Below, one piece after another: positions 1 to 64,000 of a DNA stretch of 64,000 nt (its first letter is position 1; every line of letters begins with the position of its first letter). The translations under genes and the position numbers were made by a program. Source of the DNA: Bacteroidota bacterium (GTDB taxonomy: Bacteria; Bacteroidota; Bacteroidia; Chitinophagales; Chitinophagaceae); assembly GCA_005798905.1 (NCBI GenBank), contig SYIK01000011.1:124001-188000 (forward strand), written 5' to 3'. The notes beneath the pieces are model-generated. The model searched no databases. It saw only the letters and a program-made list of their open reading frames with translations, and was not told the origin of the DNA.

Positions 1-1
1 A

Positions 2-76
2 ATTGGAATTACGCTTTTTAGCACTTATCGCAGTGTGTTGAAATACTTGCGTATGAAATTGGATGAATTATACTAA
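2..76 (+). CDS. ftsX: FtsX-like cell division ABC permease, C-terminal fragment
   Basis: Only the last 24 codons are in the window, ending in TAA at 74-76. They read ...STYRSVLKYLRMKLDELY, which resembles the cytoplasmic tail of Bacteroidota FtsX. The assignment also rests on context: in this phylum ftsX is commonly followed by a DUF3098 gene and uppP, exactly as here. FtsX is the membrane half of the FtsEX complex that controls septal cell-wall hydrolysis. The fragment is too short for a firm identification by itself. Confidence 0.6.
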   Translation: MGITLFSTYRSVLKYLRMKLDELY

Positions 77-115
77 ATAATGCTTTTAATTATATTGCAC
101 TTCTAATTTTTATTT

Positions 116-364
116 ATGAGCGACAAAAAACAAACTACAACTACTTCTAATTTTTTTGAAAAACAAAACCTAAAATTGATGGCAATCGGTGCTGTAACCA
201 TTGCAATAGGGATGTTTTTGATGAGTGGCGGCAAAAGCACCGACCCTGCAGTTTTCAATGAAAAAGAAGTTTACAGTTTTACACGAATTACGGTAGCTCC
301 AATATTAATTATTATTGGGTTGGTTATTGAAGTTGTTGCTATTTTCAAAAAAACAAAATCCTGA
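116..364 (+). CDS. DUF3098 small membrane protein
   Basis: This 82-residue protein has two hydrophobic segments, at about residues 22-40 and 59-77, separated by a polar loop. A short polar N-terminus comes first and a KKTK tail closes it. Sequence and length fit DUF3098, a Bacteroidota family without a known function. It lies 39 bp after the ftsX fragment and 36 bp before uppP, a conserved gene order. That suggests a role near cell-envelope assembly or division, but this is inference from neighbours only. Confidence 0.85.
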   Translation: MSDKKQTTTTSNFFEKQNLKLMAIGAVTIAIGMFLMSGGKSTDPAVFNEKEVYSFTRITVAPILIIIGLVIEVVAIFKKTKS

Positions 365-400
365 TTGCAAATTTTCCGTTGCAATTTTTCTTAACTGCAC

Positions 401-1234
401 ATGACTATTTTTGAAGCCATCATTACAGCAATTGTAGAAGGGGTAACTGAATTCCTGCCTATTTCCTCCACAGGCCACATGATCATCAGTAGTTATTTAT
501 TGGGCATTCATCAAGATGAATTTACCAAACTATTCGAAATTTCTATTCAGCTTGGCGCCATCTTGGCTGTGGTGTTTTTGTATTGGAAAATTTTTTTTAC
601 AGTAGATTTTTTTTCCTTTCGAAGTTTACAATTTTATTTAAAATTAATTGTTGGTGTTTTACCTGCAATTGGTTTGGGATTATTATTTTCCGATACAATT
701 GATGCATTGTTGGAAAGTCCGCTGACGGTTGCAATTGCCATGTTGCTCGGTGGTGTTTTTTTATTATTTATTGATAAAATTTTTAAAACACACAGCATTA
801 AAACCGACGAAGCAATTAGTTTTAAAAAAGCATTTATTGTCGGATGTTGGCAAACAATTGCCATGATTCCGGGTGTTAGCCGAAGTGCCGCATCAATTAT
901 TGGCGGAATGCAACAAAAATTAACCCGAGAACTTGCTGCTGAATTTTCATTTTTTCTTGCGGTACCCACAATGTTGGCTGCTACTTGTTATTCACTTTTT
1001 TTAAAAGATTGGGAGAAAGAAAATCAAGTTCGAAAAGGAGTTGCTATTCTTTTCGAAAATCAACAAAACCTGATTTGTTTTATCATTGGCAATATTGTTG
1101 CTTTTATCGTTGCGCTGCTTGCCATTCGTTTTTTTATCAACTATCTTAAAAAAAATGGGTTCAAAATTTTTGGCTGGTATCGAATCATTTTAGGAACTAT
1201 TTTATTAATTAGTATTTGTAGCGGGATGAAATAG
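401..1234 (+). CDS. uppP: Undecaprenyl-diphosphate phosphatase UppP (BacA)
   Basis: UppP removes a phosphate from undecaprenyl diphosphate to recycle the lipid carrier for peptidoglycan and other envelope polymers. The 277-residue polytopic protein has both family signatures: EGVTEFLPISSTGH at about residues 13-26, including the catalytic glutamate region, and PGVSRSAASIIGG at about 153-165 with the essential Arg/Ser segment. Length matches the usual 260-280 residues. It sits in the same direction as the DUF3098 gene and is probably co-transcribed with it. Confidence 0.95.
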   Translation: MTIFEAIITAIVEGVTEFLPISSTGHMIISSYLLGIHQDEFTKLFEISIQLGAILAVVFLYWKIFFTVDFFSFRSLQFYLKLIVGVLPAIGLGLLFSDTIDALLESPLTVAIAMLLGGVFLLFIDKIFKTHSIKTDEAISFKKAFIVGCWQTIAMIPGVSRSAASIIGGMQQKLTRELAAEFSFFLAVPTMLAATCYSLFLKDWEKENQVRKGVAILFENQQNLICFIIGNIVAFIVALLAIRFFINYLKKNGFKIFGWYRIILGTILLISICSGMK

Positions 1235-1281
1235 TTATAAAAAATATTTCTTTATCTTTCCCCATCAACAAATTCTACAAG

Positions 1282-2589
1282 ATGCAAACAGCTTCAAAAA
1301 AGACGGTAAAAGCTTGGGCAATGTACGATTGGGCTAATTCTGTTTACAGTCTTGTTATCACTTCCACCATCTTTCCAGCTTATTTTGAAAGTATGACTGG
1401 AGATGGAATTGAGTCTACGCAAAACGATACAGTATTTCTTTTTGGAAGAGAGTACATAAATACTTCGTTGTATAATTATACGCTTGCAGTTGCTTTTTTA
1501 GTTGTTGCTATTTTTTCTCCATTGCTTTCTTCCATTGCAGATTATAAAGGGAACAAAAAATCTTTTCTTCGTTTTTTCATGACGGTAGGAAGTGTAGCAT
1601 GCAGTACTTTATTTTTTTACAATAAAACCAATTTAGTTTTTGGATTAATCTGTATGATTTTTGCTTGCATTGGCTTTTGGTCAAGCCTTGTTTTTTACAA
1701 TTCATATTTACCAGAAATAGCAGCACCGAAGGATAGAGACAAAGTAAGTGCACGCGGTTTTGCCTACGGCTATGTGGGCAGTGTACTTTTACAAATTATT
1801 TGTTTTGTATTTGTAATGGGAAGCGATTCGTTTGGAATTACCATTGGTTTTGCATCGCAATTGTCTTTTTTATTAGTTGGCATTTGGTGGTTTAGCTTTG
1901 GAAATTTTTCGCTAAATCGTTTACCAAACTCAATTGCTGCGGGAGAAGGCAACCAAAATAATTTTCTTTCAAATGGTTATAAAGAATTACGAAAAGTGTG
2001 GAACCAATTGATTCATCTTCCGATTTTAAAAAGATTTTTACTTTCGTTTTTTTTCTACAATATGGGCGTGCAAACAGTAATGCTTGCTGCAACATTATAT
2101 GGGAAAAGTGAATTGGCAATTCCTACTGCTAATTTAATTATTGCTATATTACTTATTCAACTTATTGCAATTCCAGGTGCTTTCGTTATTGCAAAATTAT
2201 CTTCCTTGATTGGTAACTTGAATGCATTGATGGTGTGTGTGTTATTTTGGATTATCATTTGTTTAGCAGGGTATCAAATACCCAAACATGGAATTTATCA
2301 ATTTTATGGCCTTGCCATTTTTGTTGGTTTTGTAATGGGTGGAATTCAATCTTTAAGTAGATCAACCTATTCTAAATTAATGCCCGAAACAAAAGATCCT
2401 GTTTCTTTTTTTAGTTTTTATGATGTTAGCGAAAAGATTGCGATTGTACTAGGAATGTTTAGCTTTGGCTATATTACAGAAATTACAGGATCACAGCGGA
2501 ATTCTATTTTAGCACTCCTTAGCTTTTTCATACTTGGGTTTCTATTTCTTTTTTACACTAAAAATGCAGAAAAGAAATTTGCAAAATGA
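1282..2589 (+). CDS. MFS transporter, UMF1/Atg22-like family
   Basis: This 435-residue inner-membrane protein has about twelve hydrophobic segments. Its N-terminal signature KAWAMYDWANSVYS followed by TIFPAYF is typical of the UMF1/Atg22-like branch of the major facilitator superfamily. A second signature, GGIQSLSRSTYSKLMPE, lies at about residues 355-371. The substrate cannot be read from the sequence; eukaryotic Atg22 relatives export amino acids from vacuoles. Its stop overlaps the start of the next gene by four bases (ATGA), so the two are probably translationally coupled. Confidence 0.85.
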   Translation: MQTASKKTVKAWAMYDWANSVYSLVITSTIFPAYFESMTGDGIESTQNDTVFLFGREYINTSLYNYTLAVAFLVVAIFSPLLSSIADYKGNKKSFLRFFMTVGSVACSTLFFYNKTNLVFGLICMIFACIGFWSSLVFYNSYLPEIAAPKDRDKVSARGFAYGYVGSVLLQIICFVFVMGSDSFGITIGFASQLSFLLVGIWWFSFGNFSLNRLPNSIAAGEGNQNNFLSNGYKELRKVWNQLIHLPILKRFLLSFFFYNMGVQTVMLAATLYGKSELAIPTANLIIAILLIQLIAIPGAFVIAKLSSLIGNLNALMVCVLFWIIICLAGYQIPKHGIYQFYGLAIFVGFVMGGIQSLSRSTYSKLMPETKDPVSFFSFYDVSEKIAIVLGMFSFGYITEITGSQRNSILALLSFFILGFLFLFYTKNAEKKFAK

Positions 2590-3443
2590 AACTCTATTCA
2601 ATCAATACGGGATATTTTAAATTAGACGGCGGCGCTATGTTTGGCGTAGTTCCAAAAAGTATTTGGAATAAAATTAATCCTGCCGACGAAAACAATTTAT
2701 GTTCTTGGGCTTTGCGTTGTTTATTAATTGAAGATGGGAATAAATTAATCTTGGTTGATAATGGAAATGGAGATAAGCAAGACGCAAAATTTTTCAGTCA
2801 TTATCATTTACACGGCGATGACACATTGGATAAATCGCTTGCAAAAAATGGTTTTCATCGAGATGATATTACCGATGTATTTCTTACGCATCTTCATTTC
2901 GACCATTGCGGCGGAAGCATTGTACGACAAGGAGAAAAATTAATTCCTGCATTTAAAAATGCAAATTTTTGGAGCAATAAAGATCATTGGGAATGGGCTG
3001 TAAACCCCAACGACAGAGAGAAAGCTTCTTTCTTAAAAGATAATATTTTACCAATTCAAGAAAGTGGACAATTGAAATTTATCAACTTGCCTACTGGTGC
3101 CGAACAGGGTGATCTCATCAATTTTTCGGATAACATTCAAATCCGATCTGTGTATGGACATACAGAAGCGATGATGTTGCCTCAAATAAATTACAAAGGA
3201 AAAACGATTGTGTTTATGGCCGACTTGCTTCCATCGCAAGGTCATATTCCGTTGCCATATATCATGTCGTACGATATGTTTCCACTGAAAACATTACAAG
3301 AAAAAAAATCTTTTTTACTCGATGCCGTTCGCAACGATTATGTTTTGTTTTTTGAACATGATCCGCAATACGAATGTTGTACGTTGCAACAAAATGAAAA
3401 AGGAATTCGACCGAAAGATTTTTTCACAATTAGTGAATTTTAA
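2586..3443 (+). CDS. MBL-fold metallo-hydrolase
   Basis: This is a 285-residue metallo-beta-lactamase-fold hydrolase. The metal-binding motif THLHFDH is at residues 101-107 (H102, H104, D106, H107). Further ligand candidates are the His of the VYGHTEAM segment near 192, the Asp of FMADLLP near 212 and a late His in FFEHDP. The overall form resembles the lactonase/N-acyl-homoserine-lactonase-like subgroup, but the substrate is unknown. No signal peptide is evident, so it is probably cytoplasmic. It is coupled by a 4-bp overlap to the MFS gene, so the carrier and hydrolase may act on the same compound. Confidence 0.8.
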   Translation: MKLYSINTGYFKLDGGAMFGVVPKSIWNKINPADENNLCSWALRCLLIEDGNKLILVDNGNGDKQDAKFFSHYHLHGDDTLDKSLAKNGFHRDDITDVFLTHLHFDHCGGSIVRQGEKLIPAFKNANFWSNKDHWEWAVNPNDREKASFLKDNILPIQESGQLKFINLPTGAEQGDLINFSDNIQIRSVYGHTEAMMLPQINYKGKTIVFMADLLPSQGHIPLPYIMSYDMFPLKTLQEKKSFLLDAVRNDYVLFFEHDPQYECCTLQQNEKGIRPKDFFTISEF

Positions 3444-3448
3444 TTCTT

Positions 3449-4258
3449 CTATTTTCTCAGTTGCATTAATGAATTAAGCGGATGCCGCAGTTGGCTATAA
3501 TTCATCATGTCTACTTTTATACTGCCAACCACAATCGGACTTTCTATTCGTAATGGCACATGATTTTTATCGTCCGAAACCCAAACCGTCATTTTTTCAC
3601 CACCTTCAAAAATGGTTCCTTTTAATAACAATGGCTTGAATTTAATAGCACGAAAAGTACCGTAACGCGTTTTGATAATTTCTTTTCCCAAATAGCGAAT
3701 ATGCATATTGAAAATTTCATTATCTAAAAATAAATTAAAAGGAATTCGATCGCCAACTTTGTAATTATCAAACTCAATATTGCGTGCATAATAAATGGCG
3801 CTAAGCACATCCTGCACACAATCGGGAATTTTAAAAACTCCGTGATTTGTGTTGGCAATATTTGCTTTGTGGTCAAATACTATATTTTCATATTTAATAT
3901 AACCGCCTTCGTTTACATTGCGTATGAATTGCAGAGGTTGCAAGGTTGCGGTATCTATAAATGTTTCGTATTTATCGCGTACTTTATAAATCCAATCGTA
4001 CGAATTATGTGTTTTTCCATCGCCGGTAATATGATAAACCGGCCGATTATTTAAAATTTCCAACTTGTTCGAAAAAACTACATTTCCTGCATTCACATAA
4101 ATCCCAGCTAATTCATAGTACACACGAAACATAACTTCTTCGCCTGCAGAAAAAGTAGTATTTCGAATTTCGCAAACTTCTTTTTTTGTTTTTCGATTGA
4201 CAAAAGAAAAAAGAAAAACTGCGAAACAAATTAATGCTGTTAAAAATAGTTTATTCAT
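3449..4258 (-). CDS. DUF3108 domain-containing exported protein
   Basis: This 269-residue protein has an N-terminal hydrophobic export signal (about residues 2-20). A beta-rich body follows that matches the DUF3108 pattern: FSAGEEVMFRVYYELAGIYVNAGN near the start, and TMxVWVSDDKNHVPLRIESPI near the end. The family is widespread in Bacteroidota and Proteobacteria and of unknown function, probably periplasmic. Its start overlaps the end of the upstream flippase-like gene by 8 bp, so the two form an operon on the minus strand. It is convergent with the MBL gene, with only 5 bp between the stop codons. Confidence 0.8.
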   Translation of the reverse strand: MNKLFLTALICFAVFLFSFVNRKTKKEVCEIRNTTFSAGEEVMFRVYYELAGIYVNAGNVVFSNKLEILNNRPVYHITGDGKTHNSYDWIYKVRDKYETFIDTATLQPLQFIRNVNEGGYIKYENIVFDHKANIANTNHGVFKIPDCVQDVLSAIYYARNIEFDNYKVGDRIPFNLFLDNEIFNMHIRYLGKEIIKTRYGTFRAIKFKPLLLKGTIFEGGEKMTVWVSDDKNHVPLRIESPIVVGSIKVDMMNYSQLRHPLNSLMQLRK

Positions 4259-5240
4259 TTTTTATTTTAAATAATTTTATTCGTCCAATTAATAAACTTC
4301 CAATAATTGCCGGTAGAATCAAATTCACCAACCAAATTGTAGTTATTACAAATCCCACCCCTAATAAATTAGTTGTGAATAAGTAAAATAGCTCATTTGC
4401 AACAACTATTTTTTGTACAATTTCAAACAAAGCAATTGTTGGCATTATTGCCATAATTAAAAATAGAATTGCGGTTGCGCCAATTGCTTGCAACCAAACT
4501 ATTTCTACACCGAAAAATTTAAACAATAAATAATACTGCAACATAAAAACGAAATACCGAATTACTGAAATGAAAATTAATTTTAACAATACGTTGTTAC
4601 TTATTTGCTCCAATTCCTGAATTACATCTGCATATTTTTTAAGAAATTTCCATCTCGCCAACAATTTTACAATTAGCTCAATCTTAAAATAAAACAAAGA
4701 AAAAAAGAGCAAGAAGCCGATTGCGCAAATTGAAATTGCCCAAATTGATAGCGTTTTAGTTGTATTAGAATCTGAAAAATAGTTTGAAAAAACGGCGATT
4801 GCCAACAAACCAAAAAAAAGTGTTACGATTAATTGACTAATACTGCCGAGCACTGTCAGTGCGACCATTCGTAATCGTTTTCCTTCTTCCATATACAACA
4901 CTCTTCCCAAATATTCTCCTGTTCGATTGGGCATAATTATTGAAAATGAAATACCGGAAAAAACCGCTTTGCATGCCGTTGAAAATGAAACTTTTTGAAC
5001 TTGCCTAACAGATATTTTCCATTTAATGGCCTCTAACGACCAGTTTATTCCCATTAAAACAACTACAAATAAAAAATAAAAAATAGAAGTATTGTCAAAT
5101 GAACTTTTAATAAAAAACCATGACTCCAAAAAATTTGACTTGATTCTTATCTGCTGTACAATTACATAAGAAAGTAAAATAAACAACAAAGGGCCAAGGA
5201 TATAATTGAAGATTATTTTGATATTTTTGTTTACAATCAT
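4251..5240 (-). CDS. Flippase-like / lysylphosphatidylglycerol-synthase TM-domain protein
   Basis: This is an integral membrane protein of about 329 residues with some eight hydrophobic segments. The conserved IIMPNRTGEYLGRVLYM segment is typical of the UPF0104 / LPG-synthase transmembrane domain family, also annotated as flippase-like. Members move or modify lipids, but the substrate is not predictable here. I start at the ATG at 5238-5240 (MIVNKN). A longer frame would begin with TTG at 5264, directly abutting the TTG start of the divergent ruvC, which is less likely. It overlaps the DUF3108 gene downstream. Confidence 0.75.
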   Translation of the reverse strand: MIVNKNIKIIFNYILGPLLFILLSYVIVQQIRIKSNFLESWFFIKSSFDNTSIFYFLFVVVLMGINWSLEAIKWKISVRQVQKVSFSTACKAVFSGISFSIIMPNRTGEYLGRVLYMEEGKRLRMVALTVLGSISQLIVTLFFGLLAIAVFSNYFSDSNTTKTLSIWAISICAIGFLLFFSLFYFKIELIVKLLARWKFLKKYADVIQELEQISNNVLLKLIFISVIRYFVFMLQYYLLFKFFGVEIVWLQAIGATAILFLIMAIMPTIALFEIVQKIVVANELFYLFTTNLLGVGFVITTIWLVNLILPAIIGSLLIGRIKLFKIKNE

Positions 5241-5264
5241 TTCTCTGTAAAAATAGTTTTCCAA

Positions 5265-5831
5265 TTGCTAAAGAAATCAAAAATAATATTAGGAATCGAT
5301 CCGGGTACTTTAATAATGGGATTTGGTATTATTCAAATTTCGGGAACAACAATTTCTCTTTTAGAAATGGGCGTATTAAAACTTTCGAATAAAAAAAACA
5401 ATTACGAACGGCTGAAATTAATTCATGAAAAAATAATGGAATTAATTAAATCATATTCTCCGACAGAGTTTGCAATTGAAGCTCCTTTTTTTGGAAAAAA
5501 CGTGCAAAGTATGCTAAAGCTTGGACGGGCGCAAGGTGTAGCCATTGCAGCTGCAATGAGTGCTTCCATTTCAGTTACGGAATATTCGCCAAAAAAAATA
5601 AAACAATCCATAACTGGAAATGGAAACGCAGATAAAGAACAAGTTTGGAAAATGCTGCAACAACTTTTGGAAATAAAAAACAAAGCAATAAAACATTTCG
5701 ACGCATCGGATGCGTTAGCCGTGGCGGTCTGTCATTATTTTCAAGAAAACAGTTTAATAAAATCCAATACTGCGGTAAAAGGTTGGAGTGATTTTATTTC
5801 TAAAAATCCTTCTCGCATTCGTAAAAAATAA
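5265..5831 (+). CDS. ruvC: Crossover junction endodeoxyribonuclease RuvC
   Basis: RuvC resolves Holliday junctions with RuvAB. The 188-residue protein has the RNase-H-like fold markers. IILGIDPGT at residues 7-15 carries the first catalytic Asp, FAIEAPFFGKN carries the catalytic Glu, and the C-terminal HFDASDALAVAVCH carries the last two acidic residues. The only start in a plausible place is TTG at 5265; no in-frame ATG or GTG lies just upstream, and the next ATG falls inside the first conserved strand. Divergent from the flippase-like gene with about 24 bp between starts. Confidence 0.93.
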   Translation: MLKKSKIILGIDPGTLIMGFGIIQISGTTISLLEMGVLKLSNKKNNYERLKLIHEKIMELIKSYSPTEFAIEAPFFGKNVQSMLKLGRAQGVAIAAAMSASISVTEYSPKKIKQSITGNGNADKEQVWKMLQQLLEIKNKAIKHFDASDALAVAVCHYFQENSLIKSNTAVKGWSDFISKNPSRIRKK

Positions 5832-5850
5832 GAACACATTTTTTTCAATC

Positions 5851-6240
5851 TTAAATAAAACGCAAGATTTTTTCTTGTACTTTTTTAAGTTGATCCTCGT
5901 TCATTTTCATTTTGGAACCGGTAAAATTCAAATCGTTGGCGCTGTTGATTGGAATTAGATGTAAGTGCGCATGTGGCACTTCCAAACCAATTGCAGTTAT
6001 GCCGCAACGGTTACAATCAAAAGCTTGCTCAATTGCTTTTGCAATTGGTTTGGCAAACACAAGCATTTGCGCTAAATAGTCGTCCGACAAATCAAAAAAT
6101 TTATCTGTTTCAATTTTTGGAACAACCAAAACATGTCCTTCGCGCAATGGAAAAATATCCAAAAAAGCAAAAAAATAAGCGTTCTCCGCAATCTTATAAC
6201 TGGGAATTTCTCCCGCAATTATTTTGGAAAAAATGGTCAT
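5851..6240 (-). CDS. HIT family nucleotide-binding protein
   Basis: This 129-residue histidine-triad protein carries the motif HAHLH at residues 90-94, where the middle His is the nucleophile of the family, with a typical HIT N-terminus (FSKIIAGEIPSYKI) and GHVLVVPK. HIT hydrolases cleave nucleoside phosphoramidates or act on dinucleoside polyphosphates. The physiological substrate here is unknown. It is 19 bp downstream of greA on the same strand, an arrangement common in Bacteroidota, so probably co-transcribed. Confidence 0.92.
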   Translation of the reverse strand: MTIFSKIIAGEIPSYKIAENAYFFAFLDIFPLREGHVLVVPKIETDKFFDLSDDYLAQMLVFAKPIAKAIEQAFDCNRCGITAIGLEVPHAHLHLIPINSANDLNFTGSKMKMNEDQLKKVQEKILRFI

Positions 6241-6259
6241 GCGCTAAATTACTGTTTTC

Positions 6260-6733
6260 TTATTTTGAAATTTCTTCTACTCTAAGTTTTAAAATGCCAG
6301 CAGGAGCTTGAACTTCCACAACATCTCCAACCTTTTTCCCAATTAATCCTTTTCCTATTGGTGATGTAATAGATATTTTCCCGGATTTAAAATCGGCTTC
6401 TGTTTCGCTAACCAATTTATAAATCACTAGTTTTTGGCTGGATAAATAGGTGAGTTTAATACTCGTAAGTATTGAAACTTTACTGGTGTCAATACTGCTT
6501 TCTTCAATAACTCTAGTATTTGCCAACATGCTATCGAGGTGAGCAATTTTTGCTTCCAACAAACCTTGCGCTTCTTTTGCAGCATCGTATTCTGCATTTT
6601 CCCTTAAGTCTCCTTTTTCTTTTGCTTCGGCAATAGCTCGTGATGCAGCAGGTCGTTCAACACCTTTCATGTGTTGCAGTTTTGACCGCAATTGCTCCAA
6701 CGTTTCTTTGGTTACATAATTAATTCCACTCAT
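6260..6733 (-). CDS. greA: Transcription elongation factor GreA
   Basis: GreA stimulates cleavage of backtracked transcripts by RNA polymerase. The 157-residue protein shows the N-terminal coiled coil with the tip acidic pair (LRENAEYDAAKEAQ, residues 43-56). The C-terminal FKBP-like domain has SPIGKGLIGKKVGDVVEV, the standard GreA signature. Its upstream region is unusual: a TATCTTTG -7 element at 6803-6810 lies before a terminator-like hairpin and then the start codon. Confidence 0.95.
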   Translation of the reverse strand: MSGINYVTKETLEQLRSKLQHMKGVERPAASRAIAEAKEKGDLRENAEYDAAKEAQGLLEAKIAHLDSMLANTRVIEESSIDTSKVSILTSIKLTYLSSQKLVIYKLVSETEADFKSGKISITSPIGKGLIGKKVGDVVEVQAPAGILKLRVEEISK

Positions 6734-6744
6734 ACACGCTTCTT

Positions 6745-6791
6745 TAAAAATAAAAAAATAACAACGCCTTAGTTTTTACCCAAAGCGTTGT
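6745..6791 (-). terminator. Hairpin with U-tract between dehydrogenase and greA
   Basis: Read on the minus strand, ACAACGCTTT pairs with AAGGCGTTGT (one G-U pair) around an 11-nt loop, followed by a run rich in T. It can end transcription from the rsmA-dehydrogenase operon. It also lies downstream of a possible greA promoter, so it may act as a leader attenuator. Confidence 0.6.
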
Positions 6792-6802
6792 CTTATGTTT
6801 TG

Positions 6803-6810
6803 CAAAGATA
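6803..6810 (-). promoter_or_regulatory. Possible -7 element for greA
   Basis: The minus strand reads TATCTTTG, an exact match to the Bacteroidota -7 consensus TAnnTTTG. It lies 70 bp ahead of the greA start with a hairpin in between. No clear TTG element was found at 17-23 bp upstream. Confidence 0.4.
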
Positions 6811-6835
6811 AGTAAATATAAAAACCTCTCTGAAT

Positions 6836-7759
6836 TTACAGTTTTAATTTTTCAATCAATACTTTTCCCATTTGTAAAAAAGCTTCGTGGCTATAACCGG
6901 CAATATGTGGCGTAATGATAACATTGGGTTTTTGTAAAAGTGAATTCAAACGATTTTTTTCACTATTTGAATAAGATGATAAATTTTCATTCTCCAACAC
7001 ATCGAGTGCCACGCCGGCAATTTGATTTTTTTCAATTGCATCTAATAGTTGAGAAAGGTTCACCACTTTTCCTCTCGAAGTATTTATTAAAAAAGGTCGT
7101 TGCTTAAGTGCATTAAAAAAATCTGCATTTGCCATAAAACGAGTTTCGTCGGTTAACGGAACATGAAAACTAATCACATCGGCTTCATTACAAATTTTTT
7201 CTACACTTGCCTCTTTGATATAATTATTTTCAAAACTGGATTTATATTTATCATTGGCCAAAACAGTTACTTGAAAAGGATTTAACAATGCTGCAAATGC
7301 AGATCCTGTATTTCCAAATCCAATGATGCCAACAGTTTTGCCGCGCAACTCCACTCCTCTATTTTCATCGCGTAGCCATTTTCCTTTTTCAATTTGCCGG
7401 TGAGAAGAATTTATTTTATTCATCAAATTCAACAGCAAACCCAATGCATGCTCGGCAACTGCATTTCGATTCCCTTCCGGCGTGCTTACGCAAACAATTC
7501 CGCGACTTTCTGCAAACGCAACATCAATCAATTCCATTCCACTTCCCAATCGCCCAATCCATTCTAATTTTTTTGCTTTTGTAATCAACGCTTCGTCCAC
7601 TTTTATTCTTGTAGTTACAATCAATCCAACTGAATCTGTAATTATATCGCCAAGTTGTTCGTAGTTTATTTCAGGTGAATAAATTACATCAAATCCTTTT
7701 TGAATTAATTCTTCAATTAGTTGTTCGTGAACTTTTGCTGTAATGATAACCTTCTTCAT
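6836..7759 (-). CDS. D-isomer-specific 2-hydroxyacid dehydrogenase
   Basis: This 307-residue NAD-dependent dehydrogenase is of the phosphoglycerate/glyoxylate dehydrogenase superfamily. It has the Rossmann motif GIIGFGNTGSAFA near residue 144. The catalytic Arg lies in LINTSRGKVV, the Glu in ALDVLENE, and the His in ITPHIAGYSHEA. The substrate is uncertain; the best guess is 3-phosphoglycerate or a related 2-hydroxy acid. It lacks the C-terminal ACT domain of long SerA proteins. Its start codon overlaps the end of rsmA by 4 bp, so the two are coupled. Confidence 0.85.
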   Translation of the reverse strand: MKKVIITAKVHEQLIEELIQKGFDVIYSPEINYEQLGDIITDSVGLIVTTRIKVDEALITKAKKLEWIGRLGSGMELIDVAFAESRGIVCVSTPEGNRNAVAEHALGLLLNLMNKINSSHRQIEKGKWLRDENRGVELRGKTVGIIGFGNTGSAFAALLNPFQVTVLANDKYKSSFENNYIKEASVEKICNEADVISFHVPLTDETRFMANADFFNALKQRPFLINTSRGKVVNLSQLLDAIEKNQIAGVALDVLENENLSSYSNSEKNRLNSLLQKPNVIITPHIAGYSHEAFLQMGKVLIEKLKL

Positions 7760-8529
7760 TCAACTTTTGTTTTATTATCCGCCATCAAAAAAGTTAGTTG
7801 CGCAAAATCGTAAATGCTAAGCTGTTCCGCTCTTTTATTAAAAATATCGGTTTTCAAATCTTCTGCAAGAAATAAATCTTTTACAGCATTTCGCAACATT
7901 TTTCTTCGCTGATTAAACGCCGCTTTTACAATTTGTTTCAAAGCTTTATCACTTTTGATTTCTATTTTATTTTTTCGAGGAACTATTTTTATGACTGCAC
8001 TTTTTACTTTTGGCGGCGGATTGAAACAAGTTTCGCTTACTTCAAACAAATAGGTTGTATCAAAATAAATTTGCACCAACACACTTATCACTCCGTAAAC
8101 TTTATTGCCGCTTTTTGCAACTATTCGTTGTGCCACTTCTTTTTGAAACATACCAATCATACACTGTACTTCTTCTTTCCAATCCAATATTTTAAAAACT
8201 ATTTGCGATGAAATATTGTAAGGAAAATTCCCAATCACTGTAAATTTTCCTGTAAATGGTTTTTCCATTTCTAAAAAATCTTGTGCGATAATTTTATCTT
8301 TTATTTCCGGAAATGACTGCAATAAAAAATCTACTTTTTCATCGTCCAATTCCACGGCTTTAAAATTGATTTTGGGAATTTGCAACAAATACTTCGTTAA
8401 AGCTCCGGCTCCGGGCCCTACTTCCAACAATTGATCAAAGGGTTCCTGCTGCAAATCATGTACTATTTTTTTGCAAATATTTTCGTCTTTCAAAAAATGT
8501 TGTCCCAGCGATTTTTTCAGTGTGTACAT
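7756..8529 (-). CDS. rsmA: 16S rRNA dimethyladenosine transferase RsmA (KsgA)
   Basis: RsmA dimethylates the two adjacent adenosines at the 3' end of 16S rRNA during 30S maturation. The 257-residue protein opens with KKSLGQHFLKDENI. It has the SAM-binding LEVGPGAGALTKYL at about 37-50 and the catalytic NFPYNIS at about 98-104, matching the family NLPYNIS motif. The C-terminal RNA-binding part with AFNQRRKMLRNAV is also present. A TAAATTTG -7 element lies six bases upstream of its ATG. It is divergent from pdxA, an arrangement common in bacteria. Confidence 0.95.
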   Translation of the reverse strand: MYTLKKSLGQHFLKDENICKKIVHDLQQEPFDQLLEVGPGAGALTKYLLQIPKINFKAVELDDEKVDFLLQSFPEIKDKIIAQDFLEMEKPFTGKFTVIGNFPYNISSQIVFKILDWKEEVQCMIGMFQKEVAQRIVAKSGNKVYGVISVLVQIYFDTTYLFEVSETCFNPPPKVKSAVIKIVPRKNKIEIKSDKALKQIVKAAFNQRRKMLRNAVKDLFLAEDLKTDIFNKRAEQLSIYDFAQLTFLMADNKTKVE

Positions 8530-8534
8530 CGTTG

Positions 8535-8542
8535 CAAATTTA
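8535..8542 (-). promoter_or_regulatory. -7 element for rsmA
   Basis: Minus-strand TAAATTTG matches TAnnTTTG and ends six bases before the rsmA ATG. This position predicts a nearly leaderless transcript. Confidence 0.5.
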
Positions 8543-8630
8543 ATTGCTGTTGGTCAAAATTAAATTTATAGTTGAATTTACAACTATCGTTTTACTTCTC
8601 AAATCAGTACTTTTACATGCAATTATTTAT

Positions 8631-9704
8631 ATGCAACAACCAATAAAACCAATCATTGGAATTACTTGTGGTGATTTGAATGGAATTGGAACCGAAACAA
8701 TTATTAAAGTATTTTCCGATAACCGAATTTTGGAATTATGCACCCCTGTACTTTTTTCGAACACTAAATTGCTCAATTTTTATCGTAAAACAATTTTAGA
8801 AAATGCAATCAGTTGGCAAAATGTACGCGATTTTTCACGCTTAAATTCCAAACAAATAAATCTATTTAGTTGCTGGGAAGAAGAGTTGGAAATTACTCCT
8901 GGGCAATTAACCGCCGCAGGTGGAAAATATGCAGTAAAATCATTATTTGCGGCAGTTGACGCATTAACAAAAAATCAAATTCACGGATTAGTTACAGCTC
9001 CAATTCATAAAAAAAATGTTCAAAGCGAAGATTTTAATTTCACGGGGCACACGCCTTTTTTAAAAACTGCATTTGGTGTAAATGATGTAGTTATGATTTT
9101 GTTTTCAGGAAATTTCAGAGTGGCTTTAGTAACCGAACATGTATCTGTAAGCGAAGTTGCCAATCATATTTCTCGCGAAACTATTTTAAGAAAACTGACT
9201 ATTTTAAATGAAAGTTTAAAAAAGGATTTTAGCATTGATAAACCACGCATCGCCGTATTGGGCCTGAATCCACACGCAGGTGATGAAGGCGTAATTGGTA
9301 AAGAAGAAGAAGAATTTATTAAACCTGCCATAAAGGAAGCGAAACAAAATAACATTTTAGCAGTTGGCCCTTTTAGCGCCGATGGATTTTTTGCAAGGCA
9401 ATACCAAAATCAATTTGATGCGGTATTGGCAATGTACCACGACCAAGGTTTGATTCCTTTTAAATCTTTGGCAACAGATGAAGGTGTAAATTTTACTGCC
9501 GGACTTCCCATTGTACGCACTTCTCCCGATCACGGAACTGCTTTTGATATTGCCGGAAAAAACAAAGCAAATGAATCTTCATTAAGAACTGCGCTGTTTG
9601 AATGTATAAATATTATTAATAGTAGAAAAGAATTTGCTGAAAACAGAAAAAATCCTTTGCGAAAAATGGTTCCATCGCATCTTGCAAATGCAGAAGACGA
9701 ATAA
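8631..9704 (+). CDS. pdxA: 4-hydroxythreonine-4-phosphate dehydrogenase PdxA
   Basis: PdxA oxidises 4-phosphohydroxy-L-threonine in pyridoxal phosphate synthesis. I start at the ATG at 8631 (MQQPIKPIIGITCGDLNGIGTE), giving 357 residues. An upstream in-frame ATG at 8544 would add a 29-residue hydrophobic extension that overlaps the promoter region (TACTTTTA about 20 bp before 8631). Family motifs seen are GLVTAPIHKKN, NFTGHTPFL with a metal-binding His, LNPHAGDEG and AMYHDQGLIPFK with another metal ligand His. Confidence 0.93.
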   Translation: MQQPIKPIIGITCGDLNGIGTETIIKVFSDNRILELCTPVLFSNTKLLNFYRKTILENAISWQNVRDFSRLNSKQINLFSCWEEELEITPGQLTAAGGKYAVKSLFAAVDALTKNQIHGLVTAPIHKKNVQSEDFNFTGHTPFLKTAFGVNDVVMILFSGNFRVALVTEHVSVSEVANHISRETILRKLTILNESLKKDFSIDKPRIAVLGLNPHAGDEGVIGKEEEEFIKPAIKEAKQNNILAVGPFSADGFFARQYQNQFDAVLAMYHDQGLIPFKSLATDEGVNFTAGLPIVRTSPDHGTAFDIAGKNKANESSLRTALFECINIINSRKEFAENRKNPLRKMVPSHLANAEDE

Positions 9705-9780
9705 GTTTTTAGTTGCTTGGCAGAAATATTGGTAGTTTTAACAACAAGTACACTTGATTTTAAAACCAAAACTAATCTTT

Positions 9781-10062
9781 ATGAAATCAATCTACAATTT
9801 CAAAACAATGTTTTTAGTGTCTTTTTCAATAATACTGATTGGCACTTTTTTAAAAATTATGAATTGGGGATTCACAGAACCAACTATAATTATTGGATTA
9901 TTATGCACTTTATCCTATATTATTTTGGGAATTTTTGAAGTAAATAATTCACCCAAAATTGATAAGCCGGAAAAATATATGTGGGCAATTGCTTTTATTT
10001 TTTTTGGATTTATTACCGGGTTAGTTTATCTGATTTCTGGAAGAAAAAGAATAATGCAATAA
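9781..10062 (+). CDS. Small membrane protein with GldL-like segment
   Basis: A protein of about 93 residues with three hydrophobic segments. The IGTFLKIMNWGF stretch at about residues 18-29 resembles the transmembrane motif of the gliding/type IX secretion component GldL, but the long cytoplasmic coiled domain of GldL is missing. I start at ATG 9781, preceded by TAATCTTT; an ATG at 9754 in the same frame is possible. The gene stands alone between pdxA and convergent recQ. Function unknown; the GldL resemblance is weak and based on a short motif. Confidence 0.55.
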   Translation: MKSIYNFKTMFLVSFSIILIGTFLKIMNWGFTEPTIIIGLLCTLSYIILGIFEVNNSPKIDKPEKYMWAIAFIFFGFITGLVYLISGRKRIMQ

Positions 10063-10151
10063 AAGTTGAAAACATTTCTTTGATTTTTTCTTGAGAGAGT
10101 ATCCAATTATAAAATATCTCTTGCTTCTGTAACGTCTGCCAGTTTTCTTTA

Positions 10152-12059
10152 CTATTTTAATTTTAATAAACCAGTTTTATCTATTTCTATTTTATTTTCT
10201 GCTTGAAGGAATTCTATCACGATTAAAATTTTTTCTTTTTTAAATTCTTTGAGTTGTAGTAATAATTTTTTAGAAGAAATCGGCGCTGTTTTTAAAACAA
10301 GTTGTATTTGAGAATTTATTTTTTCAAATTCTATTTTAGAAAATTTTGTTTTTTTATAACGAAGGCAATTATCACAAATTTCACAATTATTTATTTTCAA
10401 ATCGCCAAAATAATTTCCAATAAACTTACTTCTGCAAATGGCGGTTTCATTTATAAACGCAACCATATTTTTTATTCGATCAATATATTTTTCTTTTCTA
10501 TGTCTATAAAAATTGGTGTTGATATAAAAATCGCTCACTGGTACTCGATTGCGCAATAAAAATAATTGTGGTTTGTCTTTTTGTGGGGCATATTCAATAA
10601 TTCCCAGTTGATTCAATTTTATCAATTGAGTTTTTATTGTGTCAACTGTTGATTGTAATTGCTGTGCCAAAAAATATTCAGAAATAGAAGCAGGGTAATC
10701 AAAAATTCCTTCGTAGCTGCGCAAAAGTGTTTTGATAATTGGTTCTAACCGAGGTGTGGTTTTTTCAAACTCGTATAAATAATTTTTATCGGTACAGAAT
10801 TTTACTGTTGCGGGAATTTGAACTTGTTCGTTATAAGTCAGCCACTCTTCTTGTTCCAAGGTTTTTAATGCATAAAAAACAGTAAGTGTATTTAATTTAA
10901 ATTTTTTTGTAAAATCAATTCTGTCAAATTCAAAATATTGTCCTTCGCCGCTGTGGGATGGAATTTGTAAATAATTAACAACACTTTCGTAAACCTTTTT
11001 TAAAACGGCGAAACTTGGAAATCGAATTTCTACTTGGTTATTCAGTTCTTCTATGTCTTTTTCGTTGTACAATAAAATTGCATACGATTTTTTTCCATCT
11101 CTTCCTGCTCGTCCAGCTTCTTGGTAATAATTTTCCAAACTATCCGGAACATCCACATGCACTACGGTTCGCACATCTGGTTTGTCAATTCCCATTCCGA
11201 AAGCAGTAGTACAAACCAGCACTCTAATTTTATTTTGAATCCAATCTTCTTGTTTTTTATTTCTTAATTCTTGTTTCATTCCGGCATGATAAAAATCTGT
11301 GTCAATATTTTGCAGCAATAACAAGTTGCTAATTTCTTGTGTTCTTTTTCTATTTCTACAATAAACAATACTGCTTCCGGAAACATTGTTCAGTATTTCA
11401 ATCAAGCGATTAATTTTTACAGGTGTATTAAAAATGCTGTACGATAAATTGGGACGATGAAAAGATTGTCGAAATATTTTTTCTTTTTTGAATTGAAGTT
11501 GTTTGCAAATATCTTTTTGAACTTCCTTCGTTGCAGAAGCCGTCAAAGCAAGAATTGGAACATCGGGCAACTCGTTTCGCAGTTCGGCAATCTTTAAATA
11601 CGATGGTCGAAAATCGTAACCCCATTGCGAAATACAATGTGCTTCATCAATTGCAATCAAGTTTACATGTATTCCGGGCAAATATTCTTTAAACAAATTT
11701 GTTTCCAATCGTTCGGGCGACACATATAAAAATTTACAATTACTATTTGTTGCTATTTGTAATATGTTGATGATTTCTTTTCGCGTCATTCCGGAATAAA
11801 TGGCAAATGCAGTTATGTTTTTTTTTCGAAGATTTGCAACTTGGTCTTTCATCAATGCAATAAGCGGCGACACAACTAAACAAATGCCCGGTTTTGCAAG
11901 TGCCGGTATTTGGTAACAAAGCGATTTACCGCCACCAGTCGGCATTAGCGCAAGTGTATTTACTTCATTAAAAACAGATTCAATTATTTCTTGTTGTAAT
12001 GGACGAAAGGAATCAAACTTCCAATATTGATTGAGAATAGAAAGAAAACTTTGGTTCAT
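10152..12059 (-). CDS. recQ: ATP-dependent DNA helicase RecQ
   Basis: RecQ is a 3'-5' superfamily 2 helicase for recombination and repair. The 635-residue protein has Walker A PTGGGKS at residues 40-46, the DEAH box AIDEAHCISQWG at about 136-147, motif III LALTASAT, and motif VI QEAGRAGRDG. A RecQ-C-terminal zinc region follows (CRSKFIGNYFG...CEICDNC near residues 543-566). The C-terminus after the zinc module is short with no obvious HRDC domain, as in many Bacteroidota RecQ proteins. The start is ATG at 12059. Confidence 0.93.
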   Translation of the reverse strand: MNQSFLSILNQYWKFDSFRPLQQEIIESVFNEVNTLALMPTGGGKSLCYQIPALAKPGICLVVSPLIALMKDQVANLRKKNITAFAIYSGMTRKEIINILQIATNSNCKFLYVSPERLETNLFKEYLPGIHVNLIAIDEAHCISQWGYDFRPSYLKIAELRNELPDVPILALTASATKEVQKDICKQLQFKKEKIFRQSFHRPNLSYSIFNTPVKINRLIEILNNVSGSSIVYCRNRKRTQEISNLLLLQNIDTDFYHAGMKQELRNKKQEDWIQNKIRVLVCTTAFGMGIDKPDVRTVVHVDVPDSLENYYQEAGRAGRDGKKSYAILLYNEKDIEELNNQVEIRFPSFAVLKKVYESVVNYLQIPSHSGEGQYFEFDRIDFTKKFKLNTLTVFYALKTLEQEEWLTYNEQVQIPATVKFCTDKNYLYEFEKTTPRLEPIIKTLLRSYEGIFDYPASISEYFLAQQLQSTVDTIKTQLIKLNQLGIIEYAPQKDKPQLFLLRNRVPVSDFYINTNFYRHRKEKYIDRIKNMVAFINETAICRSKFIGNYFGDLKINNCEICDNCLRYKKTKFSKIEFEKINSQIQLVLKTAPISSKKLLLQLKEFKKEKILIVIEFLQAENKIEIDKTGLLKLK

Positions 12060-12091
12060 GGTATCAACTCAATCTAATAAATAAAAATAGA

Positions 12092-14203
12092 CTAAACAAC
12101 TTTTTTTACAAATAATCTTCCGGAATTGATTACTAAAACAACGTCACTCAATCCCATTACCAATGCACCAAAAGTAGGTGTTAAAAAACCTAATGCTGCA
12201 ACAGGAATTGCAATAATATTGTAAGCAAACGCCCAAAAAAGATTTTGTTTAATTGTCACATAAGTTTGTTTACCCAATCCCAATGCAGTTGGTAATTTTT
12301 TTAATCCATGATTCATTAGTACGACTTGCGCACTTTGCATTGCAATTTGAGAAGCGTCGCTCATCGAAATTCCAATCGTTGCTTTTGCTAATGCTGGTGC
12401 ATCGTTTATTCCATCACCAACCATTGCGGTTGGCATTTGTTTATTTAGTTCAGTAATTATTTTTAGTTTTTGTTCTGGACTTTGGTCTGCAATTACTTCA
12501 TTTATTTTAAGTTGCTTGGCAAGTAGTTGACATTTTTCTAATCGATCACCACTGAGTAAAATAGTTTTTATTTTTTTGCTGTGTAAATAAGTAATGACCG
12601 ATTTTGCTTCGGGACGAATTTCATCTTCTACATCAATCCAACCCAAATAAGTATTATTTTTTAAAATATAAACACTATGCTTTTTTTCAATTTCATTATT
12701 CGTCATTAATTTATAAGATCCTGCAGAATAAATATTTCCTTCGTAATCTTCGCCAATCATTCCCTTGCCTTTTATTTCTTCAATTTTTTTCCAGCGAATT
12801 TCATTTTTTGCTTTCCATGTTTTAGAAATGCAATTCGCAATTGGGTGGTTGGAATATTTTTCCAACGAGAAAGCGATTAGTTTAAAATTTTCCTCAGAAA
12901 TAGTTTGAAAACTAAAATTGTTGAGTTGAAAATTTCCCGTTGTTAAGGTTCCTGTTTTATCAAAGACAATTTGTTTAATATCTTTAAACACTTCCAACCC
13001 AGTCGCATTGCGAAACAATACGCCATTTCTTGCAGCTCTTCCAAGTCCTACGGCAATTGCTGCAGGAGTTGCCAATCCCATTGCACAAGGGCAGGAAATT
13101 ACAAGCACAGCAATACTTCTCATTAAGGAGGAAGTAAAATCGTCGAGTAGAAAAAAGTTTATTAAAAAAGTAAGGAGTGCAATTCCTAATACGAGAGGTA
13201 CAAATAGGGCACTTATTTTATCGGCTAATTGTTGGATGGGTGGTTTTTCTCCTTGCGCTTGTTTTACTAAATTTAAAATATTGGAAAGAACCGTATCGTT
13301 CCCAACCGCTGTCACCTGGGTTTTTAAACTTCCGTCAATTAGCAAACTTCCTCCAATCAATTTATCTTTTGCAGCTTTGTAAACTGGTTTACTTTCCCCT
13401 GTAACTATTGCTTCGTCTATTTGTGCTTCTCCCCAAAGTATTTTGCAGTCAATTGGTACTTGTTCTCCACTTTTTATTAAAAGTAAGTCACCAACTTTTA
13501 ATTGTGTATTCTCGACCGTAAAAATATGTTCATGGTGGTCGCTATCATAACCAATCATATTGGCCATAACTTTTTGCGACTTGTTTAATTTGATTAATTC
13601 TTTTTGAGTTGATTGAACAGAAGTTTCTTCCAATAAATTACCCATGAAAACTAATGTGAAGATGGTGGCGGCTGTTTCATAAAATAAATAATCTTCGGCT
13701 TGCCCAATAATTGTTCCGTATAAACTGTACACAAACGCAGCACTTGCACCCATTACAATAAGTACATTCATATTAGGAATTCTATTGCGCAAACTTTTCC
13801 ATGCACTTTTCCCAAAAAAATCTAAGCCTACTAAATAAACTGGAATGCTTAACGCAAGTTGAGCCCAGGGATTCATTAATGAGTGAAAATGCATTCCGGG
13901 AATCATGTGCACCATCAACACCAATGTAAAAGGCAAACAAAATAAAAAACGATGTAAATGCGTAATGGTAATTTTATTTTCTTTTTTGGTTCTTGCAGAA
14001 AAATTTTCAACGAAGTAACCAAGATTATTAATGCCAAGTGCAATTTTTTGATGGTCGCTATTATCGGGTAATTCGAATGAAACATCACCTGTTGCAAAAT
14101 TTATTTTTATTTTTTCCGAACCTTGTTTTTCAAGATATTTTTGAATAATCAATGCGCAATTACTGCAATCCATACCATCTAATTTCCATTGAACATTATT
14201 CAT
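12092..14203 (-). CDS. copA: Heavy-metal P1B-type ATPase, probably Cu(I)-exporting
   Basis: A 703-residue inner-membrane metal pump. One N-terminal heavy-metal-associated domain has GMDCSNCA (C13, C16). Six-plus membrane segments follow, with the CPC transport motif in VLVISCPCAMGLATPAA. The phosphorylation site is DKTGTLTTG, the HP motif is in SNHPIAN, and the hinge is MVGDGINDAPAL. CPC plus the AYN motif in the following helix favours copper, although silver is possible. It is divergent from tsaE with back-to-back -7 elements. No copper chaperone or CopY/CueR regulator lies next to it. Confidence 0.87.
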   Translation of the reverse strand: MNNVQWKLDGMDCSNCALIIQKYLEKQGSEKIKINFATGDVSFELPDNSDHQKIALGINNLGYFVENFSARTKKENKITITHLHRFLFCLPFTLVLMVHMIPGMHFHSLMNPWAQLALSIPVYLVGLDFFGKSAWKSLRNRIPNMNVLIVMGASAAFVYSLYGTIIGQAEDYLFYETAATIFTLVFMGNLLEETSVQSTQKELIKLNKSQKVMANMIGYDSDHHEHIFTVENTQLKVGDLLLIKSGEQVPIDCKILWGEAQIDEAIVTGESKPVYKAAKDKLIGGSLLIDGSLKTQVTAVGNDTVLSNILNLVKQAQGEKPPIQQLADKISALFVPLVLGIALLTFLINFFLLDDFTSSLMRSIAVLVISCPCAMGLATPAAIAVGLGRAARNGVLFRNATGLEVFKDIKQIVFDKTGTLTTGNFQLNNFSFQTISEENFKLIAFSLEKYSNHPIANCISKTWKAKNEIRWKKIEEIKGKGMIGEDYEGNIYSAGSYKLMTNNEIEKKHSVYILKNNTYLGWIDVEDEIRPEAKSVITYLHSKKIKTILLSGDRLEKCQLLAKQLKINEVIADQSPEQKLKIITELNKQMPTAMVGDGINDAPALAKATIGISMSDASQIAMQSAQVVLMNHGLKKLPTALGLGKQTYVTIKQNLFWAFAYNIIAIPVAALGFLTPTFGALVMGLSDVVLVINSGRLFVKKVV

Positions 14204-14225
14204 CGTTTCAGAAGTTTATAGGAAG

Positions 14226-14233
14226 CAAATCTA
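14226..14233 (-). promoter_or_regulatory. -7 element for the P1B ATPase gene
   Basis: Minus-strand TAGATTTG matches TAnnTTTG and ends 22 bases upstream of the ATPase ATG at 14203. The opposing tsaE element starts only four bases away. Confidence 0.5.
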
Positions 14234-14237
14234 CCAA

Positions 14238-14245
14238 TATCTTTG
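14238..14245 (+). promoter_or_regulatory. -7 element for tsaE
   Basis: TATCTTTG matches TAnnTTTG and ends three bases before ATG 14249. The TTG of this element would be a longer in-frame start for tsaE, which argues for using the ATG. Confidence 0.5.
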
Positions 14246-14248
14246 CAT

Positions 14249-14674
14249 ATGGAATTTATTGTAAACAAGGATAAATTGCAAGAGATAGCGAAACAATTTT
14301 GGTTGCAGTTTCAAGGAAAAAATGTTTTTGCATTTCATGGGAATTTAGGTGCAGGGAAAACTACTTTTATACAAGCGTTATGTATTGAAAAAAAGAGTAA
14401 AGATTTGGTAAGCAGTCCAAGTTTTTCAATTATTAATGAATATGATTATTTGGAAGAAGGACTTTTGAAAACTATTTTTCATATTGATTTATATCGTTTA
14501 AAAAACGAAGATGAAATAATTAAAGCTGGTGTGGAAGAATGTTTTTTTGCTAATCAAATTTGTTTTGTAGAGTGGCCCGAAAGAGCTCCTGGTTTATTAC
14601 CTGAAGGAACTATTCATGTTTTTATTGAAATTATTGATGAACAAACAAGACTGATAAGGATAAACGAAATTTAA
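14249..14674 (+). CDS. tsaE: tRNA threonylcarbamoyladenosine biosynthesis ATPase TsaE
   Basis: TsaE is the ATPase that works with TsaB/TsaD to form N6-threonylcarbamoyladenosine at position 37 of ANN-decoding tRNAs. The 141-residue protein has Walker A GNLGAGKTTFIQAL at about 31-44, the switch-like SSPSFSIINEY and the HIDLYRL segment. It ends with FVEWPERAPGLLP, all standard for the family. Start chosen at ATG 14249 because the upstream TTG is part of the -7 promoter element. Confidence 0.94.
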   Translation: MEFIVNKDKLQEIAKQFWLQFQGKNVFAFHGNLGAGKTTFIQALCIEKKSKDLVSSPSFSIINEYDYLEEGLLKTIFHIDLYRLKNEDEIIKAGVEECFFANQICFVEWPERAPGLLPEGTIHVFIEIIDEQTRLIRINEI

Positions 14675-14675
14675 C

Positions 14676-14683
14676 TAGTTTTG
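14676..14683 (+). promoter_or_regulatory. Possible -7 element for alanine dehydrogenase
   Basis: TAGTTTTG matches TAnnTTTG. It lies just after the tsaE stop and 42 bases before the ATG of the dehydrogenase gene. Confidence 0.4.
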
Positions 14684-14725
14684 AGTGAACACTTTTTATT
14701 AGTAAAAACTTTTTCAAGTTAGAAA

Positions 14726-15940
14726 ATGTCTAAAAAAAATCCTACAATTTCAACTTCATTTAATTATGAAGTTCTAGAAGAGACGCTTGATATAAAAGCT
14801 ACGGGGATTAGATTGCAAATAGGAATTCCTAAAGAGACAGCATTTCAAGAAAATAGAATTGCATTAACACCCGATGCGGTTGGAGTATTGATAAGTAACG
14901 GACATGAAGTAATGCTTGAACATAATGCAGGCAAAGCAGCTCATTTTTCAGATGCAGAATATCAAGAAGCCGGTGCAACAATTGTGCACGAACGAACTAC
15001 AATTTTTAAAGCACCTATTTTAGTTAAAAGTGCACCCATTGTTGAAGAGGATATTGCATTGCTGCAACTCAATCAAACAGTTCTATCTCCCATTCATCCT
15101 GCATTGATGAAAGCAGCATTATTACAAAAAATGATGGAGAAAAAAATTACAGCAATTTCTTTTGAAAATTTAAAAGACGATAGTGGTATTTATCCTATTG
15201 TTCGCAGTATGAGTGAGATTGCAGGAAGTGCAGTTATGTTGATCGCAGGTCAATATTTAGGTTCAGCTAATCATGGAAAAGGAGTTTTACTTGGTGGAAT
15301 TTCTGGAATTGCACCAGCAAAAGTTATCATACTAGGGGCAGGTACAGTGGGTGAATTTGCGGCACGAGCAGCATTAGCATTAGGAGCTTCCGTAAAAGTT
15401 TTTGATGGAAGTGTTTATCGGTTGGAGCGCTTACAAAATAATATTGGACAGCGTTTGTGGACTTCCATTCTTGAACCAAAAATGTTAGCAAAACAATTAA
15501 GAACCTGCGAAGTAGTAGTTGGTGCATTAAGCTCAACAACAGGTAGTACTCCATTGGTGGTTTCGGAAGAAATGGTAAGTGATATGCGACCGGGTTCTGT
15601 TATTATTGATGTTAGCATCGACCGAGGTGGATGCTTTGAAACTTCAGAATTGACAACGCACGAAAACCCCACCTTCATAAAATATGACGTTATCCATTAT
15701 TGCGTTCCAAACATTCCTTCTGGTTTTGCAAGAACTGCATCACAGGCAATTAGCAATGTGTTGATGCCATTGCTTTTACGAGTAGGAGAAGAGGGCGGTG
15801 TTGAAAATTTAGTATGGCACCATTTTCATTTGCGAGGGAGCACTTACTTATTTAAAGGGTCATTAACTAATTTCTATCTCAGTCAGCGGTTCGATTTAAA
15901 GTACACGGATCTTAATTTATTGATTGCAAGTCAGCAGTAG
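14726..15940 (+). CDS. ald: Alanine dehydrogenase
   Basis: A 404-residue NAD-dependent dehydrogenase of the alanine dehydrogenase / transhydrogenase-alpha fold; it would interconvert L-alanine and pyruvate plus ammonia. After a short extension of about 30 residues it shows IGIPKETAFQENRIALTPDAV (substrate-binding Arg) and VLVKSAPIVEEDI. The Rossmann motif VIILGAGTVGEFAARAALALGA is at about 199-220, and VIIDVSIDRGGCFETS follows. The pattern matches the long alanine dehydrogenase group of Bacteroidota. Its end overlaps the convergent ABC ATPase gene by 29 bp. Confidence 0.87.
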   Translation: MSKKNPTISTSFNYEVLEETLDIKATGIRLQIGIPKETAFQENRIALTPDAVGVLISNGHEVMLEHNAGKAAHFSDAEYQEAGATIVHERTTIFKAPILVKSAPIVEEDIALLQLNQTVLSPIHPALMKAALLQKMMEKKITAISFENLKDDSGIYPIVRSMSEIAGSAVMLIAGQYLGSANHGKGVLLGGISGIAPAKVIILGAGTVGEFAARAALALGASVKVFDGSVYRLERLQNNIGQRLWTSILEPKMLAKQLRTCEVVVGALSSTTGSTPLVVSEEMVSDMRPGSVIIDVSIDRGGCFETSELTTHENPTFIKYDVIHYCVPNIPSGFARTASQAISNVLMPLLLRVGEEGGVENLVWHHFHLRGSTYLFKGSLTNFYLSQRFDLKYTDLNLLIASQQ

Positions 15941-16568
15941 TTGTTTTGAAATCAGAAATGTTAATTTTATTTTCACAAAAACTATATTCTTCCGTATCGT
16001 TACTGCTAATAATTAATAAACGATTTTTTCGATTTTCATTTATTAGTTGATGGTAAAGTTGAATTCCTTCAACATCTAAATTGGTACAAGGTTCATCGAG
16101 CAATACAATGGGAACAGCAGAAAAAATAGCTTGAGCAAGTTTTACGCGTTGTTTCATGCCAGAAGAGTAGAGTCGAAGTTGTTTGTTAGCAGCATTTTGT
16201 AATCCAATGAGCGAAATTATTTTTTCGATGGTAAGGGGTTTAATAAATGGTTTAAATGTTGCATGAAATTTCAAAAATTCATACAAAGTCATTTCTTCAA
16301 TTAACTCTAAATAAGGGGCACAGATGGAAACATGTTCATTGATGCAATCCGATTCTATTGGAAGATTTTTAGAAAACCACCTTCCTTGACCTTCGCTGAG
16401 ATCCATCCCTCCGCTTAATACTTGAAGTAAAGTAGATTTGCCCGAACCATTTGGTCCGATGATAGCATAAGTATTGTCAATTGAAAACTCGTACGTAAAA
16501 TGGCGAAAAATCCATTCTCTATTAAAGCGTTTTCCCGTGTCATTGAATATTATCTTCATCTCCACCAT
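15912..16568 (-). CDS. ABC transporter ATP-binding protein
   Basis: A 218-residue ATPase subunit. Walker A GPNGSGKST is at about 38-46, the ABC signature YSSGMKQRVKLAQA near 134-147, and Walker B IVLLDEPCTNLD near 154-165. The permease partner is not adjacent, so the substrate is unknown. The gene follows lpxA, whose end it overlaps by 29 bp (20 bp if the inner ATG at 16559 is used). It is therefore likely co-transcribed with lpxA and may serve envelope biogenesis. Confidence 0.88.
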   Translation of the reverse strand: MVEMKIIFNDTGKRFNREWIFRHFTYEFSIDNTYAIIGPNGSGKSTLLQVLSGGMDLSEGQGRWFSKNLPIESDCINEHVSICAPYLELIEEMTLYEFLKFHATFKPFIKPLTIEKIISLIGLQNAANKQLRLYSSGMKQRVKLAQAIFSAVPIVLLDEPCTNLDVEGIQLYHQLINENRKNRLLIISSNDTEEYSFCENKINISDFKTTTADLQSIN

Positions 16569-17346
16569 TTTTAGTGAAACGCTTAATAATGCCCCGGTTG
16601 GATTCGCGAATAAAAGTTACGATTTCATCTCTCTCATCCGTTGCATCAAACTCTTCTTCTAAAAATTCTAGCGCTTGTGTAGTATTTAACGATTTATTAT
16701 AAATAACCCGATAAATATCAAGGATATGATTTATTTTTTCTAGACTAATTCCTCTTCTTTTTAAACCAACAGAATTTACGCCTGCATAACAAAGTGGATT
16801 TCTTGCTGCTTTAATATATGGCGGAACGTCTTTTGATACCAATGAACCTCCGCTTATAAAACATTGCTGTCCAATATTTGTAAATTGATGGATAGCACTC
16901 ATTCCTCCAATGATTACGCCTTCGCCAATTGTAACATGCCCTGCAACTTGTATATTATTACTTAAAACACAATTATCACCAACAATACAATCGTGTGCAA
17001 TATGGCAGTAAGCCATGATGAGACAGTTTTTGCCGATTACTGTTTTATCGCGGCTCATCGTGCCTCGGTTAATTGTTACAAATTCTCTAATAGTTGTTCC
17101 TTCTCCAATAATTACTTGCGAATATTCTCCTTGAAATTTTAAATCTTGCGGCACGGCAGCAATTACAGCTCCGGGGAAAATGCGACAATTTTTTCCAATT
17201 CTGGCCCCTTCCATTATAGTTACATTCGAACCAATCCAAGTTCCATCACCAATTTCTACATCTTGGTGAATTACAGAATAGGGGTCTACTTTTACATTTG
17301 TTGCCAACTTAGCGTTGGGATGAATATAGGTGTGCGGATGAATCAT
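16540..17346 (-). CDS. lpxA: UDP-N-acetylglucosamine acyltransferase LpxA
   Basis: LpxA transfers the 3-hydroxyacyl chain from ACP to UDP-GlcNAc, the first step of lipid A synthesis. The 268-residue protein starts MIHPHTYIHPNAKL at ATG 17346. A longer frame to 17490 would run through the promoter element and a hairpin, so it was rejected. Hexapeptide repeats run through the first two thirds. The catalytic-His segment reads IMAYCHIAHDC, and IGGMSAIHQF and the C-terminal helical part (GLKRRGIS) are present. Confidence 0.95.
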   Translation of the reverse strand: MIHPHTYIHPNAKLATNVKVDPYSVIHQDVEIGDGTWIGSNVTIMEGARIGKNCRIFPGAVIAAVPQDLKFQGEYSQVIIGEGTTIREFVTINRGTMSRDKTVIGKNCLIMAYCHIAHDCIVGDNCVLSNNIQVAGHVTIGEGVIIGGMSAIHQFTNIGQQCFISGGSLVSKDVPPYIKAARNPLCYAGVNSVGLKRRGISLEKINHILDIYRVIYNKSLNTTQALEFLEEEFDATDERDEIVTFIRESNRGIIKRFTKNGGDEDNIQ

Positions 17347-17347
17347 T

Positions 17348-17372
17348 AAAAAAAAGCTCCGATTAAACGGAG
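17348..17372 (-). terminator. Hairpin with U-tract in the lpxA leader
   Basis: On the minus strand CTCCG-TTTAAT-CGGAG is followed by C and eight T residues, then the lpxA start codon. It has the form of an intrinsic terminator but lies between a promoter element and the start codon of lpxA, so it could attenuate lpxA. The 5-bp stem is short. Confidence 0.5.
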
Positions 17373-17376
17373 ACCG

Positions 17377-17384
17377 CAAAGGTA
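17377..17384 (-). promoter_or_regulatory. -7 element for lpxA
   Basis: Minus-strand TACCTTTG matches TAnnTTTG. It lies 30 bases upstream of the lpxA ATG, with the leader hairpin in between. Confidence 0.5.
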
Positions 17385-17479
17385 AATTTTCAAGTTCAAA
17401 TTTGAAGATTTTTCTAACAATTCTAAAAAGACTCGTTCCAATTAACATTTCCAAGCTGTACAAATAAACAATAACGGCG

Positions 17480-17487
17480 TAACTTTG
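17480..17487 (+). promoter_or_regulatory. -7 element for the AraC-type regulator gene
   Basis: TAACTTTG matches TAnnTTTG and ends seven bases before the ATG at 17495. Confidence 0.5.
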
Positions 17488-17494
17488 CACCCCG

Positions 17495-18439
17495 ATGTTT
17501 CACTCACCCGACATATTAGCTGTTGCTTACAAGCAAAATTTGTTGCAAGACGAATTGGTTGTTTTGCAAGAAAAAGAACGGCTTATTCCGGGTGCAATTC
17601 GCTATAATATAAAACGCTACCATCCGGCAGGTAAATGGAATATGGAAGATTCTGGTATGTTGGTTTATCATTTTGAGAAAACAAAACCACAGCAAAATTA
17701 TTTAGAATTAAAATTTTGCATTTCCGGAAATATATACTGTCGTCAAAAAGACTCGGAATGTGATTTATGTAAACGGAGTAATTCTAAAGTTTGTACGGAA
17801 AAAGTAGAATCTGTGGATGTTTTAAATTTTCAATTTTCGCCAGCACAGTTATCTCAGTTTGTAAAACCAAGAAAAGGGGATGAAGTTTTTTCATCCAATG
17901 TACTTCGATTCGAACATGGAAATTCTTTTGCAAAATTGATTCCAATTTGTGGAAAAATTCGAAATGTTTTAGAATCATTACTAAATAATACCTATTCTGG
18001 TGATTTGGAAAATATTTATATTAATGCACAAACGCAAATGCTGCTACTTTACAGCCTTGATTGTATGTTGGGCGAAAAAGAAATAGATTCAACTGTTATT
18101 TGTAAATTTTTATCAAACGAAGCAGATAGGGAAAAGATTACTCAAGCAAGAGAAATACTAATTGCCAATATTGGCGAACCAATTACGATTAAAGCATTAA
18201 GTAGAAAAGTGGCAATTAATGAATGTTATTTAAAAAAAGGGTTTAAAGAAATGTTTGGAACTACGATTTTTGATTTTTACCAAAACCAACGAATGGAACA
18301 TGCTAAATATTTGTTATATGAAAAAGGGTTAACTGTAACGGACGTTTCTCTATTATTGGGTTATTCTTCAATCTCTCACTTTTCATCTGCGTTTAAAAAA
18401 CATACAGGGCTTAAGCCATGTGAGTTACTCTTAAAATAA
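17495..18439 (+). CDS. AraC-family regulator with N-terminal cysteine cluster
   Basis: A 314-residue transcription regulator. The C-terminal part (about 210-312) has the two helix-turn-helix motifs of AraC/XylS proteins: ITIKALSRKVAINECYLKKGFKEMFG, and VTDVSLLLGYSSISHFSSAFKKHTG with the family signature. The N-terminal sensing region holds a cluster C82-x6-C89-x2-C92-x7-C100, with C75 nearby, which could bind a metal or Fe-S cluster or act as a redox switch. It lies immediately upstream of, and in the same direction as, the cytochrome-like operon, and is its likely regulator. The inducer is unknown. Confidence 0.85.
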   Translation: MFHSPDILAVAYKQNLLQDELVVLQEKERLIPGAIRYNIKRYHPAGKWNMEDSGMLVYHFEKTKPQQNYLELKFCISGNIYCRQKDSECDLCKRSNSKVCTEKVESVDVLNFQFSPAQLSQFVKPRKGDEVFSSNVLRFEHGNSFAKLIPICGKIRNVLESLLNNTYSGDLENIYINAQTQMLLLYSLDCMLGEKEIDSTVICKFLSNEADREKITQAREILIANIGEPITIKALSRKVAINECYLKKGFKEMFGTTIFDFYQNQRMEHAKYLLYEKGLTVTDVSLLLGYSSISHFSSAFKKHTGLKPCELLLK

Positions 18440-18440
18440 T

Positions 18441-18495
18441 TTTTAGTATATATATATATATATATTATTTATCGTAATTTTACGTTATACTAAAA
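18441..18495 (+). promoter_or_regulatory. Control region: inverted repeat around (TA)9 and ArsR-like box
   Basis: A perfect 10-bp inverted repeat, TTTTAGTATA (18441-18450) and TATACTAAAA (18486-18495), encloses a (TA)9 tract at 18447-18464. Next to it ATCGTAATTTTACGTT (18471-18486) matches the palindrome in front of arsR at 14 of 16 positions. It fills the gap between the AraC gene and the first cytochrome-like lipoprotein, so it probably carries the operator and promoter of that operon. The right arm ends nine bases before the ATG. Confidence 0.5.
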
Positions 18496-18504
18496 ATTAG
18501 CTTG

Positions 18505-19206
18505 ATGAAAAAGGTATCATACCCCATTCTACTTGTTTTCATAACTGTATTAGTTTTTGGAATTTTAGCTTGTAAACATGAGCTTTTGTTTGATCCTGGA
18601 CCAGAAATTCCACCAACACCAGCTACAAATGCATGTAGCCCAGATACATCATATTATATCAATGATGTGAAACCAATTATTATATCTAACTGTGCTATGG
18701 CAGGTTGTCACGATAATATTACGGCAGCGGATGGAATTCGTTTAACTACTTATAATTATATCATGTCCACTGTTCGTGCAGGGGATGCTTCGAGAAGTAA
18801 ACTTTATAAATCAATTATAAAAACTAATGATGAAAGAATGCCTCCTGCTCCAATGCCGGCATTAACTGCTGCACAAAAATTATTAATAAAAAAATGGATC
18901 GACCAAGGAGCAAAAAATAATTATTGTGTGGGACGTTGCGATTCAACAGTATTTACATTCGCTGGTGCTATAAAACCATTAATGGATAATAAATGTGTTG
19001 GGTGTCACAATCCGTCAAATTTAGGAGGTAATATTGACTTATCTGCATACACAGGGATTAAGACGGTTGCGTTGAATGGAAAACTTTTAGGATCAATAAA
19101 ACAACAAGCAGGTTATTCTCCTATGCCTCCAGGGGGGAACAAATTATCTGATTGTGAAATTACACAAGTGACCAAATGGATTACAAACGGGACTTTAAAT
19201 AATTAA
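18505..19206 (+). CDS. Cytochrome-c-like lipoprotein with two heme-type motifs
   Basis: A 233-residue predicted lipoprotein: signal peptide with lipobox ILAC (C23). Two related domains follow. The first has CAMAGCH (C63, C68, H69), a C-x4-CH spacing, with MPP at 112. The second has CVGCH (C164, C167, H168), a normal CxxCH heme c motif, followed by MPPG at 207. Each half ends in a KKWIDQG/TKWITNG helix. The pattern fits c-type-cytochrome domains of Bacteroidota and Planctomycetes surface proteins. Heme attachment is inferred. The TTG three bases upstream was not taken as start. First gene of an operon, 2 bp before the next. Confidence 0.78.
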   Translation: MKKVSYPILLVFITVLVFGILACKHELLFDPGPEIPPTPATNACSPDTSYYINDVKPIIISNCAMAGCHDNITAADGIRLTTYNYIMSTVRAGDASRSKLYKSIIKTNDERMPPAPMPALTAAQKLLIKKWIDQGAKNNYCVGRCDSTVFTFAGAIKPLMDNKCVGCHNPSNLGGNIDLSAYTGIKTVALNGKLLGSIKQQAGYSPMPPGGNKLSDCEITQVTKWITNGTLNN

Positions 19207-19208
19207 AT

Positions 19209-19589
19209 ATGCGAAATTTTATATTAGCCATTTTAGCAATGGGTTTTACTGTTATAACAGTTTCTTCTTGTTATTATGATAATGAAGCATTGTTATATGG
19301 AACTTCAAAGCCTTGTACCGATACGGTCGCAACTATTTCTTATGCGCAAAAAATAGTTCCACTTTTTCAACAAAGTTGTTACTCTTGTCATACGAGTGGT
19401 TCTCCAGGCGGAGGGATTGTAATGGGAACTTACACTACCGATAAAGCACTTGTAACTAATGGAAAACTATATGGGTGTATTTCACACGCAAGTGGTTTTT
19501 CTGCTATGCCAAAAAGTGCTGCAAAATTTTCTGTTTGTAATATAGCTGTAATAAAAAAATGGATTGATGCAGGGGCACCTAACAATTAA
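19209..19589 (+). CDS. Cytochrome-c-like lipoprotein, single heme motif
   Basis: A 126-residue predicted lipoprotein with lipobox VSSC (C21). One CYSCH motif (C57, C60, H61) could bind heme c, with a possible distal Met at 100 in SAMPKS. The C-terminal IKKWIDAGAPNN mirrors the repeats of the preceding protein, so the two arose from the same domain. It is 2 bp after that gene and 11 bp before the next. Probably a periplasmic or outer-membrane-anchored electron carrier or ligand-binding protein; partner unknown. Confidence 0.75.
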   Translation: MRNFILAILAMGFTVITVSSCYYDNEALLYGTSKPCTDTVATISYAQKIVPLFQQSCYSCHTSGSPGGGIVMGTYTTDKALVTNGKLYGCISHASGFSAMPKSAAKFSVCNIAVIKKWIDAGAPNN

Positions 19590-19600
19590 AAATTTTTATA

Positions 19601-20047
19601 ATGAGTAGAAAAAAAATCAAATTAATTCTTTTAGCACTTATTTTAGTTGGAGCCATTGTTGCCGTTTATATTTATAAAGAAGTTAATAGAAAGCCAGTGG
19701 ATACAGCATCTACTAAACCAGACTTTGTGAATACTGCCTTGTTTTATTTAGAAGAATTTCAACAATTGGATTCTGTTGCTGGGAAAAAATACAACGATAA
19801 ACTACTACAAGTAGAAGGAATGGTAAAAGAAGTGAGTAAAAATGAACGAGGATTTTATACAGTTTCGCTGGGAGATAGTAGCTCAATGTCTAGTGTTCGT
19901 TGTAGTATTGACAGTGCATCTTCGAACAATGCCAGTGAGCTTATCAAAGGTAGTGTTGTTATAATAAAAGGTATTTGTTCGGGTTATAATGCAGATGAAT
20001 TGTTGGGATCTGATTTAATTTTAGTTCGGTGCTATATCAATAAATAA
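19601..20047 (+). CDS. tRNA_anti-like OB-fold membrane-anchored protein
   Basis: A 148-residue protein with an N-terminal membrane anchor (residues 6-25). A beta-barrel region with LLQVEGMVKEVSKNERGFYTVSLGD and RCSIDS...GSVVIIKGICSGYN is typical of the OB-fold proteins called tRNA_anti-like. In exported Bacteroidota proteins this fold has no proven role and is not a sign of tRNA binding. It sits in the middle of the cytochrome-like operon, suggesting a shared envelope function. Confidence 0.75.
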   Translation: MSRKKIKLILLALILVGAIVAVYIYKEVNRKPVDTASTKPDFVNTALFYLEEFQQLDSVAGKKYNDKLLQVEGMVKEVSKNERGFYTVSLGDSSSMSSVRCSIDSASSNNASELIKGSVVIIKGICSGYNADELLGSDLILVRCYINK

Positions 20048-20082
20048 TTTTCAGAAATTTATTAAAAACTAAAAATCAATAT

Positions 20083-20643
20083 ATGAATACGAAAAAATTA
20101 TTGTTAGTTGTGATGGTGGCATTTAGTCTTCAATCAAACGCACAGCGATTTTTCACAAAAGGTGGAGAAATATTCTTTAATGCAACAAGCCCCGCCTCTC
20201 CCGAAAAAATTGAAGCAGTGAACAAAAGTGTGGTTTGTGTTGTAGATTCTAAAACAGGTGCAATTCAATTTTCTGTATTAATGAAAGGGTTTGAATTTCA
20301 CAGTGCATTAATGCAAGAACATTTCAATGAAAATTATGTGGAGAGTGAAAAATTTCCCAGTGCAGTTTTTAAAGGTCAGATTTCCAACAATGAAATTGTG
20401 AATTATAACAAAGATGGAGTTTACACAGTTAATGTAAAAGGAAAATTGACAATTCATGGAGTAACAAAAGATGTAGAATCGAACGGGAAATTGGCTGTAA
20501 AAGATGGAAAAATAAATGCCAGTGCCGAATTTAATATTGTACTTAAAGATTATAGCATTTCAATTCCTGCGCTTGTGGCAGAGCAAGTTGCAAAAATTGC
20601 TTCAATTAAAGTTGCATGTTCACTAGAACTTTTAAAAAATTGA
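20083..20643 (+). CDS. YceI family periplasmic lipid-binding-like protein
   Basis: A 186-residue exported protein with signal peptide ending near SNAQ (residue 20). The YceI lipocalin-like pattern is seen: GFEFHSALMQEHFNENYVESEKFPSAVFKG, followed by GKLTIHGVTKDV and the terminal VACSLELLKN. YceI proteins bind polyisoprenoid or amphiphilic molecules. In this operon it follows the OB-fold protein by 35 bp and precedes the beta-barrel gene by 13 bp. A carrier role between electron-transfer lipoproteins and an outer-membrane barrel is possible but is inference. Confidence 0.9.
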   Translation: MNTKKLLLVVMVAFSLQSNAQRFFTKGGEIFFNATSPASPEKIEAVNKSVVCVVDSKTGAIQFSVLMKGFEFHSALMQEHFNENYVESEKFPSAVFKGQISNNEIVNYNKDGVYTVNVKGKLTIHGVTKDVESNGKLAVKDGKINASAEFNIVLKDYSISIPALVAEQVAKIASIKVACSLELLKN

Positions 20644-20656
20644 AAATAAAATTAGC

Positions 20657-21556
20657 ATGAAAAAATTAATTGCATTTTTTGGTTTAATGATAAGCTTATT
20701 TTTTTTAAACAATAACTTGTTGGCGCAAGATGACGATTTGCTTAAACTTATTAGTGTTGACAAGCCCAAAAAAGAAATTGTAAAAAACGCATTTAAATCT
20801 TGTCGAGTTATCAATGCTCATTCGATGGAATTTGTTCGTCCAGGAACAATGGATTTTCGAATTCTTCATCGATTCGGATTATTGAATCAAGGGTATAAAA
20901 ATTTGTACGGATTAGATCAAGCAACGATGAGAATGGGGTTTGATTTTGGTATAACAAAGAATTTAATGTTTGGAGTTGGCCGAAGTACCGTTAAAAAGGA
21001 AGTAGATGCGTTCATTAAATATGCGCCTTTTTTGCAAGCGACAGGTGAAAAATCTTTTCCAGTAACATTTGCAATTGTTTCAGGAATTACAATTGATGGA
21101 ATGCCATGGGCCGATCCTATCAGACCAAATTATTTTTCTTCTCGATTGGGATATTATTTTCAAACAATTATTGGCCGAAAAATTTCAGAAGCATTTACTC
21201 TACAAGTTGTGCCAACTCTTGTACATAAAAATTTAGTGGTTGAAACAAATGACGAAAACGATATTTATTCCGTTGGTGTGGGTGGGCGAATGCGTTTATC
21301 AAAAAGAATTTCGGTGAATTGGGATTATTTTTATGTGCTAAATCCATTAACCAATATTTCTTTTCAAAATCCACTCTCACTCGGCTTTGATATTGAAACT
21401 GGTGGTCATGTGTTTCAACTTCATTTTTCCAATGCAGTAGGTATGAATGAACGAGCTTTTATTACTGAAACAGTTGGGAAATGGGGAAAAGGTGAAGTTA
21501 GATTTGGGTTTAATTTATCGCGTGTATTTCAAATAAAAAAGAAGAATTTGGATTAG
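20657..21556 (+). CDS. DUF5777-like outer-membrane beta-barrel protein
   Basis: A 299-residue exported protein with signal peptide (LLAQ near residue 24). The body alternates hydrophobic and polar residues with many aromatic strand ends, as in outer-membrane barrels. Segments such as NAHSMEFVRPGTMDFRILHRFG and the terminal KGEVRFGFNLSRVFQI fit the DUF5777 barrel family often found next to YceI genes in Bacteroidota. Function unknown. It is the last gene of the cytochrome-like operon before a new promoter element. Confidence 0.78.
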   Translation: MKKLIAFFGLMISLFFLNNNLLAQDDDLLKLISVDKPKKEIVKNAFKSCRVINAHSMEFVRPGTMDFRILHRFGLLNQGYKNLYGLDQATMRMGFDFGITKNLMFGVGRSTVKKEVDAFIKYAPFLQATGEKSFPVTFAIVSGITIDGMPWADPIRPNYFSSRLGYYFQTIIGRKISEAFTLQVVPTLVHKNLVVETNDENDIYSVGVGGRMRLSKRISVNWDYFYVLNPLTNISFQNPLSLGFDIETGGHVFQLHFSNAVGMNERAFITETVGKWGKGEVRFGFNLSRVFQIKKKNLD

Positions 21557-21566
21557 CATTGTTCTT

Positions 21567-21574
21567 TACTTTTG
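21567..21574 (+). promoter_or_regulatory. -7 element for the first TonB-dependent receptor
   Basis: TACTTTTG matches TAnnTTTG, with a TTG 16 bases upstream at 21548-21550. It lies inside the longest possible reading frame of the receptor gene, which argues that translation begins downstream at GTG 21592. Confidence 0.5.
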
Positions 21575-21591
21575 TTAATCTAATTTTCTTT

Positions 21592-23787
21592 GTGGGAAAA
21601 AATAAAATAATATTTTTCATAATTGCGCTGCTGTTTTCCGTTTCAACTTTTGGGCAACAAACTATTAGAATCAAAATTCTAAATGCCGCTAATAAAGATT
21701 CGTTACCATCCTCAACTATTTTAATTTTTGGTAAATTGGAAAAATTCATTGCTGATAGCAACGGAATTGTTGAATTGAAAATTAACGGGCAAGAAAAAAT
21801 TAAGGCAATTATTTCTTATGTTGGGTTTAAAGGAAAAACAATAATTTTTAATGCGCCTTTTACGAATCAAATTGTTGAAATATTTCTTGAACTAGAGGAA
21901 GAGTCTGAGGAGGAAGTGATCATTCAATCAACCCGTACCAGTCGAACTATTTACAATACACCAACAAGAGTTGAAACAATTGAGCTGGAAGAAATTGATG
22001 AAAAAACAAATATGCGACCGAATAATGTGTCGATGCTTTTGAATGAAAGCACCGGTATAAAAGTGCAGCAAACTTCCGCAATTAGTGGCAATGCAAGTAT
22101 TCGAATTCAAGGGCTGGATGGGCGTTACACGCAACTTTTAAAAGATGGATTTGCCAACTTTGGCAACTTCGCAAGTGGATTAAGTATTCTTGAGATTCCT
22201 CCGCTGGATTTATATCAAGTGGAAATTATAAAAGGTCCGGCCTCAACTTTATTTGGCGGAGGTGCAATTGCCGGTGTTGTTAATTTCATTTCTAAAACAC
22301 CAAAAGAAAAAACTGAAAACAATATTATTGTTAATCAATCCAATATTGGACAAACAACGGGTGGCTATTTTTTTTCCAAAAGAAATAAAAAAATTGGAAT
22401 TACTTTTTTGGGAATGGTGAGTAATCAAAATTTGTATGATGTAGATAAAGACGATTTTACCGAACTGCCAAAGTCAACAGCAATTACACTGCATCCCAAA
22501 TTGTTTTTTTATATCAATGAAAAAACAACGGTAATTGTTGGGAATGAATTTAGCAAAGGAAAAAGAATTGGCGGCGATGTACAAGTGATAAAAAAAAGAG
22601 GAAACAGTTTGCATCAGTTTTTTGAAGAAAATAATTCCATAAGAAATACAACTTCATTGGAATTACAAAAAAAATTGAGTTCACAAAAATCGTTGACGAT
22701 AAAACAAAGCATTTCCATTTTTGACAGACAAATTGAAATGCCTAATTATTATTTTACTGGTACCAATTATTTTAGTTTTACAGATATTTCTTTTCTTTCT
22801 AATTTTTCAAATCATTCAGTTGTTGCCGGAGGAAATATCTTTTACGATAAGTCTAAAGAAAATGAAAACAGTATTAATGAAAGAGACAATGCCAATTTTA
22901 CTGCAGGGGTTTATATTCAAGATACTTGGGACTTGTCTGAAAAAATGAAACTCGAATCGGGGCTTCGTTTTGATGGAACAACATACACCAACCCTATTTA
23001 TTCAAACTCAGAATTATTTTTATTGCCAAGAATTTCGTTGTTGATAAAATATAATAATCAGCTTTCATCACGTATTGGCGCAGGAATGGGATATAAAGCG
23101 CCAACACTTTTTACAGAACAAACTGAAACCATGCAATATCGAAACATTCTGCAGTTAAATAATAATAAATCAGAGAAAAGCTATGGCGGAACTGCCGATA
23201 TAAATTTGAAATCAAAAATTGGTAATAACATTGCTGTAAGTTTCAATCAACTTTTTTTCTATACAAAGATTGATAGACCATTGTTATTGCAAAACTCTAT
23301 CAATTACCCTGATTGTTTTTATTTTATTAATTCCTATCAACCTGTTGTTAGTCTTGGTTTTGAAACCAATGCAAAGTTTATTTACAAAGATAATTTTAAA
23401 TTATTTTTGGGTTATACATTCACCGATGCAAATGCAAAATATTTGACGGATAATCAGTTTTTGCCATTAGTTCCAAAACATAAATTAAATTCTGCATTGA
23501 TTTATGAAAAACACGAATTTTTAAAAATAGGGTTGGAAGGATATTATACAGGAAAACAATATTTGACCAGTGGATTACAGTCGAACGATTTTTGGGAGTT
23601 TGGTTTTATGGCAGAAAAAATTTGGGAAAAATTTTCAGTGTATATCAATTTCGAAAATTTTACCAACACAAGGCAAAGCAAATACAAACCAGTGGTTAAC
23701 GGGAATCACGCCTTCCCAACTTTTGATGAAATTTGGACACATACCGAAGGGGCTTCTATAAATGCAGGAATCAAACTTCGACTTTGA
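21592..23787 (+). CDS. TonB-dependent receptor with carboxypeptidase-like N-terminal domain
   Basis: An outer-membrane active-transport receptor of about 731 residues. I start at GTG 21592, which gives a clean signal peptide (KNKIIFFIIALLF...FGQQ); a TTG at 21559 would overlap the promoter element. A carboxypeptidase-regulatory-like domain follows (about 20-105). The plug comes next, with TRVETIELEEI and the IRIQGLDGRYTQLLKDG and GPASTLFGGGAIAGVVNFISK signatures. A 22-strand-type barrel ends in ASINAGIKLRL. The transported ligand is unknown; position next to the cytochrome/YceI operon suggests a metal or heme-like cargo. TonB system genes are not nearby. Confidence 0.88.
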   Translation: MGKNKIIFFIIALLFSVSTFGQQTIRIKILNAANKDSLPSSTILIFGKLEKFIADSNGIVELKINGQEKIKAIISYVGFKGKTIIFNAPFTNQIVEIFLELEEESEEEVIIQSTRTSRTIYNTPTRVETIELEEIDEKTNMRPNNVSMLLNESTGIKVQQTSAISGNASIRIQGLDGRYTQLLKDGFANFGNFASGLSILEIPPLDLYQVEIIKGPASTLFGGGAIAGVVNFISKTPKEKTENNIIVNQSNIGQTTGGYFFSKRNKKIGITFLGMVSNQNLYDVDKDDFTELPKSTAITLHPKLFFYINEKTTVIVGNEFSKGKRIGGDVQVIKKRGNSLHQFFEENNSIRNTTSLELQKKLSSQKSLTIKQSISIFDRQIEMPNYYFTGTNYFSFTDISFLSNFSNHSVVAGGNIFYDKSKENENSINERDNANFTAGVYIQDTWDLSEKMKLESGLRFDGTTYTNPIYSNSELFLLPRISLLIKYNNQLSSRIGAGMGYKAPTLFTEQTETMQYRNILQLNNNKSEKSYGGTADINLKSKIGNNIAVSFNQLFFYTKIDRPLLLQNSINYPDCFYFINSYQPVVSLGFETNAKFIYKDNFKLFLGYTFTDANAKYLTDNQFLPLVPKHKLNSALIYEKHEFLKIGLEGYYTGKQYLTSGLQSNDFWEFGFMAEKIWEKFSVYINFENFTNTRQSKYKPVVNGNHAFPTFDEIWTHTEGASINAGIKLRL

Positions 23788-23879
23788 GTGCAATTAATTT
23801 CCCGATTCTATAAATAGTTTTCCTGTTTTCAAAAACAATAGAGTTGTACTAGCACTGAGTTTTGCAATCAAAAAAAAGT

Positions 23880-26093
23880 ATGTTAAAAAATAGTTGTTTA
23901 ATTATTTTAATCCTCGTTCAAAGTTTGTTAATAACTGCACAAGAAAACAGTAAAAATTTTCAACAAGATTCAGTTCTTCCGATACACAAATATTTGCCAG
24001 AAATAACTATTGTAGGTCGTCATAGTATCAGCGATGTTCAACAAATGCCGGAAGTTGTTGGCACAAATATTTATGCTGGTAAAAAAAATGCATTAATTGT
24101 TTTAGATAATGTGCAAGGAAATGTAGTTACCAATACTATGCGGCAAGTGTTGGCAAAAGTGTCGGGAATTCATATTTGGGAAAGTGATCCTAGTGGAATT
24201 CAAATTGGAATTTCTGCGCGTGGACTAAGTCCGAATAGAAGTTGGGAATTTAATGTGCGACAAAATGGGTATGATATTTCAGCAGATCCGTTTGGATATC
24301 CCGAAGCATATTATAATCCGCAATTGCAGGCTGTTCAACGAATTGAAATTGTACGCGGACAAGGTGCTTTGCAGTATGGCCCACAGTTTGGAGGATTGGT
24401 GAATTATATTCTTCGCAATGGAAGTGAGGTTACTAAAAAGTTTGAATTTGAAACGCAACAAACAATTGGCAGCAATGCGTTGTTCAATTCTTACAATGCA
24501 ATTGGTGGTAAAACAAAAAATCTTCATTACTATAGTTTTTTCGATTATAGAAATGGAGATGGTTGGAGGCAGAATAGCCAATATTTTACCAATTCCGGAT
24601 TTGGAACAATGACATACATTATTAATCCGAAATTTTCTTTATCGGTTGAAGTAATGCGTTCGCATATTCGCAGCCAACAGCCCGGTGGGTTAACGGATGC
24701 GCAAGCAACACAACAACCACAACAAAGTTTCCGCAGTCGCAATTGGTTTGATATTGTTTGGACAACTCCGGCAATGATTGCAAATTATAAATTCAACGAA
24801 ACAACACGGTGGAATACAAAACTATTTGCAACAATTGGCGATAGAAATAGTGTTGGTTTTCTTAAAACTAGTTTAATAAATGATACTATCAATTCATTAA
24901 CCAATAACTATAACAATCGTACAATACAGGTTGATAATTATCGCAATTATGGTTTGGAAAGTCGCATTATTACAGAATATAATTTTGGAAGTTTAAGAAA
25001 TACGCTTTCTGGAGGCGTTCGGTTTTATACGGGAACTACGAGTAGAAAGGCGGATGGCATTGGTTCTACAGGAACAAACTATGATTTAACAGTTATTGGA
25101 AATTATCCGAAGGATATTGAATTTGTTTCAAAAAATGCAGCCATATTTATTGAAAATATTTTTCATATCAATGATAAAATACTTTTAATTCCTGGTTTTA
25201 GAATAGAATGGTTGGAAGGTGCAGCATCCGGTAGAAATGGATATGCTGCAAACGGAACTGAAATATTACTTCAACCGATTTCGCGCAGCCGAAAAATATT
25301 TTTAGCAGGAATTGGGGCAGAATATCATGTTAGTTTCAATACAGAATTTTATGGAAACATTACGGAAGCTTATCGACCAATTCAGTTTGCAAACCTTCAA
25401 GCACCGCCAACTACAGATGTGGTTGATCCTAATTTAAAAGATGCCAAAGGGTATAATTTAGACTTCGGATACCGCGGCAAAATAAAAAATTATTTAAAGT
25501 TTGACATCTCTGCTTTTTATTTACAATACAATAATCGTATTGGAACAGTTTCCATAAGTGGCACGCCGTCGTATCGGCTTATTACAAATGTTGGAAATAG
25601 CACCAGCAAAGGATTAGAAGCATTTGCTGAATTTGACCTTGCACGTGCAATTTCTCAAAACAATAAATTGATTCTTACTGTTTTTGGTTCGTATGGTTAT
25701 ACAAATGCGCGATACGAAACTGATTATAAAGATGCTGCTACAAAAGGCAAAAAGGTGGAGAATGCTCCAGAAAATATTTTCCGTGGTGGAATTTCTACTG
25801 GCTATAAAAAATTATTAATAACACTTCAAAGTAGTTTTGTTGGCGAATCATTTAGCGATGCAAACAATATTTTAACGCCAACTGCTAATGGAAATAGTGG
25901 ATTGATTCCATCTTATTTGGTTTCTGATTTTACAGCTTCCTATAAATTTTCAAAAACGATTTCTTTAAAATCAGGAATAAACAATTTGTTTAACGAAAAA
26001 TATTTTACACGAAGAGCCGGTGGATATCCAGGTCCGGGAGTTTTACCTGCCGATGGGAGAACTTTTTTTATAAGCATTGGTGCTAAGTTTTAA
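23880..26093 (+). CDS. TonB-dependent receptor, FecA-like
   Basis: A receptor of about 737 residues with signal peptide MLKNSCLIILILVQSLLITAQ. No carboxypeptidase-like domain precedes the plug. Plug motifs include ISARGLSPNRSWEFNVRQNG and IEIVRGQGALQYGPQFGGLVNYILR. The barrel ends with NNLFNEKYFTRRAGGYPGPGVLPADGRTFFISIGAKF, ending in Phe as expected for barrel assembly. This resembles FecA-type ferric siderophore/citrate receptors. I start at ATG 23880 rather than an upstream TTG that lies in the promoter region. No FecI/FecR pair is adjacent, so surface signalling is not indicated. Confidence 0.87.
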   Translation: MLKNSCLIILILVQSLLITAQENSKNFQQDSVLPIHKYLPEITIVGRHSISDVQQMPEVVGTNIYAGKKNALIVLDNVQGNVVTNTMRQVLAKVSGIHIWESDPSGIQIGISARGLSPNRSWEFNVRQNGYDISADPFGYPEAYYNPQLQAVQRIEIVRGQGALQYGPQFGGLVNYILRNGSEVTKKFEFETQQTIGSNALFNSYNAIGGKTKNLHYYSFFDYRNGDGWRQNSQYFTNSGFGTMTYIINPKFSLSVEVMRSHIRSQQPGGLTDAQATQQPQQSFRSRNWFDIVWTTPAMIANYKFNETTRWNTKLFATIGDRNSVGFLKTSLINDTINSLTNNYNNRTIQVDNYRNYGLESRIITEYNFGSLRNTLSGGVRFYTGTTSRKADGIGSTGTNYDLTVIGNYPKDIEFVSKNAAIFIENIFHINDKILLIPGFRIEWLEGAASGRNGYAANGTEILLQPISRSRKIFLAGIGAEYHVSFNTEFYGNITEAYRPIQFANLQAPPTTDVVDPNLKDAKGYNLDFGYRGKIKNYLKFDISAFYLQYNNRIGTVSISGTPSYRLITNVGNSTSKGLEAFAEFDLARAISQNNKLILTVFGSYGYTNARYETDYKDAATKGKKVENAPENIFRGGISTGYKKLLITLQSSFVGESFSDANNILTPTANGNSGLIPSYLVSDFTASYKFSKTISLKSGINNLFNEKYFTRRAGGYPGPGVLPADGRTFFISIGAKF

Positions 26094-26256
26094 AAGGGTT
26101 TCGTCATTGTTATTACAACATGAATAGATAAAAGGTAGCAATGTAGCTGCAGTTTTACAAATAATATAATTAAGCAAAAGGTAAATATGAAAAAATAGAA
26201 GCCAATTTTTTTATTGGCTAAATCGGTTAGAAAACTAACTATTCAATAGGTAGCAT
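26094..26256. other. Intergenic region upstream of ileS with small hairpins
   Basis: No gene is seen. The stretch contains a 7-bp perfect hairpin AGCCAAT/ATTGGCT at 26200-26219 and GTTAG/CTAAC at 26226-26239. Neither is followed by a T-run on the plus strand. The first would have a T-rich tail on the minus strand, where no gene ends nearby. Confidence 0.4.
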
Positions 26257-26290
26257 TTGGTTTTAGACCAACTTGTTTTCCTTAACTTTG
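26257..26290 (+). promoter_or_regulatory. Promoter of ileS
   Basis: TTG at 26257-26259, a 23-bp spacer and TAACTTTG at 26283-26290 match the Bacteroidota consensus TTG-N17-23-TAnnTTTG. It ends 19 bases before the ATG at 26310. This is the best complete promoter match in the window. Confidence 0.65.
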
Positions 26291-26309
26291 CCCACTTTTT
26301 GCATTGATT

Positions 26310-29300
26310 ATGAGTTTAAAATACAAAGAATTTTCAGAGCTAAATTTACCCGCAATTGAGCAGGAAATACTTGCAAAATGGCAGGCAAATGAAACATTTG
26401 AAAAAAGCGTTTCTCAAAAAGAAGGCGCCACTCCTTTTGTATTTTATGAAGGACCACCAAGTGCAAATGGAATGCCCGGCATTCATCATGTTATTTCGCG
26501 CACATTAAAAGATTTAGTTTGTCGCTATAAAACCATGCAAGGTTTTCAAGTAAAAAGAAAAGGAGGATGGGATACACATGGTTTGCCAATAGAATTAGGA
26601 GTAGAAAAAGAATTAGGAATTACAAAAGAAGATATCGGCACTAAAATTTCGGTAGAAGATTATAACAAAAAATGTCGCGAAGCGGTTTTAAAATATAAAG
26701 ATAAATGGGACGACATAACGCGAAAAATGGGCTACTGGGTTGATTTGAACGATCCATACATAACATTTAAAAGCGAATACATTGAATCTGTTTGGTGGTT
26801 ATTGAGCGAATTGTTTAAAAAAGATTTATTGTATGAAAGTGTAAGTATTCAGCCGTACTCACCGGCAGCAGGTACCGGACTTAGTTCGCACGAACTCAAT
26901 CAGCCCGGAACTTATAAGATGGTAAAAGATACGAGCTGCGTGGCTATGTTTAAGTCTGTTCGCAATGAGAAAAGCGAATTCATTTTCAATAAAATTGAGA
27001 ATGAAGAAATATTTTTCTTGGCGTGGACTACAACGCCATGGACGCTTCCGGCAAATTTGGGATTGTCGGTTGGCGCAAATATTGATTATGTTTTAGTAAA
27101 AACAATCAATCCGTATTTGCATATTCCGGTAAATGTAATATTAGCAAAAGCATTGCTTGAAAAATATTTTAAACCGGAAAATGAAAATGCTTCAATTGAT
27201 GTTTATAAAAATGACGGGAAAAATATTCCTTATTCAATTTTAGCAACATTCAAAGGAAAACAATTGGCGGGTTGCGAATACGAGCAACTACTTTCTTTCA
27301 ATGCAAATTCAATGAAAGAAATTTTGGTGCAAACACCAACTGCAAAACCATTCCGCGTTTTGATTGGAGATTTTGTAACCACAGAAGACGGAACCGGAAT
27401 TGTGCACACAGCGCCGGCATTTGGTGCTGATGACTTTCGCGTTGGAAAAAAATACGACATTGGAATTTTAACATTGGTTGATCGTGAAGGAAAATTTGTA
27501 GATGGACTTGGTGAATTTAGTAATCGATTTGTAAAAAATTACAAAGACGATTCCAATTATGTAGATGTGAATGTTGACATTGCCGTAAAATTAAAAAAAG
27601 AAAATCGTGCATTTAAAGTAGAAAAATACGAACACAGTTATCCGCATTGTTGGAGAACCGATAAGCCAATTCTTTATTATCCGTTGGATGCGTGGTTTAT
27701 AAAAACTACTGCCCTAAAAGATAGAATGGTGGAATTAAATCAAACCATCAATTGGAAACCAAAATCAACAGGTGAGGGTCGTTTTGGAAATTGGTTAGAG
27801 AATATGGTTGATTGGAATTTGAGTCGCAGCCGATTTTGGGGAACGCCACTTCCCATTTGGTTTACAGAAGATGGCGAAGAAAAAAAATGTATCGGAAGCA
27901 TCGAAGAACTTAAAAATGAATTAAGAAAATCAATTGCTTCGGGATGGATGAAATTGGATTCAAAAGAAGCTGTTGAAATTGAAATCAATAAATTGGTTTC
28001 CGATTTACACAAACCATTTGTTGACAATATTATTTTGGTGAGTGATTCCGGAAAACCGATGAAAAGAGTTCCGGATTTAATTGATGTTTGGTTCGACAGC
28101 GGTTCGATGCCTTATGCACAATTGCATTTTCCTTTCGAAAATAAAGAAGAGTTTAAAAAATCTTTCCCTGCCGATTTTATTGCAGAAGGAGTAGACCAAA
28201 CGCGAGGTTGGTTTTATACTTTACACGCAATTGCTGCATTGGTTTTCGATTCGGTTGCGTATAAAACTTGTGTTTCCAATGGGTTGGTGCTGGATAAAAA
28301 CGGCAATAAAATGAGCAAGCGATTAGGAAATGTAATCGATCCTTTTAAAACAATTGAAACATTTGGTGCAGATGCAACAAGATGGTATTTGGTTTCCAAT
28401 GCATCTCCTTGGGAGAATATGAAATTTGATTTAGATGGGATTAAAGAAGTGCAACGAAAATTTTTCGGAACACTTTTCAATACGTATCAATTTTTTAGTC
28501 TTTATGCCAACGTAGATAGTTTTTCATTTAAAGAAAATTATATTACGTTAGCGCAGCGTCCGGAAATTGATCGATGGATTCTTTCTTCTTTAAATAGTGT
28601 AGTAAAAAAAGCAACTGCTTTTATGGACGACTACGAGCCAACGCAGGCTGCTCGTGTTATTGAAGATTTTTTAGATGAACATTTAAGTAATTGGTACGTT
28701 CGTTTGTGCCGTAGAAGATTTTGGAAAGGAGAATATGAACAAGATAAAATTTGTGCATACCAAACATTGTACGAATGTTTAGAAACGATTTCGAGATTGA
28801 TAGCACCGATTGCTCCTTTTTTCTGCGATGCTGTTTTTCAAAATTTAAATGCTGTTAGCAAACGATTTGCTGCAGAATCGGTTCATCATGTTGAATTTCC
28901 AAAAGTGGATGAATCAGCAATTGATTTAAAGTTGGAAGAAAGAATGCAACTAGCACAATTAGCATCATCATTAGTTTTATCTGTTAGAAAAAAAGTAAAC
29001 ATTAAGGTTCGCCAACCATTGCAAAAAGTTTTGATACCGGTTTTTAACAGTGAAATGAAAATTCAATTACAAAAAGTTGAAGAGTTAATAAAGTCGGAAG
29101 TAAATATAAAGGAGATAGAATACCTCGATGCGAGTAACACATTTATTAAAAAAAGAGTGAAACCCAATTTTGTAACCCTTGGAAAAAAATTGGGAAACAA
29201 AATGAAAGAAGTTGCACAGCTATTAAGTCAATTTACAGAGGAGCAAATAGCAGTGTTGGAAAAAGACCTTCAATATAGTTTGTCGATTGGGAATGAATCC

Positions 29301-29672
29301 CTATTATTACAAATTGAGGATATCGAAATAACAAGCGAAGACATTCCGGGATGGATGGTGGCAACAAAAGGGAATTTAACCGTTGCATTGGATATAACTA
29401 TTTCACCGGAATTGGAAGATGAAGGCAATGCCCGTGAGTTTGTAAATCGTGTTCAAAAAATAAGGAAGGATAGTGGGTTTGCATTAATGGATCGGATTGT
29501 AGTTCAGGTAATGGCGGACGAAAGAATGAAAAATTCATTGACAAAGTATAATAGTTATATTTGCGCCGAAATTTTGGCAGATAAATTTGAAGTTTTGTCA
29601 ACTATTTCGGAAGGTTTAGAAATTGAAGTGAATGGAAAAATGTTAAAAATAATAGTTTTAAAAAAAGAGTAA
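26310..29672 (+). CDS. ileS: Isoleucine--tRNA ligase IleS
   Basis: IleS charges tRNA-Ile. The 1120-residue class I synthetase has the HIGH-like motif GIHH (57-60) after PPSANGMP and the KMSKR motif at 667-671. The CP1 editing domain contains WTTTPWTLPANLGL and the T-rich DGTGIVHTAPAFGADD. The anticodon-binding region ends with a long C-terminal extension, so the protein is clearly longer than the roughly 940-residue E. coli enzyme. This long form is normal in Bacteroidota. Start chosen at ATG 26310; a TTG two codons upstream lies between the promoter and the ATG. Co-directional with the DksA-like gene, 3 bp downstream. Confidence 0.96.
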   Translation: MSLKYKEFSELNLPAIEQEILAKWQANETFEKSVSQKEGATPFVFYEGPPSANGMPGIHHVISRTLKDLVCRYKTMQGFQVKRKGGWDTHGLPIELGVEKELGITKEDIGTKISVEDYNKKCREAVLKYKDKWDDITRKMGYWVDLNDPYITFKSEYIESVWWLLSELFKKDLLYESVSIQPYSPAAGTGLSSHELNQPGTYKMVKDTSCVAMFKSVRNEKSEFIFNKIENEEIFFLAWTTTPWTLPANLGLSVGANIDYVLVKTINPYLHIPVNVILAKALLEKYFKPENENASIDVYKNDGKNIPYSILATFKGKQLAGCEYEQLLSFNANSMKEILVQTPTAKPFRVLIGDFVTTEDGTGIVHTAPAFGADDFRVGKKYDIGILTLVDREGKFVDGLGEFSNRFVKNYKDDSNYVDVNVDIAVKLKKENRAFKVEKYEHSYPHCWRTDKPILYYPLDAWFIKTTALKDRMVELNQTINWKPKSTGEGRFGNWLENMVDWNLSRSRFWGTPLPIWFTEDGEEKKCIGSIEELKNELRKSIASGWMKLDSKEAVEIEINKLVSDLHKPFVDNIILVSDSGKPMKRVPDLIDVWFDSGSMPYAQLHFPFENKEEFKKSFPADFIAEGVDQTRGWFYTLHAIAALVFDSVAYKTCVSNGLVLDKNGNKMSKRLGNVIDPFKTIETFGADATRWYLVSNASPWENMKFDLDGIKEVQRKFFGTLFNTYQFFSLYANVDSFSFKENYITLAQRPEIDRWILSSLNSVVKKATAFMDDYEPTQAARVIEDFLDEHLSNWYVRLCRRRFWKGEYEQDKICAYQTLYECLETISRLIAPIAPFFCDAVFQNLNAVSKRFAAESVHHVEFPKVDESAIDLKLEERMQLAQLASSLVLSVRKKVNIKVRQPLQKVLIPVFNSEMKIQLQKVEELIKSEVNIKEIEYLDASNTFIKKRVKPNFVTLGKKLGNKMKEVAQLLSQFTEEQIAVLEKDLQYSLSIGNESLLLQIEDIEITSEDIPGWMVATKGNLTVALDITISPELEDEGNAREFVNRVQKIRKDSGFALMDRIVVQVMADERMKNSLTKYNSYICAEILADKFEVLSTISEGLEIEVNGKMLKIIVLKKE

Positions 29673-29675
29673 ACT

Positions 29676-30434
29676 ATGCCAACAAAGAAAAAAGTAGCTC
29701 CTAAGAAAGCAGTAAAGCCAGTAAAAAAGCAGGTTGTAAAACATGCGACACCAACTAAAAAATCTGTAAAAAAACCGGCAGCAAAAGCAAAGCCAGTTGC
29801 AAAAAAAATAGTTGTAAAAGCAAAGCCGATAGCAAAGAAAGTAGCTGCAAAGCCAAAGGCAAAGGTTGTGCATAAAAAAGTGGTTGTAAAGATTTCCAAA
29901 CCTTTACCAACAAGCAAGCATTCAATAAAACCTATAATAAAAAAAGAGCCAGCCAAAGTATCTAAAGTTATTATACCTAAAATTGCTACAAAAGCCTCTA
30001 AAAAGTACGAACCAGATTTTATGAGATCAATTTTAGATACAAAGGAAGCGGTTGTTTCAGCTCCCACACAACGCTATTCTGATGGTGAGCTTTTAGAGTT
30101 CAAGGAATTAATTCAGTTAAGATTGGAAAGATCAAAGAAAGAGTTGAGCTATTTGCAGGGGTTAATAACTAGAAAAGATGAAACTGGCGATATGGACGAG
30201 GGTAGATATATGACCATGGAAGATGGAAGTGTAAGCATGGAGCGCGAACAATTATCTCAAATGGCCAGTCGTCAAATTACTTATATAGATCATTTGGAAA
30301 AAGCAATGATGCGCATTGAGAATAAAACTTATGGTATTTGTAGAAAAACAGGTAAACTGATTGAAAAAGCACGCCTTCGTGCTGTACCTCATGCTACGCT
30401 TACTGTTGAAGCAAAACAATCGAATAATAAGTAA
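29676..30434 (+). CDS. DksA/TraR-type protein with lysine-rich H1-like N-terminal tail
   Basis: A 252-residue protein in two parts. Residues 1-110 are almost entirely Lys, Ala, Pro and Val in repeats such as KKPAAKAKP and KPIAKKVAAKPKAK, resembling the tail of histone H1. Residues 130-250 are a DksA/TraR-like domain: a coiled coil, then YGICRKTGKLIEKARLRAVPHATLTVEAK. The zinc finger is degenerate, keeping one Cys (GICRKTGK), as in most Bacteroidota homologues. It likely binds RNA polymerase and perhaps DNA non-specifically through the tail. The tail is built from short codon repeats, so its length may vary between strains. Confidence 0.85.
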   Translation: MPTKKKVAPKKAVKPVKKQVVKHATPTKKSVKKPAAKAKPVAKKIVVKAKPIAKKVAAKPKAKVVHKKVVVKISKPLPTSKHSIKPIIKKEPAKVSKVIIPKIATKASKKYEPDFMRSILDTKEAVVSAPTQRYSDGELLEFKELIQLRLERSKKELSYLQGLITRKDETGDMDEGRYMTMEDGSVSMEREQLSQMASRQITYIDHLEKAMMRIENKTYGICRKTGKLIEKARLRAVPHATLTVEAKQSNNK

Positions 30435-30442
30435 GAGATTTA

Positions 30443-30472
30443 GTAACCGAAATTTTGGTTACAATTTTTTTT
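30443..30472 (+). terminator. Intrinsic terminator after the dksA-like gene
   Basis: GTAACC (30443-30448) and GGTTAC (30457-30462) form a stem with an 8-nt loop, followed by AA and an eight-T run. It overlaps the 3' end of the convergent acetyltransferase gene. Confidence 0.75.
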
Positions 30473-30887
30473 CCATTATTACATGAGGGATGGTGATTTC
30501 GATAAAATCACTTCCTTTGCTTTTGTAGCCCATTTTTTCATAAAAACCAATTGCATTTTTTCGTGCGTGCATACTAATTGTTTTAAATCCGTGATCGCGT
30601 GCAAGATTTTCAGCAAACCGCATCAAAGCTCTTCCTATTCCTTTCCCTTGAAGGTCGTCTACAACTGCCATTTGCCTTAAACGAACTGTATGTATATCTT
30701 GTGGTACAAGCATACAGCAACCTAATATTTGATCATCATCAAAAGCACCAATTAATAAATTCTCTTTCTCTTTCTCTATTTCATCTTTCAACAAAGAAAG
30801 ACCTAAAGGTCTTCTCAAAAGATCATTTCGCAGATTAACCATTTTCTGGTATTCAAAAGTGCCGTAGTCTATAATCTTTAAAGCCAT
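30459..30887 (-). CDS. GNAT family N-acetyltransferase
   Basis: A 142-residue acetyltransferase with the acetyl-CoA binding motif LRQMAVVDDLQGKGIGRALMRFAENLA at about residues 69-95 and the later IGFYEKMGYKSKG segment. It resembles ElaA/YjcF-like small GNAT enzymes, but the acceptor substrate is unknown. It is monocistronic, convergent with the DksA-like gene, and its start faces acpP across about 190 bp. Confidence 0.88.
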   Translation of the reverse strand: MALKIIDYGTFEYQKMVNLRNDLLRRPLGLSLLKDEIEKEKENLLIGAFDDDQILGCCMLVPQDIHTVRLRQMAVVDDLQGKGIGRALMRFAENLARDHGFKTISMHARKNAIGFYEKMGYKSKGSDFIEITIPHVIMEKKL

Positions 30888-31019
30888 AAAATAGAATTGC
30901 AGTAATTATGATGGGTTCAAATTACGTATTATTAAAATTACAACCAATTGTTTACTAAAATATTCGAATTAATGTTAAATACGATTTATTTTTTTAAAAG
31001 AAAAAACCTATTAAATGCG

Positions 31020-31046
31020 TTGATTAATGTAAAAAATCTATTTTTG
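31020..31046 (+). promoter_or_regulatory. Promoter of acpP
   Basis: TATTTTTG at 31039-31046 matches TAnnTTTG, with TTG at 31020-31022 and a short 16-bp spacer. It ends 28 bases before the acpP ATG. Confidence 0.5.
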
Positions 31047-31074
31047 CAACCATATCTAACTAAACTATTGTTAT

Positions 31075-31311
31075 ATGTCAGACATTGCATCAAGAGTTAA
31101 GAAAATTATTGTAGACAAATTAGGAGTTGATGAAGCAGAAGTAACCAACGAAGCTTCCTTCACTAATGATTTAGGTGCCGACTCGTTGGACACTGTAGAA
31201 TTGATTATGGAATTCGAAAAAGAATTTAACCTTTCTATTCCAGATGAACAAGCTGAAACCATCACTACAGTTGGTCAAGCGATTACTTATTTGGAAGAAA
31301 ACGCAAAGTAA
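31075..31311 (+). CDS. acpP: Acyl carrier protein AcpP
   Basis: The 78-residue acidic protein carries the phosphopantetheine attachment site S37 in [12 protein letters not shown]. It carries growing acyl chains in fatty-acid synthesis and supplies acyl groups to LpxA and other acyltransferases. It is followed by fabF and rnc, the conserved bacterial order, with a terminator-like hairpin between acpP and fabF. Confidence 0.97.
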
Positions 31312-31350
31312 AAGTTCAACTCTTCAGTAACGAGGAGAAAATAAATTAAT

Positions 31351-31390
31351 CCGCCTTAGTAATTTTTTCGAATTACAAAGGCGGTTTTCT
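31351..31390 (+). terminator. Hairpin between acpP and fabF
   Basis: CCGCCTT/AAGGCGG and an inner GTAATT/AATTAC stem, separated by an A-A mismatch, enclose a TTTTCG loop and are followed by TTTTCTT. As acpP transcript is normally needed in large excess over fabF, it probably ends most acpP transcripts and lets some read through. Confidence 0.8.
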
Positions 31391-31439
31391 TGTGTAGCAA
31401 ATCTGCTCGGTGTATCTTTAAAAAAATTTCCAAATTTAT

Positions 31440-32693
31440 ATGGGATTAAAAAGAGTTGTTGTTACTGGAATAGGTGCATTAACACCGATTGGTAATACAG
31501 TAGATGAATTTTGGCAAAACTTAATCAGTGGAGTTTCGGGTGCTGAAATGATTAAACTTTTTGATGCCTCAAAATTTAAAACAAGATTTGCCTGCGAGAT
31601 AAAAGGGTTTGACCCAACGGCTTTTCTTGAGAAAAAAGAAGCAAGAAAATTAGACCGCTTTGCACAAATTGCAATTGTTGCAAGTGACCAAGCCGTGAAG
31701 GATGCAAATCTTGACAAAGAAAAAATTAATTGCGACAGAGTTGGTGTTGTTTTCGGTAGTGGAATTGGCGGTATTGTAACTTTTCAGGAAGAAGTGATGA
31801 ATTTTGCAAAAGGAGATGGAACGCCACGATTCAATCCATTCTTTATTCCTAAAATGATATTGGATATTGCGGCCGGTCATATTTCTATTCGTCATGGATT
31901 TAGAGGACCAAACTTTGCGGTAGTAAGTGCTTGCGCTTCTTCCTCCAATGCAATTATGGAATCATTCAACTTGCTACGATTGGGAAAGGCAGATATTATT
32001 TTAGCCGGCGGTTCGGAAAGTGTAATTAACGAAGCCGGTGTTGGTGGATTTAATGCAATGAAAGCATTAAGCGAAAGAAACGATGATCCAAAATCTGCTA
32101 GCCGTCCTTACGATAAAGAACGCGATGGATTTGTAATGGGAGAAGCTGCCGGAATATTAGTGTTGGAAGAATTGGAACATGCAAAAGCAAGAGGCGCAAA
32201 AATCTATTGCGAAATTATTGGTTGCGGTGCATCTGCAGATGCGTACCATATTACAGCGCCGCACCCCGAAGGACTTGGAGCAAAAAATGTTATGAATGCT
32301 GCATTGGCCGAAGCAGGAATAGCACCTTCCGAAGTTGATTATATTAATCCACACGGTACATCAACACCACTGGGTGATATTGCAGAAGTAAAAGCAATAT
32401 TGGATGTTTTTGGAGAACATACTTTTAAACTTAATATTAGTAGTACAAAATCTATGACTGGTCATTGCTTGGGAGCAACAGGCGTAATTGAAGCGATTGC
32501 CTGTATTAAAAGTGTTCAAGAAGATATCGTACCTCCAACCATCAATCACTTTACCGATGATCCAGAATTGGATGCTCGCATAAATTTCACTTTTGGAAAA
32601 GCACAAAAAAGAATCGTAAATGTGGCACTTAGCAATACATTTGGTTTTGGTGGTCACAATGCTTGTGTTATTATGAAAAAATATACAAATTAA
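31440..32693 (+). CDS. fabF: Beta-ketoacyl-ACP synthase II FabF
   Basis: FabF condenses acyl-ACP with malonyl-ACP during fatty-acid elongation. The 417-residue thiolase-fold enzyme has the catalytic triad C165 (VVSACASSS), H305 (NPHGTSTPLGD) and H342 (GHCLGATG), and the glycine-rich NTFGFGGHNAC end. The length is typical. It lies between acpP and rnc. Confidence 0.97.
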   Translation: MGLKRVVVTGIGALTPIGNTVDEFWQNLISGVSGAEMIKLFDASKFKTRFACEIKGFDPTAFLEKKEARKLDRFAQIAIVASDQAVKDANLDKEKINCDRVGVVFGSGIGGIVTFQEEVMNFAKGDGTPRFNPFFIPKMILDIAAGHISIRHGFRGPNFAVVSACASSSNAIMESFNLLRLGKADIILAGGSESVINEAGVGGFNAMKALSERNDDPKSASRPYDKERDGFVMGEAAGILVLEELEHAKARGAKIYCEIIGCGASADAYHITAPHPEGLGAKNVMNAALAEAGIAPSEVDYINPHGTSTPLGDIAEVKAILDVFGEHTFKLNISSTKSMTGHCLGATGVIEAIACIKSVQEDIVPPTINHFTDDPELDARINFTFGKAQKRIVNVALSNTFGFGGHNACVIMKKYTN

Positions 32694-32725
32694 TTTTAAT
32701 CGCATAAATTTTGTAGCTTACTTCC

Positions 32726-33472
32726 GTGGATTTTATTAAGTCATTTTTTTATAAAAATAAAACTGCTTCTTTCAAGAAGTTATTAAGCAATTTGTTAGGG
32801 TTCACTCCAGGAAATCTTGCACTTTACAAAACTGCTTTTACACATCGTTCCGTAAAAGAATCATCCGATGAAAACAACGAACGATTGGAATATTTAGGCG
32901 ACGCAATTCTTGGTGCATTAGTTGCCGATTATCTTTTCAAGCGTTATCCATATAAAGGAGAAGGTTATCTTACAGAAATGAGAAGCAAGATGGTGAATCG
33001 TCAACAATTAAATGATATTGCTATTCGAATGGGACTGAAAAAACTTACGCAATATAACCGAATAGATGGTGCACTCAACATGAGTCAGATTTTTGGAAAC
33101 ACACTTGAATCGTTGGTTGGTGCAATTTATTTGGATCGTGGTTATGTAAAAACGGCTAAATGGGTAAAAGAGCAAATCCTTATTCCGCACATGTTTGTAG
33201 ATGATTTGGAAAATCTTGAAATTAACCACAAAAACAAATTGTACGGCTGGGCAAACAAAGGCGGAAAGCAATTGGAATTTGAAACTATTGAAGAAAGAAT
33301 AGAAGGAGGCCGTCGTTTATTTACAGTTGGCGCAATGGTAGATGGCGAAAAAATTGCAGAAGGAAAAGCATTTAACAAAAAAGATGCTTCTCAAATTGCA
33401 GCACAAGTTGCCGTAGATATTTTGGGGTTATTAAACACGGAAACAGATAGTGCAGTGGACGAAAAAAGTTAA
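32726..33472 (+). CDS. rnc: Ribonuclease III
   Basis: RNase III cleaves double-stranded RNA in rRNA and mRNA processing. The 248-residue protein has the signature NERLEYLGDAILG at about 51-63 with catalytic acidic residues, and a second acidic site in GNTLESLVGAIYLDRG. A double-stranded RNA binding domain lies in the last 80 residues (DASQIAAQVAVDIL). Translation starts at GTG 32726; no ATG fits. A TAAATTTTG element, one base longer than consensus, lies just upstream at 32705. Confidence 0.95.
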   Translation: MDFIKSFFYKNKTASFKKLLSNLLGFTPGNLALYKTAFTHRSVKESSDENNERLEYLGDAILGALVADYLFKRYPYKGEGYLTEMRSKMVNRQQLNDIAIRMGLKKLTQYNRIDGALNMSQIFGNTLESLVGAIYLDRGYVKTAKWVKEQILIPHMFVDDLENLEINHKNKLYGWANKGGKQLEFETIEERIEGGRRLFTVGAMVDGEKIAEGKAFNKKDASQIAAQVAVDILGLLNTETDSAVDEKS

Positions 33473-33482
33473 TGCTATTAAA

Positions 33483-33546
33483 GCCATCGTCATGCCTACG
33501 GCAGATAAATTGGTATGATGCGTTGCCCTGTGCATGGCTACCAACG
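33483..33546. repeat. Inverted-repeat-rich intergenic element
   Basis: This element between the convergent rnc and epimerase genes has higher GC than its surroundings and several nested inverted repeats. These are GCCAT/ATGGC (33483-33487, 33534-33538), TGCC-TAC-GGCA (33493-33503), CATGCC/GGTATG and CGTTG/CAACG (33521-33525, 33542-33546). It could be a REP-like or degraded miniature element, or a complex terminator. There is no T-run typical of intrinsic terminators. Confidence 0.4.
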
Positions 33547-33557
33547 AAATAAAATAC

Positions 33558-33956
33558 TTAACACGATTCACACAGTTCAATCAACACACCATTTGTAGAT
33601 TTTGGATGAAGAAAACAAATCAACTTATTATCTGCTCCTTTTTTAGGTTCGGTGTTCAGTAAAACAAAACCTTCTTTTTCCAATCGCGCCATTTCTTTTT
33701 TTATATCCGCCACTTCAAAAGCAATGTGATGAATTCCTTCGCCTTTTTTGGCTAAAAATTTTGCAATCGGGCCATTTTCGGCTGTCGTTTCCAGCAATTC
33801 TATTTTACCGTTTTTGGTATCAAAAAAAGCCGTTTTTACCATTTCATTTTCCACGGTTTCGGTCTTGTAACATTTAGTATCAAGCAGCAATTCAAAAAGA
33901 GGGATTGAAGTTTCAAGACTTTTTACCGCAATGCCAATATGTTCAATTTTTTGCAT
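33558..33956 (-). CDS. mce: Methylmalonyl-CoA epimerase (VOC family)
   Basis: The 132-residue vicinal-oxygen-chelate protein would interconvert (R)- and (S)-methylmalonyl-CoA. It opens MQKIEHIGIAVKSLETS with metal ligand H6; GEGIHHIAFEVADI supplies a second His and the C-terminal GVLIELCE supplies the Glu ligand. The start at 33956 is used; a longer frame to 34079 runs into the iscS promoter and start. It would link to the B12-binding mutase subunit at 45.1 kb. Divergent from iscS. Confidence 0.88.
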   Translation of the reverse strand: MQKIEHIGIAVKSLETSIPLFELLLDTKCYKTETVENEMVKTAFFDTKNGKIELLETTAENGPIAKFLAKKGEGIHHIAFEVADIKKEMARLEKEGFVLLNTEPKKGADNKLICFLHPKSTNGVLIELCESC

Positions 33957-34040
33957 GGCTTGTTTAAATGCTTTGTTTTCGAATTTGGTAAAAATAAACT
34001 TAACTTTTGAAATCAAACAAGAAACATCGTTTGTTTGAAG

Positions 34041-34048
34041 TAACTTTG
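34041..34048 (+). promoter_or_regulatory. -7 element for iscS
   Basis: TAACTTTG matches TAnnTTTG and ends 22 bases before the iscS ATG at 34071. Confidence 0.5.
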
Positions 34049-34070
34049 CAGCAGAAAATATTGAATAAAA

Positions 34071-35288
34071 ATGGTGCAACTTCCTATTTATTTAGATCAT
34101 AATGCTACAACTCCGTGCGATCCAAGAGTTGTAGAAGCGATGGTTCCGTATTTTACAAACAGTTTTGGTAATGCCGCAAGCCGAAATCATCCTTTTGGTT
34201 GGCAGGCAGAGGGTGCAGTTGATAATGCGCGGGAACAAGTAGCTCAATTAATTGGTGCCGATGCCAAAGAAATCATCTTTACTTCGGGTGCAACCGAAGC
34301 GGATAATTTGGCAATCAAAGGTGTTTTTGAAATGTACAAAAGCAAAGGCAATCATATTATCACTTGCAATATTGAACACAAAGCTGTTTTAGATACATGC
34401 AAGCATATTGAAAAAGAAGGCGGAGAAGTTACTTACTTGAAAGTAAACGACGATGGTATTATTAATTTAGATGAATTAGAAGCAGCTATCAAACCAACTA
34501 CAATTCTTATTGCCATTATGTATGCCAATAATGAAATTGGTACGGTAATGCCAATGAAAGAAATAAGCGCTATTGCAAAGAAAAATGGAGTTTTGGTTTT
34601 TACAGATGCTACGCAAGCGGTTGGAAAAATTTCGGTTGATGTTAATAAAGATGGAATTGATTTACTTGCATTTACTGCACATAAAATGTACGGACCAAAA
34701 GGAGTTGGAGCACTTTATGTGCGTAGAAAAAATCCAAGAGTAAAAGTTACTGCACAAATAGACGGTGGTGGGCACGAAAGAGGAATGCGAAGTGGTACAT
34801 TAAATGTTCCGGGAATTGTTGGATTTGGAAAAGCATGTGAAATTTGTAAAAACGAATTGGAACAGGATGCGGTACGAATTGTAAAATTGCGCGACAAATT
34901 AGAAAACAGTTTGCTTGGGTTGGAAGAAGCATATTTGAATGGGCATAAACAAAACCGTTTGCCGCATGTAAGTAATATTTCTTTCAAATTTGTAGAAGGA
35001 GAAGGTTTGTTGATGGGCTTTAATAAAGACATTGCACTTTCTTCAGGTTCGGCTTGTACATCAGCTTCTTTAGAGCCGTCGTATGTTTTAAAAGCATTGG
35101 GATTGGGAGATGATTTAGCACATAGTTCTTTACGATTTGGATTAGGAAGATTTACAACCGAAGAACAAATTGATTACACGATTGAAGCAGTTTCGAAAAC
35201 GGTTTTAAAATTAAGAGAAATGAGTCCGCTTTGGGAAATGTTCAAAGAAGGAATAGATATGAATTCCATTGAATGGGCACATCATTAA
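34071..35288 (+). CDS. iscS: Cysteine desulfurase IscS
   Basis: IscS takes sulfur from cysteine for Fe-S clusters and thiolation. The 405-residue PLP enzyme has [13 protein letters not shown] at the start, the PLP lysine in [16 protein letters not shown] and the mobile-loop catalytic Cys in [21 protein letters not shown]. The long active loop fits the IscS/NifS group rather than SufS. It is followed by iscU (27 bp) and iscA (40 bp). No iscR, hscA, hscB or fdx is adjacent. Confidence 0.94.
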
Positions 35289-35315
35289 TATTTATAATTA
35301 TTAAAAAAAATTATT

Positions 35316-35735
35316 ATGGCATACTCAGAAAAAGTTATCAGACATTATCAAAATCCGCAAAATGTAGGAACACTTGATAAAAGTAAATCAAATGTTGGCA
35401 CAGGATTGGTAGGTGCACCTGAGTGTGGAGACGTAATGCGTTTGCAAATAGAAGTTGATGATGCTACCGGAGTTATTACCGATGCAAAATTTAAAACTTT
35501 TGGTTGTGGATCTGCAATTGCATCTTCCTCAATTGCAACGGAATGGTTGAAAGGTAAAACAGTTGACCAAGCCATTACGATTGATAATATGACAATTGTA
35601 GAAGAGCTTCATCTTCCTCCAGTAAAAATTCATTGTTCCGTACTTGCCGAAGATGCTATCAAAGCAGCGGTAAACGATTATCGTCAAAAAAACGGGTTAG
35701 AAGAAATTAAATTTGAAGAAAGTGTAGTGCATTAA
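35316..35735 (+). CDS. iscU: Fe-S cluster scaffold IscU
   Basis: The 139-residue scaffold protein keeps the three cluster-binding cysteines: C37 (GAPECGD), C64 (FGCGSAIASSS) and C107 (KIHCSVLAEDA). The chaperone-recognition LPPVKIHC motif is at 100-107. It accepts sulfur from IscS to build a [2Fe-2S] cluster. Confidence 0.96.
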   Translation: MAYSEKVIRHYQNPQNVGTLDKSKSNVGTGLVGAPECGDVMRLQIEVDDATGVITDAKFKTFGCGSAIASSSIATEWLKGKTVDQAITIDNMTIVEELHLPPVKIHCSVLAEDAIKAAVNDYRQKNGLEEIKFEESVVH

Positions 35736-35775
35736 TTGATTTTATTCTTAAAACAAATTTTAACTAAATAGTTTA

Positions 35776-36117
35776 ATGGACAATAGCATTTACATAAGCG
35801 ATAAAGCAAAATCAAAAGTACGCCAATTGATGACTGATGCAGGAGTTGTCGATGATGCATCTTACTTTTTAAGAGTTGGTGTAGTTGGTGGCGGTTGTTC
35901 CGGCTTAAGTTATAAACTTGATTTTGACAATGAAAAAAAACCGGTCGATCAGGAATTTGAAGATAACGGAGTAAAAATTGTTACTGATTTAAAAAGTTTT
36001 TTATACTTGGTAAACACCACACTCGAATTTTCTGATGGGTTGAATGGGAAAGGGTTTTATTTCAGTAATCCAAACGCAAGTCGAACTTGTGGGTGCGGCG
36101 AAAGTTTTGCTGTGTAA
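35776..36117 (+). CDS. iscA: Fe-S assembly carrier IscA
   Basis: The 113-residue A-type carrier has the conserved cysteines C41 (GGGCSGLSY), C105 and C107 (RTCGCGESF). It carries iron or assembled clusters to apo-proteins. It is the last gene of the isc operon and is followed by an intrinsic terminator. Confidence 0.94.
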   Translation: MDNSIYISDKAKSKVRQLMTDAGVVDDASYFLRVGVVGGGCSGLSYKLDFDNEKKPVDQEFEDNGVKIVTDLKSFLYLVNTTLEFSDGLNGKGFYFSNPNASRTCGCGESFAV

Positions 36118-36142
36118 TAAAACGTATTTAATAATTATTTTA

Positions 36143-36169
36143 ATCTTCCACAATCGGAAGATTTTTTAT
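36143..36169 (+). terminator. Intrinsic terminator after iscA
   Basis: ATCTTCC (36143-36149) and GGAAGAT (36156-36162) form a perfect 7-bp stem with a 6-nt loop and six Ts. It separates the isc operon from gldF. Confidence 0.85.
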
Positions 36170-36190
36170 TTTCACTATTTTGCACAAACT

Positions 36191-36910
36191 ATGTGGGCCA
36201 TTTGTAAAAAAGAAATTCGTCATTTTTTCAACAATCCTTTTGGATATGTCATTCTCGCAATTTTTCTTTTAATAAACGGGTTTGTTCTTTTTGTATTTGA
36301 TGATAATATTTTAGATTTTGGATATGCCACACTTGAAAGTTTTTTTCAACTAGCGCCATGGTTGCTGCTATTGTTTATTCCTGCAATTACCATGCATAGT
36401 TTTTCCGAAGAAATTCAATCCGGCACATTCGAAATTTTACAAACAAAACCATTAAAAAGGGGAGAAATTATTGCAGGCAAATATTTCGGAAATTTGATAA
36501 TAGTTTTAATTGGAATTTTTCCAACTTTACTTTATCTAATTTCAATACAATCACTTTCTTCCGGAAATGGCATTGATACTGGCGCTACGGCTGGTTCGTA
36601 TATTGGATTATTTTTTCTGGCTGCAGTTTTTACAGCAATAGGAATTTGTTCAAGTAGTTTCACCAAGAGTACAGTTGTTGCAATGATGCTATCATTATTT
36701 ATTTGTGGACTGTTGTTTTATGGATTCAATGCACTTAGTCGATTGCCGTTTTTAAGCCGTGGCACGGATTATTATGTAGAAATGTTGGGGATTGATTTTC
36801 ACTATCGAAATATTAGTCGCGGGCTTGTTGACACCAGAGATTTGATTTATTTTCTATCTGTAATTGGATTATTTTTCTCCATCACTTTTCGAAAAATGAA
36901 ACAACTGTAA
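36191..36910 (+). CDS. gldF: Gliding-motility ABC permease GldF
   Basis: A 239-residue ABC-2-type permease with six hydrophobic segments. The GldF hallmark MWAICKKEIRHFFNNPFGYVI opens the protein, followed by FSEEIQSGTFEILQTKPL. With GldG and GldA it forms an ABC transporter that stabilises gliding in Flavobacteria. I start at ATG 36191 because the longer frame from 36044 would run through iscA and the terminator. A TATTTTG element lies at 36176. gldG follows after 8 bp; the ATPase gldA is not here. Confidence 0.92.
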   Translation: MWAICKKEIRHFFNNPFGYVILAIFLLINGFVLFVFDDNILDFGYATLESFFQLAPWLLLLFIPAITMHSFSEEIQSGTFEILQTKPLKRGEIIAGKYFGNLIIVLIGIFPTLLYLISIQSLSSGNGIDTGATAGSYIGLFFLAAVFTAIGICSSSFTKSTVVAMMLSLFICGLLFYGFNALSRLPFLSRGTDYYVEMLGIDFHYRNISRGLVDTRDLIYFLSVIGLFFSITFRKMKQL

Positions 36911-36918
36911 TTAAGTGC

Positions 36919-38661
36919 ATGAAAAAAATTATTTACAAATTGTGGAGCTCAAAGTTTTGGTGGTTGCTGCTGCTAATTGTTTTAATAGTAATAAATATAA
37001 TTTCTTCCTTAGTTTATTTTCGGTTTGATTTAACCAAAGAAAAAAGATTTACACTTAGCGAAGCAACAACAACATTTGTTCGCAAATTAGAAGAGCCAAT
37101 TCAGATTGAAGTTTACTTAAAAGGTGATTTTCCATCAGGGTTTCAAAAAATGGCAAATACCACAGAAGATTTTTTAATGAATTTAAAACGGATTGAAGGT
37201 TCAAAAATCAATTATCAATTCATTTCTCCACTCGAAATTTTTCCCGGAACTAATAGTGTCACCTATCGCGATACTTTACTGGCGATGGGTATTTCGCCAA
37301 TAAATTTAACTGTTCAACTTAGCGAAGGACAGCAACAAAAACTTGTTTTTCCAACTGCAATTATTTCTTACAAAGGGCAACAAGCAATTGTAAATCTTTA
37401 TCCTGAAGGCAATAGTGTTGTTTCTCAAAATGAAATAAATAGTGCGGAAGCACAACTGGAGTATCAGTTTTTAAAAACATTTCACAGTTTGTTAAAACCC
37501 GCAAAACCGCTCGTGGCTTACAGTGTCGGCAATGGAGAACCAACTGGTCCTGAAACATTTGCAATTCAGGAAAGTTTAAAAAATAATTTTCAATTGTTCA
37601 CATTCAATATTGCAAAACAAACTTTTATTCCGGATACATTTAATGTGTTAATGATTGTAAAACCTTCTATTCAATTTACCGAAGATGAAAAATTAAAAAT
37701 TGATCAGTTTGTAATGCGTGGTGGAAACGTGTTATTTTTTGTAGATGCACTCAATGCCGAGCAAGATAGCTTGCGCAATAAAATGCAAACGGTTGCTTAT
37801 GATAGAAATCTGAATCTTGAAGATCTTTTATTTCAATATGGAATTAGAATTAATCAAGATTTAGTAATGGATTTGCAATGTGATTTTTTAGAATTTGTAG
37901 TTGGCGGATCGGCATCCAATCCACAAACTGAATTTTTGCAATGGAATTATTTTCCTGTTTTTCAATCAACCAATTCACATATTATCAATCGAGGACTCAA
38001 CTTACTTCGTGGACAATATGTAAATAGTGTTGATACAATTTCTGCGAATGGAATTAAAAAAACAATCTTATTAAGTTCATCAACCAATTCAAGAACTATT
38101 TCAACTCCTGCATTGATAAGTTTGAATGAAAATAAAATGGTGCCGCAAGATGAAAAGTTTAACCAAAATAGTATCCCCGTTGCCGCTTTGCTGGAAGGGA
38201 GTTTTCAATCAATCTATAAATACAGAGTTGGAAAAATGTTAAAAGATTCACTTGTGTCACTTGGTGTTCCTTTTAAAGAAAATTCGCCACTCGCAAATAA
38301 AATAATTGTAGTAGCAGATGGCGATTTTGTTTTGAATGAAATAAGTTCGGAGTTTGGTCCGCTGCCAATGGGTTGGAATAAATATACTTATACCACATTC
38401 AGTAATAAAAGTGAATCCGGAAAATATTTTATTCCGATGGCGAATGCAAATTTTTTAAAAAATTGTTTAGAATATTTAACAAACGATGTGGGAATAATTG
38501 AAGCAGGAAATAAAGAAATTGCAATGCGATTATTAGATTCCAAAAAAGTGAAAGAGCAAAAATTATTTTGGCAATTATTTAATGTTGGATTTCCTGTAAT
38601 TATTATCGTTTTCGCTGGTATAATTTTTCAATATTTTAGAAAAAGAAAATATACAATTTGA
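36919..38661 (+). CDS. gldG: Gliding-motility ABC component GldG
   Basis: A 580-residue protein with an N-terminal membrane segment (13-34), a large extracytoplasmic region and a C-terminal membrane segment (about 556-575). The segment FDLTKEKRFTLSEATTTFVRKLEEP near residue 35 and the GGNVLFFVDALNAEQD stretch are typical of GldG. It is the substrate-binding-like partner of GldF. Presence of gldFG suggests gliding motility in this organism but does not prove it, since many non-gliders keep them. Confidence 0.93.
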   Translation: MKKIIYKLWSSKFWWLLLLIVLIVINIISSLVYFRFDLTKEKRFTLSEATTTFVRKLEEPIQIEVYLKGDFPSGFQKMANTTEDFLMNLKRIEGSKINYQFISPLEIFPGTNSVTYRDTLLAMGISPINLTVQLSEGQQQKLVFPTAIISYKGQQAIVNLYPEGNSVVSQNEINSAEAQLEYQFLKTFHSLLKPAKPLVAYSVGNGEPTGPETFAIQESLKNNFQLFTFNIAKQTFIPDTFNVLMIVKPSIQFTEDEKLKIDQFVMRGGNVLFFVDALNAEQDSLRNKMQTVAYDRNLNLEDLLFQYGIRINQDLVMDLQCDFLEFVVGGSASNPQTEFLQWNYFPVFQSTNSHIINRGLNLLRGQYVNSVDTISANGIKKTILLSSSTNSRTISTPALISLNENKMVPQDEKFNQNSIPVAALLEGSFQSIYKYRVGKMLKDSLVSLGVPFKENSPLANKIIVVADGDFVLNEISSEFGPLPMGWNKYTYTTFSNKSESGKYFIPMANANFLKNCLEYLTNDVGIIEAGNKEIAMRLLDSKKVKEQKLFWQLFNVGFPVIIIVFAGIIFQYFRKRKYTI

Positions 38662-38701
38662 AATTAATTGGCATTACTTTTCACATCTAAAATCCTTTAA
38701 T

Positions 38702-38709
38702 TAACTTTG
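38702..38709 (+). promoter_or_regulatory. -7 element for terC
   Basis: TAACTTTG matches TAnnTTTG and lies 19 bases before the ATG at 38729. Confidence 0.5.
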
Positions 38710-38728
38710 CATTTTCTAAATAATAGTT

Positions 38729-39658
38729 ATGACCACTGATCAAATATCCTATCTGGTTTTTGGGATTGTTTTAATAATTGCCATCATTTTTGACTTGGGT
38801 TTATTGAGTAAAAAATCTTCAGTCATTAGCATGAAAAGAGCGCTGTGGCAAACAGCGATTTGGGTAGGGTTGGCACTGCTTTTTATGGGATTTATTTGGT
38901 TCGAAAAAGGACAAAATATTGCAATCGAGTACCTCAGTGCTTATTTGATGGAGTGGAGTCTTAGCATGGATAATATTTTCGTTTTCATTTTGATTTTTTC
39001 TGTATTAAAAATACCCGAAAAGCATGTACCACGTGCTTTGTTAATTGGAATTTTGATGGCAATCATTTTTCGCATTGTTTTTATTTCGGTTGGCATTGTA
39101 CTGATTGAAAAATTTGTTTGGCTTTTGTATGTGTTCGGTACATTTTTAGTTTACACGGGGGTTAAAATATTTGCTGTAAAGCATGAAGAAGAATTTAATC
39201 TTTCAAAAAACTCTGTTTACAATTTTTTAATTAAAGTGTTAAAACTTGCACCCGATGATGAAAGTGGAAAATTCATAATTGTAAAAAATGGGGAACGTCT
39301 ATTTACAAATATATTTGTAGTAATTATTTTGTTGGCAACCACAGACATTGTATTTGCACTTGACAGTATTCCAGCAGTATTTGCTATTTCTCGTGATAAA
39401 TTAGTGATTTTTACTAGTAATATTTTTGCAGTGCTTGGGCTACGGTCGTTATTTTTTTTATTGAAAGGAGCCGTTCATAAATTTGCGTATCTCCAACAAG
39501 GCATTGCCATTGTGTTAATATTTATTGGGGCGAAAATGCTAGCTGAATACTTTCATGTAAAAGTTCCTGTATTTATTTCATTAATTATCATTGGAATTTG
39601 TCTCGCTGGTTCGATTGCGTATTCGGTTCAAGAAAGTAAGAAACAAAAAAAGATATAA
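38729..39658 (+). CDS. terC: TerC family integral membrane protein
   Basis: A 309-residue inner-membrane protein with about nine hydrophobic segments and the TerC signatures AYLMEWSLSMDNIFVFILIF and TTDIVFALDSIPAVFAI. The paired acidic residues in the membrane are thought to bind a divalent metal. Family members help with manganese efflux or metal loading of exported proteins, and with tellurite resistance in some plasmids. Here it is a lone chromosomal gene, so metal homeostasis is more likely. It ends nine bases before the murF-alr start. Confidence 0.9.
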   Translation: MTTDQISYLVFGIVLIIAIIFDLGLLSKKSSVISMKRALWQTAIWVGLALLFMGFIWFEKGQNIAIEYLSAYLMEWSLSMDNIFVFILIFSVLKIPEKHVPRALLIGILMAIIFRIVFISVGIVLIEKFVWLLYVFGTFLVYTGVKIFAVKHEEEFNLSKNSVYNFLIKVLKLAPDDESGKFIIVKNGERLFTNIFVVIILLATTDIVFALDSIPAVFAISRDKLVIFTSNIFAVLGLRSLFFLLKGAVHKFAYLQQGIAIVLIFIGAKMLAEYFHVKVPVFISLIIIGICLAGSIAYSVQESKKQKKI

Positions 39659-39667
39659 TTTTATTGA

Positions 39668-42190
39668 GTGAACTATTCAATTGAAAAAATTTGTAAAATT
39701 ATTGATGGCAACTTCTTGCTGAAAAATAGTAACGAGTTAATAGAGAATGTTTTTTTTGATAGTCGTCAATTGTTTTCAATTGATTCTTCCATTTTTATTG
39801 CATTAAAAGGTTCGGTTGGTCGTCAAAACGGTCACGATTTTATTTATGATTTATTTCAAAGAGGTGTTAGAAATTTTATTGTAAGCCAAGATGTAAAATT
39901 GGAAGCACTTCCCGGAGCGAATGTTATAAAAGTAGCGGACTCATTAATTGCATTGCAGCAACTTGCAAGATTTCATAGATTAGGTTTTAAAAAGGGGTTT
40001 CAAGTAATTGGAATAACCGGAAGCAATGGAAAGACTATTGTGAAAGAATGGCTTTTTCAATTACTTAATAAAAAGTATGAAATTGTTCGCAGTCCTAAAA
40101 GTTATAATTCTCAAATCGGTGTACCGATGAGTGTGTTTGAAATAAACAAACAACACACACTCGGAATTTTTGAAGCAGGCATTTCGCAACCGAATGAAAT
40201 GAAAAATTTGCAAAAAATTATTTGTCCCGACATTGCTATTTTAACAAATGTTGGCGAAGCACATAGCGAAGGATTTCAATCGTTAGAACAAAAAATAAAA
40301 GAAAAAATATTAATGTTTGATGAATCTAAACTTATAATTTATTGTGCCGATGAAAAACTGGTTGATAAAATAATTACAAAAAAAATCAAAACAGAATTTC
40401 AAAAGAAAGAGAAAAATCCTATTCAAATTATTTCCTGGGGAAAGTCGAAAAGAGCTGTTTTACAAATAATAAAAATTTCAAAACAGGCAAATGGTTCTGA
40501 AATTATAGCAAACTATAAAAATAAAGAACTCAATATTTTTATCCCATTTACTGACGATGCTTCCATCCAAAACGCGATAACTTGCTGGTGTGTGCTTTTG
40601 TATTTGCAATTAAATGAAACGCAAATAAAAAAAGGAATGAAGTTGTTGCAACCAATTTCAATGCGATTGGAACTAAAAAAGGGAATTAATAATTGTTCAA
40701 TTATCAACGATAGCTATAGTGCCGATCTCAGTTCTTTACAAATTGCACTTGATTTTCTTCAGCATAAAAATTTAACTGGAACTAAATCTGTTATTCTCTC
40801 TGATTTTTTTCAAACAGGGTTAAATAATAAATTGTTATATCAAAAAATTGCATTGGAGTTAATTCGACACAAAGTGAATCGTGTAATTGGAATTGGAGTT
40901 CAAATTACAGAATGGTTGAATTTTAAAAATCAGTTAACCAACGAAGCAATAAAAGTGGAATTGTTTTCTTCAATAGAAAATTTTATTGGGCATTTTCGAG
41001 AACAAAAATTCAAAGAAGAAACGATATTGGTAAAAGGAGCAAGAGTGTTTCAGTTTGAAAAAATCATTCAACTGCTCGAACAAAAATCACATCAAACTTC
41101 TTTAGAAATCAATCTAAATGCTGTAACGAACAATTTTAAAAATTTTCAAAATTTGCTTTTCCCAAAAACAAAAATTATGGCAATGTTAAAAGCATTTGCC
41201 TATGGGATGGGTGAGGTGGAAATAGCGACAGTACTGAAATACAATCAAATTGATTATTTTGGAGTTGCTTATGCCGATGAAGGTTTAGAGTTGAGGAAAG
41301 CCGGAATTTTAACTCCGATCATGGTAATGAATCCTGAAGAAAATGCTTTTGAATCGATAATTGAAAATAAGTTGGAACCGGTTATTTATTCTTTTGAAAT
41401 GTTGACTTCGTTTCAAAAATATTTAAAAAAGGTCGGCATTAATAATTATCCAATTCATATTGAAATTGAAACAGGAATGAATCGGTTGGGAATTTCGATA
41501 AATGAAATTGAAAAATTTTGCAAAGTAATAAAAATTGAAAAAATAGTTAAAGTAAAAAGTATTTATTCTCACCTTGCTTTTAGCGAAAACAAATTGGGCG
41601 ATAAATTTACGATTCAACAAAAAAATAAATTTTTAACTGCGGCTTTGCAAGTAGAACAAAAAGTTGGACACCATATTTTAAAACATTTAAGCAATTCGGC
41701 TGCAATCATTCGGCATCCAGCTTTGCAGCTTGATATGGTTCGATTGGGGATTGGATTATACGGCGTTAATAATTCGGATGATAAAAAATTAAATTTGGAA
41801 ACAGTTGCAACTTTAAAATCTACAATCGCACAAATAAAAGAATTAAAAAAAGGCGAAACGGTTGGCTATGGAAGAAAAGGAATCTTGCGTAGAAATTCAA
41901 AGATTGCTACTGTTCGCATTGGATATGCCGATGGGTATAGTCGAAGATTTGGAAATGGAATTGGTAAAATGTGGGTCAACGGAAAACTGGCTCCCGTAAT
42001 TGGAATGGTTTGTATGGATATGACGATGATTGATATTACAGATATTCCTGAAGTAAAAGTACAGGACCAAGTAATCGTTTTTGGAAAAGAACTTCCGATA
42101 CAAAAAATTGCAAATTGGATAAATGCAATTCCATATGAAATAATGACGTGGATTTCGCAGCGCGTAAAACGTGTTTATTTTCAGGAATAG
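39668..42190 (+). CDS. Fused MurF / alanine racemase
   Basis: An 840-residue bifunctional enzyme. Residues 1 to about 460 are the UDP-MurNAc-tripeptide:D-Ala-D-Ala ligase MurF with the ATP loop GITGSNGKTIVKEW near 115-128 and an RLELKKGINNCSIINDSYSA segment. Residues from about 470 are alanine racemase with PLP lysine K508 (MLKAFAYG) and the catalytic Tyr in RIGYADGYSRRFGNG. The fusion, usual in Bacteroidota, couples D-alanine formation with its use in the peptidoglycan stem peptide. Start is GTG 39668; no nearby ATG fits. Confidence 0.95.
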   Translation: MNYSIEKICKIIDGNFLLKNSNELIENVFFDSRQLFSIDSSIFIALKGSVGRQNGHDFIYDLFQRGVRNFIVSQDVKLEALPGANVIKVADSLIALQQLARFHRLGFKKGFQVIGITGSNGKTIVKEWLFQLLNKKYEIVRSPKSYNSQIGVPMSVFEINKQHTLGIFEAGISQPNEMKNLQKIICPDIAILTNVGEAHSEGFQSLEQKIKEKILMFDESKLIIYCADEKLVDKIITKKIKTEFQKKEKNPIQIISWGKSKRAVLQIIKISKQANGSEIIANYKNKELNIFIPFTDDASIQNAITCWCVLLYLQLNETQIKKGMKLLQPISMRLELKKGINNCSIINDSYSADLSSLQIALDFLQHKNLTGTKSVILSDFFQTGLNNKLLYQKIALELIRHKVNRVIGIGVQITEWLNFKNQLTNEAIKVELFSSIENFIGHFREQKFKEETILVKGARVFQFEKIIQLLEQKSHQTSLEINLNAVTNNFKNFQNLLFPKTKIMAMLKAFAYGMGEVEIATVLKYNQIDYFGVAYADEGLELRKAGILTPIMVMNPEENAFESIIENKLEPVIYSFEMLTSFQKYLKKVGINNYPIHIEIETGMNRLGISINEIEKFCKVIKIEKIVKVKSIYSHLAFSENKLGDKFTIQQKNKFLTAALQVEQKVGHHILKHLSNSAAIIRHPALQLDMVRLGIGLYGVNNSDDKKLNLETVATLKSTIAQIKELKKGETVGYGRKGILRRNSKIATVRIGYADGYSRRFGNGIGKMWVNGKLAPVIGMVCMDMTMIDITDIPEVKVQDQVIVFGKELPIQKIANWINAIPYEIMTWISQRVKRVYFQE

Positions 42191-42230
42191 AAGTTTGCAA
42201 CAATGAGCCCAACTGCAAAACCTAAATAAT

Positions 42231-42238
42231 TATATTTG
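42231..42238 (+). promoter_or_regulatory. -7 element for lspA
   Basis: TATATTTG matches TAnnTTTG and ends 17 bases before the lspA ATG at 42256. Confidence 0.5.
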
Positions 42239-42255
42239 CGATTTAAATTTTGTAA

Positions 42256-42909
42256 ATGAAAATAAGAAATACAATATTGTTAGTTGTTGGAATTTTACTT
42301 GCTGATCAAGTGCTAAAAATTTGGATAAAAACAAATTTTGCAACAGGAAATGTCGCAGAAATATTTCCTTGGTTTCATTTGCATTTTATCGAAAATTCTG
42401 GAATGGCTTGGGGATTAAAAATGGGCAACGAAACCGGAAAAGTAGTGTTGACTTTGTTTCGATTGGTGGCAGTTGTTTTTGGTACTTGGTATATTTTTAA
42501 GATTACAAAGAAAAATTATCACAAAGGATACATAGTTTGTATATCGCTAATTTATGCTGGAGCATTAGGAAATTTAATTGATAGTATGTTTTATGGAATG
42601 ATATTTGACAAAGGGTTGCATTTTGATTCTGTAGTTAAAGATTATTTTTCTTATTCCGGCATTGCAACTTTTTCCACGAATGGCTACTCTTCTCTTTTAC
42701 ATGGAAGTGTTGTGGACATGCTTTATTTCCCAATTGTTAAAACAAATTTTCCAACTTGGTTTCCTTTTTGGGGTGGAGAAGAATTTGAATTTTTCAGTCC
42801 AGTTTTTAATATTGCAGATGCAGCAATTTCTGTTGGAGGAATTTCACTTTTTATTTTTCAAAAGAGATTTTTTGGAAAGCACGAATTGGTTGAAAAAAGT
42901 GATGATTAA
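42256..42909 (+). CDS. lspA: Lipoprotein signal peptidase LspA
   Basis: Signal peptidase II cleaves prolipoproteins at the lipobox, so it processes the many lipoproteins predicted in this window. The 217-residue protein has four membrane segments, [12 protein letters not shown] near residue 40, and the two catalytic Asp regions [10 protein letters not shown] and [12 protein letters not shown]. An insertion between the third and fourth helices makes it longer than the roughly 160-residue proteobacterial enzyme, as in other Bacteroidota. Its end overlaps the convergent fumC by 4 bp. Confidence 0.95.
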
Positions 42910-44306
42910 TTAATATGTCCAACCATTTTTTCAGGTTTCACCCATTCATCAAATTGGTCTGCTGTTAAGTAGCCCAATTTGATTGCCATCGTTTTTAATG
43001 AGGTTCCTTCTTTGTGTGCTTTTTGTGCAATTTCCGCAGCTTTGTAGTAACCGATTTTTGTGTTGAGTGCTGTAACCAACATCAAACTATTATCAACATG
43101 TTTTTTTATATTGATTTCGTTTGGTTCAATACCAATTGCACACTTGTCATTAAATGATATACAACCATCGGCAATTAATCTTGCACTGTGTAAAAAATTA
43201 TAAATCATCATTGGTTTAAAAACATTGAGTTCGAAATGGCCAGTAGCTCCGCCAATGTTAATAGCAACGTCGTTTCCTAAAACTTGTGCAGCAATCATCG
43301 TCAATGCTTCACATTGTGTAGGATTTACTTTGCCTGGCATGATAGAAGATCCAGGTTCGTTATCGGGAATAAAAATTTCACCAATACCACTTCTTGGTCC
43401 GGAAGAAAGAATACGAATATCGTTTGCAATTTTCATCAAACTAACTGCGACTGTTTTTAATGCACCATGTGCTTCTACAATTGCATCGTGTGCTGCCAAT
43501 GCTTCAAATTTATTTTTTGCAGTTACAAAAGGTAATCCGGTAAGTTTTGCAATTTGCTTTGCTACATTTTTGTCGTAATTTTTTGGCGTGTTAATTCCTG
43601 TACCAACTGCTGTTCCTCCGAGTGCTAATTCACTTAAATGAGATAATGTGTTTGTGATGGCTTTTAATCCATGATCCAATTGAGAAACATATCCACTAAA
43701 TTCTTGACCAAGTGTTAGTGGCGTTGCATCCATAAAATGAGTGCGCCCAATTTTTACTAATTTTTTATAAGTTTTGCTTTTATCGAAAAGTGTATCCCTA
43801 AGTTTTTTAATTCCCGGAATAGTTGATTCAATTAAAATTTTATATGCTGCAATATGCATTGCAGTAGGAAAAGTATCGTTGGATGATTGCGATTTATTTA
43901 CATCATCATTTGGGTGTAATTTTTTTTCTTTATCAAAAAGCTTACCGCCGGAAAGCACATGTCCTCTGTAAGCAATTACTTCATTTACATTCATATTGCT
44001 TTGTGTGCCACTTCCTGTTTGCCATACTACCAATGGAAAATATTCGTCTAATTTTCCAGCAATAATTTCGTTGCAAACTTTTCCAATCAATAATGATTTA
44101 TTTTTTGACAAAACACCTGCTTCGTAATTCGTGATTGCTGCAGCTTTTTTTAAATAGGCAAATGCATAAATGATTTGTTTTGGCATACGATTTATGTCTT
44201 GCGCAATCTTGAAATTATCAATGCTACGTTGCGTTTGTGCACCAAAATATGCATCCGCAGGAACTTTTACTTCGCCCATTGTATCTTTTTCAATCCGATA
44301 TTCCAT
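42906..44306 (-). CDS. fumC: Class II fumarate hydratase FumC
   Basis: FumC converts fumarate and malate in the TCA cycle. The 466-residue enzyme has [16 protein letters not shown] near residue 98, [16 protein letters not shown] near 185, and the superfamily signature [15 protein letters not shown] near 318, including the catalytic Ser. This is the oxygen-stable class without an Fe-S cluster. It is the last gene of a minus-strand set that may include the enoyl-CoA hydratase 55 bp upstream. Confidence 0.96.
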
Positions 44307-44361
44307 GATTATTATTTTTACAAATTCGGTTAAAAATTAATTATTCAAAAAAAACAACAAA

Positions 44362-45138
44362 TTAACAACCACAGAAATTTGGTTTTCTTTTTTCTAAAAA
44401 AGCACTCGTTCCTTCTTTCATATCCGCTGTGTCGAAACATTTTCCAAATTCTTCAATTTCTGTAAGAAAACCATTTTGTTTTTCATCGAAAACTGCATTG
44501 GCAGCAGTGATACAGCCAGCTACTGCCAAGGGAGCTTTGTTATTAATTGTTGTTAAAATCTGAATTGCTTTTGGAATTAATTCTTCTTGCGAAACAAGAT
44601 GGTTAATCAAACCAAATTGTAAAGCCGATGTTGCATCAACCATATTTCCTGTCATCAATAATTCCAATGCACGTCCTTTTCCAATTAATTGAACAAGGCG
44701 TTGCGTGCCGCCATAACCGGGAATTAATCCTAGGTTTACTTCCGGTTGACCAAACTTAGCATTCTCTGTTGCTATTCTAAAATGGCAACTCATTGCCAGT
44801 TCACAACCACCACCCAAAGCAAAACCATTTACAGCAGCCACAATTGGTTTGGGACAATTTTCAATTTTAGAAAAAATAGTTTGACCATTCATTGCCAACA
44901 ATTTTCCTTGTTCGTTTGTAGCTCCAACAAATTCACCAATGTCTGCACCGGCAACAAAACTTTTATTTCCAGATCCTGTAATGATTACAGATTTTATGTT
45001 TTTATTTTCATAAATCTCATTCAATACTTTATCTAAATCTTGCATTACTTGTTGGTTCAATGCATTCAATTTATCAGGACGATTGATTGTAACAAGTAGA
45101 ATATTATTTTCTAACGAAGTCAATAAAGTGTTGTACAT
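44362..45138 (-). CDS. Enoyl-CoA hydratase
   Basis: A 258-residue crotonase-fold hydratase. The oxyanion-hole segment is GADIGEFVGA at about 64-73. Both catalytic glutamates are kept, in GGGCELAMSC and FGQPEVNLGLIPGYGGTQRL. It would hydrate short-chain enoyl-CoA in beta-oxidation or branched-chain amino-acid breakdown. It lies 9 bp downstream of a B12-binding methylmalonyl-CoA mutase subunit gene, suggesting a shared role in propionyl-CoA or branched-chain acyl-CoA metabolism. Confidence 0.92.
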   Translation of the reverse strand: MYNTLLTSLENNILLVTINRPDKLNALNQQVMQDLDKVLNEIYENKNIKSVIITGSGNKSFVAGADIGEFVGATNEQGKLLAMNGQTIFSKIENCPKPIVAAVNGFALGGGCELAMSCHFRIATENAKFGQPEVNLGLIPGYGGTQRLVQLIGKGRALELLMTGNMVDATSALQFGLINHLVSQEELIPKAIQILTTINNKAPLAVAGCITAANAVFDEKQNGFLTEIEEFGKCFDTADMKEGTSAFLEKRKPNFCGC

Positions 45139-45147
45139 AAGTTGAAA

Positions 45148-45555
45148 TTAAAATGTTCTATTTTTTTCTACCCAATTTTTTATATAAGTTGATATTTCGA
45201 CAGTGGCAGTTCCAGGCGCAAATAATTCGCCAACGCCAATTTCAACTAATTTGTTTTTATCTTCTTCAGGAATAATTCCACCGCCGGTCAGCAACACATC
45301 ATTCATTCCTTTTTCTTTCATTAAGGAAATTATTTTTGGAAAGATAGTTAAATGTGCCCCACTTAAAATACTAATGCCGATTGCATCTACATCTTCCTGA
45401 AGTGCAGCATTTACAACCATTTCCGGAGTTTGTCTTAATCCGGTATAAATTACTTCCATGCCTGCATCACGCAACGCAGTGGCAATAATTTTTGCACCGC
45501 GGTCGTGTCCATCAAGTCCAACTTTTGCAACTAAAATCCTGATAGGTCTATTCAT
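45148..45555 (-). CDS. Stand-alone cobalamin-binding subunit of methylmalonyl-CoA mutase
   Basis: The 135-residue protein is only the B12-binding domain of an acyl-CoA mutase: [14 protein letters not shown] at residues 11-24 with H17 as the lower cobalt ligand (DxHxxG), then GISILSGAH and [12 protein letters not shown]. In many bacteria this domain is the C-terminus of the large mutase subunit; here it is a separate gene, as in two-part mutases. The catalytic barrel subunit is not in the window. It lies between gltX and the enoyl-CoA hydratase on the same strand. Confidence 0.9.
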
Positions 45556-45576
45556 AAAAATTGATAGAATGACAAG

Positions 45577-47103
45577 TTAGGAATTAAAAAGCTTCAACGC
45601 ATTTTCAATTCTTTTGATTGTCTCTTTTTTTTCAATTAAAGCGGCAACTTGAAAAACCGGCGGTCCAAATTTACCACCAACCAACATGATACGAAGTGGC
45701 AAAAGTAAATCTCCAGTTTTTATATTATGTAGGTTAGTTAATGCTTTAAAATTTTCTTCGATGTAAGTGGCATCCCAATTAATCATTTCAGTTAATTGCA
45801 AAATCCATTCTGTAAAAAAAATATTTTTTTTATTATCCCATTTTGGTTGAATGGAAGCAATATCTAATTGTGTCGGTGTTTCAAAAAGAAAAATTGATTG
45901 CGGATAAAAATCTGTTAATAAAGTACACCTGTCTTTTACAAGTTCGATTACTTTTTCTAAAAAAGTAGAATCGTTAATTTCAAATTGTTGTGCTGAAAAA
46001 AAATCTTTCACTTTTGATTTTAATTCAATTAGCTCTAACCGTTTTATCCATTCATGATTGAACCACTTTGCTTTTTCGTAATCAAATTTTGCACCAGCTG
46101 CATGAACTCGATCGATAGAAAAATTTTGTATCAATTCTTGTTTTGAAAACAATTCTTTTTCTGTTCCATCGTTCCATCCTAAGAGCGCTAAAAAATTAAT
46201 AAACGCTTCTGGTAAAAATCCTTTTTCTTTAAATCCTTCTGTTTTTTCTGAATTGTTTTTGTCGGTCCAGTTCATTGCAAAAACTGGGAATCCATGCTTG
46301 GCTCCGTCTCTTTTACTCAGTTTTCCTACAGGTCCTAAAATCAATGGAAGATGTGCCCATTGCGGCATTGCATCAATACCAAATAAATATTTCCAAAGCA
46401 AAATATGCACAGGTGCACTTGGCAACCATTCTTCTCCGCGAAAGACATGCGATATTTTCATTAAATAATCATCAACAACAACTGCGAGATGATAGGTTGG
46501 CATTCCGTCGGCTTTCAATAAAACTTTATCATCAACAACAGAAGTATCAAAATGCACTTCGCCACGAATCATATCCTTAAAAGAAACATTTTCGTGTTTG
46601 GGCATTTTAATCCGAACAACATGGCTTCTTCCTTCTTTCAACCAAGTGTTAACTTCTTCAGTCGAACATGTAATTGAATTCTTCATTTTCATTCTAACTG
46701 AATGATCGTATTGTTGCGAATGATTGTGTGTAGTTTTAAAATCTTGTCGCATTTTTTCTAATTCTTCTTGTGTGTCAAATGCGTAATATGCAAAACCATC
46801 GCGAACTAATTGTTCGGCATATTTTTTATAAATTTCTTTTCTTTCACTTTGTCGATAAGGACCGTAATCACCACCGTGAATCGGACTTTCATCCGGTTGC
46901 AGCCCTACCCAGTTTAAACAATTAAAAATATATTCTTCTGCTTCCGGTACATAGCGAGATTGGTCGGTATCTTCAATTCTTACAATAAATTTTCCGTTGT
47001 TATGTTTTGCAAATAAATAATTAAACAAAACGGTTCTTACTCCGCCTAAATGTAAACCACCGGTGGGCGATGGTGCAAACCGAACTCTTACCGAATCATT
47101 CAT
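45577..47103 (-). CDS. gltX: Glutamate--tRNA ligase GltX
   Basis: GltX charges tRNA-Glu. The 508-residue class I synthetase has the HIGH-like motif HLGGVRT at residues 18-24 after RFAPSPTGG, and the KMSKS-like motif KLSKRDGAKHG near 263. RIEDTDQSRYVPEAE recognises the substrate. A -7 element lies only four bases before its ATG, suggesting a nearly leaderless mRNA. The mutase subunit gene follows 21 bp downstream. Confidence 0.96.
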   Translation of the reverse strand: MNDSVRVRFAPSPTGGLHLGGVRTVLFNYLFAKHNNGKFIVRIEDTDQSRYVPEAEEYIFNCLNWVGLQPDESPIHGGDYGPYRQSERKEIYKKYAEQLVRDGFAYYAFDTQEELEKMRQDFKTTHNHSQQYDHSVRMKMKNSITCSTEEVNTWLKEGRSHVVRIKMPKHENVSFKDMIRGEVHFDTSVVDDKVLLKADGMPTYHLAVVVDDYLMKISHVFRGEEWLPSAPVHILLWKYLFGIDAMPQWAHLPLILGPVGKLSKRDGAKHGFPVFAMNWTDKNNSEKTEGFKEKGFLPEAFINFLALLGWNDGTEKELFSKQELIQNFSIDRVHAAGAKFDYEKAKWFNHEWIKRLELIELKSKVKDFFSAQQFEINDSTFLEKVIELVKDRCTLLTDFYPQSIFLFETPTQLDIASIQPKWDNKKNIFFTEWILQLTEMINWDATYIEENFKALTNLHNIKTGDLLLPLRIMLVGGKFGPPVFQVAALIEKKETIKRIENALKLFNS

Positions 47104-47107
47104 ACTA

Positions 47108-47115
47108 CAAAGATA
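47108..47115 (-). promoter_or_regulatory. -7 element for gltX
   Basis: Minus-strand TATCTTTG matches TAnnTTTG and ends four bases before the gltX start codon. Confidence 0.5.
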
Positions 47116-47131
47116 TATTGCTGATTAGTGC

Positions 47132-47150
47132 TACCCAACTTCGTTGGGTA
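47132..47150. repeat. Perfect 8-bp inverted repeat between gltX and deacetylase
   Basis: TACCCAAC-TTC-GTTGGGTA is a perfect inverted repeat with a 3-base loop. Its right arm overlaps the first two bases of the -7 element of the plus-strand deacetylase gene. It may be an operator for one or both divergent genes, or an intergenic repeat unit. Confidence 0.5.
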
Positions 47151-47156
47151 TATTTG
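47149..47156 (+). promoter_or_regulatory. -7 element for the polysaccharide deacetylase gene
   Basis: TATATTTG matches TAnnTTTG and ends five bases before ATG 47162. It shows that the upstream in-frame TTG at 47144 is not the start. Confidence 0.5.
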
Positions 47157-47161
47157 TAAGT

Positions 47162-47851
47162 ATGACATTAATTGCTCCCCATTTTATTAAGTCCAACAAA
47201 AAAGCGATTTTAAATTTTTTCAAACAAGATCATTTTTTTACAAAAACGCCGTGGTGGCTAAAAAAAATATATCCAAATTGTTTATGGGATATTTACCCAA
47301 AAGAAAAAATACTTTATTTAAGTTTTGATGATGGCCCACATCCAACGATTACTCCATTTGTGTTGGAGTTGTTGAAACAATACAATGCAAAAGCAAGTTT
47401 TTTTTGCATTGGAGAAAATGTAAATAAATATCCTCAAATTTTTAATCAAGTAATTACAGGCGGACATGCTATAGGAAACCACACACAAAATCATGTTAAT
47501 GGATGGGAAACAACAGATGAAGCATATCTTCAAAATATTTTAGAGGCTCAAAAAACAATTGATTCCAAATTATTTCGACCACCTTATGGAAGGATGAAAT
47601 GGTCGCAAATTCGGCTTTTGAATAAAAAAATAAAAGGAATTAAAATTGTGATGTGGAATATTCTTGCAGGTGATTGGATAGAAGAATTGACTCCGGAAAA
47701 ATGCTTTGAAAACATTAAATCAAAAATAACAGACGGAGATATTATTGTTCTTCACGACAGTGAAAAAGCATTTCCGCGCATGAGTTATGTGCTTCCAAAA
47801 TTGCTTAAATATTTTACTGAAAAAGGATATTGTTTTAAAGTAATTCATTAA
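47162..47851 (+). CDS. Polysaccharide deacetylase family protein (NodB-like)
   Basis: A 229-residue carbohydrate esterase family 4 type enzyme. The catalytic SFDDGPHP is at 55-61 (D56, D57), the metal-binding H107 and H111 lie in NHTQNH, the RPPYG motif is near 141, and ends with IVLHDSEKAF (second catalytic His). It would remove N- or O-acetyl groups from a cell-wall or exopolysaccharide amino sugar. There is no clear cleavable signal peptide. Start at ATG 47162, right after the -7 element. Confidence 0.9.
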   Translation: MTLIAPHFIKSNKKAILNFFKQDHFFTKTPWWLKKIYPNCLWDIYPKEKILYLSFDDGPHPTITPFVLELLKQYNAKASFFCIGENVNKYPQIFNQVITGGHAIGNHTQNHVNGWETTDEAYLQNILEAQKTIDSKLFRPPYGRMKWSQIRLLNKKIKGIKIVMWNILAGDWIEELTPEKCFENIKSKITDGDIIVLHDSEKAFPRMSYVLPKLLKYFTEKGYCFKVIH

Positions 47852-47870
47852 TGAAATTGAAAAAGAATAA

Positions 47871-47903
47871 AAAAAGGACTTGAGTTTTTGTTCAAGTCCT
47901 TTG
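47871..47903. terminator. Bidirectional intrinsic terminator
   Basis: AAAGGACTTGA (47873-47883) and TCAAGTCCTTT (47892-47902) form a perfect 11-bp stem with an 8-nt loop, flanked by A-rich and T-rich ends. It serves the convergent deacetylase and lipoprotein genes. Confidence 0.85.
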
Positions 47904-47947
47904 TAAAAATCCATTCCCAAAGAAAATAGGTTTAAGGCTTTACTATC

Positions 47948-48871
47948 TTACGGTAGCGTTATTTCGTGCGAAATTCCGTTTATTGTCATAATTGCTTTGT
48001 TGTCGCAATCTCCGTGGCCAAAATTTATTACTGCAATCCAAGGAGAAGTAGTGGAAAGATTTTGACGAACAATTTTTATTTTACCTTTTACAAGCCACTT
48101 ACAAGTAAACTTTTTAATCAATGGTTCAATAATTTCTGAGCGCCAAGTAAAAATTAAATTCTCTCTTTTTACTTTACCATTTGCGCTTCCTTCAATTTTA
48201 TAAACATCATCAATTGGGAAGTATGGTGTTCCAAGTCCTTCAATTTGTGTTATATATTTTACACTATTCCATTCGGTATAGTTGCCATTTGGTTTTGTAA
48301 GTTTTGCACCTTCAACTACATTTTTAAATCTGTGAACATTAGACGTGCTAATATTGGTAACAACGTGTGTTCCTTCTACTCTAACGCTATCAATTTTATG
48401 ATTAACGAAAGTAGTTGTTGCTTTAGCACCTGGAACTACTAAACGATTGGTATATACCGTAACAATTTTACCAGAGCGCAATCTACCATCGCGTCCACGG
48501 CAACCCGTTCCAAAATCGACAACAATTTTTACAGGGAATGGGGAAGGTGGGTTAAGGCGTGTAACGGTTACAACAAAACAATGAAGAGAATCGCCGCGAG
48601 CTGTTGTATTACTTGAGCCTGTTGAGCTATTTGCTTGCCCAAATACGCCAACTCCAGCCATGCCAACTTCATCATCAGCTCCCATCACATTGTCAAACAC
48701 ATCGTTAAAAATTACTTCCGATTCAGCATCAGCTTCCGAAGTTGATTTAGAAGCAAATTCTTCTTCCTGCGTTGTATTGTTGCTTACTTCTTTTTTACAA
48801 GAGGTAAATAACAAAGCGGAAAAGAATAAAAAGATAAACAATAATCGAGTAAGGTTTGATAGCGTTTTCAT
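47948..48871 (-). CDS. Predicted lipoprotein, family not recognised
   Basis: A 307-residue exported lipoprotein with lipobox LFTSC (Cys about residue 25), followed by KKEVSNN and an acidic linker of Glu/Ser/Asp. The rest is beta-rich: KIVVDFGTGCRGRDGRLRSGKIVTVYTN, then repeated strands such as KIKIVRQNLSTTSPWIAVINFGHGDCDNKAIMTING. Four cysteines occur in the mature part. The FGTGCRGRDGR and FGHGDCDNKA segments look like two copies of one motif. No function can be given. Start at ATG 48871; an upstream TTG is possible but not needed. Confidence 0.65.
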   Translation of the reverse strand: MKTLSNLTRLLFIFLFFSALLFTSCKKEVSNNTTQEEEFASKSTSEADAESEVIFNDVFDNVMGADDEVGMAGVGVFGQANSSTGSSNTTARGDSLHCFVVTVTRLNPPSPFPVKIVVDFGTGCRGRDGRLRSGKIVTVYTNRLVVPGAKATTTFVNHKIDSVRVEGTHVVTNISTSNVHRFKNVVEGAKLTKPNGNYTEWNSVKYITQIEGLGTPYFPIDDVYKIEGSANGKVKRENLIFTWRSEIIEPLIKKFTCKWLVKGKIKIVRQNLSTTSPWIAVINFGHGDCDNKAIMTINGISHEITLP

Positions 48872-48978
48872 AATCAATCAATATTTTTGTGAAATAAAAA
48901 ATTTTACACCTCTGAGATGTCAAATCTATGCAATAGTTTAATTCATTAATATTTTTTAATTTTTACATTTTTCAGGTT

Positions 48979-49743
48979 ATGTTTATCGACACTCATTGCC
49001 ACCTTTATTTGGATGAATTTTTACCTGATAGTACAGCAATGATTTTGCGAGCGGAAAAGGAAGGAATTACTTCTTTTCTAATGCCAGCAATTGACAGTAC
49101 GACTTATGAAAAAATGGTGAAATTTGAAGCATCTTTTCCAAAAAAATGTGAGGTAATGATTGGACTTCATCCTTGTTCAGTTAAGAATGATTTTGAAAAA
49201 GAATTATTATTTGTGGAGCAACAACTTGCCAAAAGAAAATTTATTGCAGTGGGCGAAATCGGCCTTGATTTTTACTGGGATAAAACTTTTTCTACGCAGC
49301 AATACGAAGCATTCAATCGACAAATAAATTGGGCAATTACTTTCGATTTACCAATTGTAATCCATTCTCGAAATTCAATTGATGAATGTATTGCCGTTGT
49401 TGAAAAAAATCAAAAAGGAAATTTGCGTGGCGTATTTCATTGTTTTTCCGGAACGGTGCAGCAAGCGCAGCAAATTATAGATCTTGGTTTTTATTTAGGA
49501 ATCGGAGGGGTGTTGACTTTTAAAAATTCGGGATTAGATAAAGTAATGGAATCGATTGATTTGAAAAATATTGTTTTAGAAACCGATGCGCCCTATTTGG
49601 CTCCGGTGCCTTTTCGTGGCAAGCGGAATGAAAGTAGTTATTTGAAATATGTTGCAGAAAAATTGAGTAAAAGTAAAAATGTATCTATAGGTCAGGTAGG
49701 AGAGATAACTACTGCAAATGCCAAAAAAATATTCAGAATTTGA
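48979..49743 (+). CDS. TatD family metal-dependent hydrolase/DNase
   Basis: A 254-residue TIM-barrel hydrolase. The first metal ligands are in FIDTHCHLYLDEF (H6, H8), then VGEIGLDFYWD (Glu), VIHSRNS (His), GVFHCFSGT (His) and VLETDAPYLAPVPFRGKRNE (Asp). TatD proteins have 3'-5' exonuclease activity and may act in DNA repair or tRNA quality control. Length is typical. Single gene, followed by the PUL control region. Confidence 0.93.
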   Translation: MFIDTHCHLYLDEFLPDSTAMILRAEKEGITSFLMPAIDSTTYEKMVKFEASFPKKCEVMIGLHPCSVKNDFEKELLFVEQQLAKRKFIAVGEIGLDFYWDKTFSTQQYEAFNRQINWAITFDLPIVIHSRNSIDECIAVVEKNQKGNLRGVFHCFSGTVQQAQQIIDLGFYLGIGGVLTFKNSGLDKVMESIDLKNIVLETDAPYLAPVPFRGKRNESSYLKYVAEKLSKSKNVSIGQVGEITTANAKKIFRI

Positions 49744-49756
49744 TGTTTTGTATAAA

Positions 49757-49877
49757 TATCAACAGATAGTTGATAACAAATTTAACCTCTCAGTTTATTT
49801 TTTTATAAGTTTCTTAAACTTGTTTTTTAAAGTTCCTATATCGAAAAATAATATTTTTGAGATATGATTAATATCAT
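49757..49877 (+). promoter_or_regulatory. Palindromes upstream of susC
   Basis: The 219-bp gap before susC holds TATCAAC-AGATA-GTTGATA (49757-49775, perfect 7-bp arms) and ATGAT-TAAT-ATCAT (49864-49877). Between them is an imperfect AAAAATA/TATTTTT repeat. A TATTTTG -7-like element lies further down, near 49921. These are candidate operators for the PUL. No regulator gene sits beside it. Confidence 0.4.
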
Positions 49878-49962
49878 AACATTTATAAACTATCAATTCA
49901 TTACATTGCGCGATATTTTGTCATGTAAGTATCTTTTTTTTATTTAAACACAAATTTATGTT

Positions 49963-52900
49963 ATGAGAAAAATGAAATTTATTGGAGAGCATACACCTCC
50001 TTTTAATCATTGTTTGTTGCAAGTGAACAACATTAAGAGCATATTCATGCTGTTTATGTTATTCCTTTCTTTGCAAGCTTCAGCTGCTGACAAGCCTGTA
50101 TGGGCTATCAATTCGAGCAGTTTTGAGATTAATGATGTAAGGGCGTTAACAGGTTTGGTAATTTCCGAAACAGGTGGACCAATTGTGGGTGCAAGCATCC
50201 AAGTTAAGGGTCAAAACCTCGGAACTACAACTGATGCAAGCGGTAAGTTTTCAATTGAAGTTTCCGAAAAAACAATTCTTGTAGTTTCTCACATTGGTTA
50301 CGAATCTCAAGAAGTAGTAGTAGGTGACCAAACAAGTATTATTGTAAAACTAGTACGTAGTGCATCGGAAATGGATCAAGTTGTTGTAGTTGGGTATGGT
50401 ACACAAAAGAAAAGGGATTTGACAGGATCTATTTCTTCTCTATCATCAAAAGATCTTGAAAACAGACCTGCTACTCAGTTTGGATATGCTATTGAGGGAA
50501 AGGCTGCGGGAGTACAAATTATTCGTTCTTCTGGTCAACCTCAAGCAGGATTTTCAATTCGCGTTCGCGGAACTTCTTCAATTACTGCGGGTAGTGATCC
50601 ATTATATATTGTAGATGGAGTACCTACAGAAAATATAAACGATATCAACCCAGCTGATATTGATAACATAACCATATTAAAAGATGCATCTTCAGCAGCA
50701 ATTTATGGTAATCGAGGATCCAATGGAGTTGTATTGATTACCACAAAAAGGGGAAAAAACCAAAAAGTAAAAATTGGATTCAATACTTCAATAACATCAA
50801 GTCAAGCATGGAAAAAACTTGATGTACTTAATAGCGCTCAGTTTAAGGAATTAGCGACTGATTTGGGAGCCACTACAGATTGGAACAAGTACAATGCTAA
50901 TACTAACTGGCAGGATGAAACTTTTAGAAATGCACTTTCTCAAAGCTATTCATTATCTGCTACTGGAGGGAACTCAAATACCTCTTACTATTTATCAGGT
51001 GCTTATGTCAACCAAAATGGTATCATTATAAATAATAATTTAAAAAGAGCAACACTTAAAGCAAATATTGATCATCAGGTTACTTCATTTTTAAAAGTAG
51101 GTGCTAGTCTTGCTTACGCAAATTGGAAAGACAGAGATGTTCCTGAAAATCATCGCAATGGTGTAATTGCCAGATTGGTTACTACTGCTCCCATCATTGG
51201 TATTCGCGATATAGATGATCCAAAACAATATGCAAGAAGTCCTTTCATTAATGATTTAGAAAATCCTGTATCAACTGTATACCAGCCTGAACATCTTTTC
51301 GTAAACAATCGCCTAAGCGGTAATTTGTATGTAGAGGCAACCATTAACAAAGATTTGAAATTTAAATCACTATTTGGTTTTGAAAACTCTGATGGGATAT
51401 TCACTTCATTTCAAGATACTATTCAAACTAGATATGGAAGAACGATGCATGGTTTGGCTACTGAAAATAAATACAATTTGAAAAATTGGATTTCGGAAAA
51501 CACATTTAATTTCACAAAGCAATTTGATGGTCATAATCTTTCTGCTTTAGGAGGTTTTGTGATTTCTCGTCAAAATACCGACAACCTTTACAGAAACTCT
51601 GTAGACTTTAGAAATGCGGTTGGAGGTGATCAATCTGTAGAAGGAGGTTCTGTTAAGTCAACTCCAGTACCTGAAAAAACACAAATTTCTAGTGTTTCTG
51701 CTATTGCAAGGGTGAATTATAACTACAAAAATAAATATTACTTGACCACCAATTTCCGCCAGGATGGTTCTGGTAGATTTGCGCCTGGAAACAAGTGGGG
51801 TAGTTTCCCTTCATTTTCTGCTGGTTGGAGAATTTCTGAAGAAGATTTCTTTAATAAAACAAATTCTAGTATTTCCGAATTTAAACTTCGTGCAGGATGG
51901 GGAATTGTTGGTAATGATGCTGTTCCTGCAAATGCTCGGTTTGGAATTGTTGATACAACTGGTCCAAAATATTTAATTGGCGGGGTTGTTCATACTGCTT
52001 ATGTGCCACGTTCGCTTGAAAATGTAGACTTAACTTGGGAAAAAACAAAACAAGTAGATATTGGTTTTGATTTAGGATTGTTCAAAAACAAGTTGATGAT
52101 TACGGCTGACTACTATAAGAAAACAACAAGCGATATGTTATTGGCTGTTCCAATTCCAACATCTACAGGATTTTCAAGTGCTTGGCAAAATGCTGGTACA
52201 CTTGAAAATAAAGGGTTTGAATTTTCATTTAGTTCAAAAAATATTGAAAAATCAGATTTACGTTGGAACAGTGAGTTCAATATTTCATTTAACAAAAACA
52301 AAGTGTTGGATATTGTAGGAACACAGTTGGTTGTGGGTACAATAAATCCAGCCGGGTCGAATTATAATACTGCAATTGTTAAAGCAGGACAACCGTTAGG
52401 TAGCTTCTATGGAAAAATTTCACAAGGTGTAGATCCCGCGACTGGAGATATTATTTTCATGAAGAATCAGGCAGGTACATCTGATAGCGTTGGAATTATT
52501 GGAAATGCAAATCCAAAATTCACGTACGGGTTCAGCAATTCAATTTCTTATAAAAATTTTAGTGTAGACGTCTTCTTTCAGGGTGTAAGTGGGAATGATA
52601 TTATGAACGCTACTAAGCTCTTAGGAGAGTCTATGGCTCTTGTAATGAATCAAAGTTCGGAAGTAGTAAGAAGATGGAAGCGAGCTGGAGATATTACTGA
52701 TATTCCTCGTGCTAATCCTGGAAGTTGGAGGAATTCACTGCCTTCAACAAGGTATGTAGAGAAAGGGTCTTACTTACGTCTTAAATCATTGACGGTAGGG
52801 TATCGTTTACAAGATGATGTTGCTAAAAAATGGAAGATGAATCGCTGCTTTGTTTATATCACAGCAGAAAATCTGTTTACTTTTACTAAATACACTGGTT

Positions 52901-53031
52901 TCGATCCAGAATTGAGTGCATTCAGTGGTAAATCAAACAGTACGACAAATCAAAATGCTGCTCCTGGCGTTGATTGGGGTACTTATCCTCAATCAAGAGA
53001 ATTTGTTTTTGGTGTAAATATTTCCTTCTAA
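49963..53031 (+). CDS. SusC/RagA-family TonB-linked outer-membrane transporter
   Basis: A 1022-residue outer-membrane importer. A long N-terminal region contains the signal segment (about 24-42). A carboxypeptidase-regulatory-like domain follows at 61-131 (GLVISETGGPIVGASIQVKG). The plug begins with DQVVVVGYGTQKKRDLTGSIS at 138-158 and has YIVDGVPTENINDINPADIDNITILKDASSAAIYGNRGSNGVVLITTK. The barrel ends in FVFGVNISF. It would import oligosaccharides bound by the SusD partner, driven by TonB. First gene of a five-gene PUL with GH20 at its end, so the cargo probably contains N-acetylhexosamine. Confidence 0.95.
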   Translation: MRKMKFIGEHTPPFNHCLLQVNNIKSIFMLFMLFLSLQASAADKPVWAINSSSFEINDVRALTGLVISETGGPIVGASIQVKGQNLGTTTDASGKFSIEVSEKTILVVSHIGYESQEVVVGDQTSIIVKLVRSASEMDQVVVVGYGTQKKRDLTGSISSLSSKDLENRPATQFGYAIEGKAAGVQIIRSSGQPQAGFSIRVRGTSSITAGSDPLYIVDGVPTENINDINPADIDNITILKDASSAAIYGNRGSNGVVLITTKRGKNQKVKIGFNTSITSSQAWKKLDVLNSAQFKELATDLGATTDWNKYNANTNWQDETFRNALSQSYSLSATGGNSNTSYYLSGAYVNQNGIIINNNLKRATLKANIDHQVTSFLKVGASLAYANWKDRDVPENHRNGVIARLVTTAPIIGIRDIDDPKQYARSPFINDLENPVSTVYQPEHLFVNNRLSGNLYVEATINKDLKFKSLFGFENSDGIFTSFQDTIQTRYGRTMHGLATENKYNLKNWISENTFNFTKQFDGHNLSALGGFVISRQNTDNLYRNSVDFRNAVGGDQSVEGGSVKSTPVPEKTQISSVSAIARVNYNYKNKYYLTTNFRQDGSGRFAPGNKWGSFPSFSAGWRISEEDFFNKTNSSISEFKLRAGWGIVGNDAVPANARFGIVDTTGPKYLIGGVVHTAYVPRSLENVDLTWEKTKQVDIGFDLGLFKNKLMITADYYKKTTSDMLLAVPIPTSTGFSSAWQNAGTLENKGFEFSFSSKNIEKSDLRWNSEFNISFNKNKVLDIVGTQLVVGTINPAGSNYNTAIVKAGQPLGSFYGKISQGVDPATGDIIFMKNQAGTSDSVGIIGNANPKFTYGFSNSISYKNFSVDVFFQGVSGNDIMNATKLLGESMALVMNQSSEVVRRWKRAGDITDIPRANPGSWRNSLPSTRYVEKGSYLRLKSLTVGYRLQDDVAKKWKMNRCFVYITAENLFTFTKYTGFDPELSAFSGKSNSTTNQNAAPGVDWGTYPQSREFVFGVNISF

Positions 53032-53049
53032 ATTAATAAAAACGTAATC

Positions 53050-54603
53050 ATGAAAAAATATTCAATTAAATTACTAACAGTGGTATTGATAGGGTTGGTA
53101 CCATTTGTATCGTGCAAGAAGTTTCTTGACGACAAACCTGTAACATCTCTTACAACAGGTAATGCGTTCAGCACTGCAAGAGATATTGAAAATGCATTAG
53201 CAGGATGCTACAACATCTTTTATGCAACGGATTATTATCAATGGGAGAATGTAATGCTAAGCGATGTTCGTTCAGACAATGCATATCCTGGAGGTGGCAA
53301 CGAAGAAACTTTCTTCGATTATGACAGATTTATTTTGCCTTCAAGTAACACACATAGTTATGCTCATTGGAAAGCATTGTATAATGGAATAGCGCGTTGC
53401 AATGTCTTGTTAAATAAAATTGAGGAAATCAGCGATCCAGCATTAACAGCTGAACGGAAGACACAAATAATCGGAGAAGCAAGCTTTCTGCGAGCATTTC
53501 ATTATTACCATTTAGTGAAACTTTATGGCGGAGTGCCTTTGGAATTGGAATCAAATACTGCTGACCCAGGCAAAACGCGTAAAGCACGGGCTTCAGAAAA
53601 AGAGGTTTATGATCAAATTGTACGTGATTTAGAAAAGGCTGCAACGAATTTGCCGAATCAGTATAGTGGAGCATCTGGTTCTTCTACTGCCAACATACCT
53701 TCTGTAAATAAATCTCGTGCAACCAAAGGAGCAGCTAATGCAATGCTTGCAAAAGCATGGGCACAAAGAAGTGATCGCGATTATAGCAAGGTACTTCAAT
53801 ATTGTAATGCTGTAATTAGCAGTCCAGCAGGCTATTCACTTTTATCTAGCTATGCACAAGTTTTTGATGGCAATCACGATTACAACGCTGAGTCGATTTT
53901 GGTAATTCCCTATGAAGAGGGAAACTGGGATGCATCTTGTTGGGGTGTACAATTGTATTTAGCTCCTGAAGATGGTTGGCAGAAATATTGTGTTCCTTCA
54001 AAAGACTTAGTTGCTGCATATGATGCAGCAGGAGATAATGTAAGAAAGGGTGTTAATATTTTATTTTTAACAAGAGATGCTAACGGAGACCCTATAAGTT
54101 GGGCTGATGAAAACTGGAATCCGTGTCAAAATATAAATACGCCAACTCCTTTCAATAATAAACAATCTCATCCTGCAGGATGGGCAAGTGGAGATGACTT
54201 TTATTTATTAAGATTGGCTGATATCATTTTGTTGAAAGCTGAAGCGCAAAACGAAACTGGCGATTTTGCAGGTGCTGCAGCTACATTAAATACCATAAGA
54301 ACACGTGTTGGGCTTTCCAATATTACTGCAGCTTCGCAAACACAAATGCGAACTTCTATTTTATTGGAAAGACGTTTGGAGCTTGCTTTTGAGGCTCAAC
54401 GTTGGGATGATTTGGTTAGAGCTGGTGTAGCAACTCAAGTAATGCGAGGTCTTCAGGAGTATACTTTTTCTTGTCCAAATGGAGTGCAAAGCGCTCCTGT
54501 AAGAATGGACTACACTCAGTGTACACAACAGCGTTGGATAATGCCAATACCTTTGGTTGAAATGAACAATAATCCAAATTTAGTTCAAAATCCGGGGTAT
54601 TAA
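53050..54603 (+). CDS. SusD/RagB-family surface glycan-binding lipoprotein
   Basis: A 517-residue lipoprotein with lipobox FVSC (C22) followed by KKFLDDKPV, the typical SusD opening. Helical TPR-like parts are present (FLRAFHYYHLVKLYGGVPLELE, TKGAANAMLAKAWAQ). The C-terminal RIRTRVGL-type segment (TIRTRVGLSNI), LLERRLELAFEAQRWDDLVRAG and RWIMPIPLVEMNNNPNLVQNPGY are hallmarks of RagB/SusD. It lies 18 bp after susC and forms the lid over that transporter. Confidence 0.95.
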   Translation: MKKYSIKLLTVVLIGLVPFVSCKKFLDDKPVTSLTTGNAFSTARDIENALAGCYNIFYATDYYQWENVMLSDVRSDNAYPGGGNEETFFDYDRFILPSSNTHSYAHWKALYNGIARCNVLLNKIEEISDPALTAERKTQIIGEASFLRAFHYYHLVKLYGGVPLELESNTADPGKTRKARASEKEVYDQIVRDLEKAATNLPNQYSGASGSSTANIPSVNKSRATKGAANAMLAKAWAQRSDRDYSKVLQYCNAVISSPAGYSLLSSYAQVFDGNHDYNAESILVIPYEEGNWDASCWGVQLYLAPEDGWQKYCVPSKDLVAAYDAAGDNVRKGVNILFLTRDANGDPISWADENWNPCQNINTPTPFNNKQSHPAGWASGDDFYLLRLADIILLKAEAQNETGDFAGAAATLNTIRTRVGLSNITAASQTQMRTSILLERRLELAFEAQRWDDLVRAGVATQVMRGLQEYTFSCPNGVQSAPVRMDYTQCTQQRWIMPIPLVEMNNNPNLVQNPGY

Positions 54604-54612
54604 TCGAAAATA

Positions 54613-55590
54613 GTGAAAACCTATATTTTAATTTGGGTTTTACTTATTGTATCATGCGGCTTATTTAGTGCTGCGAATTGTTCGAAAGATAAGGTAGACC
54701 TACTATCGCGAGGATTAATAAAAAACCAACCTAACTTTACTGGTAGGTTGGTTTTTCATAACTATACATGTTATTCTTGTAATGATTCAAAATTGTTCTT
54801 ATACGATTTTCGTTCAAATACTCTAACGGGAATAAGTGATACTTGGGGAATTTCAAACCCGATGAATGCTCATTTCTCACCAGATGGCAAATCAATAGTG
54901 TTTATGGGGGTAACCCCTGGTAGCGGATGGGATGTTTTCCGCTGGCGAATTGGCACTGTTGTAAATCCACAAAATTTGACGCGACTTTCTGGTAACACCA
55001 GGGATGAGGATCCTAAATATTCGTTTGATGGCAATAAAATAGTCTTTAAACAAAATGGGGTTATTAAAGAGATGGATACACTTGGAAACATCTTAAATTC
55101 GATACATGTACCACAGACAGAAGCGTCAATGCCATATTATATAAAAGGTGATGGCTCTATTATTTATTCGGGTACTGAACCCACAGGAACTACGGCAGAC
55201 ATTTTGAAATTATCCTTACAAACAAACACCGTCCTGCCGCTCTCGGCTAATACAGGTGTGGAGGAATATTATCCTGTTGTAAAAGACGATACAAGCTTTT
55301 TGTTTACGAGGTGGTATAGTACCGGTGATCGTAATGACCAGGTTTATCTTGGTTTTCTGAATGGTAGAACTCCATCCAGACTTCTGTTCAATGAACCCGG
55401 TCATAATTTTTCTGATGCCTACCCGATAAATAGCAGGTATGTGGTTTTGTCCAGTACGAGACCTGGTGGAGAAGGTGGTTACGATTTATATGTGGCCGAT
55501 TTAATTAATGGAGAGAAATGGTCATTGTATTTGTATAACAAGAATATCAATACCAGCAGGGAAGAACTCGGCGCTGCTTACATTGAATGA
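54613..55590 (+). CDS. TolB/PD40-type beta-propeller lipoprotein
   Basis: A 325-residue predicted lipoprotein starting at GTG 54613, nine bases after susD. The Cys is at 23 (SAANC) or 15 (IVSC). PD40-type blades are visible: FSPDGKSIVFMG, YSFDGNKIVFKQNG, GDGSIIYSGT and SSTRPGGEGGYDLYVADL. Together they suggest a six-bladed propeller that binds a protein or glycan on the cell surface. It takes the place where PULs often keep a SusE/SusF-type binding protein. A perfect terminator-like hairpin lies inside codons 37-48. It ends 10 bp before the metallohydrolase gene. Confidence 0.78.
   Translation: MKTYILIWVLLIVSCGLFSAANCSKDKVDLLSRGLIKNQPNFTGRLVFHNYTCYSCNDSKLFLYDFRSNTLTGISDTWGISNPMNAHFSPDGKSIVFMGVTPGSGWDVFRWRIGTVVNPQNLTRLSGNTRDEDPKYSFDGNKIVFKQNGVIKEMDTLGNILNSIHVPQTEASMPYYIKGDGSIIYSGTEPTGTTADILKLSLQTNTVLPLSANTGVEEYYPVVKDDTSFLFTRWYSTGDRNDQVYLGFLNGRTPSRLLFNEPGHNFSDAYPINSRYVVLSSTRPGGEGGYDLYVADLINGEKWSLYLYNKNINTSREELGAAYIE
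54721..54756 (+). terminator. Perfect 13-bp hairpin inside the propeller gene
   Basis: AAAAACCAACCTA (54721-54733) and TAGGTTGGTTTTT (54744-54756) pair perfectly with a 10-nt loop and end in five Ts, a classic intrinsic terminator. It sits in codons 37-48 of the third PUL gene, 118 bp after the susD stop. It probably reduces transcription beyond susCD. Confidence 0.75.
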
Positions 55591-55600
55591 TACTATCAAT

Positions 55601-57241
55601 ATGCACTTGAAAACAATTGCAATTACTGTCTTTATTTTAACCGGCGGTTTATGCCAGCATGTAGCATCGCAGGATCGCAACAGAAAAGCCGTAAGCACTC
55701 ATATAAGAATATATGATGAAACTACTAAGCTTACAACACCAGCCATGGTTTATATTGTGAATAAGCAATTTCCGAAAAAATTATTTTTCCCTGGGAATAG
55801 AAAAAATGATACAGTATCCAGAACAAAAGAGTTCTATCAAGGAATATCTTTTTCGAGTGATAAAAACTGGTCTGGTCCGATAAGAAAAATGAATGGTTAT
55901 GGAGATAATGATGATAGAAGTTTTGTCTATGAACTGATGCCTTCCCTTCCTTATTGGAAAGAATCAGCAATTTATCAAGTTTCAGGAGATTTTATGATTG
56001 ACCTACATCCAGGAGAATGGAAAATTAGTATTGAGCATGGAAATGAGTTTATACCGCTGAAGCATGAGTTTGTTGTTGCTGACAGCGAAACTTTCCATAA
56101 CGAAGATATCTACATTAAAAGATGGATTAATCTTCCTAAAATGGGCTGGTACGCTGGTGATGTGCATGTTCATCACCCTGCCAACAAAAAGAAATACATA
56201 GATTTTTTGTTGGAATATGCTAAAGCAGAAGATATTCACCTAGTGAATGTTCTTGAAATGGGACATCATAAGGGAACAGATTTCAAACAAGCAGGATTTG
56301 GAAAAACATTTAGAATATGTGAAGGCAATATTTGTCTTGTTTCAGGTCAGGAGGATCCTAGAAGTGAATTTGGTCATATTATTGGCCTAAATATTTCCAG
56401 CCAGATAAGATTGCCTTCGATGTACAATTATTATGATACGGTTTTTAAACTACTGCATCAACAGCAAGGAGCACTGGTTGGTTATGCTCATTTTTCTTGG
56501 AATGGATGTGAACTACTGCGAGGCTTACCATGGAATATAACAACCGGAGAAATTGATTTTGTTGAATTGTTACAGTTCGGTAAAATTAATACACTTAATT
56601 ATTATGATTATCTGAATCTTGGTTTTAGATTAACAGCAGCAGCAGGTAGTGATGTGCCATGGGGGGCAACATTGGGAGAAGTTCGAACATTTGTTTATAC
56701 TGGAGACACCTTTTCTGCCGATAATTGGTTTGCTGGTTTGAAAGCAGGAAATTCATTTGTTTCAAATGGGCCAGTACTTTTTTTTACTGCTGAAAATTTC
56801 TTGCCTGGCACTGAGATTCGTGTGCAAAATGACGATACATTATTTTTGAAAGTTCAAGCTCTTTCTCCAAAAGAAATTGGAAAAATTGAAAGAATTATGT
56901 TATATAGTAGTGAAGGGCAAATAGCTGAAAAAATGAATGAATCAAGTTCTGATTCTGTAACAATTCAGTTAAAACATAAAATAAGAGAAAGCCAATGGAT
57001 TGCAGCTGTTGCTTATTGTGAGAACGGTGCGGTAGCCCATACAACACCTATTTATGTGATTGCAAATAATCAGCCTATATTTAATAAGAAAAAGGCTCCG
57101 GAGATAATAAAAACACAATTGGATTTAATAGATAAAACAAGAGGGGAAGAAGAAGTAAAATCTTTGCCAGATAATGGGATTATTTTTCGGTTAGGCAGAG
57201 CCCAGAAGTTTTATGAATTTCTTTTGAAACGTGTGGAATAA
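55601..57241 (+). CDS. CehA/McbA-like metallohydrolase (PHP-type fold), exported
   Basis: An exported protein of about 546 residues; I start at ATG 55601 (MHLKTIAITVFILTGG...), 10 bp after the propeller gene. An N-terminal beta domain leads to GWYAGDVHVHHPANKKKYIDFL with D187, H189, H191 and H192 as metal ligands. VLEMGHHKG, SGQEDPRSEFGHIIGL, VGYAHFSWNG and TAAAGSDVPWG add further His/Asp ligands, matching the PHP-type active site of the CehA/McbA family. Known members hydrolyse small carbamates or esters, but this one, inside a PUL, probably acts on a glycan or its substituent. The C-terminus holds a helical extension. Confidence 0.8.
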   Translation: MHLKTIAITVFILTGGLCQHVASQDRNRKAVSTHIRIYDETTKLTTPAMVYIVNKQFPKKLFFPGNRKNDTVSRTKEFYQGISFSSDKNWSGPIRKMNGYGDNDDRSFVYELMPSLPYWKESAIYQVSGDFMIDLHPGEWKISIEHGNEFIPLKHEFVVADSETFHNEDIYIKRWINLPKMGWYAGDVHVHHPANKKKYIDFLLEYAKAEDIHLVNVLEMGHHKGTDFKQAGFGKTFRICEGNICLVSGQEDPRSEFGHIIGLNISSQIRLPSMYNYYDTVFKLLHQQQGALVGYAHFSWNGCELLRGLPWNITTGEIDFVELLQFGKINTLNYYDYLNLGFRLTAAAGSDVPWGATLGEVRTFVYTGDTFSADNWFAGLKAGNSFVSNGPVLFFTAENFLPGTEIRVQNDDTLFLKVQALSPKEIGKIERIMLYSSEGQIAEKMNESSSDSVTIQLKHKIRESQWIAAVAYCENGAVAHTTPIYVIANNQPIFNKKKAPEIIKTQLDLIDKTRGEEEVKSLPDNGIIFRLGRAQKFYEFLLKRVE

Positions 57242-57262
57242 AAACAATATTAAAAACACGAT

Positions 57263-59794
57263 ATGAATAAGTTTCGTTTTGCTTTGTTTTTTTTCTTGCT
57301 TATCGCTAAGCCAGGGAAAATTCTTTCACAGGAAAAAAGCCAAATAGATGAAAAGAAATTACAAATCAAATGGGGGCTCCTAGCAAATAATCACAATGAA
57401 AAAGGCGAAGCCTTGTCTTATTTTACAATTGTAAATAATGACAAACATCTTTTCCCGAATAAAGGATGGACTATCTTTTTTAATTCAAGCCAACCTATTA
57501 CTAGTGCAAAAGCAACCAGTGGGGTATCTATCAACCATGTTAATGGCGATATTTATCAAATAGTTCCAACCATTAGTTTTTTGTCTATCGGAGTAAATGA
57601 CTCTGTTGTAGTTAAGTATTATACTGATGGAATTATTCTGAATAAAACAGCTGCTCCATCTGGTTTGTACATTGTCTGGGAGAAGGATCGTTTTTCAGGG
57701 GTTCCTCTTAGCGACTATTCTATTGTGCCACTTGTTTATTCTGATGCAGTTATAATGACTGCTGAGAAAGTTTACTGGCAAAACAAGATTATAAAAGATA
57801 TACCAATAGAAAAGTTACCCAAAATATTTCCAACTCCAGTTTGTTACAAGGAAACGAACGGTGATTTTACATGGAATACAGATGTAGTGTTGCAGGCGGA
57901 TACTGTATTTAATAATGAAGTGTCTTATTTGCAAATTGTAACAAAACAATTATTTGGGAATAAAATTTTATTAGCAAACGGAAAGGATAAAAGAAAGATA
58001 ATTTTTCAAAAAATGGAATTACCTGCCGAAGCCTATCAGCTTGATGTTACCACAGAAAAAATACTTATTTCTGCATCGGATGGTGCTGGAATCTTTTATG
58101 GGATACAATCACTGCTTTCTTTTTTACCTCCAGATACATGGAAAGAAAATAGAACTACAATTCATATTCCGATTGTTGAAATAAAAGATGCTCCCAGATT
58201 TGCTTATAGAAGTCTTCTGCTGGATGTAGCAAGAAATTTCAAGTCAAAGCAAACAATATTCAAAGTACTGGATCTTATGGCAATGTATAAAATGAATGTG
58301 CTTCATTTTCATTTTAGTGATGATGAGGGTTGGAGAGTGGAGATTCCGGCATTACCTGAGTTAACAACCATTGGTTCTTTTCGAGGACATGACCTTGAAA
58401 GTAAGACCATGCTTCCTCCTTCTTATGCGGCTGGCCCTATGCCAGGTAAAACTTTGGCTAGTGGTTATTATTCCAAAAAAGATTTTATTGAAATTCTGAG
58501 ATATGCAACTGAACGACATATAATGGTTATGCCTGAAATAGAATCACCTGGGCATAGTCGTGCTGCTATTAAATCTATGGATGCTCGGTATGAAAAATTC
58601 ATGCAATTTGGAGACAGTGTGGAGGCTGTGAAATATCTACTCAGAGACAGGAAAGATAGTTCTGTGTATCGTTCGGCACAGCAATGGACGGACAATGTTA
58701 TGTGTGTGGCCTTGCCCTCTGTTTACGCTTTTATGGAGAAAGTGATAGATGAGATAATTGCCCTATATAAGGAAGCTGGTGCACCATTAACAACCATTCA
58801 CATAGGTGGTGATGAAGTTCCTGCTGGTGTTTGGGAAAAATCACCAATATGTCAACAACTTATTGCAGATGATGCTCAATTAATAGAGACAAACGATTTG
58901 TGGGAATATTACATAAGAAAAATAAATATTATTGTCCGCTCAAAGGGTTTGGTTACTTCTGGTTGGGAAGAAGTTGGCATGATGCCAAGAACAATTAATG
59001 GGAAAAACACGATGATGGTCAATCCTCGATTGGCAGCAGAAAATATTCAATTACATGTTTGGAATAATGTTCCGGGGTGGGGGTCGGAAGACCTTCCTTA
59101 TCGATTAGCCAATGCAGGATATAAAGTAGTACTATCACCGGTAAGTAACAATTATTTAGATCTTGCCTACTATAAGCATCCTGAAGAACCAGGTTATTAC
59201 TGGGGCGGGTATCAGGATATTGATAAACCTTTTTATTTTATTCCGTATAATTACTATTTGAATACGAAAGAAACTCCAGATGGTAATACCCTGCCCCCAT
59301 CTTTTTTCATGGATAAAATACGGTTAACAAGTATTGGGAAATCCAATATAATTGGGGTACAAGGATTGTTATGGGGAGAAAATCTAAGATCTAATGAGGA
59401 TTTTGAATTTCTTTTGCTGCCTAAATTATTAGGGGTTTCGGAACGGGCTTGGGCACCCAATCCAAGTTGGGGCAGAATATTTGATTCAATGGCATTTCAA
59501 CATGACTATTCAATATTTTTGAATCAGCTTGGTAAGCGGGAACTTCCTCGGTTAGATTATTTGTCTGGAGGATTTGCATATAGAATTCCTTCACCGGGAG
59601 TGGTGGTAAAGGATGGATCTGTACTCATTAACACGCAATTTCCAGGTTTAACTATTCGATATACAATTGACGGTTCAAACCCTACTAGTAAAAGCACTAT
59701 TGTGGAAGGGCCTATTACCAATAGGAGGAACCTTCGTATTGCAACATTTGATAACCGAGGTAGAAGCAGTAGGATAGTAGTTCTCAATAAATAA
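57263..59794 (+). CDS. GH20 beta-N-acetylhexosaminidase
   Basis: An 843-residue exported glycosidase that removes terminal beta-GlcNAc or GalNAc. Signal peptide (about 1-23), N-terminal chitobiase-like carbohydrate-binding domain (about 35-160), GH20b domain (about 185-300), then the catalytic barrel: [35 protein letters not shown] and [10 protein letters not shown] with the catalytic pair D517-E518. The hexosaminidase C-terminal domain ([13 protein letters not shown]) ends the protein. It is the last PUL gene, 21 bp after the CehA/McbA-like gene, and defines the locus as one for amino-sugar glycans such as chitin oligomers or N-glycan/mucin parts. Confidence 0.94.
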
Positions 59795-59831
59795 TTTTTT
59801 TATTAACTTAATTTTGGGGATTAAAATTTGT

Positions 59832-59847
59832 ATCGTAATATTACGAT
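59832..59847 (+). promoter_or_regulatory. ArsR-type operator upstream of arsR
   Basis: ATCGTAATATTACGAT is a perfect 16-bp palindrome 14 bases upstream of the arsR ATG, the expected site for autorepression by an ArsR/SmtB dimer. Confidence 0.75.
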
Positions 59848-59861
59848 TAAAAAATGAACAA

Positions 59862-60194
59862 ATGGGAGTAACAAAATCAGATTCATTTTCAGTAAAAGAC
59901 AATAAAGTAGCAAAATACTCGAAGGCATTGTCGCATCCAGCACGAGTAGCAATTTTAAAATTATTAATACAAAAGCAAACGTGTATTTGTGGAGATTTAG
60001 TAGATGAATTACCATTGTCACAAAGTACAGTTTCACAGCATTTAAAAGAGTTAAAGAAAGCTAGATTAATTAAGGGAGAAATAGAAGGAGTTAAAGTATG
60101 TTATTGTATTGATGAAAAAGAATGGAACAACGCAAAAAAAATACTGAATGAATTATTTGTAAGTTTTGAAAAGTTGTCAACGAAATGTTGCTGA
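59862..60194 (+). CDS. arsR: ArsR/SmtB family metalloregulator
   Basis: A 110-residue winged-helix repressor. Recognition helix [23 protein letters not shown] at 48-70. C41 and C43 (TCICGDL) form the As(III)-type metal motif; further Cys pairs at 80/82 and at the C-terminal CC (109-110) are extra candidate thiolates. It would repress itself and the arsM gene until As(III) or a similar metalloid binds. The start is ATG 59862; a TTG at 59814 would place the operator inside the coding region. Confidence 0.92.
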
Positions 60195-60213
60195 CTTTTT
60201 TTTGCAAACATTA

Positions 60214-60229
60214 ATCGAAATATTACGAT
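60214..60229 (+). promoter_or_regulatory. ArsR-type operator upstream of arsM
   Basis: ATCGAAATATTACGAT matches the upstream arsR palindrome at 15 of 16 positions and lies 18 bases before the arsM ATG. It indicates separate control of arsM by the same repressor. Confidence 0.7.
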
Positions 60230-60247
60230 AATATAAAAATAAATATC

Positions 60248-60840
60248 ATGCTAACAGAAGAACAATTAAAAGAAATTGTGAAGCAAAAGTATAGTGAAAT
60301 TGCTTTGCAAGATAAAGAAACTAATCAAGCTTCGTGTTGTGGGGCTGGTGGTTGCTCAACAGAAGTTTATAACATTATGAGCGATAATTATGACGATTTA
60401 AATGGGTATAATCCGGACGCTGATTTAGGGTTAGGTTGTGGCTTGCCAACTCAATTTGCAAAAATTTCAAAAGGTAACACTGTTATCGACTTAGGTAGCG
60501 GTGCAGGGAATGATTGTTTTGTTGCAAGAGCAGCCACCGGTGTTGAGGGTAAGATAATTGGTATTGACTTTACTCCAACTATGATTGAAAAAGCTAGAGC
60601 AAATGCTGAAAAATTAGGAATTAATAATGTTGAATTCAGACAAGGTGATATTGAAAAAATTCCTGTGACTGCAAATGTCGCAGATGTAATTGTTAGTAAT
60701 TGCGTTCTTAATCTTGTCCCTAACAAAAACAATGTTTTTAAAGAAATATTTCGCGTTTTAAAACTGGCAATGCTGGTGTTTTCAGTATTACTGTTTATGC
60801 TGAAAAACCGAAAACTTGTTGTGGAACTGATTGCTGTTAA
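60248..60840 (+). pseudogene. arsM: arsM arsenite methyltransferase, broken by internal deletion and frameshift
   Basis: The first 172 codons are a good ArsM: CCGAGGCS at 30-37, GLGCGLP with C64, SAM motif DLGSGAGNDC at 81-90 and SNCVLNLVP with C152, up to IFRVLK. Then the frame turns into nonsense and stops at 60856. In another frame, 60757-60840 encodes FKTGNAGVFSITVYAEKP and a Cys-rich end, the normal C-terminus of ArsM. About 80 codons are missing between, including the conserved segment holding the last arsenic-binding Cys. The junction TTTAAAAC fits both flanks. The product is probably inactive, though a short protein could still be made. Confidence 0.85.
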
Positions 60841-60992
60841 TCAAATTCAAAACTGATTATCAAAATACAAGAAACTATAAACGAGTTAGTGATCATTATA
60901 AAATGACACTTTGATGGTTATAATATTAAAATGACATTTAAACTTTTTGGAAAATAAAATGCCAAACGACTAAATTATAAACAAAAGAAGGC

Positions 60993-62063
60993 ATGAAATT
61001 TTTGACTTATTTTTTTGGGTTTTTACTATCGGTTATGAATTGTAATAAAAATAACGATGAAATTCAACCAATACCTACAGAATCAATGTATTTCCCTTTG
61101 AATACGGGTACTATTTGGCAAACGAAATCTATTTCAAGTTTGGGATGGAATCAAAACGCGGTTCAACCATTGAAAGATTTTCTTATTCAAAAAAACACAA
61201 AATCATTTATAGTTCTTGTAAATGGAAGAATCGTATTTGAAGAATATTTTTATGGGCATACTGCAACCAATACTTGGGAATGGAATAGTGCAGGAAAAAC
61301 ACTTGTTACTACTACAGTTGGTATTGCTCAACAAGAAAATCTTTTAAATAGTAACAACAAAGTATCACAGTATATAGGTACAGGTTGGACAAGTGAACTC
61401 ATAGCAAAAGAAAATTTAATTACTTTAAAGCACTTGCTCACAATGACTTCAGGAATAAATGATACCAACAATTTAGTAATTACTTCTAATTTAACTTATC
61501 TCGCAGATGCTGGTTCAAGATGGTCGTATCACAATGTTTTTCAAAAATTAATGAATGTAGTTGCTCAAGCAAGTAATCAAGATTATGAGACCTATTTTAA
61601 CAATAGATTGAAAAATAAAATTGGAATGGATGGTTTTTGGAATAATGGACTAATTTTTAAAATATATCATAGTAGTACTCGTAGTATGGCAAGATTTGGA
61701 TTGTTAGCATTAAACAAAGGGAAATGGGGTAATGAACAAATAATAAATGAATCTTTTTTTAATGAAAGTGTAACTCCTTCTCAAAACATCAATCTTTCCT
61801 ACGGATACTTATGGTGGTTAAATGGAAAGACAAGTTATATGGTTCCTGGTAGCCAAACAATTTATCAAGGTTCATTAGTACCAAATGCGCCTTCGGATAT
61901 GTATGCTGCTATGGGTGCAAATGATCAGCGTATATATGTAATTCCAAGCAAAAATATGGTTGTAGTAAGAATGGGTAATGCTTCAGATTTATCAAATACA
62001 AATTCCGTAGTATCTATATTTGATAATGCACTTTGGGGGAAACTAAATGCTGTAATAAACTAA
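60993..62063 (+). CDS. Serine hydrolase of beta-lactamase class C / esterase type
   Basis: A 356-residue protein with an N-terminal signal (MKFLTYFFGFLLSVMNC, possible lipobox Cys 17). The active site is SxxK in NSAGKTL (about residues 94-100) with YxN as SYHN near 178, and LTMTSGI near 149. This fits the beta-lactamase-like serine hydrolase group, which includes esterases and D-alanyl-peptidases. Substrate unknown. It stands between two damaged genes but looks intact itself. The 152-bp upstream gap shows only a weak duplicated TAAAATGACA segment. Confidence 0.82.
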   Translation: MKFLTYFFGFLLSVMNCNKNNDEIQPIPTESMYFPLNTGTIWQTKSISSLGWNQNAVQPLKDFLIQKNTKSFIVLVNGRIVFEEYFYGHTATNTWEWNSAGKTLVTTTVGIAQQENLLNSNNKVSQYIGTGWTSELIAKENLITLKHLLTMTSGINDTNNLVITSNLTYLADAGSRWSYHNVFQKLMNVVAQASNQDYETYFNNRLKNKIGMDGFWNNGLIFKIYHSSTRSMARFGLLALNKGKWGNEQIINESFFNESVTPSQNINLSYGYLWWLNGKTSYMVPGSQTIYQGSLVPNAPSDMYAAMGANDQRIYVIPSKNMVVVRMGNASDLSNTNSVVSIFDNALWGKLNAVIN

Positions 62064-62075
62064 CTCTTTAGATTT

Positions 62076-62858
62076 TGTTGGCAAGTCCAACTTGGCTTTA
62101 CAAAATATTCTAATACTTGGGAAAGTACCGTTGCAGATATTTTGATTTGCCCTGGTGAAAAAGTCTGGGGAATCTTATATGAACTTTCAAATGAAGACAT
62201 GGAAAAACTGGATCGTTATGAAGGCCATCCAAATGTGTATAAACGAAGACAATTGACAGTTTATAAAAAAATCGAAAATTTATACGATAATAATATCAAC
62301 ATATTAAATTCAAAAGAATTTGTTAATACAGAAGCAGAAATCTATGAAGTGGTTAACAAAAAGTTGAATTTGAGTCCAAAATGGAATTATTTAAGTCCCA
62401 TCCTAGGTGCGGCTTTAAATAATAATTTTCCAATTTCTTATCAAAAGACTTTGCATCAATTTGCCGAAAAGAATTATGAAAAGCTGGATATTATTTTTAA
62501 TCAATTCATCGTATTAGAGGATTTGATAAAAAAAGAAAAATTCCCAAGTGAAGTTAAAAAGCAGAAAGAATGGGGTGGTGCTTATTTAGTTATTACAGGA
62601 AATACTGAAAGAAAGAATCAATTGAATATAGACAAACCTTTTGACATAGTTATTCTTACAAAACACTGGGAAAAACTGAGTTGGCTAGTAGAAAGAATTT
62701 ATAAATTACTGGGTGGAAACTTGGAAGATATGCGATTGGCCGCTGATAAATATCATAAAAAGTATCCCGATGAAGAAAAAGCAATAGGTATCTGCCTTGC
62801 AGTGTTATATGCTGCATTCAAAGCAAATATTAATGATGGCTTGACTTTAAAGAGTTAA
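62076..62858 (+). pseudogene. Gamma-glutamylcyclotransferase-like protein, 5'-truncated
   Basis: The frame starts directly after the stop of the serine hydrolase gene and reads QLGFTKYSNTWESTVADI before CPGEKVWGILYELSNEDMEKLDRYEGHP, the conserved middle of the AIG2/GGCT family with its catalytic Glu region (LDRYEG). The family's N-terminal FAYGSNL substrate loop, about 30 residues, is absent, and no ATG occurs before the conserved part; the first possible start is TTG 62142. The C-terminal 140 residues are an extra domain with LSPILGAALNNN and ETL-like helices. Probably a remnant. It overlaps convergent fic by 12 bp. Confidence 0.65.
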
Positions 62859-63893
62859 CGCAATATATCCTGTTGATTTACCTTGTCCCTCTTTGGTAAT
62901 AATTCCTTTTACCACCAATTCTCCCAAAGACTTTTTAACCGTTGGCAAAGCAATGTCTAGTTTTTTTGAAATCTCTCCTGAACCACATCCAGCGTGGTTT
63001 TGAATAAAAAACAAAATGCGTTTACCGCGTTGTGAAATTGGCTTATCTGTTCTGCTTTCTTCCAATTTATTCATCAATTGCTCTTGAATGTTTATCAAAC
63101 AACTGATGAAAAACGCAAGCCACTCCGTTACATTTTCATCTGGCCTGTTGCGCTGTGTTTGCATGAGCACTTTGTAATATTCCGACTTCCTGCTTTCAAT
63201 CTCATGCTCAAAACTGACGTATTGAATCCAGGAATACCCATTTTTTAATAGCAACAAACTGCCTAACAATCTACTTAGTCTTCCATTTCCATCCTGATAA
63301 GGATGGATGCTTAAAAACTCATAAACAAATAAGGCCGCCTTTACTAAAGGAATTGTTTCCTTGTCGGTATGATACCATTCAAATAACTGCATCATGGCAT
63401 CTTGGATTGCCAATCCTGGCTCCGTAGTTCTAAATACAATTTGTTTGGTTCCATCAACCAAATTAGCCTCCACTGCGTTACTCACTTGCTTGTAATTTCC
63501 TCTATGCCATGCATCCTTTTCTGCATGTTGCATCAATATTTTATGTAAGTTTTTAATTTGGCTTTCGGAAATGCCAATGGATTCATAGTTTTCAGCGATT
63601 GTATCCAATGCTTCAAAATAACCAATCACTTCTTGTTCGTCTCTTTCTTCTAATTTTGAAATGTTCAATTTTTCAATCAACACAGCTACTTCATCATCGG
63701 TCATTTTAGAGCCTTCAATCCTGGTTGAAGCACCTACACTTCTTACCGTAGCTATTGATTTCAATTGTTTTAAAGATGCCCCTTCACGCTTTTCTATAGA
63801 AGCCCAAGAAGCATCAAACCGATCAATTTTACTCAGCTCAGTCATGAGTTTCATGCCCAAGTCAAGTTTCAAAGTATGTATTTTTAAACTCAT
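62847..63893 (-). CDS. Fic family protein with winged-helix C-terminus
   Basis: A 348-residue Fic/DOC protein. The AMPylation motif HPYQDGNGR is at 197-205, fully conserved. An N-terminal inhibitory-helix motif SxxxEG (S56-E60-G61 in ASTRIEGSKM) would block ATP gamma-phosphate binding, a class II arrangement. The last 70 residues form a winged helix (CGSGEISKKLDIALPTVKKSLGELVVKGIITKEGQG). It could modify targets with AMP and also bind its own promoter. No partner antitoxin gene is seen; the module is self-inhibited. Two 40-bp repeats lie just upstream. Confidence 0.9.
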   Translation of the reverse strand: MSLKIHTLKLDLGMKLMTELSKIDRFDASWASIEKREGASLKQLKSIATVRSVGASTRIEGSKMTDDEVAVLIEKLNISKLEERDEQEVIGYFEALDTIAENYESIGISESQIKNLHKILMQHAEKDAWHRGNYKQVSNAVEANLVDGTKQIVFRTTEPGLAIQDAMMQLFEWYHTDKETIPLVKAALFVYEFLSIHPYQDGNGRLSRLLGSLLLLKNGYSWIQYVSFEHEIESRKSEYYKVLMQTQRNRPDENVTEWLAFFISCLINIQEQLMNKLEESRTDKPISQRGKRILFFIQNHAGCGSGEISKKLDIALPTVKKSLGELVVKGIITKEGQGKSTGYIALTL

Positions 63894-63896
63894 AAA

Positions 63897-63990
63897 ATAT
63901 CCGTATTTATACGCAAATATACGAAAACATATCTGATTTGAACAACAAATATATCCGTATTTATACGTAAATATCCGAAAACGGATATGA
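63897..63990. repeat. Two 40-bp direct repeats upstream of fic
   Basis: Copies at 63897-63936 and 63951-63990 agree at 35 of 40 bases and share TATCCGTATTTATACG. The second copy also contains the perfect inverted repeat ATATCCG-AAAA-CGGATAT (63971-63988). They lie 3 bp upstream of the fic ATG, so they are likely operators for autoregulation by the winged-helix part of Fic or a related factor. Confidence 0.65.
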
Positions 63991-64000
63991 AAATACCCAA

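Follow-up and report, generated by a model that had tools for sequence, protein, structure and literature searches.

A Bacteroidota operon of cytochrome lipoproteins, a YceI lipocalin and a DUF5777 barrel as a possible envelope redox module

Results

Six genes on the forward strand occupy positions 17495-21556 of the window (the whole 64,000-nucleotide stretch that was analysed), in the order AraC regulator, CytA, CytB, OB, YceI and DUF5777. The genes and their landmark motifs are as follows.

17495..18439, + strand: AraC-family regulator; C-terminal HTH, Pfam HTH_18 2.4e-19
17738..17794, + strand: four-Cys cluster of the regulator, CRQKDSECDLCKRSNSKVC, read from the sequence
18502..19206, + strand: CytA, predicted diheme c-type cytochrome lipoprotein; PSCyt1 1.4e-9, Cytochrome_CBB3 3.1e-8; lipobox ILAC
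18691..18711, + strand: first heme motif of CytA, CAMAGCH (CX4CH type), read from the sequence; kept in relatives as CA(M/K/T)(S/A)GCH
18994..19008, + strand: second heme motif of CytA, CVGCH, read from the sequence; kept in relatives
19209..19589, + strand: CytB, predicted monoheme c-type cytochrome lipoprotein; CYSCH at 19377-19391; CBB3 0.002
19601..20047, + strand: OB-fold protein with an N-terminal membrane anchor (PF12869); tRNA_anti-like 2.8e-18
20083..20643, + strand: YceI lipocalin, exported (PF04264); 3.5e-14
20657..21556, + strand: DUF5777 outer-membrane beta-barrel (PF19089); 7.7e-91

The regulator is separated from CytA by 62 bp, and the gaps that follow are 2 bp (CytA-CytB), 11 bp (CytB-OB), 35 bp (OB-YceI) and 13 bp (YceI-DUF5777), with no terminator-like site found on the + strand within 17495-21556. 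Another 2 bp separate DUF5777 from a TonB receptor gene, for which an internal GTG about 35 bp further downstream may be an alternative start. A preliminary description of the locus had listed five exported or anchored proteins, spaced by 2-35 bp, behind a regulator; all six genes were confirmed in their positions, as were its two lipoproteins with CxxCH-type motifs, which are CAMAGCH and CVGCH in CytA and CYSCH in CytB.

CytA scores above the cut-off for the PSCyt1, CBB3 and Cytochrom_C profiles and carries MPP after each heme motif. With heme motif, profile match and downstream Met, it is by sequence a class I c-type cytochrome, and it is conserved in close relatives; its true start is probably the ATG at 18505. 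In CytB the CBB3 score of 18.8 bits lies below the curated cut-off of 27, and CxxCH and a downstream Met-Pro are both present. Met-Pro follows CxxCH in 81 of 85 small members of this cytochrome family, which is typical of His/Met class I cytochromes. Counted by heme motif, the operon holds three hemes in CytA and CytB together.

The YceI protein reaches 53.8 bits against a curated PF04264 cut-off of 23.7, its nearest solved relative being the YceI protein 5ixg. The OB protein gave a confident AF2 model (pLDDT 89) whose fold resembles the lipoprotein 3f1z. It shares an exported OB fold with the tRNA_anti-like OB lipoproteins of PF12869, such as 3f1z of Klebsiella, but is held by a transmembrane-helix anchor and is encoded together with YceI.

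DUF5777 matches PF19089 with 304 bits (curated cut-off 23.1), and structure prediction gives an outer-membrane barrel of 12 strands (mean pLDDT 72, pTM 0.68). No sequence relative was found in the PDB by profile match. In Foldseek and VIA-align comparisons the model has the same barrel fold and size as the 12-stranded outer-membrane barrels KdgM/NanC (VIA-align Z 17.9) and FapF (Z 17.4), whereas identity to these is about 7-12%, their gene context is different, and DUF5777 has conserved histidines. His71 (20867-20869) is kept in 120 of 121 sequences, His251 (21407-21409) in 119 and His190 in 101. By hydrophobicity alternation, His71 and His251 are both in the membrane-facing register, which weakens the idea of a bis-His heme.

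The host assembly (1.86 Mb, rated 99.7% complete) has a single DUF5777 gene, the operon copy at 20657..21556. It also encodes three COX1 proteins and the heme-attachment proteins CcmB, CcmC, CcmE and CcmF, indicating a host that produces c-type cytochromes and uses oxygen for respiration.

Close relatives preserve the gene order CytA-CytB-OB-YceI-DUF5777, and their DUF5777 proteins are 48-73% identical. These relatives are mostly metagenome-assembled genomes labelled Chitinophagaceae or Bacteroidetes, several of them from lakes or reservoirs by isolate name. At two loci (L031 and L036) OB-YceI-DUF5777 is kept and the two cytochromes are lost from the locus. Downstream of DUF5777, relatives have either DUF4920 and then ileS, or a TonB receptor and HmuY; at L032, L038 and L043 the operon runs on to DUF4920 and ileS. 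The two TonB receptors that were described as directly following the operon are indeed there, but in relatives the cargo between operon and ileS is variable, and because the receptors vary between close relatives they were ruled out as members of the system.

Across the phylum, 153 of 395 sampled Bacteroidota genomes contain DUF5777, as against none of 14 controls, and in a plasmid collection its relatives are confined to Bacteroidota. ORFs were called and family profiles built for 100 regions of about 14 kb from the sampled genomes and four plasmid loci. Of 103 DUF5777 genes, 76 have a same-strand YceI gene at a distance of at most four genes and 77 a cytochrome of the operon's family; an OB gene accompanies 28. 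As a positional control, YceI occurs at -1 in 54% and the cytochrome at -2 in 38%, and both drop to 0-3% once the distance exceeds four genes; the adjacency is thus neither chance nor a by-product of common families. No gene fusions between the families were found. Comparison of the neighbourhoods shows the conserved core to consist of the YceI lipocalin, the DUF5777 barrel and a small, predicted exported one-electron carrier. On sequence evidence the AraC regulator and the OB protein are lineage-specific and lie outside this core. The prospect that neighbours vary freely between genomes was not borne out, since some 100 further loci throughout the phylum have the same families next to DUF5777; the expected co-occurrence holds for YceI, DUF5777 and a one-electron carrier, and fails for AraC, OB and the TonB receptors, which are lineage-specific.

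The identity of the carrier is not constant. A Rieske protein takes the place of the cytochrome at seven loci (L048, L060, L070, L071, L106, L128 and L135) and a plastocyanin-like cupredoxin does so at three (L127, L139 and L141), while at L138 such a cupredoxin lies next to a cytochrome; Pfam matches confirm both kinds of protein. All Rieske, cupredoxin and EB_dh matches in the dataset are at most three genes from DUF5777. When c-type cytochromes, Rieske proteins, cupredoxins and EB_dh proteins are counted on either strand within four genes, by profile match or, for other cytochromes, by the CxxCH pattern, approximately 93 of 103 DUF5777 loci have a carrier; at six, YceI is present and no carrier could be recognised close by, and at three no partner of any kind was recognised.

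In a FastTree phylogeny of 120 DUF5777 proteins, the Rieske-plus-YceI label changes at least 5 times when only well-supported branches are counted. All carrier labels together need 29 changes, against 44 in shuffles, so that they are clustered but far from monophyletic. That carriers unrelated except in carrying single electrons have been swapped repeatedly is the strongest evidence that the module transfers electrons. A supported clade of 12 barrels is associated with EB_dh (ethylbenzene-dehydrogenase) heme proteins and with cytochromes; 4Fe-4S and NrfD genes are found at several of its loci as well. YceI is mostly missing from this clade, which implies that lipophile shuttling is not the whole story of the barrel.

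COX1 was considered as a correlate of DUF5777. It is present in 40 of 40 DUF5777-positive genomes sampled and also in 36 of 40 negatives; a link to aerobic respiration is therefore not discriminating, and COX1 was rejected as a marker.

Discussion

Electron transfer within the cell envelope is the probable function of the operon, perhaps in order to protect or recharge fatty molecules there. We judge the chances to be evenly balanced that it is one lineage's version of an envelope redox module found throughout Bacteroidota. By sequence comparison the carrier is here the pair of c-type cytochrome lipoproteins, and elsewhere a Rieske protein or a cupredoxin. By analogy with other YceI proteins, the YceI barrel would hold a lipophilic redox molecule, menaquinone or a similar isoprenoid, with which the high-potential carrier may exchange single electrons on the periplasmic side of the outer membrane. 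DUF5777 could then act as a dock or gate that gives the lipophile or the electrons access to the outer membrane, and a possible role of OB, through its anchor, is to hold the proteins of the operon at the inner membrane. The direction of electron flow, the cofactor and the physiological role are all inferred. The preliminary description had proposed a route for electrons, heme or a lipophilic redox cofactor across the periplasm; an electron route with such a cofactor is the best-supported reading, given the phylum-wide adjacency and the exchange with Rieske proteins and cupredoxins, while a heme route is weakly suggested by HmuY, hemA/globin and ccsA genes in the neighbourhood of some copies.

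The closest known parallel is in Proteobacteria. Binding of ubiquinone-8 and isoprenoids is known for other members of the YceI family. One of them, BcnA of Burkholderia, acts with LcoA, a cytochrome b561, in protection from lipid peroxyl radicals, for which the authors suggested that quinone bound to BcnA is re-reduced by LcoA (PMC9113575). In both systems a periplasmic YceI lipocalin is genetically coupled to a dedicated heme protein, and quinone or isoprenoid binding would by analogy be expected of the YceI protein of the operon. The partner differs, being an inner-membrane b561 in the one case and a c-type cytochrome lipoprotein, Rieske protein or cupredoxin in the other, and an outer-membrane barrel is added here; no cytochrome b561 gene was found in the operon (17495-21556). 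Following the use proposed for BcnA-LcoA (PMC9113575), the module would likely serve, in cells that respire oxygen, to maintain the proper redox state of a lipid antioxidant or quinone pool of the outer membrane.

Among the alternatives the main rival is an outer-membrane electron conduit, which we consider unlikely, in which CytA would be periplasmic, DUF5777 the passage and CytB exposed on the cell surface, with electrons going to or from external acceptors or metals. As in porin-cytochrome conduits of the MtrCAB type, exported c-type cytochromes are encoded with an outer-membrane barrel in one operon, and EB_dh/NrfD/4Fe-4S modules adjoin one barrel clade. Acidic residues also often follow the lipid Cys in the CytB family (CYYDxEE), loosely resembling the Bacteroidetes surface-export signal, in which acidic residues come right after that Cys, as K-(D/E)2 or SDDDD (PMC5080379). 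The N-terminus of CytB itself, CYYDNEA, has Asp at +4 and Glu at +6 and is no exact match to either published consensus. The conduits have about 26 strands around a multiheme cytochrome, whereas here 12 strands are predicted, too narrow for an inserted multiheme cytochrome of the kind that MtrA is in MtrB, and there are one or two hemes per cytochrome and just one to three in the operon. Exchangeable non-heme carriers and a lipocalin further set the operon apart, and the carriers at other loci, Rieske proteins or cupredoxins, have a single centre, which speaks against a wire across the membrane.

We regard as improbable that the operon serves iron or heme acquisition, processing, with the neighbouring TonB receptors, imported iron or heme under an iron- or heme-sensing AraC protein. 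Two such receptors follow it, the second of siderophore type; in relatives a TonB receptor and HmuY lie downstream; ccsA, or hemA and a globin, occur near other copies; and the regulator has its Cys cluster. The receptors are, however, missing or different beside the same operon in the close relatives L032, L038 and L043, and when neighbouring families are counted more broadly, TonB receptors do not recur. Very improbable in our view is a maturation role in which OB and YceI would act as chaperones that deliver heme or lipid to an outer-membrane protein and would take no part in electron flow. The anchored OB fold is reminiscent of CcmE, and a second OB-YceI pair, on contig 5, stands without cytochrome or barrel. 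Yet the genome has a true CcmE (PF03100), OB has no CcmE profile match and its profile shows no detectable relation to the host's own CcmE (hhalign probability 1.2%), so that OB was rejected as a CcmE-type heme chaperone. Most DUF5777 loci moreover lack OB, and the replacement of the cytochrome by non-heme carriers does not fit a maturation helper.

Returning to the envelope redox module, one may speculate further that it represents an undescribed, phylum-level outer-membrane redox system of Bacteroidota, built from a carrier with c-type heme, Rieske 2Fe-2S or blue copper and a small histidine-bearing barrel. In this bolder and rather doubtful form, a lipophilic cofactor borne by the lipocalin would be reduced or oxidised by any of the three docked carriers. 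If true, this would allow redox traffic at the outer membrane, or across it, with no multiheme nanowires. The redox balance of the Gram-negative outer membrane, far from the NADH and quinone pools, is poorly understood, and the gene set would open experimental access to it in a major phylum. DUF5777 and its partners occur in about four of every ten Bacteroidota genomes sampled, including a streamlined genome of 1.86 Mb, and the exchange of carriers is a strong and directly testable functional clue for an anonymous outer-membrane barrel.

The earlier remark that no described pathway is known to use exactly this gene set agrees with our literature searches, in which open-access papers contained no description of it. 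The name DUF5777 was absent from the open-access papers searched, and a search for YceI, cytochromes and Bacteroidetes returned only a Riemerella RNA-seq table listing one YceI gene. The set is thus apparently undescribed, and a variant of the theme of a lipocalin with a redox protein.

As for the control of the operon, the AraC regulator may activate it in response to metal or redox state, sensed through the Cys cluster. The cluster, already pointed out in the preliminary description, is real: it is kept in relatives with a readable regulator N-terminus, except at L078, where it is lost, and from its sequence it is a candidate metal or Fe-S sensor site. The AraC gene is limited to close relatives at the same chromosomal site, between an lpxA-like gene and ileS, and one close relative (L032) is without it. 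Between AraC and the next gene, the relatives' intergenic regions share no obvious operator motif; the window alone has an 11-bp perfect inverted repeat, TTTTTAGTATA/TATACTAAAAA. The promoter pattern TTTG-N-TAnnTTTG gave no usable signal above chance. The sequence TAACTTTG lies 7 bp ahead of the AraC start, and relatives, read by eye, show TA(A/T)TTTTG.

Conserved residues and gene neighbourhoods of DUF5777

Two histidines of the DUF5777 barrel, each contained in an H-x-F motif, are conserved across the phylum-wide set: His71 (window 20867-20869) in 120 of 121 proteins and His251 (window 21407-21409) in 119 of 121.

One DUF5777 subfamily (loci L059, L063, L066, L074, L096, L099, L108, L126 and L134) lies beside genes for an EB_dh heme protein, a c-type cytochrome, a 4Fe-4S ferredoxin and NrfD, in combinations that differ among the loci; at L096 a CusB-type efflux set is found upstream of the group. 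It is possible that these loci encode a separate respiratory complex with an outer-membrane barrel.

Beside DUF5777 modules (L127, L138, L139, L141, L146 and L149 among others), genes for two further proteins recur; clustering places an ECF-type sigma factor at 29 loci and a putative outer-membrane barrel protein of ~445 aa with an N-terminal membrane segment at 18. This recurrence hints at a further mode of control for these modules.

The source genome carries an additional OB-fold and YceI gene pair on contig 5 (L158:8047-9067), followed by an excinuclease-like gene. This pair has neither a cytochrome nor DUF5777, suggesting that OB-YceI is an independent unit.

Regions flanking the operon genes

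Window 18444-18498, between AraC and CytA: inverted repeat TTTTTAGTATA/TATACTAAAAA with perfectly matching 11-bp arms
L031:13489-16276: TonB receptor and HmuY-family lipoprotein pair
L033:4197-6970: TonB receptor and HmuY-family lipoprotein pair

The inverted repeat, which was not found in relatives, encloses an AT-rich stretch with an inner palindrome, CGTAA/TTACG. In the relatives L031 and L033, the TonB receptor/HmuY pair sits as an insertion between the operon and ileS, and the corresponding place in the window holds two different TonB receptors. On a Hymenobacter plasmid (L049), the YceI-DUF5777 module is duplicated and followed by a truncated-hemoglobin-like gene and hemA (L049:3326-5178).
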